Of a stretch of DNA of 39,141 bases, positions 1-39,141 are shown one piece after another. Source of the DNA: an uncultured Erythrobacteraceae bacterium (lineage in GTDB: Bacteria; Pseudomonadota; Alphaproteobacteria; Sphingomonadales; Sphingomonadaceae); the NCBI GenBank assembly GCA_946482075.1, contig CAMLQG010000024.1:1-39141 (forward strand), in the 5' to 3' direction. The notes under the pieces were generated by a model. It was given only the letters and a program-made list of their open reading frames with translations, had not been told where the DNA came from and made no database searches. A program made the translations under genes and the position numbers. How positions within the stretch are numbered: the first letter of the stretch is position 1; each line of letters starts with the position of its first letter.

Positions 1-324
1 GAACATCTTCTGGCCCGCGCCGAACAGGATCGTGTCGCCGAACTCGTCGAACCACACCGCCCGCCCTCTCGCCTGCGCGTCGCCGGGATAGAGACGGGCA
101 TCGGGTTTCAGCGCATCGATATAAGCAAGTATCGCGCTGGAATCCGCCAGCACGAAATCTCCGTTCCGCATGCCGGGGATCTTGCCGAAGGGGCTTGCCT
201 GCCGGAACTCCTCATCGGGAGAACTCGGCGGCGTGGGCACATTCTCGAACGGAATATCGAGCTCAGCCAATGTGACCAAGACCTTGCGGACGAATGGGGA
301 CAGCGAGCTGCCGTAGATCTTCAT
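1..324 (-). CDS. Glutathione S-transferase family protein, N-terminal part
   Basis: The reading frame enters at the window edge, so only about 108 N-terminal residues are seen and the stop lies outside. The protein begins MKIYGSSLSPFVRKVLVTL, the first strand and active-site helix of a thioredoxin-fold GST domain. The motif GKIPGMRNG (cis-proline loop) and LADSSAILAYID (the glutathione-binding loop with acidic and serine residues) follow in the usual order. The start is placed at 324 because AAGGA lies five bases upstream; an ATG at 330 is possible but has its Shine-Dalgarno too close. GSTs of this type conjugate glutathione to electrophiles or act as reductive or isomerising enzymes in aromatic catabolism; the substrate cannot be told. 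It is codirectional with the EthD gene upstream. Confidence 0.85.
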   Translation of the reverse strand, partial: MKIYGSSLSPFVRKVLVTLAELDIPFENVPTPPSSPDEEFRQASPFGKIPGMRNGDFVLADSSAILAYIDALKPDARLYPGDAQARGRAVWFDEFGDTILFGAGQKMF

Positions 325-370
325 ACTCATCCTTCGAAAAACCGATTGCCCCACAGGAGAACCTGACTTT

Positions 371-452
371 GTCATTGCGAGCGCAGCGAAGCAATCCGGA
401 GGCCAACACCAACCGCTCTGGATTGCTTCGTCGCTTCGCTTCTCGCAATGAC
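371..452. repeat. Intergenic imperfect palindrome (GTCATTGCGA family)
   Basis: The left arm 371-397 begins GTCATTGCGAGCGCAGCGAA and the right arm 419-452 is its near reverse complement, ending in CTCGCAATGAC. The right arm carries a few extra bases in the middle of the stem. It fills the gap between the GST start and the EthD stop. Elements ending in GTCATTGCGA are widespread dispersed intergenic repeats in proteobacteria; I infer a REP-like element that would form a long hairpin in the EthD-GST transcript. Confidence 0.75.
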
Positions 453-474
453 GAGGCTGGCCCAGGAGCCCGGA

Positions 475-849
475 TCAAGCCGCGATCGTCGCCGACTTCA
501 CTTCGAAACAGGGAAAGATGCGCAAGGCGGGCCGGTCGAGGAAATGTTCTTCGTCCTCCATGAAGATCCGCCCGATCTCGGGATCGGCCATGATCCGCTG
601 CATCTCCGCCCAGGCGGCTTCGTCCTTCATCCAGATCTCGGTGACGGCATCGTAGTCTGGATTGGCGAGGCCGGGGTTCTGGCCGTCGCTCTGCCCGCCT
701 TCGACCGGCAGCATGTAGTTGCGGCGGTAATCGGCGAAGAGATGGCCGAGATATTTGTGCGCCAGCGCCACATGGCTGCGTTCGTAATATTCCTGGAACG
801 CCTCGGCGCTCATGCCCGCCTTGCGTTTGAGCAGAAGCATGACTTTCAT
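475..849 (-). CDS. EthD-domain small protein (first copy)
   Basis: This 124-residue protein opens with MKVMLLLKRKAGMSAEAFQE, followed by YYERSHVALAHKYL. The pattern of a short strand, the KRK-GMS-F turn, then a helix with an Y-E-x-x-H motif is that of EthD/dimeric alpha-beta barrel proteins. These small ferredoxin-fold proteins are often found in catabolic clusters, and their reactions are mostly unknown; some act as small-ring monooxygenases or cyclases. The start is set at 849, with AAGGAGAGG four bases upstream. A longer frame to 912 has no ribosome binding site. It is clearly paralogous to the protein at 2470-2829 and is divergent from the gene at 967. Confidence 0.8.
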   Translation of the reverse strand: MKVMLLLKRKAGMSAEAFQEYYERSHVALAHKYLGHLFADYRRNYMLPVEGGQSDGQNPGLANPDYDAVTEIWMKDEAAWAEMQRIMADPEIGRIFMEDEEHFLDRPALRIFPCFEVKSATIAA

Positions 850-966
850 CGATCCTCTCCTTGGATGGTTTCGCCAGCTGGCCGAAAACGGCTTGTGCGG
901 GAGACAGTGCACCCTTTACCGCCCAGGATAAAGCCACATTGCGAAACCGGAAAAGGGAGAGGCACC

Positions 967-1977
967 GTGAGCAACGGCGCAGCAGAACATTACATCACAC
1001 GTCCCGTGGCCAAGAGCATGGGCACCTACGATCCGCGCCACGAGGAAATCCATCCGGAATATTGGGCGAAGGAAAAGCATCTCGACCTCAACGAGACGCA
1101 GCAATTCGGCTTCTCCATCCTGGAGGAGGAAATCCACGCGCTCTGCTACACCTGGTTTCACCCGAACTGCAATCTGATCTCCACCGGCGTATTTGTATGC
1201 CAGGGGATTCAGCCCATCGCGCCGGGCCTGGCGATCCAGGACTATCGCGGCTTCGTGAGCGCGGACGAATTGAACGGTACCTTCCTCAAGTACAAGACTT
1301 CCAACGGCTACGAGGTCGAAGTGATCGAGCCGGGCGTGAAGTTCCGCACGAAATATCTCGACAAGGAACGCAACAGCTCGTTCGACATCACCCATACCGC
1401 GATGCACCCGCCCGCCATGTGGTCGAGCAACGTCCATTACGAACAGCCGATGTACAATGTGGGCGAGCTGACGATCCGCGGCAAAAGCTATGACGTGAAC
1501 AGCCGCCAGACCCGCGACCGGTCCTGGGGCGAACTGCGCTCCGAACAGCCGCGCAACATCCCGGCCATGGGCTGGGTCACCGGCACGTTCGACAACAAGT
1601 TCTGCTTCCACGTGACAGCCTTCGATTCCCAGGATCTCGACCCGATCTGGAAGGGAAAGTTCGACGTGCCGCCCGACCAGAACCTGCGCTTCGGCTGGGT
1701 GATCGTGAATGGCGAACAGGCCGCCGTCATCCATTGCCGCAAGCTGACCCGCTATGACAGCGACCTCATGCCTGCGGCCATGGATCTCGAACTCCATGAC
1801 GAGAAAGGCCGCGTGCACACGATCACGGGCACGGTGGTGGCCGGGTTCCCGATGCACCCGTGGAACAATTCCCGCTGGCCGATCTGCCTGACGCAGTGGA
1901 AGCTCAACGGTTCCGTTGACGGCTATGGCGATATCCAGGACGGCCATTGGGGCGATTTCATCCTGGCGGTGCGGTAG
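967..1977 (+). CDS. Conserved protein of the CrtC/AttH-like (DUF7064/DUF7065-type) fold
   Basis: This 336-residue protein has a GTG start, supported by AGGGAGAGG just upstream; the frame is open further upstream but that stretch overlaps the divergent EthD gene. It has no signal peptide or membrane segment. The central motif TRDRSWGELRSEQ and the preceding GELTIRGKSYDV resemble the two-lobed lipocalin-like fold of hydroxyneurosporene hydratase (CrtC) and AttH relatives, where an arginine-aspartate-arginine-serine-tryptophan-glycine stretch is typical. Such proteins occur beside acyl-CoA ligases and dehydrogenases in steroid and terpenoid clusters of sphingomonads and actinobacteria. A water-adding or lipid-binding role is only an inference. 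The neighbouring EthD, thiolase and ligase genes support a catabolic role. Confidence 0.7.
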   Translation: MSNGAAEHYITRPVAKSMGTYDPRHEEIHPEYWAKEKHLDLNETQQFGFSILEEEIHALCYTWFHPNCNLISTGVFVCQGIQPIAPGLAIQDYRGFVSADELNGTFLKYKTSNGYEVEVIEPGVKFRTKYLDKERNSSFDITHTAMHPPAMWSSNVHYEQPMYNVGELTIRGKSYDVNSRQTRDRSWGELRSEQPRNIPAMGWVTGTFDNKFCFHVTAFDSQDLDPIWKGKFDVPPDQNLRFGWVIVNGEQAAVIHCRKLTRYDSDLMPAAMDLELHDEKGRVHTITGTVVAGFPMHPWNNSRWPICLTQWKLNGSVDGYGDIQDGHWGDFILAVR

Positions 1978-1990
1978 GACAGGACCAAGA

Positions 1991-2082
1991 CCCGTTCGTC
2001 CTGAGCCTGTCGAAAGACCGCTTTTCTTTTCAAAAGGCACAGGAAGAAAGAACGGCCCCTCGACAGGCTCAGGGCGAACGGG
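1991..2082. repeat. Inverted repeat (CCCGTTCG...CTGAGCCTGTCGA family)
   Basis: The left arm 1991-2014 starts CCCGTTCGTCCTGAGCCTGT, and the right arm 2057-2082 is its reverse complement with one mismatch over the first 23 positions. About 42 bases separate the arms. This sequence family is a very common intergenic repeat in sphingomonads. It lies 13 bases after the stop of the upstream gene and may act as its transcript end. Confidence 0.8.
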
Positions 2083-2338
2083 ATCAAGCTATTCTCATAG
2101 CCTCCAGAAACCGTTTTCCTACACGCGTGAAATCTGGCTTAACCTGCAGGATGAAGCCCGCCACTCGCCCTCGCCCAAACCATCCGCCCGCAGGAGCGGC
2201 CCGGCCGGAGTTGACACACTCCATCGCGAAAGGTCACACGCTTGCGAGCGAGCGTTTCCGTCAAGAAAGGGCAGATTTCCTGAGGGTTAGCTCCCGCTCG
2301 GGAGGAAAGGTTGGAGGGCGCTTTCAGGCCCTTTTGTG

Positions 2339-2450
2339 TCAACCAAACCCCGTCATCTTTGTTTCAACCAAACCCCGTCATCCCGGCGAAGGCTGGGATC
2401 TCTCTCCGAAGTCGCGAAACCGGAAGCGACCCCAGCCTGCGCTGGGGTGA
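2339..2450. repeat. Direct repeat pair plus imperfect palindrome (CCCCGTCATCCCGGCG family)
   Basis: The 18-base unit TCAACCAAACCCCGTCAT occurs at 2339-2356 and again at 2364-2381. The second copy continues into TCCCGGCGAAGGCTGGGATC, which pairs imperfectly with GACCCCAGCCTGCGCTGGGG at 2428 onward. The palindrome is a known style of sphingomonad intergenic element. The duplicated left end suggests that the element was partly duplicated or that two copies recombined. Confidence 0.7.
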
Positions 2451-2469
2451 AGCCTATTCTTCCGTCCCT

Positions 2470-2829
2470 TCAGAACACCCCGTCCTGCCGCGTCCGCGTA
2501 TCGGCCACGAAGATCTCGACATTGTCGATGTCAAGGAAGCGCTTCTCGTCGTCGCGCACGGCCTGTTCGTTCTTGGGATCTTGCACGGCTTCAGCCGCCG
2601 CGAGCAGGTCTTCCATCGAATCGTAATGGAACTCGGTCACGCAGTCGAAGCTGTTGGGCTTGCCTACCGGAAACGGGTTCTCGCCATCGCTGTAATTGCG
2701 GACATAGGCTTTCAGATAATCGCCCATGATACCGCTCACCAGCGGGACGTGGCTGGTTTCGTAGTGCTTCTTGAAATCCGCGAAGCTCATGCCCGGCTTG
2801 CGCCTCAGGATCGCGATCATCTTCACCAT
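2470..2829 (-). CDS. EthD-domain small protein (second copy)
   Basis: This 119-residue protein begins MVKMIAILRRKPGMSFADFK, followed by KHYETSHVPLVSGIM, the EthD pattern also seen in the protein at 475-849. The two paralogs share the R/KRK-x-GMS turn, the Y-E-x-SHV helix and a Y-x-RNY strand; the C-terminal helices with DDEKRFLDIDNVEIF correspond to EDEEHFLDRPALRIF of the other. The start at 2829 is preceded by GGGAGAG at a seven-base spacing, better than the ATG at 2844. It is divergent from the thiolase gene and probably shares its control region (2830-3008). The catalytic role is unknown. Confidence 0.8.
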   Translation of the reverse strand: MVKMIAILRRKPGMSFADFKKHYETSHVPLVSGIMGDYLKAYVRNYSDGENPFPVGKPNSFDCVTEFHYDSMEDLLAAAEAVQDPKNEQAVRDDEKRFLDIDNVEIFVADTRTRQDGVF

Positions 2830-3008
2830 TTGCAACTCTCCCATTTCGTTCGGCCGTATTTGTTGGCTTTCGCCGCAGCGCTGGCAAGCCCCAGTTTTCG
2901 CCGATTTCCGCCTGGGACAATCTTAACTCTGATTTCCGGTTGCTACGGGCAGCGTTTGATCTACGTTCCGCGCCGCAGTCCAAAACCAGCCCAATGGAGA
3001 GGCGTCCA

Positions 3009-4505
3009 ATGTCGGACAATACGCCCGTTATCGTCGGGGTCGCACAAGTCACCAACCATCGCGGTCACCAACCGGGACCCGAGCCGCTCGATCTCTGGGA
3101 GCAGGCGGTCCGCCTCGCTGCCGACGATGCGGGCATTGCACATTCGGAACTCGCCAAGGCGGACTATGTCGGCACGGCCTATGCGCTCGCCTGGACCTAT
3201 GATGACCAGACCGCCCGCCTGGCCGAGCGCCTGGGCGCCAGCCCGCGCAAGATGGAATGCCCGATGCCCAGCGGCACCACCGGCATAAAGCTGGTCAAGC
3301 ACGCGGCCGAAGCGATCCTGGCCGGCGCCGATATCGCGATCATCGCGGGCGGCGAAGCGATGGCGACACGGAAATACTATGCCAAGAACAACCAGGTGCC
3401 GGACTGGAGCTATCCTGCCCCGCCGAACTTCGCCCATTTCGATCTGCAGGAGCAGCAGCATCCGGGCGAGGCCGCGTCCGGCCTGCTGGGCGGCGTGGGC
3501 GCCGTCTATACTTTCGCGATGCGCGACGTTGCCCGGCGAGCGCATCTCGGCATCAGCCCGGAAGACTATCGCCGCAAGAACGCCGAACTGCTCAGCGGCA
3601 TGACCAAGGTCGCGGCCGGCAATCCCGACGCCTGGTTCCCGCAGGAGAAATCGGTCGATTTCCTGTTCGATATCCGCGAGGATAACCGGCTGATCGCCTA
3701 TCCCTATACCAAGCACAATGTCGCGATCATGGATGTGGACATCGCCGCTGCGCAGATCGTGATGAGCAAGGCCAAGGCCGATGCGCTGGGCGTGCCGGAG
3801 CATAAGCGGATCTATCCCTGGAACAGCTGCTATGCCGACGATCCGGTGTTCACCGCCGTCCGCCCCAACCTCTGGAAATCGCCCGCTATGCACGCGGCGA
3901 GCAAGGCGGTGCTCGAGTCCGCGGGGGTGACGATGGACGAGGTGAATTATGTCGATCTTTACAGCTGCTTCCCGGCAGCGGTGAATTTCGCGCGCGACGC
4001 GCTCGGCATTCCGGACCGGCCGGGCGACCAGATCACCGTCACCGGCGGCCTGCCCTATGCGGGGGGACCCGCGGCAGCCTATGTCTGCACCTCGATTACC
4101 AAGATGGTGGAGAAGATGCGCAACGATGCGGGCTCGGTCGGGCTCGTCAGCGGGCTCGGCATGATGATGAGCAACCACTGCTACGGCCTGTTTTCCGCGC
4201 GTCCGCCGGAGAACGTCAAGCCGATCGACGAGAAGAAGATCCAGGCCGAGCTCGATGCGATCGAAGAACTGCCGGTGCGCACGGATTATGAAGGGCTGTG
4301 CACCATCGCGACCTATACCACGATCCATGACCGCAACGGTGATGCCACAGCCGCCGCGGCGATCGTCGACCTGTTCGACGGCAGCCGCGCCTATGCACGC
4401 ATCCTCGATCCGGACCTGATCAAGGAAGCGCTGGAAACCGAAGTGGTCGGCCGGCGCATGACGATGGTCGAAGCCGGGCCGGCTGGCGAGATCCGGGCCG
4501 CATGA
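3009..4505 (+). CDS. Atypical thiolase (acetyl-CoA acetyltransferase-like)
   Basis: The 498-residue protein begins MSDNTPVIVGVAQVTNHRG, a thiolase N-terminus, and shows thiolase order throughout: AAEAILAGADIAIIAGGEAM near residues 102-121 and VTGGLPYAGGPAAAY plus SGLGMMMSNHCYGLFS in the C-terminal half. The canonical nucleophile motif (CGSG or CATG) is replaced by MECPMPSGTTG at 82-92; Cys84 lies close by but not at the usual place. The C-terminal GHP motif also appears altered to YAGGP. This matches a subgroup of about 500-residue thiolase-like proteins of uncertain chemistry. GGAGAGG precedes the ATG. The convergent acyl-CoA ligase suggests a role in beta-oxidation of a side chain or ring product. 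Confidence 0.8.
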   Translation: MSDNTPVIVGVAQVTNHRGHQPGPEPLDLWEQAVRLAADDAGIAHSELAKADYVGTAYALAWTYDDQTARLAERLGASPRKMECPMPSGTTGIKLVKHAAEAILAGADIAIIAGGEAMATRKYYAKNNQVPDWSYPAPPNFAHFDLQEQQHPGEAASGLLGGVGAVYTFAMRDVARRAHLGISPEDYRRKNAELLSGMTKVAAGNPDAWFPQEKSVDFLFDIREDNRLIAYPYTKHNVAIMDVDIAAAQIVMSKAKADALGVPEHKRIYPWNSCYADDPVFTAVRPNLWKSPAMHAASKAVLESAGVTMDEVNYVDLYSCFPAAVNFARDALGIPDRPGDQITVTGGLPYAGGPAAAYVCTSITKMVEKMRNDAGSVGLVSGLGMMMSNHCYGLFSARPPENVKPIDEKKIQAELDAIEELPVRTDYEGLCTIATYTTIHDRNGDATAAAAIVDLFDGSRAYARILDPDLIKEALETEVVGRRMTMVEAGPAGEIRAA

Positions 4506-4552
4506 TGAGATAGGGGCGTGGGCGGTGTTCCGCTCGTGCCCCGTCCCCCCCT

Positions 4553-4592
4553 CTTCCTCCTCATTCCCGCTTTCGGGGGAATGAGGAGGAAG
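4553..4592. terminator. Strong hairpin between convergent thiolase and ligase genes
   Basis: A perfect 16-base-pair stem joins CTTCCTCCTCATTCCC (4553-4568) to its reverse complement (4577-4592) around an eight-base loop. There is no clear T run on either side, so it may work as a factor-aided or transcript-protecting structure for both converging genes. Confidence 0.6.
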
Positions 4593-4594
4593 AA

Positions 4595-6223
4595 CTAAGC
4601 CGCTGCCGACCGCCTCGGTTGCCGGGCCAGGTCGGAATCCTGCCGATCCCAGGTCGTCCCGGTGACCCCGGCTTCGCGCAGTTCGATCTTGCGTATCTTG
4701 CCGTTGGGCGTGCGCGGCAGATCCGCCACCCGCTCGTAATAGCGCGGCACTGCGAAATGCGGGATGTTGGCGATGGCCCATTCGCACAGCGTGCGATTGT
4801 CCAGCTCGGCTCCTTCGGACAGGACGTAGGTGACCTTCACTTCGTCCTCCGAGAGTTCGGAAGGGACCGCATGGACGCAGACATCCGCGATTTCGGTCCG
4901 CTGCATGAAAGCGGCGTCCATCTCCATCGAGGAGATGTTCTCGCCGCCCTTGCGCAGGTAATCCTTCTTCCGGTCGACGAAGCTGAAATCGCCATCCTCG
5001 TCGAACTTGCCGATATCGCCAGTATGGAGCCAGAGGTCGTTGAACACTCGCACCGTATCTTCCGGCCGGTTCCAGTATCCGTCGAACATGCCGTGGCGGA
5101 CGAGCGGCCGGATCCAGACTTCACCGGCCACGTCGGGCGGACATTCCTCGCCATTCTCGTCGACGATGCGGACATCGTAATCCTCGAAGCGGCGGCCGCT
5201 GGTGCCTTCCTTCTGCGGTTCGCCGATCTTGTGGCAGACGACGATGCTCGCTTCGGTCTGGCCGAAGCCGGGCGAACCGATGCGCTTCACCCCGAAGCGA
5301 TCGATCCAGGCATCTCTGACATTGGCCGGCAGCGGCGCGCCCATGACCTTGTCCAGCTTGCCGTAGCAGCGCTTCTCCGCCTCGGTCTCCGGCGCGCGCG
5401 CGACCAGCGCCAGCATCGAGCCCATCATGAGGACGAAATTGGCCCCGCCTTTCTCGATCTGGTCCCAGAAGCTGGAGACCGAGAATTTCGGGATGATGTC
5501 CACCGTGGCGCCGACGCGGATGGCGTTGAGCGTCAGCCCGCACATGCCGGTCAGGTGGAAGAGCGGCAGCGGCATCCACACCACGTCGCCCCGTTCCATG
5601 CAATGCGCGCGGACCATCGTGTTGGCATGCTGACAGGCATAGCCGTGGCTGATCATGCAGCCCTTGGAAGGCCCAGTGGTGCCGGAGGTGTAGATCAGCA
5701 TCGAAAGATCGGCCGGACCGATATCGACCTGCGGGCGAGCCGCAGCATCGCCCGGCAGGTCGGCATACTCGATCCGCCGCCAGGGTGCGCCGGCGCCATG
5801 GCTATCGCCGCGTATGACGATGGCTTTTACATCGGGCAGCCCTTCGGCCAGGTCGGCCAAGCGTGCGACATACTCGTCTTCGGCGACAATGATCCTGGCG
5901 CCGCAATCGGCGACCTGGTGGCGCAGGAACTCGCCCAGATAGCTGGTGTTGATCGGCGCGGCAGCCGCCCCCGCCTTCAGGATGCCAAGCCAGAGAATCA
6001 CCGCATCGGCATGGGTGTTGACCATGGTGCAGACGCGATCGCCCTTCTCCACGCCGAGCGCGGCGAGCCCCGCAGCGATCCGGTCGCTCGCGCGATCGAC
6101 CTCCGCGAAAGTGAGCTTGTCCTCCCCCATCGTCTGAAGGAACACGTCGTCGGGCCAATTGGCGACTGCACGCTGCATCGAAGCAACGACGGTGAGCGGC
6201 CCGGCGGGATATCTGAGCATCAT
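4595..6223 (-). CDS. AMP-forming acyl-CoA ligase
   Basis: This 542-residue adenylate-forming enzyme activates a carboxylic acid as acyl-AMP and then as acyl-CoA. Visible motifs in order are the ATP loop YTSGTTGPSKG at 178-188, the GFGQTEAS motif at 319-326, the TGD motif at 401-403, the hinge region DRKKDYLRKGGENIS at 417-431, and PRTPNGKIRKIELR at 503-516 with the expected catalytic lysine at 509. Length fits the class I family. Two adjacent ATG codons (6223, 6220) follow AGGAG; the first is chosen. Its substrate is not predictable; it resembles ligases of carnitine/crotonobetaine and steroid side-chain types. It lies 13 bases downstream of the oxidase subunit genes and probably shares their transcript. 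Confidence 0.9.
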   Translation of the reverse strand: MMLRYPAGPLTVVASMQRAVANWPDDVFLQTMGEDKLTFAEVDRASDRIAAGLAALGVEKGDRVCTMVNTHADAVILWLGILKAGAAAAPINTSYLGEFLRHQVADCGARIIVAEDEYVARLADLAEGLPDVKAIVIRGDSHGAGAPWRRIEYADLPGDAAARPQVDIGPADLSMLIYTSGTTGPSKGCMISHGYACQHANTMVRAHCMERGDVVWMPLPLFHLTGMCGLTLNAIRVGATVDIIPKFSVSSFWDQIEKGGANFVLMMGSMLALVARAPETEAEKRCYGKLDKVMGAPLPANVRDAWIDRFGVKRIGSPGFGQTEASIVVCHKIGEPQKEGTSGRRFEDYDVRIVDENGEECPPDVAGEVWIRPLVRHGMFDGYWNRPEDTVRVFNDLWLHTGDIGKFDEDGDFSFVDRKKDYLRKGGENISSMEMDAAFMQRTEIADVCVHAVPSELSEDEVKVTYVLSEGAELDNRTLCEWAIANIPHFAVPRYYERVADLPRTPNGKIRKIELREAGVTGTTWDRQDSDLARQPRRSAAA

Positions 6224-6236
6224 CCTATCTCCTCTG

Positions 6237-6524
6237 TCAGGACAGCATGCCGCGTTCGCCTAGGACGACCACGGTCATCAGACCGATCGGCGCGAGGACC
6301 GTCCATATCTCGAAGGCGATCCGCAAGCCCAGCGGCGCGTGGTTCACTTCCATGAAATTCTGGATGATCAACCGCGCCTTCACGAAGGCGATCAGCAGCA
6401 GGCCCGCGATCCCCCAATCGCCGTGCACGCCGAGATCCTCGGCATAGACGAACGACCAGATGCTGAGGACCAGGAGGATCAGCCAGATCCGCCCGCCATT
6501 GTTCAACAATTCTTTCATCGTCAT
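6237..6524 (-). CDS. Cytochrome c oxidase subunit IV-like membrane protein
   Basis: The protein has 95 residues and three membrane helices at about 11-28, 36-56 and 70-88. The stretch KARLIIQNFMEVNHAPLGLR between helices two and three matches the bacterial COX4 (caa3/NorF-like) signature, K-x-R-x-x-x-x-x-F-M-E followed by an A-P-L. Such subunits are small accessory parts of heme-copper oxidases or nitric oxide reductases. The ATG at 6524 overlaps the stop of the subunit III gene (ATGA), which shows translational coupling. No catalytic subunit I or copper subunit II is seen within the window. Confidence 0.8.
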   Translation of the reverse strand: MTMKELLNNGGRIWLILLVLSIWSFVYAEDLGVHGDWGIAGLLLIAFVKARLIIQNFMEVNHAPLGLRIAFEIWTVLAPIGLMTVVVLGERGMLS

Positions 6525-7111
6525 CGGGAGAGATACACCACTGCCATGAGGATCACCCACAGGAGGTCCACCATATGCCAGAACACGCCGCCCGCCTCGA
6601 GCGCGAAGACGCGCCCTCTGGACTGCGTGCCATCGGCCGGAAAGCCCGCGCGGATCAGGAACAGCGCAGCCAGGCCGATCAGCACATGGACCAGATGCAG
6701 GATCGTGGTCATGAAATAGAACATGAAGAACTCGTTGGTGTTGACCGTGATGCCGACCGAGAACTTCTGGTTGTACTCGATCACCTTCATGCCCACGAAG
6801 CCGAGCCCGCACAGGATCGCGAACAGGATGAAGCGCCTGGCTGCGACCCAGCGCCACATGCGGGCCGCCTGGACGCCGACGAACACAAAGTAGGAACTCG
6901 TCAGCAGCAGCAGCGTGTTGATCAACGCGATCGGCTGGTTCAGCTGCGTCTGGGAGGTGGCGTACAACTCAGGATTGAAGCTGCGGTAATAAAAGACCGT
7001 GCCGAACATGATCGAGAAGATCGTGAGGTCGGCCAGGATTGCCATCCATAGGCCGACCTCTTGATAGATGTTCGTCGGTTCGTTGGTACTTGCCGAACTC
7101 TCTTCACTCAC
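6521..7111 (-). CDS. Cytochrome c oxidase subunit III family protein (five-helix, NorE-like)
   Basis: This 196-residue protein has five predicted membrane helices (about 22-42, 60-82, 93-111, 127-153, 176-195). It therefore lacks the first two helices of classical seven-helix subunit III, as in NorE-type proteins. Family motifs are visible: MKVIEY near 108-113, LHLVHVLIG at 139-146 with the two histidines, and FWHMVDLLWV at 178-186. The GTG start overlaps the stop of the upstream gene (GTGA), and its own stop overlaps the subunit IV start. An ATG start inside the frame would cut into the first helix. Subunit III normally stabilises the catalytic core; here its partner is not encoded nearby. 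Confidence 0.85.
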   Translation of the reverse strand: MSEESSASTNEPTNIYQEVGLWMAILADLTIFSIMFGTVFYYRSFNPELYATSQTQLNQPIALINTLLLLTSSYFVFVGVQAARMWRWVAARRFILFAILCGLGFVGMKVIEYNQKFSVGITVNTNEFFMFYFMTTILHLVHVLIGLAALFLIRAGFPADGTQSRGRVFALEAGGVFWHMVDLLWVILMAVVYLSR

Positions 7112-7830
7112 AGCGCGGCCTCTTGCCTCTTGATGTGCTTCCACACGAGGTAGAGCGTGCTGAAGATGAAGGCGCTGAAGTCGACCAGCGGCAGGTAGAA
7201 GGCGAAGAGCCCATCCCAGGCGAACGGGCCGTCGAGGAAGAACTCGCAGCCCACGCCGCCCAGGAAGAGCACGAAGGCCCAGGCGCAGAGATAGCCGTAC
7301 CAGCGCGGGAAGATCGGCGTCGGGCTGCGATCCTGGAACGCGGCGATCGCCAGCGTGACATACATCGGCAGCGTCGGCGGCACGAGCAGGATGAAGGACA
7401 GCCACACGAGATCGTGGAACATCAGGAACGTGTTCGGATCATAGGCTTCCGTGCGGAACGCGAGCAGTTCCCACAGGAGCGAAGACACGCCCAGCAGCAG
7501 GAAGGTCGAGAACTGGCTGGCGAAGGTGGTGATCGAAAGGACCCCGAACTTGCCTTCGATCTCCGCCACCAGCTGCCCCAGATAGGCCGCGAAGACATAG
7601 CCGAAGGCGATCGCGAACATCATCATCAGGAAGCCGATGCGGATGTTCATCTGGTTTTCCAGGAAGATCGCTTTCACCGCATCCGCGCTCAACGTCGGAT
7701 CGGGCGGCGGGAACATGCCCGCGACCATGATGAAACCGTTCCCGAACAGCATGAGATAGACGACCGCACACCACCAGGCGATCTTCTGATTGGTGATCTG
7801 CGCCCGTGGCGAGATACCCCCGTTTGCCAT
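7108..7830 (-). CDS. Unrecognised six-helix membrane protein of an oxidase-associated cluster
   Basis: I do not recognise this 240-residue protein as a named family. It has six hydrophobic segments at about 17-39, 62-86, 97-118, 135-165, 177-198 and 205-231, and a charged C-terminus (KHIKRQEAAL). Acidic residues Glu121, Glu196 and Asp217 and His139 lie in or near membrane segments. A loop at 39-60 rich in proline and aspartate is probably outside the membrane or between helices. The start at 7830 is supported by AGGAGGGG five bases upstream. It is first in a coupled set with subunits III and IV, so it may stand in for a membrane partner of those subunits. No heme-ligand set of subunit I (six histidines) is present. 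Confidence 0.75.
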   Translation of the reverse strand: MANGGISPRAQITNQKIAWWCAVVYLMLFGNGFIMVAGMFPPPDPTLSADAVKAIFLENQMNIRIGFLMMMFAIAFGYVFAAYLGQLVAEIEGKFGVLSITTFASQFSTFLLLGVSSLLWELLAFRTEAYDPNTFLMFHDLVWLSFILLVPPTLPMYVTLAIAAFQDRSPTPIFPRWYGYLCAWAFVLFLGGVGCEFFLDGPFAWDGLFAFYLPLVDFSAFIFSTLYLVWKHIKRQEAAL

Positions 7831-7929
7831 AATCCCCTCCTCCTCTGACCGAAATTTTCGGACTGCTGCTTGCACCCGAATTGAATAGATTTGTCCACCC
7901 CCTAAGGGCAGCAAATTAATCCAGCTGCA

Positions 7930-8238
7930 TCAGGGCGAGTACGGGGTCTTCGCCATCACCACAACCGTCTCCTTGTGGACCAGGTCCGGCAGGTCGGCGA
8001 GCAGCACATGGGCTTTCGGATCGGCCGCGCAGGCTTCCATGCCCTTGGCGATATCGTCGAACTTCTCGATTTCCCACAGATGGGTGATTTCCGTGATGTC
8101 GCCCACCACCGGCCCGAGACCGAAAATCAGCTTCCAGCCATGCTGCGCCATATACGGCGCGAAAGCCGTCATCAGGTCGGAATAGCCCTGATACTTCCCC
8201 ATCTTCAACGCAACGGTCGTGCGAATGTAGTATGCCAT
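7930..8238 (-). CDS. NIPSNAP-like small protein
   Basis: This 102-residue protein starts MAYYIRTTVALKMGKYQGY and continues with a helix, then GLGPVVGDITEITHLWEIE, a strand-turn-strand ending with the HLWE motif typical of NIPSNAP and related dimeric alpha-beta barrel proteins. Members are found beside catabolic enzymes and have no agreed reaction. An AGAGG lies ten bases before the ATG, which is a long spacing. It lies 99 bases upstream of the membrane set and on the same strand. It is the third ferredoxin-fold protein in the cluster, besides the two EthD proteins. Confidence 0.7.
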   Translation of the reverse strand: MAYYIRTTVALKMGKYQGYSDLMTAFAPYMAQHGWKLIFGLGPVVGDITEITHLWEIEKFDDIAKGMEACAADPKAHVLLADLPDLVHKETVVVMAKTPYSP

Positions 8239-8344
8239 GTCCGATGATCCTCTTCCGTTTACCGGCGAGCATCATGGAAGTTCGGGGTTCGTCGCGCAAT
8301 GCAACGCCCGGCGCAAGCTCTTGACGCCAGACGCACAGAGAAGA

Positions 8345-8366
8345 GTGCGGCGTTCTCTTGCCGCAC
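8345..8366 (-). terminator. Probable intrinsic terminator of secA
   Basis: On the minus strand GTGCGGC pairs with GCCGCAC around an eight-base loop, 22 bases after the secA stop, and is followed by the pyrimidine-rich TCTTCTC. The stem is short but fits a terminator that separates secA from the downstream cluster. Confidence 0.55.
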
Positions 8367-8387
8367 GCTCCCGTTTGGTCATTCAGA

Positions 8388-11180
<2,793 letters not shown>

Positions 11181-11275
11181 AGGCGTGATTCCCGAGATAT
11201 GAGTGCGGTATATGCGCTGCCGGCCCGCGCGTCCGAGCGTCAGGCCGCAAGCCGGATGGATGATGGCGCCAGCGC

Positions 11276-11545
11276 CTATTCGCGCGCGCGATCGGGTCCG
11301 TAAAGAACGGTGGACGCCCGCCATTCCACTTCTGGAAGTGCGAATTCCTGCGTTTGCGGTGCCGAATAGCCAACAACGGCAAGGCTGACCGAACGCGTCG
11401 CAAGCTCTGCCGCGATGGCGCTCGCCCCGACGTCGGCGATCTCGATCTGCGCACCGTTCACCGCAGGCGTGCGCGCTTCGACCGGGGCCGAAGTGGCGGC
11501 AAGCCCGGTAATCAGAGCCAGCAGAGTGAGCAATTGTCGCAACAT
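11276..11545 (-). CDS. Small secreted protein of unknown function
   Basis: The 89-residue product starts with [15 protein letters not shown] followed by a small-residue stretch ending at VEA, a Sec-type signal peptide with likely cleavage near residue 24. The mature part of about 65 residues has no cysteine and no motif I recognise; [20 protein letters not shown] suggests one strand and one helix. A GTG one codon upstream (11548) could also start it; neither has a clear Shine-Dalgarno. It sits between secA and the divergent argJ, where related genomes often carry a parvulin-type peptidyl-prolyl isomerase. It may be a lineage-specific secreted protein. Confidence 0.5.
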
Positions 11546-11631
11546 CACGACGCAGATAGGGAGAGTGGAACGCTGCGTCCACCTTCAAAGCGCGTTTACG
11601 CACCGACGAAGCAACAGTAGAGGCGCTTTCC

Positions 11632-12858
11632 ATGGACCTCGAAACATCGCCTCTCGCTCAACCCTTTCCCGAAATGCCGCAGATCGCAGGCGCCACGCCG
11701 CGCGTCGCACGAGCCGGATACAAGAATTGGGGCCGCTGCGACCTGACCTATGTCGAACTGGCGGAAGGCACTGCCGTGGCCGGCGTTTTCACGAACAACG
11801 TCTGCTGTTCCTCGGAAGTCGAACTGGGCCGGATCAATACCACACGGGGCCGTGCCAGGGCTCTGGTCGTCAATGCCGGCAATTCCAACGCCTTCACCGG
11901 CTATCGCGGCCGGGAAGCGGTCGAGCAGATCATGGCGCAGGTGGCGGATCATCTCCACTGCCCGGCGAGCGAGGTCTTCGTTTCGTCCACCGGCGTGATC
12001 GGGGTGCCCTTGCCCAAGGACAAGGCGCAGGCGGGCGTCGAAGCCGCTTTGAAGGCCAAACCCTGTTCCTGGCTCGACGCCGCCAATACGATCGGTACCA
12101 CCGACACCTTCGCCAAGGGTGCGACGGCATCGGCGATCGTCGACGGCAAGCGGGTGGAATTCGCCGCCATCATCAAGGGCAGCGGCATGATCGCACCGGA
12201 CATGGCGACAATGCTCGGCTACATCTTCACCGATGCGGCCGTGGAGCCTGCCTTCCTCCAGCAACTCCTTTCCGTGGCGAACCTGACCACGTTCAACTGC
12301 ATCACCGTGGATGGCGACACATCGACCAGCGATACGATCCAGCTTTTCGCCACCGGCAAGGCGGGCAACGCGCCGCTCGCCTCCTTCGACAGCCCGGGGG
12401 CAGATGCGTTCGCCGCGGCGTTGAACGACATCTGCCGTCAGCTCGCCCATCTCGTGGTTCGCGACGGCGAAGGCGCGCAGAAATTCATCGCGATCGACGT
12501 AACAGGCGCAGTGAGTGACGAAAGTGCCCGGATCATCGGCCTCGCCATCGCCAATTCGCCGCTGGTGAAGACCGCGATCGCGGGCGAAGACGCCAATTGG
12601 GGCCGCGTGGTGATGGCGGTCGGCAAGGCGGGACAGCCCGCCGACCGTGACAGGCTCTCCATCGGCTTCGGCGGCGTCTGGGCCGCGCGCGAAGGACTCC
12701 CCGTGGCGGATTACGACGAAGCGCCCGTGGCCGCGCATCTCAAGGGACAGGAGATCTCTATCGCGGTCGATCTTGGCCTGGGCGAGGGCCGCGCAACGGT
12801 GTGGACCTGCGATCTCACGCATGGCTACATCGCGATCAACGCGGATTATCGCAGTTGA
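11632..12858 (+). CDS. argJ: Bifunctional glutamate N-acetyltransferase / amino-acid acetyltransferase ArgJ
   Basis: ArgJ transfers acetyl groups from N-acetylornithine to glutamate in the cyclic arginine pathway. The 408-residue length is typical. The autocleavage and nucleophile site is in [20 protein letters not shown], with Thr193 following Ala192; cleavage there gives the alpha and beta chains. [11 protein letters not shown] at 80-90 and the C-terminal [13 protein letters not shown] are family hallmarks. The stop overlaps the TTG proposed as start of the next gene (TTGA), so the two are probably cotranscribed and coupled. The starting ATG lacks a strong Shine-Dalgarno, but the N-terminus matches the family. 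Confidence 0.95.
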
Positions 12859-13652
12859 TCCCCGCGCTGGATCGCGCCGTCCACGCCCTCATGCGCGAGG
12901 CAGCGGAGCGCGCGATCCTGCCCCATTTCCAGCGCCTTACCGATGACGAGGTAACGCAGAAGGCGGCGGACGATTTCGTCACGGTCGCGGATCATCAATC
13001 GGAAGCGATCCTGGCGGAAGGGCTCGTTCGGCTGATCCCCGATGCCGCGTTCGTGGGCGAAGAGGCCGCGCATGCGGACCCGTCCATCCTCGATCGCCTT
13101 TCCGGCCTGTGCTGGATCGTCGATCCGCTCGACGGCACGCATAATTTCGCCCACGGGACCGCGCCTTTCGGCATCATCGTCGCGCTGGCGGATCGCGGCG
13201 AGACCCAGGCCGGATGGCTCTATGATCCCCTGTCCAGCCGCTTCTGCCATGCCCGGCGCGGGGAAGGCGCGTTCATCGGCGAGATGCGCATCACTGCACT
13301 GCCCAGCGGGGAAGACCCGCCGATCGCGGCGATCTCGCTGCTGTTCCTCGATCCGGAACAGCGGGAGAAAGTGAAGACCCACATCGCCCCGCATTACCGG
13401 ATGGTGGACATCCCGCGCTGCGCGGCGGAACAATATCCGCGCCTGGCGCTGGGGCAGAACGACATCTCGATCTTCGAACGCAGCCTCGCCTGGGACCATG
13501 CGGCGGGCGTCCTGTGGCTCAACGAAGCGGGCGGCAAGGCCGCGCGGCCGGATGGTTCGCCCTATCGGGTGGACGACCACCGGACCGGCCTGATCGGCGC
13601 GGCAAGCCCGGCCTTGTGGGACAGGATCGCCGCGCGGATGGCAGAGATTTGA
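12855..13652 (+). CDS. hisN: Inositol monophosphatase family phosphatase, probable histidinol-phosphatase
   Basis: The 265-residue protein carries the magnesium-binding motifs of the family: VGEE at 67-70, WIVDPLDGTHNF at 87-98, and AWDHAAG near residue 215, all with the needed acidic residues. Family members hydrolyse inositol phosphates or histidinol phosphate. In alphaproteobacteria this type next to argJ is usually the histidinol-phosphatase HisN, which completes histidine synthesis, so that name is favoured but not proven. The start is set at a TTG overlapping the argJ stop; an ATG at 12891 would remove 12 residues from the first helix. The gene is followed by a palindrome and the convergent trxA. 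Confidence 0.75.
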   Translation: MIPALDRAVHALMREAAERAILPHFQRLTDDEVTQKAADDFVTVADHQSEAILAEGLVRLIPDAAFVGEEAAHADPSILDRLSGLCWIVDPLDGTHNFAHGTAPFGIIVALADRGETQAGWLYDPLSSRFCHARRGEGAFIGEMRITALPSGEDPPIAAISLLFLDPEQREKVKTHIAPHYRMVDIPRCAAEQYPRLALGQNDISIFERSLAWDHAAGVLWLNEAGGKAARPDGSPYRVDDHRTGLIGAASPALWDRIAARMAEI

Positions 13653-13658
13653 TCAATC

Positions 13659-13729
13659 GTCATGCCGGACTTGATCCGGCATCCCGCTTCAAAATGAGCA
13701 GCGGGACCCCGGCTCAGGGCCTGGGTGAC
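13659..13729. repeat. Intergenic palindrome between hisN and trxA (GTCATGCCGGAC family)
   Basis: ATGCCGGA (13662-13669) pairs with TCCGGCAT (13675-13682) around a five-base loop, and a second smaller stem CCCGCT/AGCAGCGGG follows. The element begins GTCAT and ends GTGAC, as many sphingomonad dispersed repeats do. It lies between convergent genes and probably serves as a shared transcript end. Confidence 0.7.
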
Positions 13730-13741
13730 GAGAGAAGTAGG

Positions 13742-14062
13742 CTAAAGGACGCTTTCCAGCCAGCCCTTGAGCTGGCTCTTGGGCGCGGCACCGAGTTTCT
13801 GGGCCACCGGCTTACCATCCTTGAACAGAACCATCAGCGGGATCGACTGCACGCCGATCTGCCCGGGAATGTCGGTGTTCTCCATGATATCCATCTTCGC
13901 GATGGTCACCTTGCCGGCCAGTTCCTCGCTGATTTCCTCCAACGCAGGCGCGATCATCTTGCACGGGCCGCACCAGTCCGCCCAGAAGTCGACCAGCACG
14001 GGCGTGTCGGACTGGAGCACGTCTTCTTCGAAGCTCGCGTCCGTTACGGCTTTGGTGGGCAT
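13742..14062 (-). CDS. trxA: Thioredoxin 1
   Basis: This 106-residue protein is a complete thioredoxin, a cytoplasmic disulfide reductase that supplies electrons to ribonucleotide reductase, methionine sulfoxide reductase and others. The active site WCGPC is at residues 30-34 in the context LVDFWADWCGPCKMIAP; the cis-proline is in GVQSIPLMVLF, and the C-terminus KSQLKGWLESVL is typical. It lies 57 bases downstream of addA on the same strand. Its placement after addAB is common in alphaproteobacteria and may allow separate expression, since the gap could hold a promoter. Confidence 0.97.
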   Translation of the reverse strand: MPTKAVTDASFEEDVLQSDTPVLVDFWADWCGPCKMIAPALEEISEELAGKVTIAKMDIMENTDIPGQIGVQSIPLMVLFKDGKPVAQKLGAAPKSQLKGWLESVL

Positions 14063-14119
14063 TGCATTCTCCTGTCAGCTTTCCCGCAATCTAGGCTGCG
14101 ATGCCCATATGGCAATGCC

Positions 14120-17100
14120 TCAGAAGGTAAAGCTTTCCTGTGCTTCCTGTAATGCAGGCTTGTGGATTTCGAGCAGGTCCCCCGGCACTTCGATCAGGCG
14201 CGGCGCCTGGGTGTAGAGCAGCGCGACCGCGACGGTGCGCCCCGGATAGATCACGCCGAGCGCTGCCGCATAGGCTCCCATCTGGCGCAGGGTGGAATGC
14301 GGAACTTCGGCCAAGTCCGTCGGCGGGCGGCGCGCGGACTTGAAGTCGACCACCAGGACCCGGTCCGGCGTGATGAGCAGCCGGTCGATAGTGCCTGCGA
14401 TGACACGTCCTGCCACTGTGGCCGCGAGCGGGACTTCGGCCAGCGCATCGGCGGAGAAGATATCGGCCCAATCGGGATTATCGAGCACCGCGAGCGCGGA
14501 GGAAGCGATCTCCATCCGCGCCCCTTCCCCAAGTTCCGCTCCATTGCGGGCGAGCCAGTCCGTGGCGGCAGACGCGCGAGCTTCCGGCGGCAGTTCGGGC
14601 AGGCGTTCCAGCAGGCGATGGATCAGCACGCCGCGACGGGCGGCTTCGTGCAGGGCAGCCGCCGGCATCGGCGGATCGGCGCCCATGTCCTCCCCCGCTG
14701 CGGACGGCGCCAGCGGGCGCGGCGGCCTGGGTTCAGGTCCGATCGGCAGCTGCGCCCAAGCGGGGATATCCAGCGTAACTTCCTGCGCGCCGCTCTCCAC
14801 CGCGCGCGCCGCGCTTTCGGCCCGGCGTCCCCATTCGCGGCGCTCGCCCCACAGGTCATCGGCCAGTCCATCCTCGGCGAACAGCGCTGCAAGTTGCGCA
14901 TACCAGCTCTCCGCCGCCGGCTGCGTCTCGCGCAGGCCGAGAGAGCCACCGATGAACAAGGCCTCCTCCGCCCGCGTCATCGCGACATAGAGCAGCCGCC
15001 AATGTTCCTCCCGCTCTTCCGCGGCGGTCCGTACCTGCGCCTCGTCGATGCGCCCGAAACGTTCTTCCTTGCGCAGCGGCGGCAAGGGAAGCGTTCGCGC
15101 GCCGAACAGCGCATCGAGGCCTTCGGGAACCGGTTCGGTCAAGGAGATGCCACGCACCGGCGAACTGTCCGGATCTCCTGCCGCGTCGGCCAGGATCACG
15201 ATCGGCGCCTGCAATCCCTTCGATCCATGAACCGTCATCACGCGAACCAAACCTTCGCCCGCACCGGCTTCGCGCTTCAACTCGCCCTCGCCCGCATCGA
15301 ACCATTGCACGAAACCCTGCAGGCTCGGCGCGTGGGAAGTGGCGTAGGCATGCGCGGCGTTCAGCAATTCGTCGATCGGATCGTTCGCTTCCCGGCCCAG
15401 TCGCGCGATCAGCTTGCGGCGGCCCTGCCACGGCCCGGTCAGCATCCAGTGCAATAACGGTTGCGGCGGTTCGAAATCCGCGCGGGCGAGCAGTTCGAAC
15501 AGCATGGCGAGCGCTTGCGCCACTTCGGGTTCGCCTGCCCGGCGCTGGAGATGATCCCACAGCTTCGCCTTCCGATCGCGATAGGCATGTGCGAGCAGTT
15601 GTTCCTGGCTCCATCCGATCAGCGGCGAAACCAGCAGATTGGCGAGGTTGAGATCGTCGAAAGGCTGTACTGCGAAGCGCAAGCCGGCCATCAGGTCCTT
15701 GACCGCGAGCGGAGCGCCGAGACGCAGGCGGTCCACCCCCGCCACGGGCACGCCTGCCGCATACAGGCGGGCAACGATCAGCCCCGCCAGTTCCTTGCGC
15801 TTGCGCACCAGCACCATCACGTCACCGGGCCCAGCAAGCCGTTCACCGCCCTTTACCAGCGGAAAACCGATATCCATCCAGCGCCGAATCTGGCGGGCGA
15901 TGCGATCCGCCAGTTCGCGATCGGGTCGGGAGAAACCGCCATCCTCGTCCTCGTCGCCCAGTTCCTCGGGCAGGCCCTGCGCGTCGATCGGCCGCCACAG
16001 CGTGACGAGACCGGGCCGCTCCTCTCCCACATGCCGTTCGGGTTCGTCCTCCAAACCGAAGCGGAGATGGCCGATCCCCCGGATCGCGGCGTCGACGAAA
16101 TCCAGCACCGGCTGCGCCGTTCGGTAGGACCGGTCGAGACCGAGATCCTGCAGATCGCGCCATTCGCGTCCCCCGCGATAAGAAGAGCCCCCTGCCGCTC
16201 CGGCGATCTGATCCTTCACCCGTTGACGGGCCAGCTTGAAATTCTCCGGACTGGTGCCCTGGAACCGGAAGATCGCCTGCTTGTAATCGCCTACCACGAA
16301 CAACGTCCGCAGCTTCTCGTCATGCTGGCCGGCGCCGGCGAAGAAATCCCCGGTCAGCGCATCGATAATCTGCCATTGCGCCTCGTTGGTGTCCTGCGCT
16401 TCATCCACCAGGATGTGATCGAAACGCCGGTCGAGCTTGTAGCGAATCCATTCCGCCAGTTCGTTTCGGCGCAGCAGATCCGCCGCGCGGCGAATCTGGT
16501 CATCGAAATCGATCAACCCTTCGCGCTCCTTCGCCTCCTCCCACGCGATGGCGAATTCCCGGCCGAGTTCCATCGCCGGCGCAAGCCATTCGGAAAGAGC
16601 CAGCATCGCGCGCAATTCGAGAACGCGTGCCAGGCTGTCGGCCACCCGCGCGACATAGCCTGGATATTCCGCATCGATCTTTTCCTGCGAAGCGGATGCC
16701 CGCAGCTTGCCTTCGGCGGTGTGGAAGACCTGATGCAGATCCGCCAGCAGGGCGGACCTTTCTTCGACCGGAGCGGAAAGCCAGGCTGCGATCCGTTCCG
16801 CATTGCCCTGTCCCGTCGCCGCCGGCCACGCCTGGTTGATCTCCATGCAACGGCGCAGAGAAGCGACATCGAAAGCTTGATCAGTGCACAGCGCCAGGAG
16901 GTCATCCGCGCTCGCTTCGGCATCCAGCCCGAGCAGACGATTGATGCGCGGAAGCAAGGGCGGCGTCCAGGCGCCGGGTCCGAACCAGGCCTCGCGCGCA
17001 TCGGCACAGCGCATCAGCCAGTTTTCCACGCCATCCGGGCCCAGCCTCAGGCTCAGCGCGGCGAGTGTATCGAGCAACCGCTCGTCTCCGCGCGCTTCCG

Positions 17101-17605
17101 CGTCGAGCAGCATCCGGGCCAGCTCCTCCCGCGCCAGCAAGGCTCGGTCCCGGTCCTCCATCGCGCGCGTGCCGGGGGCAAGGCCGGCCTCCTCGGGAAA
17201 GGCCGCGAGCAGCCATTGCGCGAAGGCGTGGATCGTATCGATCCGCAATCCGCCACCCGGGCAGTCCAGCACGCTGGCGAAGAGCGTACGGGCGCGATCG
17301 CGCGTATCCGGATCCTTCGGCGCTCCGATCGCTTCGAGCTGCTTGAACAGCAAATTGTCCGGCAATCTGACCCAGTCGGCCAGCACCTCGTTCACCCGTA
17401 CGGCCATTTCCGCCGCGCCGGCCTTGGTGAATGTGAGGCACAGGATCTGCGAAGGATGCACGTCACGCTGGAGTAATAGGCGCAGCACGCGCGCCGAAAG
17501 GACCTGTGTCTTACCGGTGCCGGCCGAAGCCGAAAGCCAGACGCTGTCCTGCGGATCGACCGCGAAGCGCTGGTTGCCGGCGAGCGGATGGACCTTCCCG
17601 CTCAT
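14120..17605 (-). CDS. addA: Double-strand break repair helicase-nuclease subunit AddA
   Basis: AddA is the UvrD-type helicase and one nuclease of the AddAB complex, which resects double-strand breaks for RecA loading. The 1161-residue protein begins MSGKVHPLAGNQRFAVDPQD, has the Walker A loop SASAGTGKT at 25-33, the Walker B region HILVDEAQDTN, helicase motif VMTVHGSKGLQAP, and the RecB-type nuclease motif VLVVDFKSARRPP near the C-terminus. Its ATG overlaps the addB stop (ATGA), typical of coupled subunits. Length fits alphaproteobacterial AddA. Confidence 0.95.
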   Translation of the reverse strand: MSGKVHPLAGNQRFAVDPQDSVWLSASAGTGKTQVLSARVLRLLLQRDVHPSQILCLTFTKAGAAEMAVRVNEVLADWVRLPDNLLFKQLEAIGAPKDPDTRDRARTLFASVLDCPGGGLRIDTIHAFAQWLLAAFPEEAGLAPGTRAMEDRDRALLAREELARMLLDAEARGDERLLDTLAALSLRLGPDGVENWLMRCADAREAWFGPGAWTPPLLPRINRLLGLDAEASADDLLALCTDQAFDVASLRRCMEINQAWPAATGQGNAERIAAWLSAPVEERSALLADLHQVFHTAEGKLRASASQEKIDAEYPGYVARVADSLARVLELRAMLALSEWLAPAMELGREFAIAWEEAKEREGLIDFDDQIRRAADLLRRNELAEWIRYKLDRRFDHILVDEAQDTNEAQWQIIDALTGDFFAGAGQHDEKLRTLFVVGDYKQAIFRFQGTSPENFKLARQRVKDQIAGAAGGSSYRGGREWRDLQDLGLDRSYRTAQPVLDFVDAAIRGIGHLRFGLEDEPERHVGEERPGLVTLWRPIDAQGLPEELGDEDEDGGFSRPDRELADRIARQIRRWMDIGFPLVKGGERLAGPGDVMVLVRKRKELAGLIVARLYAAGVPVAGVDRLRLGAPLAVKDLMAGLRFAVQPFDDLNLANLLVSPLIGWSQEQLLAHAYRDRKAKLWDHLQRRAGEPEVAQALAMLFELLARADFEPPQPLLHWMLTGPWQGRRKLIARLGREANDPIDELLNAAHAYATSHAPSLQGFVQWFDAGEGELKREAGAGEGLVRVMTVHGSKGLQAPIVILADAAGDPDSSPVRGISLTEPVPEGLDALFGARTLPLPPLRKEERFGRIDEAQVRTAAEEREEHWRLLYVAMTRAEEALFIGGSLGLRETQPAAESWYAQLAALFAEDGLADDLWGERREWGRRAESAARAVESGAQEVTLDIPAWAQLPIGPEPRPPRPLAPSAAGEDMGADPPMPAAALHEAARRGVLIHRLLERLPELPPEARASAATDWLARNGAELGEGARMEIASSALAVLDNPDWADIFSADALAEVPLAATVAGRVIAGTIDRLLITPDRVLVVDFKSARRPPTDLAEVPHSTLRQMGAYAAALGVIYPGRTVAVALLYTQAPRLIEVPGDLLEIHKPALQEAQESFTF

Positions 17606-20592
17606 ACCCGATCGTCCTCGCCGCGCCCGATCCACTCGTCGAGCCGCATCAGCTGATCGTAATCGGCATAGGTCGGAAGATCGGGATTGAGCCGTGCGGT
17701 GAAAGGCTGGTCGCCGACGATCCAGCGCTCCAGCGCATCCTTCAGCAGAGCTTCCGAATGGCTGAGAAAGTCCTCAGGCGGAATACCCGTCCGCTTGCGC
17801 CCGACCTTCACCGGCGTCTCGATATAGCCGAATCCGGTCTCGCTGTTCTTCGACTTGCCGAGCGACCAATATTCGAATGCCGTAGGTTTCCCCTCGACTT
17901 CGGGAATACCGCCCTCTTGCACAAGCAAGCCGATGATACCCAGCTGGAGCGCGAAGCCTTCCTCTACCATCCTGCCGGAAGGCGGAACGCCGGTCTTGTA
18001 ATCGACGATCGCGAGTTCGCCATTGGGCAGACGATCGATGCGATCCGCGCGACCATGTATGCGAACGCCGCGGATCTCGCGTTCGGCATCGGCTTCCACG
18101 ACCAGCACTTCCCGGCCAGGCTGGCGGGCGATCTCCGCTTCGATCCAGTCCAGCGCGGCGAGCAGCCGGGGACGCCAGAGGGCCCGCATCAGCGGATGGG
18201 CGTTCATGTCCTGAAGCACCTGTTCCGCGATCGGGCGTAGCGGTCCGCTTGTTTCATGCCATCGCTGGAGAATTGCGTGGGCCGCCATGCCTTTCCACGC
18301 GGCCGACGGTTCCGCATCCACGGCATCGAGCCGGCGCAGGCGCAGGATCGAATGAGCATAGAACTGATAGGGATCGCTGCGCAGCCGATCGAGCGCGGTG
18401 ACGCTGACATCCACTTTGCGCTGTTCCGCATTCGGCATCGGCCGGGGCCGTTCATAGGGCAGCGCAGGCGGTGCATCGTCCAAGGCGCGGGCGAGCGCCA
18501 CCGTTTGCGTCTCCGCATGTTCGTCGGCGAGCTTCTGGCCCAGCAGAGCCCGGACGCGCAGGAGGAAACGCGACGGGATCGCCGGACCATCAGTATCGCG
18601 CGCGGCGCGGCTCAACACCACCTGCGGCGCACCCAACGCACCCGCCAGGTCGTGCGCGGCCAGGCCGATGCGGAAATCCGGGCCCGGCACGCCCAACGCG
18701 CGCAGCAGGGCCGGAGGCAGTAGTGATTCCTGACCCGGCGTGCGTGGCCAGGTGCCTTCGTTCAGCCCGCCGCAGATCACCATATCCGCACGGCTCATCC
18801 GTGATTCGAGCAAGCCGTAGATCGCCACGCGGGGATGGCCGCCATAGGGCGGGCGCACGGCGACGCCTTCCATCACGCCGCGCAGGATCGGGACGAGATC
18901 GGCAGGATCGATCCGCGTACCCAGAGCGCGCGCTGCTGCGCGCAATTCCTCGACCAGCGACGAAAGCGCCCGGCCATCCTCTCGCGCCCAGATCGCATCA
19001 CCACACAGCGCTTCAGCGGCAATCGCTAGCAGATCGAGCGCATCCGCCAGACCAATGCTGCCTGCATCCACGAGCACCAGCAGCGGGGAAAGGGCGGCCT
19101 CGACTTCGGCCCACCAGGGCCCGGCCTTCGCGTCGCGCATCTCCATCAGCCTGACTATCGGCTTCAGACTTTCGAGGCCCGCCGCCGGGCGCGGGCCGCG
19201 CAAACGCAGTTCCAGCGCGCGGGTCTGTTCCAGCCACGCTGCCCGTCCGTGGGCGCCCTGGACAAGCGGGTGTTGCAGCAGCGCGAGCAGCGGCACCGGG
19301 GCGGCGCGTTCGGCCATCACTTCGGCCAACATCAGGAAGACCCGCCCCGCCGCCGTCTGCGGCAGCGGCCGGCCGGCGGAATCGTCCGCCGCGATGTTCC
19401 AGCGCCGCAGATGCGCGACCACCCTGCCCGCCAGCCCGCGATCCGGCGTGACCAGCGCCACGCGCTTTTCCGGAACCTCCAAAGCCTCGCGGATCAGCAG
19501 CGCCACCGCCTGCGCTTCTTCCTCGGGATTGGCGGTCTCCATCAGTCGAACGCCGGCCAGGCGACGGCGATCGGCGGGAAGATCGACCCAGCCCGCGCTC
19601 GCTTCCGGCGGCAGGAACAGGCTGGATATCGCGCGGCTGCGTTCCGGCGCCGCTGCCGTCATGCCCGCCCGGTGCCAGGACCGCACTTCATCGCGCGCGA
19701 TGTCCATCCGGTTCAGAAGCAGCTTCAGATGGTATTGCGGATGGGTCAGGGCATCGCTGCACCCGAACGGCGCGCCGCCTTCGTCCGGCGCGCCGGCCTG
19801 CCCCAGCTCTTCCCAGGCAGCGGCATCCATCTCCAGGTCGAGATCGGGCAGGATGACCGCGCCCTCGGAAAGTTCGGACACCACGCGCAGCAGGCGAGCC
19901 AGCGCAGGCGCCGCACTGGTGACGCCGGCCGCGACGACCGGGTACGGCGGCGGTTTCGCTTTCCAGTTCCGCGCGGCATGATCGAACAGGCGATTGCGCC
20001 GTGCCGCCGCGTCGATCTCGCCCCTTTCCGCAAGTTCGGCCAGCCAGAGCTGCTGCACTATGGCGAAGAGCTTCGTGTTCTCCGTCCAATGTCCCGCCGC
20101 TTCCGCCAGGATCTGGAGCACGTCCTCGCTCCACAACCGGTCGGGGGCGATGTCTTCCACCAGCAGGCGATCCATCGCCGCAGCGATCTGCTCGGCCAGT
20201 CCGAACAGCGCGACGCCATGGGGCGGCGCACGACCAAGGTGGGCACATGCCTCGACGATCAGTTCGCCCAGGCGCAACCAGCGGCGCGTGGGATCGGCCA
20301 CGGGAGGAATGCCGCTGTCCGTCCCGATCGGGTCGAACAGCGGGCCCAGCGTCTCATCCAGGTCGAGATCGCCCACGACCGCCATGCGCGGCATCAGCAG
20401 CCCGGCGCCGGAATGACGGATAAAGGCTTCGGTCACCGTGCGTACCGCGCGCGTGCTCGGCAGCAACAGGGTCAGCCGCGCGAGGCCGACATTCTCCTGC
20501 CGGTAGCGCGGGACGAGCCCCGCGACGAGCGCATCGGCGAAACCGCGATGTGCGGCGATGGAATAGATCTGCGGCCCAGGCCTATCAGCCAC
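17602..20592 (-). CDS. addB: Double-strand break repair protein AddB
   Basis: AddB is the second AddAB subunit, with a degenerate helicase part and an active nuclease. The start is set at a GTG (20592), giving VADRPGPQIYSIAAHRGFAD, which overlaps the murU stop by eight bases; the open frame upstream of it belongs to the antisense of murU. The N-terminal LTLLLPSTRAVRTVTEAFIR is typical. No Walker A loop is visible, as expected for alphaproteobacterial AddB. The nuclease motif ELAIVDYKTGVPP lies near the C-terminus with the aspartate and lysine expected. The 996-residue length fits. The addA gene follows with a four-base overlap. Confidence 0.93.
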   Translation of the reverse strand: MADRPGPQIYSIAAHRGFADALVAGLVPRYRQENVGLARLTLLLPSTRAVRTVTEAFIRHSGAGLLMPRMAVVGDLDLDETLGPLFDPIGTDSGIPPVADPTRRWLRLGELIVEACAHLGRAPPHGVALFGLAEQIAAAMDRLLVEDIAPDRLWSEDVLQILAEAAGHWTENTKLFAIVQQLWLAELAERGEIDAAARRNRLFDHAARNWKAKPPPYPVVAAGVTSAAPALARLLRVVSELSEGAVILPDLDLEMDAAAWEELGQAGAPDEGGAPFGCSDALTHPQYHLKLLLNRMDIARDEVRSWHRAGMTAAAPERSRAISSLFLPPEASAGWVDLPADRRRLAGVRLMETANPEEEAQAVALLIREALEVPEKRVALVTPDRGLAGRVVAHLRRWNIAADDSAGRPLPQTAAGRVFLMLAEVMAERAAPVPLLALLQHPLVQGAHGRAAWLEQTRALELRLRGPRPAAGLESLKPIVRLMEMRDAKAGPWWAEVEAALSPLLVLVDAGSIGLADALDLLAIAAEALCGDAIWAREDGRALSSLVEELRAAARALGTRIDPADLVPILRGVMEGVAVRPPYGGHPRVAIYGLLESRMSRADMVICGGLNEGTWPRTPGQESLLPPALLRALGVPGPDFRIGLAAHDLAGALGAPQVVLSRAARDTDGPAIPSRFLLRVRALLGQKLADEHAETQTVALARALDDAPPALPYERPRPMPNAEQRKVDVSVTALDRLRSDPYQFYAHSILRLRRLDAVDAEPSAAWKGMAAHAILQRWHETSGPLRPIAEQVLQDMNAHPLMRALWRPRLLAALDWIEAEIARQPGREVLVVEADAEREIRGVRIHGRADRIDRLPNGELAIVDYKTGVPPSGRMVEEGFALQLGIIGLLVQEGGIPEVEGKPTAFEYWSLGKSKNSETGFGYIETPVKVGRKRTGIPPEDFLSHSEALLKDALERWIVGDQPFTARLNPDLPTYADYDQLMRLDEWIGRGEDDRV

Positions 20593-21319
20593 GCCGCAAG
20601 GCCGCCTCGGTCGGCGCGATCGCCGCGGGATCGCCGACTTCGAACCATTCGCCGGTGAAAGTGGTGGCGAACAGCCGTCCCTCCTCGATCGCGCGCGACC
20701 ACAGGACATTGGTGGAGAACGGCCCATCCGGGGGATCGCGCAGCAGCCTGTGCGATACGAGCTGGATGCCGGTATAGATGAATGGGGCAATGCGGCCGCT
20801 GCGCCGGCGTTTCACTTCGCCCATCGCATCGAGATGGAAATCGCCCTTGCCGGTGTAATTCGCGGCTGCGGCATGCGGCACCACCAGCAGCAGCGCGTCC
20901 ATGCGCGCCGGATCCCACGCTTCGGAAAGTTCGGCAAAAGCATTGCGCGGCCCATCGAGCCACACATTGTCGCTGTTCACGCAGAAGAAGGGATCGGGCA
21001 GCAGCCCCAGGGTATGCGCCTTCACCAATCCGCCGCCCGTTTCCAGCAGCAGATCGCGCTCGTCCGAGACCGTGACCTTGGGAAGCCTGCGCGACAGCAC
21101 ATGGGCTTCCAGCGAATCCGGCAGATAATGGACGTTGACCACCGCCTTCGCCACCCCGGCTTCCGCCAGGCGATCGAGCGCGTGATCGATCAACGGCTTG
21201 CCGTTCACGCGCACCATTGGTTTGGGCTGACTCGCGGTCAGCGGCCGCATCCGCTTGCCGAGGCCCGCGGCGAGCACCATCGCCGTATCGCTGGCGAGCT
21301 TCGGCACAGGCTTGTTCAT
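20585..21319 (-). CDS. murU: Nucleotidyltransferase, probable N-acetylmuramate 1-phosphate uridylyltransferase
   Basis: This 244-residue protein has the sugar nucleotidyltransferase signature LAAGLGKRMRPLT at 16-28, followed by QPKPMVRVNGKPLIDH, with the conserved arginine and lysine that bind the nucleotide. The motif VNSDNVW holds the metal-binding aspartate. MurU converts N-acetylmuramate 1-phosphate to UDP-MurNAc in the recycling route that bypasses fosfomycin-sensitive MurA. The kinase immediately upstream (ATGA overlap) supplies the substrate, which supports this assignment over a general mannose-1-phosphate guanylyltransferase. The stop overlaps the addB start. Confidence 0.82.
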   Translation of the reverse strand: MNKPVPKLASDTAMVLAAGLGKRMRPLTASQPKPMVRVNGKPLIDHALDRLAEAGVAKAVVNVHYLPDSLEAHVLSRRLPKVTVSDERDLLLETGGGLVKAHTLGLLPDPFFCVNSDNVWLDGPRNAFAELSEAWDPARMDALLLVVPHAAAANYTGKGDFHLDAMGEVKRRRSGRIAPFIYTGIQLVSHRLLRDPPDGPFSTNVLWSRAIEEGRLFATTFTGEWFEVGDPAAIAPTEAALRRG

Positions 21320-22290
21320 CCCAGGCCTCCGCCGCGGCGCTGGCGCACATCCGCCGGGATATTCGTATCGAACCAGGCTGCTACCGGGGCCAGCGCGGGA
21401 TGGGCCAGATCGCGTTCCAGCGCGTCCCACACGCGGGGAATGAAATCGAGATAGCGGGGCTTGCCGTCGCGTTTCCACAATCGCGCGAAAATGCCGACGA
21501 TCTTGGCGTTGCGCTGCGCGCCGAGCCGGGCGTAATCGGCCAGGAATTCCCCGTCCGTAGCGATTTGCGCGCGATAATGGCCCAGCATCCGCGCTTCCAG
21601 TTCCGGCAAGACATCGCGCCGCGCATCCTGCAGCAGCGAGACGAGATCATAGGCCGGATGGCCCACCAGCGCGTCCTGAAAATCGATCAGGCCCTGCCTC
21701 TCGTCGCCATCGAGGAGCATGATGTTCTCCGCGTGATAATCTCGCAGCACGGTCACGCCGGGCATCTGGCGCGGCATCATCGGCAGCAGCACTTCATCCC
21801 ATGCCCGAGCATAGCTCGCGGCGTCCGCCGCGATTCCGGCGGCGGGGCAATACCATTCGGTGAGCAGCCCCGCTTCACGCTGATAAACCTCCATGGAATA
21901 GAGATCGAACGGGCCGGGGGGCAGGCGATGGAGCGCGACCAGCGCGTCGATTGCCGCGCGATACACCGCATCCTCGTCCACCGGCGCGACATCCAGATGA
22001 TCGCGCATCCGCGCATCGCCGAAATCCTCCAGCAGCACGAGGCCCCTTGCCCGGTCCTCCGCATAGATCACAGGCGCGCGCATGCCGTTGTCGGTCAGCC
22101 AGTGGGCGACGTGCAGGAACGGACCGGGATCCTCGTTGGGCGGCGGAGCATCCATCAGCATAGCTGACCGGCCATTGTCGCGAACACGGAAATAACGGCG
22201 GAAGGACGCATCCCCCGCCAATGGATCGATCTCGGCGCCGCCCCAGCCCGCGCCGGCCAGGAAGGGCATGATTCCATCGGGAAGCGTCAT
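21316..22290 (-). CDS. amgK: Anomeric sugar kinase of the aminoglycoside phosphotransferase family, probable AmgK
   Basis: AmgK phosphorylates N-acetylmuramate and N-acetylglucosamine at the anomeric carbon for cell-wall recycling. The 324-residue protein has the family kinase core: GDASFRRYFRV as nucleotide loop, the catalytic segment LRDYHAENIMLLDG, and the metal-binding LIDFQDALVGHPAYDLV. Its context next to the murU nucleotidyltransferase is the known AmgK-MurU pair. The ATG at 22290 overlaps the tsaE stop (ATGA); another ATG lies two codons upstream. Substrate assignment rests on family and neighbours. Confidence 0.82.
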   Translation of the reverse strand: MTLPDGIMPFLAGAGWGGAEIDPLAGDASFRRYFRVRDNGRSAMLMDAPPPNEDPGPFLHVAHWLTDNGMRAPVIYAEDRARGLVLLEDFGDARMRDHLDVAPVDEDAVYRAAIDALVALHRLPPGPFDLYSMEVYQREAGLLTEWYCPAAGIAADAASYARAWDEVLLPMMPRQMPGVTVLRDYHAENIMLLDGDERQGLIDFQDALVGHPAYDLVSLLQDARRDVLPELEARMLGHYRAQIATDGEFLADYARLGAQRNAKIVGIFARLWKRDGKPRYLDFIPRVWDALERDLAHPALAPVAAWFDTNIPADVRQRRGGGLG

Positions 22291-22748
22291 GTGCATGGCA
22301 GCCGCTCTAGCCAAGAGGAACCGGGTTCGACAATCGCCATCCGACCGTCTCCTGCAACTTCCCCGACAGATTCCAGCGTAATCGAAAGGCACGCGGGCTC
22401 ATGACCGAAGCCGCCCGCATGATCAGGCCATTCGGCGATCAGCACGGCACCCTGCCGGTAATCGTCCAGTCCGATCTCTTCCGCTTCCTGCGGTCGTTCC
22501 AGCCGATAGAAATCCGCATGGACGACAGGCAGGCGCACGGCCGGCGGATAATAAAGTTCGACGATCGCGAAGCTGGGCGACGGCACCTCACCCCCATGGC
22601 CAAGGCCTGCGATGATCGCACGGGCGAGCGTCGTCTTGCCCGCGCCCAGCCCGCCCGACAGAGCCACCACGTCGCCCGGTCGGAGCGCCGCGGCAATGCT
22701 CGCGCCGAACCGCTCCATCGCGGCCAGATCCGGCAGGTCGACAGTCAT
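22287..22748 (-). CDS. tsaE: tRNA threonylcarbamoyladenosine biosynthesis ATPase TsaE
   Basis: TsaE is the small ATPase that, with TsaB and TsaD, forms the t6A modification at position 37 of ANN-reading tRNAs. The 153-residue length is usual. The P-loop SGGLGAGKTT is at 31-40; SPSFAIVELY and VVHADFYRLE match the switch-type and Walker B regions, and the end LIAEWPDHAGG is the family tryptophan motif. Both ends overlap neighbours by ATGA, showing coupling with the kinase gene before it and amgK after it. Confidence 0.93.
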   Translation of the reverse strand: MTVDLPDLAAMERFGASIAAALRPGDVVALSGGLGAGKTTLARAIIAGLGHGGEVPSPSFAIVELYYPPAVRLPVVHADFYRLERPQEAEEIGLDDYRQGAVLIAEWPDHAGGFGHEPACLSITLESVGEVAGDGRMAIVEPGSSWLERLPCT

Positions 22749-25087
22749 GGAAGGCTGATCGTCGCGGTGGTGCCGACATCCTTTTGCGACATCAGTTCCA
22801 GCCGGCCCTCATGCGCTTCGATCAGCGTGCGGGCGAGCGGCAGACCGAGGCCTTGCCGGCGCTCGAGCCCCTTGCCGTCGGAAGCGATCCGCAAACCGTC
22901 CAGCGCGCGCGCCAGTTCGGCCGCTTCCATGCCTTTGCCATTATCCGAAATCACGATGCGCGCGCCGGACTTGCGCCGGGCAAGCTCCACCAGGATCTTG
23001 CCGCCCTTGGGCGTGGCGGCGATCGCGTTGTCGAGGATATGTCCGACCGCGCGGCCCAACTGGCGCGGATCGCCTTCCACCGTGCCGGCAGACTTGTTGC
23101 CGCGCAGATCGAGGCTCAACCCGCCATCGATGATCGCCTGCTCCCGCTCCCGCACGACCTTGGTCACGAAAGGCAGCAGGTCGATTTCCTCCACCGCCAG
23201 CGGCAGCAGCCCGGCCTCGCCCTGCGAGAGATCGAGCACGGTTTCGATCTGCTGGGTCAGCCGTTCGACCGAGGCAAGGATCGCATCGACATATTCGATA
23301 CCCTGCGGAGAAATCTCGCCCGCAACGCCGCTCCTCAGCAGTTCCGCGAACCCGCCGATGGAGGTGAGCGGAGTGCGGAACTCATAGCTCATATTGGCGA
23401 GGAAACGGGTCTTCACCGCGTCGGCCTCTTCCAGCGCGGTGTTGCGTTCGCGCAGGGCATCTTCGGCCTTCTGCGAATCCGTGATGTCGAGCACGGTGAG
23501 GAGGCCGTTGCCATCCGGCAACGGCACGCCCGCAAACTCCAGCGTACGCCCATCTGCCAGGCCGACGCGCCCGCCACGCTGCCGGCGATCGAGCGTGGCG
23601 GCGCGCACGACATCGCCGATACCTTTCTTCTGGGCCGGCCGGGCGAGACGCTCCCCGATCCTCTCCAGCAGCAGTTCGACACGCGGATGCTGGTCGAGGA
23701 ACTCGTCGTCCAGCCCCCAATCGGCGGCAAAGCGGCGGTTCCACAATTGCAATCGACCATCCGGCGCAAAGACGGCAAGCGATTCGAACAGGCTGTCGAA
23801 AGTCGCGGTGCGCGTGCGCAGCAGCGTGTCGCGCATGGCGGACAGAGCAAGCTGTTCCGTCCGGTCTTCCGCGATCAGCACCAGCCCGCCATCGGGCATC
23901 GGCTGAGCGACAATGCGAAGATGCGTCCCATCCGGCAGCGGCCAGGCTTCCTCGCGCGTTTCGCCGGCGCTGAACCACTGGCTGTGTTCGCGCCGCCAGG
24001 CGGGGAAGTCACGCACCTCGGGCAGCCGCCCGGCATCGCGCGCCATCAGCAGCAACCCTTCGAAGTCCGGTGGATCGATCGTGGCCGCCCGCGTCATGGC
24101 GAACAGGCGCTGGAACGGCCCATTGGCAAAGGTCAGCACGCGCCTGCCATCGAACTGGCCGACGCCGACCGAAAGCTGATCGAGCATGGAAAGCTGTGCT
24201 TCGCGGAAGGCACGGAAGGCGCGTGCCTGCTCCTCCATCTCCTCGATATCGACCGCGTATCCCGCCACGCCATCGTCGCCCAGCGGTAGATCGCTTACCC
24301 TCAGGGAGCGGCGCTGCCCACCGATGGTAGTACTGACGATCCGTTCGATCGGCGTGCTACGGGTCCGGGCTTGTTCGGCTATCTGCGCGGGTGACAGCCC
24401 ATCGACGATCTCGACCAGCTCGATCTGATTCTCGATCACCTCATCGGCATCATGTGCGCCGACCGCGCGCACATAGGCATCGTTGACAAGCCGAATGTGC
24501 GAATCCGCGCCACGGAACCACATCGGCATCGGCGCGGCTTCGATCAGCCCGACAAGGGCGGCGAAATCGTTGCGCGCGCGCGTCGTTTCCGCGCGCAGCT
24601 TGGAAAGCTCGCTCTCGCTGTCGCTGAAATCGAAGATCCACACCAGCGCAGCACCGCCCGGCGATATCTGCGGATCCGCCAGGTGGCCGCGTATCGCGAG
24701 GCTGCGGCGCGAGCCGCGCGGAGTCAGGACCATGTGGAAGGGCGCGGCCGTCTTCTGCGCTCGGCGGACAAACTCGGTCAACTGAGCCAGCTGGCCAGCT
24801 TCCACGCCCCTCGTCCCGCTATCGAGCTCGCTCAGATAGCCCGGCACCGCATCGAGCCCGAGCCATCCGGCAAGGCGCTGGGGCGCTTCGATCCGTCCAT
24901 CCGCGCGGACCAGCAGCGGGATGGCGGGCGCTTCGTCGATCATGCGCGAAAGGCGGCGCGTGCTCTTGCGTGTCGCTTCCATGCGATGCGCCTGCGCGCG
25001 GGTCGAAAGGATGATCCACGCCGCGCCCAGCGTCCATGCGGCCATCAGCAGGCCGATCATCGTCAGAGCAGTGGGCGAGAGCGTCAT
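22745..25087 (-). CDS. divL: DivL-like PAS-domain kinase with tyrosine at the phospho-acceptor site
   Basis: The 780-residue protein has an N-terminal membrane helix (about 9-30), several PAS domains between roughly 170 and 545 (for example WFRGADSHIRLVNDAYVRAV and LAVFAPDGRLQLWNRRF), then a dimerisation and ATP-binding kinase core. The acceptor motif reads NMSYEFRTPLTS, with Tyr568 (codon TAT at 23384-23386) where histidine kinases have histidine. The N box HILDNA is at 683-688, the G1 box DNGKGM at 715-720, and a G2 box GLGLP near 746-750. Tyrosine at this place is the hallmark of DivL, a polarity and cell-cycle regulator that controls CckA and thereby CtrA in Caulobacter. The order ahcY-divL-tsaE is also typical in alphaproteobacteria. 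Confidence 0.85.
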   Translation of the reverse strand: MTLSPTALTMIGLLMAAWTLGAAWIILSTRAQAHRMEATRKSTRRLSRMIDEAPAIPLLVRADGRIEAPQRLAGWLGLDAVPGYLSELDSGTRGVEAGQLAQLTEFVRRAQKTAAPFHMVLTPRGSRRSLAIRGHLADPQISPGGAALVWIFDFSDSESELSKLRAETTRARNDFAALVGLIEAAPMPMWFRGADSHIRLVNDAYVRAVGAHDADEVIENQIELVEIVDGLSPAQIAEQARTRSTPIERIVSTTIGGQRRSLRVSDLPLGDDGVAGYAVDIEEMEEQARAFRAFREAQLSMLDQLSVGVGQFDGRRVLTFANGPFQRLFAMTRAATIDPPDFEGLLLMARDAGRLPEVRDFPAWRREHSQWFSAGETREEAWPLPDGTHLRIVAQPMPDGGLVLIAEDRTEQLALSAMRDTLLRTRTATFDSLFESLAVFAPDGRLQLWNRRFAADWGLDDEFLDQHPRVELLLERIGERLARPAQKKGIGDVVRAATLDRRQRGGRVGLADGRTLEFAGVPLPDGNGLLTVLDITDSQKAEDALRERNTALEEADAVKTRFLANMSYEFRTPLTSIGGFAELLRSGVAGEISPQGIEYVDAILASVERLTQQIETVLDLSQGEAGLLPLAVEEIDLLPFVTKVVREREQAIIDGGLSLDLRGNKSAGTVEGDPRQLGRAVGHILDNAIAATPKGGKILVELARRKSGARIVISDNGKGMEAAELARALDGLRIASDGKGLERRQGLGLPLARTLIEAHEGRLELMSQKDVGTTATISLP

Positions 25088-25133
25088 CCCGCCTTCGCTA
25101 TGCCCGCCCCGCGCGGATTACAATGGGCACGCG

Positions 25134-25189
25134 CCCGCCTTCGGCGATGCGAAGGCGGGAATGCGCCAAACGCCTGTGGACAGGCGTTT
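25134..25189. terminator. Two adjacent hairpins between ahcY and divL
   Basis: CCCGCCTTCG (25134-25143) pairs with its complement at 25150-25159, and AAACGCCTG (25168-25176) pairs with CAGGCGTTT (25181-25189). The second stem lies 12 bases after the ahcY stop. Neither has a clear T run on the minus strand, so termination is probable but may be partial, with some read-through into divL. Confidence 0.5.
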
Positions 25190-25200
25190 AGTAGCGCTGA

Positions 25201-26616
25201 TCAGTAGCGGTAATGATCCGGCTTGAATGGGCCTTCGGGCGAAACGCCGATATAGTCGGCCTGCTTCTGCGAGAGCTTGCTGAGCTTCACACCCAGCTTT
25301 TCGAGATGCAGTGCCGCGACCTTCTCGTCGAGATGCTTGGGCAGCACATAGACCTCGTTCTTGTAAGCCTCACCCTTGGTCCACAGCTCGATCTGGGCGA
25401 GCACCTGGTTGGTGAAGGAGGACGACATCACGAAACTCGGATGGCCGGTGGCGCAGCCGAGATTCACCAGCCGGCCCTTGGCGAGCACGATGATCTGCTT
25501 GCCATCCGGGAATTCTACCAGATCCGTACCCGGCTTCACTTCGGTCCACTTGTAGTTGTTGAGCGCCGAAATCTGGATCTCGCTGTCGAAGTGACCGATG
25601 TTGCAGACGATCGCCATCGGCTTCATCGCCTTCATGTGCTCGGCCGTGATCACGTCCTCATTGCCGGTTGCGGTAACGAAGATATCGGCGCGCTGGGTCG
25701 CCTCTTCCATCGTGACGACCTCATAGCCTTCCATCGCCGCCTGCAGCGCGCAGATCGGGTCGATCTCCGTCACCAGCACGCGCGCACCGCCATTGCGGAG
25801 CGAGGCGGCCGAACCCTTGCCGACGTCGCCGAAGCCGGCGACGCAGGCGACCTTGCCGGCCAGCATCACGTCGGTCGCGCGGCGGATCGCATCGACCAGC
25901 GATTCCTTGCAGCCATAGAGATTGTCGAATTTCGACTTGGTCACCGAATCGTTGACGTTGATCGCGGGGAACGGGAGCTTGCCGTCCTTGGCGATCTGGT
26001 AAAGGCGGTGGACGCCCGTGGTGGTCTCTTCCGAGACGCCCTTCAATGCCTGCACGGTCTTCGTCAGATAGCCCGGCTTCGCCTCGAGGAAAGCGTTGAG
26101 CGCGCGGACGAACTCGATTTCTTCGGCATTGGCGGGTTCGAACAGCGTCTCGCCCGCTTCGACGCGAGCTCCCCACAGCGCGAACATCGTGGCGTCGCCC
26201 CCATCGTCGAGAATGAGATTGGCGGTGGTCTCGTCACCCCAGTCGAAGATCGAACCGACATAGTCCCAATACTCGGCCAGGCTCTCGCCCTTGATCGCGA
26301 AGACCGGAATGCCCGCCGCGGCGATCGCGGCGGCGGCGTGATCCTGGGTGGAGAAGATGTTGCAGGTGGCCCAGCGCACTTCGGCGCCCAGCGCCACCAG
26401 TGTCTCGATCAGCACTGCCGTCTGGATCGTCATATGCAGCGAGCCGGTGATCCGCGCGCCGGCCAGCGGCTTCGCCGCGCCATATTCCTGCCGCAGCGCC
26501 ATCAGGCCGGGCATCTCGGTTTCGGCAATGGCAATTTCCGCTCGGCCATAATCGGCAAGCGCGATATCGGCGATCACGTAATCCTGGCTCGCATTCTCTA
26601 CGGTGGCGGTGGCCAA
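25201..26616 (-). CDS. ahcY: S-adenosylhomocysteine hydrolase
   Basis: The enzyme splits S-adenosylhomocysteine into homocysteine and adenosine, clearing the inhibitor of methyltransferases. The 471-residue length fits the bacterial tetramer form with the extra segment near residues 150-190. Visible motifs are [21 protein letters not shown] near the N-terminus, the NAD-binding [28 protein letters not shown], and the C-terminal KPDHYRY with the NAD-contacting lysine and tyrosine. The start is a TTG preceded by AGGAG at seven bases; no ATG lies nearby upstream in frame. It is divergent from the peroxiredoxin gene. Confidence 0.97.
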
Positions 26617-26647
26617 AGCTATTCTCCTAGAACTCGGAAAAATCGGG

Positions 26648-26676
26648 GCCCGAGGCGGGCTCGCAGATGTTCTGCG
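26648..26676 (-). promoter_or_regulatory. Paired hairpins in the ahcY leader
   Basis: On the minus strand CGCAG-AACAT-CTGCG is followed by GCCCG-CCT-CGGGC, 32 bases before the TTG start. CCTCGG of the second stem could also pair with CCGAG nearer the ribosome binding site, which would be a mutually exclusive fold. I recognise no known riboswitch class here, so this is only a structural observation. Confidence 0.25.
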
Positions 26677-26895
26677 CCGATCGAAGGACCGCCCTTAGCG
26701 GTTCGCATGGGCGGACGCAAATCGTGCGAGGAGCGGCGATTCGCGGTCTTGCGCGGAACGCAGCCCACGCCATGTTTCCGCAGTGTGACGCTGCTTCGCC
26801 CATATTTGCCGGACGCGCTCAGCTTGGCTGTTGCGCAGGGGGCGCATGGGTGGGTATGCGGCACCATTGACGGGAGCCATGAAAGGATTGCTTCG

Positions 26896-27375
26896 ATGAC
26901 GATTTCCGTAGGAGACACCCTGCCTGACGTGACACTGGTGAAATCCACCGATGGCGGGCCTGAAAAGGTCCAGTCCAGCGACTATTTCAAGGGCAAGAAG
27001 GTCGCTCTCTTCTCCGTGCCCGGCGCGTTCACGCCGACCTGCTCGGCCAAGCATCTGCCCGGCTTCGTCGAAAAGGCCGCGGACCTCAAGGCCAAGGGCA
27101 TCGACGAGATTGCCTGCACCGCGGTGAACGACGCTTTCGTGCTCGGCGCCTGGAACCAGCGCGATGGTTCCTCCGACGTGACGATGCTGGCGGACGGCAA
27201 TGGCGATTTCGCCAAGGCGCTCGGCCTCACGATGGACGGCAGTGGGTTCGGTCTCGGCACGCGCGGCTCGCGCTGGTCAATGGTGGTCGATGACGGCGTA
27301 GTGAGCCAGCTGAACGTCGAGGAAGGCGGCAGCTTCAGCGTGAGTTCGGCCGACCATATGCTCGGCCAGCTCTGA
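26896..27375 (+). CDS. Peroxiredoxin of the Prx5 type
   Basis: The 159-residue protein reduces hydrogen peroxide and organic hydroperoxides. The peroxidatic cysteine is Cys49 in VPGAFTPTCSAKHLPGF, the signature of the Prx5/AhpE-like group. Cys74 in EIACTAVND is the only other cysteine; whether it resolves the disulfide is not known. The frame is open far upstream because of the antisense ahcY, but AAAGGA eight bases before the ATG at 26896 and the family N-terminus MTISVGDTLPDVTL fix the start. It ends before a bidirectional terminator shared with folE. Confidence 0.93.
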   Translation: MTISVGDTLPDVTLVKSTDGGPEKVQSSDYFKGKKVALFSVPGAFTPTCSAKHLPGFVEKAADLKAKGIDEIACTAVNDAFVLGAWNQRDGSSDVTMLADGNGDFAKALGLTMDGSGFGLGTRGSRWSMVVDDGVVSQLNVEEGGSFSVSSADHMLGQL

Positions 27376-27397
27376 GGTTTCCAACCTACCGAAAAGC

Positions 27398-27424
27398 AGA
27401 AGGGCGCCTTGCGGGGCGCCCTTC
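27398..27424. terminator. Bidirectional intrinsic terminator
   Basis: AGAAGGGCGCC (27398-27408) pairs perfectly with GGCGCCCTTCT (27414-27424) around a five-base loop. A short T-rich tail follows on the plus strand. It lies between the convergent peroxiredoxin and folE genes and can end both transcripts. Confidence 0.8.
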
Positions 27425-27450
27425 TTGTTGGTGCGGGATGCCCGCACCGC

Positions 27451-28059
27451 TCAATATCCCATCAGGCTGAGCACTTCCTTGCGACTGCTGGCATCCTGAC
27501 GGAACGTACCCATGATCTGGCTCGTGACCATGGACACGCCCGGCGTGCGCACGCCGCGCGCGCTCATGCAGGCATGACTCGCGTCGATCACCACGGCCAC
27601 CCCACGCGGCTTGAGATTGTCCCAGATGCACTGCGCGACTTCGGCCGTCAGCCGCTCCTGGATCTGCAAACGGCGAGCATAGCCATGAAGCACGCGCGCG
27701 AGCTTTGAGATGCCCACCACGCGCTCATCCGGCAGATAGGCGATCGCCGCCTTGCCGATGATCGGCGCCATATGATGCTCGCAATGCGACTGGAACGGGA
27801 TGTCCTTCAACAGCACGATCTCGTCATAGCCGCCGACTTCGTGGAACACACGGCTGAGATGGATTGCCGGATCTTCGGCATAGCCCTGGCAATATTCCTT
27901 CCAGGCCCGCGCCACGCGGCTGGGCGTATCGAGCAGGCCTTCGCGTTCGGGCCGGTCACCGGCCCAGCGGATCAGCGTCCGGATCGCTTCCTGTACATCG
28001 TCAGGCACGACGGGCTTGCCGATGGGCTGGTCCTCATCCGGACCGACCAGGCTGCTCAT
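27451..28059 (-). CDS. folE: GTP cyclohydrolase I
   Basis: FolE makes 7,8-dihydroneopterin triphosphate from GTP, the first step of folate synthesis. The 202-residue protein has the type IA signature: zinc ligands in FQSHCEHHMAPIIGK and SHACMSARGV, plus GISKLARVLHGYARRLQIQE and QERLTAEVA. GAAGAAGGGGGA precedes the ATG at 28059. The C-terminal SRKEVLSLMGY is usual. The 146-base gap to the hemerythrin stop upstream contains a TATTCGAATA palindrome (28181-28190) in its likely promoter region. Confidence 0.96.
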   Translation of the reverse strand: MSSLVGPDEDQPIGKPVVPDDVQEAIRTLIRWAGDRPEREGLLDTPSRVARAWKEYCQGYAEDPAIHLSRVFHEVGGYDEIVLLKDIPFQSHCEHHMAPIIGKAAIAYLPDERVVGISKLARVLHGYARRLQIQERLTAEVAQCIWDNLKPRGVAVVIDASHACMSARGVRTPGVSMVTSQIMGTFRQDASSRKEVLSLMGY

Positions 28060-28205
28060 ACCATTCCCCCTTCTTCAAATCAGTTGATCCGCCATCGGAC
28101 GCGGCAATGCCGCCAGCGACGCAGACCCCGGCTCTTAGCCCTGTGGGCGTCGCCTTGTCGATCCTGCGTGTATGCGGAACTATTCGAATATAGGGCGATG
28201 CCAGA

Positions 28206-28697
28206 CTATTCCTTGGCGTCTTCCATCTTCTCCGGCGTGACCTTGGCGTCCGCCTTCTCGGCCCGCTTGCGGCGCTCGAACACCGACTTCATGTACTGGA
28301 GATCCGCCTCGTCGAGATATTTCCCGAACATGGGAAAGACTTCATCTTCCTCCTCGTCGATATGATGGAGGAAGTCGTGGCGCAGATGCTTGAACTTCGC
28401 CAGCCAGGACGGGCTCGACATATCGGTTGCAGCGAGATCGTTCAGCATTTCCTCGATCTCGTAGTGTTCGGACACCGAATGGCGCGTTTCGTCCGTCGTC
28501 TTGGGCTTGCGCATCATCGTGGAATAAAGCGCCTGCTCTTCAGCCGCAGCATGGCTCTTCGCTTCCAGTGTGAACTGCTCGAACATTTCCCGCCGCTCAG
28601 GCGTATCGCCATGGGTCTTGGCGAGCTTGCGAAGCATCTGGCGATGGCGGTCATGATCCTCGATCAGCCGCCCGAAGATATCGGTCGTCTCGGACAT
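28206..28697 (-). CDS. Hemerythrin HHE-domain protein
   Basis: This 163-residue protein has helices with the iron-ligand pattern of hemerythrin-like HHE domains: EDHDRHRQML, SHAAAEEQALY, SVSEHYEIEEML and HDFLHHIDEEEDEVFPMF. Such proteins bind a di-iron centre and are linked to oxygen, nitric oxide or oxidative-stress responses, often as part of the general stress response. The C-terminal 25 residues (RRKRAEKADAKVTPEK) are charged and probably disordered. AAGGAG precedes the ATG. An EcfG-type promoter lies 29 bases upstream of the start, which supports stress control. Translation upstream of 28697 in the same frame is not family-like and was not used. Confidence 0.88.
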   Translation of the reverse strand: MSETTDIFGRLIEDHDRHRQMLRKLAKTHGDTPERREMFEQFTLEAKSHAAAEEQALYSTMMRKPKTTDETRHSVSEHYEIEEMLNDLAATDMSSPSWLAKFKHLRHDFLHHIDEEEDEVFPMFGKYLDEADLQYMKSVFERRKRAEKADAKVTPEKMEDAKE

Positions 28698-28725
28698 GGG
28701 AGCTCCTTTCGTACCTTCGGGAAAG

Positions 28726-28750
28726 AACGGGCGACCGCCTGCCGGGTTCC
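28726..28750 (-). promoter_or_regulatory. EcfG-type general stress promoter for the hemerythrin-domain gene
   Basis: On the minus strand GGAAC (28750-28746) is followed after exactly 16 bases by CGTT (28729-28726). This is the consensus of promoters read by the extracytoplasmic sigma factor EcfG in alphaproteobacteria. The CGTT lies 28 bases before the ATG, leaving a short leader with the AAGGAG site. Identification is by pattern only. Confidence 0.7.
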
Positions 28751-28851
28751 TTGCCGTCCCGGCAATCGAGAACGGGCTGGAAATCAGGCCAATTACCGGC
28801 CACCTTCGTCCAGTCAGCACAGTTGAAAGTGTGGTTGAAGGAGAGAAAGCG

Positions 28852-29634
28852 ATGGGACGGGTAGCGGGCAAGGTCGCAATGATCACTGGTGCGGGCGGCG
28901 GGCTGGGCAAGGCCTGCATGGAACTTTTCGCCCGCGAGGGCGCAAGCGTGGTGGGCATCGGGCGGACGCAGCGATCGCTTGAAGAGGCTGTCGCGGCGGT
29001 GGAATCCCAAGGCGGTACGGCCGCCGCGATCGCGGCGGATCTTTCCGACGCAGCGGCCGCCACGCGCGCTGTCGCTGAAACGGTCGATCGCTTCGGGCGG
29101 CTCGACATCCTGATCCACTCCGCCGCCGTCGGCTATAGCTGGGAGGAGAAGAGTCCCGGCAGCATGCGCGCGGTCGATGCAATCCCGCCGGACAAATGGC
29201 GCGAAGTGATGGGCCTCAATCTCGACGCTGCCTTCCTGATCGCACAGGCGGCCATCGGCCAGATGCAACAGCAGAGCGGCGGATCGATCGTCTTCGTCGG
29301 CAGCGCGGCCGCCTTGCGCGGCGTGCCGGATGCCCATGCCTATGCCGTGGCCAAGGCGGGCGTGCACAATCTCGCGAAGCAGCTTGCGGTCACCTATGTG
29401 AAGGATGGCATCCGCACCAATTGCCTGTCGGCCGGGCCGATCGACACGCCGATGACGGCCAATCTCAAGGAATTGTTCGCCAATCCCGCCACGGCGCAGA
29501 TGCTGTCGCCTATGGGGCGTGTGGGAACGCCGCTGGAGATGGCGCATGGTTGCCTCTATCTCGCTTCAGACGAGGCGTCCTACACTAACGGTGCGATCCT
29601 GGAGATCGATGGCGGGCTGGCCGCGCGGCTCTGA
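28852..29634 (+). CDS. Short-chain dehydrogenase/reductase
   Basis: The 260-residue protein is a classical NAD(P)-dependent oxidoreductase. The cofactor loop TGAGGGLG is at 12-19, the catalytic serine at 151 (VGSAAALRG), and the YAVAK motif gives Tyr164 and Lys168. The usual NNAG strand reads IHSAA here. An acidic residue after the second strand is not obvious (VVGIGRTQRS), which leans toward NADPH. The C-terminus GAILEIDGGLAARL is standard. AAGGAGAG precedes the ATG. Its substrate is unknown; it is convergent with, and three bases from, the dioxygenase-like gene, so both may serve one lipid or steroid pathway. Confidence 0.92.
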   Translation: MGRVAGKVAMITGAGGGLGKACMELFAREGASVVGIGRTQRSLEEAVAAVESQGGTAAAIAADLSDAAAATRAVAETVDRFGRLDILIHSAAVGYSWEEKSPGSMRAVDAIPPDKWREVMGLNLDAAFLIAQAAIGQMQQQSGGSIVFVGSAAALRGVPDAHAYAVAKAGVHNLAKQLAVTYVKDGIRTNCLSAGPIDTPMTANLKELFANPATAQMLSPMGRVGTPLEMAHGCLYLASDEASYTNGAILEIDGGLAARL

Positions 29635-29637
29635 TTC

Positions 29638-30495
29638 TCAGCGGACCTTCCCGATCGTCGGGCTTTCATGCACGGCCTGACCCGGCTTTAGATCCGTAAC
29701 CATGCCGGTGAAGGCGCGCACCACCTCGTCATCCACATTGGAGGATGCCGCCTCGATCGCCAGGTCCATCTGGCGCGGGATGCGACGCACGTCCTCCCCG
29801 ATGAACCGCAGCGAGGAGGTCCGCCGCCGGTCGCCGGGCTTCAGCGGTGCGCCGCCATGCAGGATGTTGTGGTGAAAGACGACGATGTCGCCCGGTTCCA
29901 CCGCCCAGGAGACGATGTCGAAATCCTCGCGATGCGCTTCGATATCCGGCAGCGGCGGCAGGATTCCTTCGGCGTAGAAGCCGGCCGTGTCGTCATCCGC
30001 ATCGTAGCGCGATCCGTTATAGATCGGTCCCTTGTGCGATCCACGAACGAATTCGAGCGTGTTGTCCCGCGATACGGGCTCGAAATTGATCCAGACCGAA
30101 GCCGATTTCGTTCCTTCATAGGGAATGTATGACTGGTCCTGGTGCCAGGCTGTCCGCCTGCTCGCCATGCCTTCCTTCAGGAAGATCTGCTCGTAGAAGA
30201 ACCAGACATTCGGATCTTTCCACAACGAGCCCACGATATCGGGGATGATCGAACGTGTGCAGAAATCGAGATAGAACGGCCAGTTCCTGACATTCCCGCC
30301 ATCCTGATAGAACCGGACGCCCTGCTCCTGATAGAAGTTCCGCTGCGCCGGGCCGGGATGGGCATAGGTGTATTCGAACGTCTCCAGCACCATCGCCAGT
30401 TGATCGGCATCCAGCGCCCGCCGCAGGCAGACAACGCCATCTCGGTCATATTCATCAGCCAAATGGCTGTAATCGACAGCCGCCACGCCCTGCAT
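29638..30495 (-). CDS. Phytanoyl-CoA dioxygenase family protein
   Basis: The 285-residue protein has the iron(II)/2-oxoglutarate jelly-roll signature. The HxD pair is His118-x-Asp120 in TAWHQDQSYIPYEG, and the distal histidine is His213 in FHHNILHGGAP; an arginine for 2-oxoglutarate follows in the GDRRRTSSLRF stretch. FEPVSRDNTLEFVRGSHKGP matches the core strands of PhyH enzymes, which hydroxylate branched-chain acyl-CoA or many secondary substrates. GGAG lies upstream of the ATG. Its substrate is not predictable from sequence. Confidence 0.9.
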   Translation of the reverse strand: MQGVAAVDYSHLADEYDRDGVVCLRRALDADQLAMVLETFEYTYAHPGPAQRNFYQEQGVRFYQDGGNVRNWPFYLDFCTRSIIPDIVGSLWKDPNVWFFYEQIFLKEGMASRRTAWHQDQSYIPYEGTKSASVWINFEPVSRDNTLEFVRGSHKGPIYNGSRYDADDDTAGFYAEGILPPLPDIEAHREDFDIVSWAVEPGDIVVFHHNILHGGAPLKPGDRRRTSSLRFIGEDVRRIPRQMDLAIEAASSNVDDEVVRAFTGMVTDLKPGQAVHESPTIGKVR

Positions 30496-30561
30496 CGCTC
30501 ACTCCACGATTGTCTTTTGGAGTGAACCTATGCCTCGGAGTGCCAGGCAACAAGAGCAAAG

Positions 30562-30596
30562 AAAAAGGCCGGGATCACGAGGACCCCGGCCTTTTT
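30562..30596. terminator. Intrinsic terminator with A and T flanks
   Basis: AAAAAGGCCGGG (30562-30573) pairs with CCCGGCCTTTTT around an eleven-base loop, and a T run follows on the plus strand. On the minus strand it also ends in T, so it can stop the thioesterase transcript before the dioxygenase gene. Confidence 0.85.
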
Positions 30597-30908
30597 TCAT
30601 CCACAAGGGAAGAAATGGCGCCCCGCGCCGGATAAACATAACGAATATGTTTCGCCGTTCGTACTACTTTAGGACCGTCGAACGTCGCCCCTAACCGCCC
30701 ATTTCTGCCGGCACTTACCCGAGAGCGCTACTATGGAGAGTTCGGGCGATTCCTAAAGGGAGCGTTGGGGCGATAGTCGATGAAATCCGTTTATCGCACG
30801 TTTCGCCAAATCAAGCGCATCAGTCGGGCCGGCGCCGGAATCGACCTCCGATCCCTGGACCGAACTCCGGCCCATCGTACTCGCGGTTCTTTTCACGCGG
30901 CGTCCGAA
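30597..30908 (+). other. Gene-free interval with a possible truncated gene start at 30780
   Basis: From 30780 a plus-strand frame reads MKSVYRTFRQIKRISRAGAG and continues for about 43 codons before running antisense into the thioesterase 3' end at 30909. It is preceded by a purine-rich AAAGGGAG and a block containing TTCCTAAAGG. The part before 30908 looks like a real N-terminus, while the rest is composed of antisense residues. I infer a gene broken by recombination; no other gene is seen in this interval. Confidence 0.3.
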
Positions 30909-31301
30909 TCAGCTTTTTGCCATGAAACGCGCTGCGGCGTCGGCGGGGATCGGGATCAGCCTGCGGCTCTCCGCATCAACGCAGCACCAGCAGGACCGCG
31001 CCTCCACAAGCGGCGTGCAACCGCGCGCGATCACCGTCTCATACCATGCGCGGGCGCGACGGATTTCGACGATTCGGGTTTGTACGTCGAGGTGATCATC
31101 GACATGGGCCGGCCGACGATAGTCGATCTCGTGCCGCACCGCGACCCAGAGATAAGCGGCAAACTCCGATGGCGTCGCAAGCGCGCTCCAGTGGGCGTGA
31201 ACCGCCTCCTCGATCCAGCGCAGATAGACGCTGTTGTTGACGTGCCCCATACGATCGATGTCGGCGGCCGCAACTTGGACGCCGAGACTGTGTGACGACA
31301 T
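30909..31301 (-). CDS. Acyl-CoA thioesterase of the 4HBT hotdog family
   Basis: This 130-residue single-hotdog protein has the signature DIDRMGHVNNSVYLRWIEE, where Asp16 and His20-Val-Asn-Asn form the classical 4-hydroxybenzoyl-CoA thioesterase type of active site. VRHEIDYRRPAHVDDHLDV gives the next strands. Such enzymes hydrolyse short or medium acyl-CoA or acyl-ACP. The ATG at 31301 fits the family. The best Shine-Dalgarno (GGAGG) lies 17 bases upstream in the loop of a 10-base-pair hairpin, listed separately, which would bring it close to the start only when folded. The open frame extends to 31802 but that part is antisense to the desaturase. Confidence 0.85.
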   Translation of the reverse strand: MSSHSLGVQVAAADIDRMGHVNNSVYLRWIEEAVHAHWSALATPSEFAAYLWVAVRHEIDYRRPAHVDDHLDVQTRIVEIRRARAWYETVIARGCTPLVEARSCWCCVDAESRRLIPIPADAAARFMAKS

Positions 31302-31303
31302 GG

Positions 31304-31332
31304 CGCACCCGTGATTTTCCTCCACGGGTGCG
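31304..31332 (-). promoter_or_regulatory. Leader hairpin holding the thioesterase ribosome binding site in its loop
   Basis: On the minus strand CGCACCCGTG pairs perfectly with CACGGGTGCG, and the nine-base loop between them is GAGGAAAAT. The 3' arm ends two bases before the ATG. Folded, the stem would remove ten of the 17 bases separating the Shine-Dalgarno from the start. This is a clear structural feature; its use in control of translation is inferred. Confidence 0.65.
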
Positions 31333-31416
31333 AACACGGAACGGCCGTTTCGGTTTCCGCTGTGAGTCATTGCGACTGAACTCCAGCAAGCGAAAGCGTG
31401 GCCTCTCGATGGTTCG

Positions 31417-32583
31417 TCACTTGGCGAGTGAAGCGGAAGCGGCAAGGTGCCTGCCGACCGCAGCCAGGAGCAGTTCATGGGCGCCGTCGACGATCTCGTC
31501 GAGCGAAGGCGTCCTGGCGAACATGGTCCTCGCCTGCGTCGCCAGTTCGGCGCGGGATGGCATATGCGGCAGATGGAGGCTGGATAATGTATCGGCGGCA
31601 TGCTGGCCCGCATGATTGAGTGCATCCCGCAATGCGGGAAGCTCCGACGGGTGCAGCGTGGTGGCGATCGTGGATGCGATCCGTTCGGGACGAAAGCGTG
31701 CCGCGAGTTGCTCGGCGGTCCGCCGGACGATTCGCGCGCCGAGCCTTTGCTCGTTGCGCAGCAATCGCGCCGGCGGCGCCTTGAGGTTCCGAACGATGCC
31801 AAGGCCTGCGAGCAGCTTCAGGACATAATAGCTGGCGTCGACCTCCCACCAACGGAACCCCTGCCGGGCGCTGCTCGGATAGGCATGGTGGTTGTTGTGC
31901 CAGCCTTCGCCCATCGTCAGCAGCGCGAGCACCAGGTTGTTGCAGGAATCATCTCCGGTCACATAGCGCCGACCGCCCCGCACATGCGCGAGCGAATTGA
32001 TGCAGAAGGTGGCGTGATAGACGAGCACTGTGCTCCACAGGAACCCCACTACCAGGCCGGACCATCCACCAATCAGGAAGCAGGCGGCCGCAAGCAAGAG
32101 TGCGGGCACGATCTCGAACCTGTGGAGCCAGCGGAGCTCGGGATAGCGCGCCAGGTCGGGAACCTGACCGAGATCGGTCGCGTCGTGCCGACGCGCGAAC
32201 AGCCATCCTACATGGCTGTAGAGAAAGCCGGTATGGCGCGGCGAATGGACATCGCACGGGGTGTCGGAATAGCGATGGTGGTGGCGATGCTTGGCCGCCC
32301 ACCACAGCACGCTCTTCTGCGCGGTGCTTTGGGCCAGGAATGCGAGAACGAACTGAAAGACCCTGCCGGTCGCGAATGCCCGATGCGAGAAATAGCGGTG
32401 ATAGCCGGCGGTGACTGCGAACATGCGCAGCCAATAGAGGCTCACGCAGAGCGCGACCGCAGCCCAGGTGATCCCGGTCCAGATCGCCGCGAAGCAGCCG
32501 AGATGCACGAGGAGGAAGGGAATGGCAGACGGATAGGCGATATCGCCGCCAGCGGCTGCATCGGGGGCGTGATCGGGGGTCAT
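31417..32583 (-). CDS. Membrane fatty acid (acyl-CoA) desaturase with a C-terminal extension
   Basis: The 388-residue protein shows the three histidine boxes of a delta-9-type di-iron desaturase: HRYFSH at 62-67, HRHHH at 99-103 and HNNHH at 229-233, with hydrophobic segments at about 20-58, 73-90 and 157-190. These enzymes introduce a double bond into acyl chains and help keep membranes fluid in the cold. Residues from about 270 to 388 form a helical, alanine-rich extension beyond the catalytic core. The gene sits directly downstream of cspA. Its leader overlaps the cspA terminator. Confidence 0.9.
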   Translation of the reverse strand: MTPDHAPDAAAGGDIAYPSAIPFLLVHLGCFAAIWTGITWAAVALCVSLYWLRMFAVTAGYHRYFSHRAFATGRVFQFVLAFLAQSTAQKSVLWWAAKHRHHHRYSDTPCDVHSPRHTGFLYSHVGWLFARRHDATDLGQVPDLARYPELRWLHRFEIVPALLLAAACFLIGGWSGLVVGFLWSTVLVYHATFCINSLAHVRGGRRYVTGDDSCNNLVLALLTMGEGWHNNHHAYPSSARQGFRWWEVDASYYVLKLLAGLGIVRNLKAPPARLLRNEQRLGARIVRRTAEQLAARFRPERIASTIATTLHPSELPALRDALNHAGQHAADTLSSLHLPHMPSRAELATQARTMFARTPSLDEIVDGAHELLLAAVGRHLAASASLAK

Positions 32584-32598
32584 GGAGTTCCGGACTTG

Positions 32599-32633
32599 AA
32601 AAAGCCCCGCGGCTGGCGAACCAGGCGCGGGGC
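32599..32633 (-). terminator. Intrinsic terminator of cspA
   Basis: On the minus strand GCCCCGCGCCTGG pairs with CCAGCCGCGGGGC (one base mismatched or bulged) around a short loop, followed by a run of five T. It lies 61 bases after the cspA stop and just upstream of the desaturase start. Confidence 0.85.
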
Positions 32634-32693
32634 CATTGTCATCGGCCGTGCCAGTACATCCGTGGTCAGGGCTGATGGGCCTTGCGCCTGCTG

Positions 32694-32903
32694 TTAGGCG
32701 GCGCGAAGCTCTTCGGCGGCGGACTTGCCGGTGCGGCGGTCCGCGACGACCTCGAAGGAGACCTTCTGCCCCTCATCGAGGCTGTTCAGCCCGGCGCGTT
32801 CGACCGCGCTGATGTGAACGAAGACATCCTTGCCATTGTCGTCCGGCTGAATGAAGCCGAAGCCCTTCTGGCTGTTGAACCATTTGACGGTGCCCATGGT
32901 CAT
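32694..32903 (-). CDS. cspA: Cold-shock protein
   Basis: This 69-residue single-domain protein binds single-stranded RNA and DNA. RNA-binding motifs KGFGFI and VFVHIS are in place (residues about 13-18 and 27-32), and [10 protein letters not shown] is the family start. AAGGA lies seven bases before the ATG at 32903, so MTMGTVKW is chosen over MGTVKW. Cold-shock genes are usually controlled by a long structured leader; the interval before this gene is long enough for one but no specific element is recognised. Confidence 0.95.
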
Positions 32904-33254
32904 GGGAATTTCCTTGCATATACGAGTAATAGAGCCGCGCCCGTGGCGCGGCGGCTTTGTCGAGATCTGGAGGGGAAGTAGCTAGTCAGGCACGCTGTTG
33001 AGCGGCGAGGCCATATCGTTCGGCCGAAAACTCGATGTCCTCCAGATAGGGATGCGGAGCTGTAACCGCAAGGGCAGTCCCATAGACCGGCTGCGTGCGA
33101 CGATGCTGATGGCGATCGCTACCGGCGATCGCGGAACCACACAACTGTCCGGCTCATCCTTCCGCGCGCCTTCGGACACTGGAAGAATTAGATGGTAAGC
33201 CGGCACGTCAGTTCTGACCGTCGAAACCCTGGGAGCAACCTTGAGACACGTACG
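32904..33254. other. Divergent intergenic region between cspA and the transglutaminase-like gene
   Basis: I see no gene in these 351 bases. They must hold the promoter and leader of cspA (minus) and the promoter of the gene at 33255 (plus). GGCGATCGC occurs twice, at 33111-33119 and 33124-33132, separated by four bases, and could form a hairpin. No recognised promoter boxes are convincing. Confidence 0.4.
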
Positions 33255-34115
33255 ATGACCGCGCTCACGATCAGGCACCGGACATGCTATCGCTATCGTG
33301 TCCCGGTGCGCCTCGGACCCCATCGCCTGATGCTTCGTCCAAAGGAGGGCCATGACATTGAACTGGCGTCCTTCGAACTCGCGATCACGCCCCACGCGAG
33401 CATCACGTGGGCGCAGGACGTGGCGGGCAACGCCGTCGCAACCGCTGTCTTTGCGGCAATGACCGACAGCCTGACGATCGAAAGCCGCGCGGTCCTGACC
33501 CTCGGCGCGGTCGCCTGGCCAGTCTTCGATATCGCGGCCTCCGCCATCCGCTATCCGTTCCGCTACAGCGATGACGAGTGGACGGATCTCGGTGCGCTGG
33601 CAACGCCGCAATACCCTGACCCCAATGGCCGGCTGCGGGAATGGGCGCGCGCCTTCGTCGGCGGCAATCCGACCGACACGCTCGCCTTGCTGAAAGATAT
33701 ATCTGCTGGCGTCCCCGCGTGGATCGCCTATCAATCCCGCGACGACGAGGGCACGCAGTCGCCGGTCGAGACGCTCGATCGCGGCTGGGGTTCATGCCGC
33801 GATTTCGCGATACTTTTCGTGGAAGCGGTCCGCAGCCTCGGCTTCGGAGCAAGGGTCGTCTCGGGCTATCTGGACGATCGCAGCGCAAGTGCAAACGGCC
33901 AGATCGGGGCCGGCACCACCCATGCCTGGGCGGAGGTCTATGTGCCCGGCGCGGGCTGGATCACCTTTGATCCCACCAACCGCGGCGTTGGCGGGTTCAA
34001 CCTCGTTCCGGTGGCGGTCGGGCGTGACATTCGCCAGGTAATGCCGGTCAGCGGCAGCTATGCAGGGCCGACGAACATGCTTGAGAGCATGACCGTAGAT
34101 GTCGACCTGAGCTGA
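33255..34115 (+). CDS. Transglutaminase-like cysteine protease-fold protein
   Basis: The 286-residue protein has a beta-sandwich-like N-terminal part ([20 protein letters not shown]) and a transglutaminase core with the triad Cys181 in [14 protein letters not shown], His223 in THAWAEVY and Asp239 in ITFDPTN. Bacterial members of this type are usually cytoplasmic proteases or amidases; some process peptides with isopeptide bonds. No signal peptide is visible. The start is at ATG 33255; a purine-rich GGGAGCAA lies about 18 bases upstream, farther than ideal, and the upstream frame from 33192 adds unlike residues. It is followed by three small genes on the same strand. Confidence 0.87.
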
Positions 34116-34354
34116 CGGGCGATCCGAATTGAACGTCAGGCTCAGTACCGTATCTCATTTCGGCTGATTACGGCCATCTCCATGGGGAGAAATTGGCAAT
34201 CTGAACCGAATTCGTCCAAGCATCGGCATAAGGGCCGCCCGTCCATAGCAATACGGCCTTGCGCCCCCCATATAGAGGCTATCGCACTCCAAGCCTTGAG
34301 CGCAGGTGCGGCTGAGAGATGGTTCGTGCTCCCGCTCATGGCCGGAGACGAGCA

Positions 34355-34747
34355 ATGACTCCTAAAAGCGCCAGTGTTGCGAGCACGCGCAAAGCGGCTT
34401 TTCCGCTACCTTCTTCCATGATTCCGATTCAGCTCCATGCGCGGCGTGATGCAGATCGATCCTCGGCCGAAGACAGCTGGGAAAACGAGGGCGGCCACCT
34501 TCCCCGCTTGGACAGCGCGAACCGTCAAGCGGCAACTCCCATGCCGACCGTCGGCGAACTTGAGGGCCTGGCGACAGAGGTCCGCATCATGGCGAGCACC
34601 TTGTCCCGCGATTTTGCGAATGGCCGGGTTGGAACACGTTACAACACCTACGAACATCGCTCGCGGGTTCTCCGCCAGCTGACGGCGAAGCTAGACGCCA
34701 TGCGCGAGCGAAAAGCCGGTCTCGAAGCGCAGGAGCATCGCCGATGA
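34355..34747 (+). CDS. Small protein of unknown function, first of a coupled pair
   Basis: I do not recognise this 130-residue protein. It starts at 34355 behind GGAG at a seven-base spacing. The first 60 residues are basic and serine-rich with no clear structure. The second half is helical, with VGELEGLATEVRIMASTLSRD and EHRSRVLRQLTAKLDAMRER forming a probable coiled-coil hairpin. It overlaps the next gene by four bases (ATGA), so translation is coupled. No membrane segment is present. A stress or cell-envelope role is possible from context but not shown. Confidence 0.6.
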   Translation: MTPKSASVASTRKAAFPLPSSMIPIQLHARRDADRSSAEDSWENEGGHLPRLDSANRQAATPMPTVGELEGLATEVRIMASTLSRDFANGRVGTRYNTYEHRSRVLRQLTAKLDAMRERKAGLEAQEHRR

Positions 34748-34905
34748 GTAATTCTTCAGAGCCGGACGACACCGCCGTGGCCGAGCTGATGGCGCGATAC
34801 GGGATCACCGGCGTCCCGGCAGACCAGTTCCACTACAAGGATTATCGCTATTCGCGGCTCAGCGACGCGATCGCTCAGGCGAAACGGGACGCGCCGCCTT
34901 CCTGA
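34744..34905 (+). CDS. Very small protein (53 residues) coupled to the preceding gene
   Basis: This 53-residue protein overlaps the preceding stop by ATGA. It reads MSNSSEPDDTAVAELMARYG, then ITGVPADQFHYKDYRYSRLS, ending in SDAIAQAKRDAPPS. The aromatic FHYKDYRYSRL stretch and the compact charged composition look like a folded mini-protein and not random translation. The acidic N-terminus is probably flexible. No known family is recognised. Coupling to the 130-residue helical protein suggests a two-part complex. Confidence 0.6.
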   Translation: MSNSSEPDDTAVAELMARYGITGVPADQFHYKDYRYSRLSDAIAQAKRDAPPS

Positions 34906-34995
34906 AACAGCCACCGGCATTCCTATGATCGACGCCGGAAGCATATGGATGAATGCCGGCGGTCGACAGCGTCACTCACGAAAGAACCTTATTCC

Positions 34996-35011
34996 GGCGT
35001 CAAATGACGCC
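34996..35011. promoter_or_regulatory. Perfect palindrome upstream of the 104-residue gene
   Basis: GGCGTC-AAAT-GACGCC lies 20 bases before the ATG at 35032 and between two small genes on the same strand. It could be an operator or a small hairpin. Function is not shown. Confidence 0.35.
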
Positions 35012-35031
35012 GACTGCTGCGAAAGGATGCA

Positions 35032-35346
35032 ATGGAACCCTCATCCATCCTATGCCGGGCCCAGGAGGCCCATCAGCAAGACCGCGCGGCCAACGCGATC
35101 CTGGAAAATGTCCGCGCTGTCGCTGAAAAAGCCACCAAAGCATGGGGGCTTGAGGCCTTGGCCGCGGAAGGCCGGGAAGCACGCCGCGAACGGACGCGGA
35201 TCATTGCGGACATGGCGGCTCTTCAGAAGCAGCGGCTCCCCGAGGAGGAAGACAGGCTGTTCAGCGAGAATCCGGATAGAGGCTTCGGCGATCCTGAGCC
35301 TTTGGAAGAGCCACCGCCTGCCTCAGTCACGGTGCCCCGCCGGTAA
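35032..35346 (+). CDS. Small charged helical protein of unknown function
   Basis: This 104-residue protein starts at ATG 35032, four bases after AAAGGA. The first 70 residues are strongly helical and charged (AHQQDRAANAILENVRAVAE, then AAEGREARRERTRIIADMAA), consistent with a coiled coil. The last 30 residues are acidic and proline-rich (NPDRGFGDPEPLEEPPPAS) and likely disordered. No membrane segment, cysteine pair or recognised domain is visible; the only cysteine is Cys8. It is 126 bases downstream of the 53-residue gene and may be separately expressed through the palindrome upstream. Confidence 0.55.
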   Translation: MEPSSILCRAQEAHQQDRAANAILENVRAVAEKATKAWGLEALAAEGREARRERTRIIADMAALQKQRLPEEEDRLFSENPDRGFGDPEPLEEPPPASVTVPRR

Positions 35347-35428
35347 TGGAGCGGAAGGACCGCTGTGCGACCTTCGTGTATGGCGCCAGGTGGCGAGCGT
35401 GACACATGCCCATTCCAGAGTAGCCCCT

Positions 35429-37264
35429 TCAGTCAGAATCTTCATAGTCCGCACGACGATGCCGTAGCTCTGGCGCTTCCCGTGAAGGAATCTCAGGCCG
35501 CCGCTCAAACGCGCCGCCCTCGCCCGACACCCGTTCCTTCTGGATGATCTCTGCCGCCCGCCGCGGTGAGACACCAAGGCTGCGCAGGGCATATCCCGTC
35601 AGGCCGAATGACAACTCGCGCGCGCCCATGATCGCAAGACCGACACCCTCGCTCTCGAGATGCGCGACCTCGGCATCGCTATGTGTCCGTACCGCGACGT
35701 CGATGCCGGGATTGAGTTCACGCGCGATTTCGATGATCCGCCGCGTCTGGAAGCCTTCGGGCGTCGCAATCACGAGCAGGCGCGCTCGGGTGATGCCAGC
35801 AGCCGCCAGGATGCCCGGCGTCGAGGCTTCTCCATATATGGCCGCCACGCCACGCGTCCGAAGGGCCTCGACTCGTCGCCGGTCCTTGTCCACGACGACG
35901 ACAGGAAGATTCTGGTCCTTGAGCGTCTTGCCAACCACCCGGCCGACCCGCCCATAGCCGACGATGATTGCATGATCGCGGTGACCATCTTCGGTCATTT
36001 CCGGCAGCGTGGACAAGGTCTGTCCACCACCCCGTTCGAGCAGGGACAATAGACCAGGCTGTTGGCGCAGCCATCGGTCAAGCCCATCGGATCCGAGGAA
36101 GAGCAGCGGATTGAGGGTAATCGACAGCAGCGCGCCGGCCAGCACCAGATCCCTTCCCTCGGTGGGGATCAGTCCCAGGGTCACACCAAGGCCGATCAGG
36201 ATGAAGGAGAACTCTCCGATCTGCGCCAGGCTTGCCGATACCGTCAGCGCCGTCCGGGCCGGGTAGCCGAATGCGAGCACGATCCCGAAGGCCGCGACGG
36301 ACTTGCCGATCAGGATCACCGCCAACACCGCGAGCACCGACAGCGGGTCTCGTACGAGGATGGTCGGATCGAACAGCATGCCCACCGAGACGAAGAACAG
36401 AACGGCGAAGGCGTCCTGCAGCGGAAGGGAGTCCGCGGCAGCCTGATGGCTGAAGTCGCTCTCGCTGAGCACGACGCCCGCGAAAAACGCGCCGAGCGCG
36501 AAAGATACCCCGAACAGGGCTGCCGAGCCGTATGCGATGCCGAGCGCGGTCGCGAGCACAGACAGGGTGAAGAGTTCCCGCGAGCCGGTACGGGCGACGC
36601 GTTCCAATATCCACGGCACGGCACGCGTGCCGACGATCAGCACCAATGTCAGGAATAACGCTACCTTTCCGAGGGTGAGAAACAGGGCGAGCGAGATATC
36701 GCCGACATCGGCTCCAGCACCGGAAGGTTCCTTGCCGCCCAGCACACCCGCCAGCGCCGGCAGCAGCACGAGCACCAGCACCATGACGAGATCCTCGACG
36801 ATCAGCCACCCGACGGCGATGCGCCCGTTGATCGAATCGAGAGTGTTGCGCTGTTCCAGCGCGCGCAGCAGCACTACCGTCGAGGCAACGGAGAGTGCGA
36901 GGCCAAAGACGAGACCGGCAGCCGGTGTCCAGCCCCAGAAATGCGCGAGACCTGCGCCAAGCAAGGTGGCCACCGCGATCTGGGCAAGGGCGCCTGGAAT
37001 GGCGATCTTGCGGACGGAGATCAGATCCTTGATCGAGAAATGCAGCCCCACGCCGAACATCAGCAGGATCACGCCGATCTCGGCCAGCTGGTTGGCCAAT
37101 CCCGTGTCGCCGACGAAGCCGGGCGTGAACGGGCCGACGGCGACGCCCGCCAGAAGATAGCCGACCAACGGTGGCAGCTTCAGCCTGATCGCGACGAATC
37201 CGCCGGCGAAGGCGAGCACCAGCCCCATGACGATGGTAGCAATGAGCGACGTGTCATGGGGCAT
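35429..37264 (-). CDS. Monovalent cation:proton antiporter (CPA2, KefB/YbaL-like)
   Basis: The 611-residue protein has about 12-13 membrane helices in residues 1-390, with LPPLVGYLLAGVAVGP at 30-45 and GRIAVGWLIVEDLVM at 147-161 matching the CPA2 core, including the transport acid in the ED pair. A cytoplasmic TrkA-N (RCK) domain begins with HAIIVGYGRVGRVVGKTL near 431-448, a nucleotide-binding loop with Asp459 at the end of the second strand. Such proteins exchange K+ or Na+ for H+ and respond to ligands bound at the RCK domain. AAGGAT precedes the ATG. It lies 69 bases downstream of the next gene on the same strand and may share its transcript. Confidence 0.88.
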   Translation of the reverse strand: MPHDTSLIATIVMGLVLAFAGGFVAIRLKLPPLVGYLLAGVAVGPFTPGFVGDTGLANQLAEIGVILLMFGVGLHFSIKDLISVRKIAIPGALAQIAVATLLGAGLAHFWGWTPAAGLVFGLALSVASTVVLLRALEQRNTLDSINGRIAVGWLIVEDLVMVLVLVLLPALAGVLGGKEPSGAGADVGDISLALFLTLGKVALFLTLVLIVGTRAVPWILERVARTGSRELFTLSVLATALGIAYGSAALFGVSFALGAFFAGVVLSESDFSHQAAADSLPLQDAFAVLFFVSVGMLFDPTILVRDPLSVLAVLAVILIGKSVAAFGIVLAFGYPARTALTVSASLAQIGEFSFILIGLGVTLGLIPTEGRDLVLAGALLSITLNPLLFLGSDGLDRWLRQQPGLLSLLERGGGQTLSTLPEMTEDGHRDHAIIVGYGRVGRVVGKTLKDQNLPVVVVDKDRRRVEALRTRGVAAIYGEASTPGILAAAGITRARLLVIATPEGFQTRRIIEIARELNPGIDVAVRTHSDAEVAHLESEGVGLAIMGARELSFGLTGYALRSLGVSPRRAAEIIQKERVSGEGGAFERRPEIPSREAPELRHRRADYEDSD

Positions 37265-37333
37265 TCTAAATCCTTCAGTTGAAGATCAGTCGGCACAGCC
37301 CCAGCGTTCGCCAACCCGACCCGTGACGGATGG

Positions 37334-39109
37334 TTACTGGATCGGCCAGGTCCAGACGATCAAGGGAGTTCCGATCAGGATGACCAGCAGCGACAGCGGC
37401 AAACCAAGCCGGGCATAGTCGCTGAACTTGTATCCCCCCGGTCCGAAAACCAGCGTATTGCACTGATGCCCTATGGGGGAGAGGAAATCGCAGCCAGCGC
37501 CGATTGCCGTCGCGATCAGGAAAGGCTCGGGGCGGTAGCCGAGGTCGTTAGCGAATACCGCAGCAATCGGCGCCATCACCAGCACCGTGGCAGCATTGTT
37601 GAGGAAAGGCGTGACCGCCATGGCGGCGGTGAGGATCAGCGCGACTGCGCCCCACGGCGGCAGGACGGAGGCTACTGTCGCCAACTCCGTGGCGAGCACG
37701 TTTGCAGCACCGGTTGTTCGCAGCGTGTCCGCCACCGGTATAAGGGCACCGAGCATGATCAGGATCGGCCACTCGATGCCAGCATAGGCATCTCTTAAAG
37801 GTATCGTTCCGGAGACAACGACGAGACCTGCGGCCGCGAAAAATGCGGCGGCTACCGGGACATAGCCGCTCGCAGTCCCAATCATCGCAATCCCGAGGAT
37901 CAAGATAGGCAGCCACCCTCCTTTGGCGCCACCAAGACGGAGACTTCGCTCCGCAAGCGGCAGAGCCCCTAGATCGCGCAGCCGCTCGGGGAGGATACTG
38001 AGCGGCCCCTGGAGAACGATCACGTCGCCGGCGTTGAGGGTGATCTCTCCAAGCTTCCTGGTAAGCCGCTGCCCCGCACGCGACACTGCGATCAGGTTGA
38101 CGCCGTGACGCTGTTGCAGCTGCATCCGCCCAGCGGCCTGGCCGATCAGCACGGAATCAGTGGTTACGACGGCCTCGAGCACACCTATGTCATTCTTCTT
38201 TGTACCTACCGGCAGCTCGCGATCGTGCCCCTCGAGGGCAAGACCATCGGCGGATATCACCCGCTGAAGAGCGTCGGGGTCTCCGCCCAGGATCAAAGTA
38301 TCCCCGTCACGAAGTTCAACCCGCGGATCGACAAAGGTTTGGAGACCTCCCCGCACAAGACCGGTGATCGTCACCTCATGGTCATGTCGATCGACGAAAG
38401 CCTGAATGGTATCGCCAATGGCAGCAGAGCCCTCTTCAACCGTTGCTTCGGTAACATAGCCCTTGATATCCAGGGCTTCCCCAATGGTTGGAGCAGCTAC
38501 TCTACCGCCGGGAAGCAGGCGATAGCCGAAGCGAAGAAACAGGAGGCCGACGAGGAGCAATCCGAACCCCGTTGGGAAAAAATCGAACATGCCGAACGGC
38601 CTGCCGGTCATCTCCTCGCGAACGCGACTGACGATGATGTTCGGCGATGTGCCGACGAGGGTCATCAAGCCGCCCAGCAGTGAAGCGAAGGACATGGGCA
38701 TCAGGAAGACCGAAGGGTTTGTGCCGGTCTTTTTTGCCATTTGCATGGCCGCGGGCATCAGCATCGCAAGTGCGCCGACATTTTTCACCAGCCCGGACGC
38801 CACGCCCACCAAGCCGGTGAGCGCAAGCAGTTGGGAACCCACCCTGCTGAGGCGATTCGATACGAGCGCCAGCGCCACTTCGATCATCCCCGACCGCTGT
38901 ACGGCCGTCGAGATCACGAGCGCCGAGCCGACGATGATCACGATATCGTCGGCAAAGCCCTTGAAGGCGTCCTTGGGTTGTACGAGGCCAAGTGAAAGCG
39001 CAGCCAGCAAAGCTATGATCGCCGTCACGTCATAGCGGAAGCGCCCCCAGATGAAGAGGGCCATCATGGCCAGGAGCGTTGCGACCGAAAGAAGCTGGGG
39101 GTGCGTCAT
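37334..39109 (-). CDS. SLC13/DASS-type permease with two TrkA-C domains
   Basis: The 591-residue protein has hydrophobic segments in residues 1-200 and 390-590, separated by two TrkA-C (RCK-C) domains at about 213-286 and 305-372 (LRDGDTLILGG and LNAGDVIVLQG mark their ends). The signature TSPNIIVS at 154-161 and the C-terminal GHQCNTLVFGPGG are those of sodium:dicarboxylate or sulfate symporters. This is the SLC13 subgroup with regulatory RCK parts. The start at 39109 is the first possible one because an in-frame TGA lies three codons upstream (39116-39118). Substrate is unknown. Confidence 0.9.
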   Translation of the reverse strand: MTHPQLLSVATLLAMMALFIWGRFRYDVTAIIALLAALSLGLVQPKDAFKGFADDIVIIVGSALVISTAVQRSGMIEVALALVSNRLSRVGSQLLALTGLVGVASGLVKNVGALAMLMPAAMQMAKKTGTNPSVFLMPMSFASLLGGLMTLVGTSPNIIVSRVREEMTGRPFGMFDFFPTGFGLLLVGLLFLRFGYRLLPGGRVAAPTIGEALDIKGYVTEATVEEGSAAIGDTIQAFVDRHDHEVTITGLVRGGLQTFVDPRVELRDGDTLILGGDPDALQRVISADGLALEGHDRELPVGTKKNDIGVLEAVVTTDSVLIGQAAGRMQLQQRHGVNLIAVSRAGQRLTRKLGEITLNAGDVIVLQGPLSILPERLRDLGALPLAERSLRLGGAKGGWLPILILGIAMIGTASGYVPVAAAFFAAAGLVVVSGTIPLRDAYAGIEWPILIMLGALIPVADTLRTTGAANVLATELATVASVLPPWGAVALILTAAMAVTPFLNNAATVLVMAPIAAVFANDLGYRPEPFLIATAIGAGCDFLSPIGHQCNTLVFGPGGYKFSDYARLGLPLSLLVILIGTPLIVWTWPIQ

Positions 39110-39141
39110 GCATCTTCAAACGCTCCAGCTGCTCGGTGGTA

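Follow-up and report, generated by a model that had tools for sequence, protein, structure and literature searches.

To our knowledge, COX3 and COX4 proteins always accompany heme-copper oxidases or nitric oxide (NO) reductases. The closest described pairs are CtaE/CtaF, subunits III and IV of cytochrome oxidase, and NorE/NorF, which adjoin NorQ and NorD, together with a NorB-like subunit in two of the three plasmids read. EXPERA/EBP sterol isomerases and AveC-like spirocyclases are membrane proteins with ties to lipophilic ring compounds. The window, by which we mean the whole 39,141-nucleotide stretch analysed, carries a COX3–COX4 gene pair with a five-helix COX3, as in NorE/NorF, but the partner of this pair is a 240-residue six-helix membrane protein. 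We refer to this protein and its relatives as the 240-family, and to the three genes as the trio. Judged by titles and the opening lines of abstracts, the open-licence literature searched does not describe such a unit.

The trio lies on the minus strand in the gene order NIPSNAP, 240-residue protein, COX3-like, COX4-like, acyl-CoA ligase (Table 1). The GTG start of the COX3-like gene overlaps the TGA of the 240-residue gene (GTGA), and the COX4-like gene overlaps the COX3-like gene by ATGA. A first-pass annotation made from the DNA letters had named these junctions, the identities of the COX3- and COX4-like proteins and the two flanking genes, and all of them were borne out by the open reading frames (ORFs) and their Pfam matches. 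It had also found no subunit I or copper subunit II in the window, which agrees with the absence of COX1 and COX2 from the 29 window sequences (part of the window's ORFs) scanned with Pfam. The hairpin ahead of the NIPSNAP gene is one of four terminator-like hairpins found in the region, against 2.8 expected, and the gene upstream of it is presumably SecA-like, by our own reading of the ORF. Much of the arrangement recurs at locus L006, where homologues of the NIPSNAP protein (63% identical) and the acyl-CoA ligase (74%) lie just upstream and just downstream of the trio, the thiolase-like homologue (71%) is likewise on the strand opposite the trio, and the EthD protein at 2470–2844 has a homologue (76%). 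The second EthD protein has a sole L006 match (38%), the same gene that is matched by the first; DUF7064 homologues occur in eight loci of the comparison set and in none of the L006 genes.

Table 1. Features of the trio and its surroundings in the window.
Feature	Position	Strand	Profile match or remark
Second EthD-domain protein	475–843	−	1.1e-16
DUF7064 protein, cluster edge	1018–1977	+	
EthD-domain protein, within catabolic cluster	2470–2844	−	4.6e-16
Thiolase-like protein with TLP1 additional C-terminal domain, within catabolic cluster	2964–4505	+	opposite the trio
Acyl-CoA ligase (AMP-binding), after the COX4-like gene	4595–6223	−	
COX4-like protein, occupying the NorF position	6237–6524	−	PF03626, 1.7e-11
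COX3-like protein, five-helix, NorE-type	6521–7111	−	PF00510, 2.4e-9
240-residue six-helix membrane protein (240-family), putative divergent DUF4386 relative	7108–7830	−	
NIPSNAP-domain protein, at the head of the gene set	7930–8238	−	PF07978, 5.1e-7
Terminator-like hairpin, between the presumed SecA-like upstream gene and the NIPSNAP gene	8345–8366	−	pattern match only

Gene context and phylogenetic profile show that the 240-family protein and the NorE/NorF-type COX3/COX4 pair make up a single conserved unit that depends on neither COX1 nor NO reductase. Actinomycetota and Proteobacteria carry it in catabolic islands and on plasmids. In a locus set chosen by the 240-family itself, COX4 adjoins all 32 COX3 genes and a 240-family gene lies within three genes of 31 of them. 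In two sets of 16 genomes, COX3 lies no more than 2.5 kb from a 240-family gene in 16 and 12 genomes, respectively; the second set is the part of 22 genomes for which a 240-family search was made. Genomes G004, G018 and G172 have the COX3–COX4 pair only apart from their 240-family genes, and 31 of the 32 genomes carry this COX3 type, whether beside a 240-family gene or elsewhere. These counts omit six second stretches of PF00510 matches in the first set, one of which (at G003:C34) could be a tandem COX3 gene in its own right. From the second set, four such stretches and a number of short 240-family pieces, including that of G203, were dropped; two 240-family places in the first set were added from a separate 240-family search. 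The ten best plasmid matches of a COX3 search all fall on plasmids with a 240-family gene, and 17 of the 18 plasmids with such a gene appear among the 60 COX3 matches listed, the 18th having no COX3 within the 18.7 kb examined. On an Azoarcus plasmid that only the COX3 search had brought up, COX4 is followed some 460 bases later by a 240-family gene on the same strand. Among 199 genomes from the family of Novosphingobium lentum, nine have both genes, one has a 240-family fragment only, none has COX3 alone and 189 have neither (p = 9e-15), at a dividing score that was fixed after a gap between 92 and 62 bits had been seen, and with a 240-family search in which a member could be missed in genomes with more candidates than were scored. 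Novosphingobium lentum itself carries six such COX3 genes.

The two proteins also diverge in parallel (Mantel r 0.717 over 37 pairs, with one 240-family gene kept per COX3 and species kinship left in). Possession of the trio is scattered over many places of the 240-family tree, less than at random (20 changes against a shuffled mean of 34); the trees exclude COX3 stretches shorter than 120 residues and 240-family stretches shorter than 190. No COX3 is found within two genes of 128 of the 169 family genes, and many of them may therefore act on their own. Of the check proposed at first pass, whether the family always sits beside subunits III/IV and never beside subunit I, the first half fails, and the second holds for COX3 genes near the family, as the next counts show.

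None of the 59 testable COX3 genes that lie 2.5 kb or less from a 240-family gene (37 and 22 in the two sets, with COX1 searched in 13 of 16 and 11 of 16 genomes) has COX1 within 20 kb, and none of 29 COX1-linked COX3 genes has a 240-family gene within 2.5 kb. The hallmark residues of subunit III are kept, with E104, H131, H134, W170 and D174 in 37 of 37 trio COX3 sequences and H171 in 36. The pair shares PF00510, PF03626 and E104, H131, H134, H171 and D174 with CtaE/CtaF, but its COX3 is on a branch separate from CtaE/CyoC and groups with NorE (FastTree, midpoint root, three NorE sequences). K101 is common to the trio COX3 and NorE and absent from the six CtaE-like sequences used for comparison; at position 20, 36 trio sequences have D where NorE has E. 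A NO-reductase-like subunit is lacking in 20 of 22 genomes, and the other two have open frames of 844 and 816 residues with about 30% identity. Nine further genomes give weak NorB-type matches, six of which coincide with COX1-family matches of 382–397 bits, above the 255–261 bits of two NorB proteins.

The 240-family protein was described at first pass as a six-helix protein, in keeping with hydropathy segments that merge into about six transmembrane stretches. The window protein has no match over any Pfam or NCBIfam cut-off and no meaningful sequence match in the PDB, and the family profile finds no PDB relative at E ≤ 10. Members in the 120 of 385 clusters listed are unnamed or hypothetical, bar a few automatic labels. 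By profile similarity, most of it below threshold, the family is a predicted relative of DUF4386 (PF14329), a name that we did not find in the open-licence literature searched. Some members align with the PF14329 profile nearly end to end and a few exceed its cut-off (3 of 8 matches among relatives), but the window protein is unmatched and most members score below the cut-off or not at all. Homology to COX3, COX4, the AveC-like group or two other neighbouring membrane proteins was rejected by negative profile comparisons, and the ORFs of 81 loci and the window hold no natural fusion of the 240-family protein with COX3. Conserved residues (R126, D140, D167, R176, W177 and a GPFAWNG motif) fall mostly in loops and helix ends. 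No histidine column exceeds 25% of 103 sequences, so the heme pocket that the earlier reading proposed to look for is unlikely; conserved histidine ligands in helices, as expected of a catalytic heme protein, are absent from these sequences.

The family occurs in proteobacterial degraders and in some environmental actinobacteria with dozens of copies, a single genome holding as many as 49. Its genes lie in catabolic islands that also encode CrtI-like flavoenzymes, AveC-like proteins and P450s. Near 57 loci compared with 20 control stretches, we counted CrtI-like flavoproteins at 23 against 0 (p 0.0002), AveC-like proteins at 18 against 0 (p 0.002) and P450s at 14 against 0 (p 0.009, which would fail correction); these p values are uncorrected for 16 tests and come from models built from the test loci and hence biased towards them. 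The 57 loci are those of at least 16.5 kb among 76 genome loci, the controls come from six genomes that hold 15 of the test loci, and neighbour counts rely on a simple purpose-made gene caller. Acyl-CoA dehydrogenase, ligase, thiolase, enoyl-CoA hydratase and a second flavoprotein group showed no significant enrichment in the same comparison. Mce or TonB uptake genes lie near some 240-family loci, and on some plasmids the neighbours are rhamnose, polyketide and hydroxyphenylpropionate genes. The neighbours are so varied that the role may be a general one, in the membrane or in stress.

The recurrence of the trio in catabolic clusters of many bacteria suggests an undescribed membrane machine for oily compounds. 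Our preferred reading, to which we give a probability of about 0.4, is that the trio specifies the core of an inner-membrane complex that is no terminal oxidase and acts in the catabolism of lipophilic substrates. The COX3/COX4 pair would be a reused scaffold, which packs against the heme subunit in oxidases and would pack here against the 240-family protein. Where a genome holds many copies, the pair would be shared among several interchangeable 240-family subunits, each subunit tailored to a single catabolic cluster. More tentatively, the 240-family subunit, lacking a redox cofactor of its own, might take up isoprenoid- or steroid-like substrates within the membrane and present them to neighbouring flavin desaturases, P450s, acyl-CoA ligases and dehydrogenases. 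At slightly under even odds, the arrangement would also represent a new class of modular membrane complex, with an oxidase-type COX3/COX4 pair as the shared base for interchangeable DUF4386-like subunits, one per lipophilic-substrate pathway; respiratory side-subunits would have been rebuilt into a non-respiratory substrate handler. A conserved unit that keeps COX3/COX4 and drops the heme subunit would show a life of these folds outside respiration and bear on the open question of the role of subunit III, and it would give a testable handle on a family so abundant in some actinobacteria.

The first-pass proposal of a stand-alone complex in lipid or steroid catabolism holds for its independence from an oxidase, its catabolic-cluster setting and the 240-residue protein as its distinctive part; its lipid or steroid substrate stays putative. 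KshA_C exceeded its cut-off in 4 of 10 genomes (one of the four a short piece) against 35 of 189, an excess that is not significant (p = 0.11), and degradation of the steroid core is not claimed.

As six-transmembrane proteins with loop-conserved residues, members of the 240-family could equally be transporters or electron-transfer anchors. An anchor would hold flavin dehydrogenases (CrtI-like, acyl-CoA dehydrogenase) at the membrane by way of the trio, and their electrons would reach quinone at a quinone site of the 240-family protein. The folds of COX3 and COX4 originate in respiratory complexes, the family conserves aromatic and charged residues close to its predicted helix ends, and CrtI-like flavoproteins, the most significantly enriched neighbours, directly adjoin a 240-family gene in 20 of 28 cases. 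This group has GxGxxG near the start in 24 of 28 and includes a protein with an amine-oxidase domain. Against such an anchor, which we consider unlikely, only 7 of the 28 lie within three genes of COX3/COX4, no flavoenzyme adjoins the trio in the window, and the family offers, besides its poorly conserved histidines, a single Cys column (column 18, 54% of sequences) that is missing in the window protein.

Slightly less likely still is a cofactor-free membrane enzyme, in which the 240-family protein would itself act on polycyclic lipids as an isomerase, hydratase or cyclase, of the type of EBP, AveC or Pyr4 (the last a likeness that we assume), stabilised by COX3/COX4. The number of paralogues fits substrate diversification, AveC-like genes are enriched nearby, and one member of alignment A6 and P0094 reach the EXPERA/EBP model, P0094 over the cut-off. 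However, the family has no profile similarity to the AveC-like group, and EXPERA/EBP matches are confined to isolated sequences: one of 103 at E ≤ 0.1, of which P0094 may be close kin (59% to L009). The placement of the conserved residues also fits folding or assembly better than catalysis.

Uptake or efflux of hydrophobic compounds or their acids is improbable. Six transmembrane stretches and many paralogues would suit a transporter, as would the Mce genes near the trios of L002 and L084 and a small TonB-receptor group of which 6 of 7 lie within three genes of COX3/COX4, but the Mce cluster of L084 has its own permease genes, the window protein matches no transporter family over cut-off, even at E ≤ 0.1 any one such family is matched by at most 8 of 103 members, and the need for COX3/COX4 is left unexplained. 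Very improbable, and already disfavoured, is an accessory or assembly role for a housekeeping cytochrome oxidase or NO reductase encoded elsewhere, as NorE/NorF for NorCB: the tree position and K101 of the trio COX3 favour it, but COX1 was present in 30 of 30 genomes tested (and is assumed in the Novosphingobium lentum family) while this COX3 occurs in only 9 of those 199, none of the 59 testable COX3 genes has COX1 within 20 kb, and NO-reductase-like subunits are confined to 2 of 22 genomes.

On a Streptomyces plasmid, an annotated mft cluster lies beside a 240-family gene. The mycofactocin link that this plasmid prompted was rejected, as MftC exceeded its cut-off in only 15 of 30 genomes, all 15 of them actinobacterial to judge by their record titles.

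The COX3-like and COX4-like genes of the window form, with the gene for the 240-residue membrane protein, a conserved trio that is independent of COX1, as gene context and phylogenetic profile show. The GTGA and ATGA junctions within the trio were confirmed on the window sequence, and the reported lack of subunits I and II in the window also held, with neither COX1 nor COX2 found in Pfam scans of 29 window sequences. In the nearest titled record, a locus from an Erythrobacteraceae MAG (L006), the 240-residue protein is 82% identical to that of the window; the trio there has NIPSNAP directly before it and the ligase directly after it, and beyond the ligase lie a thiolase-like gene on the opposite strand, another ligase, and a single EthD gene. 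Homologues of the window's DUF7064 protein occur in L005, L011, L025, L046, L060, L072, L074, and L137, loci that had been fetched for the 240-residue protein's relatives (the 240-family) or its COX3 pair.

Features of the window around the trio, in the wider cluster, and at a greater distance
Feature	Position	Strand	Basis
SecA-like gene	upstream of NIPSNAP		ORF reading
Weak terminator-like hairpin	between SecA-like gene and NIPSNAP	-	pattern match
NIPSNAP protein	7930-8238	-	Pfam match
240-residue membrane protein	7108-7830	-	no Pfam or NCBIfam match at cut-off
COX3-like protein, 196 residues	6521-7111	-	Pfam COX3, 2.4e-9
COX4-like protein, 95 residues	6237-6524	-	Pfam COX4_pro, 1.7e-11
Acyl-CoA ligase	4595-6223 (after COX4-like gene)	-	Pfam AMP-binding
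TLP1-type thiolase-like protein	farther out than the ligase/NIPSNAP set		Pfam
Two EthD proteins, one DUF7064 protein	outer part of cluster		Pfam
Hemerythrin, phytanoyl-CoA dioxygenase-like protein, thioesterase, fatty acid desaturase-like protein	28206-32583		

Across 81 loci and the window, COX4 adjoins all 32 COX3 genes, and a 240-family gene lies within three genes of 31 of them. Because these 81 loci had been selected through the 240-family, three further tests of the COX3 linkage were made. First, COX1, COX3, and the 240-family were sought in whole genomes, all picked for having the 240-family. In a first set of 16, 41 of 69 COX3 genes had a 240-family gene no farther than 2.5 kb away; of these, the 37 in genomes with a COX1 search all lacked COX1 within 20 kb, and for the 15 COX3 genes near COX1 no member of the 240-family lay within 15 kb. 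In a second set of 16, 30 of 57 COX3 genes were near the 240-family, 0 of 22 testable ones were near COX1, and 14 near COX1 had no 240-family gene within 2.5 kb. Both sets together give 59/59 testable 240-family-near COX3 genes without COX1 and 29/29 COX1-near COX3 genes without the 240-family, while 9 and 7 COX3 genes, actinobacterial CtaE included, were near neither in the genomes searched for COX1. The first-pass check asked whether the family is never beside subunit I, which agrees with the COX3 genes testable here, and whether it is always beside subunits III and IV, which does not hold, with 128 of 169 240-family genes lacking COX3 within two genes. Second, a plasmid search with the COX3-like protein alone returned, as its ten best matches, plasmids already known for the 240-family, and 17 of 18 240-family plasmids were among the 60 matches listed of 336. 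The eleventh-best match, an Azoarcus plasmid missed by the 240-residue query, carries a 240-family gene about 460 bases after COX4 on the same strand. Third, among 199 genomes of the Novosphingobium lentum family (Sphingomonadaceae), 10 have the 240-family (one as a 58-residue fragment); COX3-like matches of at least 92 bits occur in nine, all with the 240-family, and the best match elsewhere scores 62 bits. The resulting table (both, 240-family alone, COX3 alone, neither: 9/1/0/189; p = 9e-15) uses a dividing score chosen after this gap was visible. Paired 240-family and COX3 distances correlate (Mantel r 0.717, 37 pairs), with shared species history still contained in the value. Overlapping genes, co-occurrence, and correlated divergence lead us to infer that the trio proteins associate physically.

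A protein search found 42 relatives of the 240-residue protein, and scanning a single genome from each species confirmed 255 stretches, the best 80 of which were kept as 76 loci. Their hosts include mycobacteria, Nocardioides, Pseudonocardia, and Aldersonia, together with relatives of Solimonas and Nevskia, Halieaceae, Spongiibacter, Zhongshania, Acidocella, a betaproteobacterial MAG, and sphingomonads. A profile search gave at least 385 clusters at E ≤ 1e-10, and the 120 listed are named hypothetical protein, barring a few automatic labels. Certain genomes have a high copy number, with 49 matches in Mycolicibacterium rhodesiae JS60 (G012), 28 in Mycobacterium triplex (G006), 21 in Pseudonocardia eucalypti, and 15 in a Hydrocarboniphaga MAG; those of G012 and G006 mostly have no Pfam family over the cut-off. 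Tandem groups of two or three members are frequent (L009, L010, L012, L031). On a Rhodococcus koreensis plasmid (L104, 9947-10727), matches after COX3-COX4 fall in three reading frames, so this copy looks broken in that record; in G021 (contig C370, 7671-9446), each of two copies is seen as a pair of half-length matches, owing either to split genes or to faults in sequencing.

The hydropathy profile points to six helices. Conserved positions include P41, P45, R126, D140, W143, D167, P175, R176, W177, and GPFAWNG (201-207); histidine reaches at most 25% in any column of the family alignment, and cysteine at most 54%, in a column where the window protein carries alanine. Lys and Arg counts in loops 89-98 and 165-178 favour the cytoplasmic side, so R126, D140, and GPFAWNG would face the outer side. 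Against PDB sequences, the window protein gave no match with a meaningful E-value. The family is a distant relative of DUF4386, which 8 of 103 members matched at E ≤ 0.1 with most of the model aligned; three of eight matches in the genomes searched passed the cut-off. An EXPERA/EBP sterol-isomerase model was reached by two isolated sequences, the family member P0094 (5.3e-6) and one member of the family alignment A6 (2e-6).

Direct neighbours of the 240-family include TetR regulators (31/148 and 16/75), flavin amine-oxidase/CrtI-like proteins (15 and 18), AveC-like proteins (7 and 3), and acyl-CoA ligases and dehydrogenases. Between 57 loci among L006-L081 and 20 control stretches from six of their genomes, compared with models built from, and hence biased toward, the test loci, CrtI-like group A (23/57 versus 0/20), AveC-like proteins (18/57 versus 0/20), P450 (14/57 versus 0/20), SDR (25/57 versus 3/20), and one TetR group (22/57 versus 2/20) were enriched at uncorrected p < 0.02; the first two alone survive correction for 16 tests. 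No such enrichment was seen for acyl-CoA dehydrogenase, ligase, thiolase, enoyl-CoA hydratase, or a second flavoprotein group. On annotated plasmids, Mce, TonB, epoxide hydrolase, P450, and ring-hydroxylating dioxygenase genes lie near trios, though rhamnose and polyketide genes do as well. A Streptomyces sp. NBC_00080 plasmid (L083, 1-9729) has a lone 240-family gene (8983-9729) that comes after a hydroxylase/flavin reductase pair and genes annotated as mycofactocin genes (mftR, mftG, mftA-mftF), and the L004 trio likewise has an annotated mftR nearby; a mycofactocin link did not hold on testing, and a tested KshA link was not significant.

Given the lipophilic catabolism, the missing conserved histidine, and the many paralogues, handling of lipophilic substrates within the membrane is the likeliest of the roles proposed for the trio (probability about 0.4). 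Next, though doubtful, is a quinone-linked anchor for flavoenzymes; of the two flavoprotein groups compared, one is enriched. Slightly less likely still is that the 240-family protein is a cofactor-free membrane enzyme, a transporter is improbable, and an accessory of an oxidase or NO reductase is the least probable role.

In a tree of 80 sequences, trio COX3 proteins cluster with NorE, apart from CtaE- and CyoC-like sequences, with the Azoarcus COX3 placed on the NorE side. The trio proteins retain the subunit III hallmark residues, and K101 is common to 37/37 of them and to the four sequences of the NorE side, three NorE and the one from Azoarcus, whereas the six CtaE-like sequences compared have Q; at position 20, the trio set has D and the NorE side E. 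NorE/NorF-type pairs are located in nor clusters, and a NO-reductase-like subunit, of a long form at about 30% identity, occurs in only 2 of 22 240-family genomes. Nine further genomes gave weak matches: six coincide with COX1-family matches of 382-397 bits, higher than the 255-261 bits that two NorB proteins score, which suggests oxidase subunits, and three are in genomes outside the COX1 search. To our knowledge, COX3/COX4 have been described elsewhere only alongside COX1-type subunits. Titles and abstract openings returned by searches of an open-access literature collection describe no such COX3/COX4/240-family unit. We place the trio beyond the kinds known so far, since the subunit that defines each of the two related systems was looked for and did not prove to accompany it; its parts have known or half-known folds.

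Pair and family also occur apart. L135-L137 and L139-L143 hold the pair without a 240-family gene in the stretch fetched, and the same genomes have the family elsewhere; G004, G018, and G172 have 240-family genes, yet only separated COX3-COX4 pairs; and G203 has a 240-family fragment and a single COX3, of the full-length oxidase type by score. The trio label is scattered over many places in the 240-family tree, yet with fewer changes than random (20 versus a shuffled mean of 34, minimum 28). That one pair can serve several 240-family proteins fits these data, which do not amount to proof. Sphingobium cloacae also has, about 4.5 kb away from its trio, another COX4-like gene (L086, 15096-15377) that stands by itself with no COX3.
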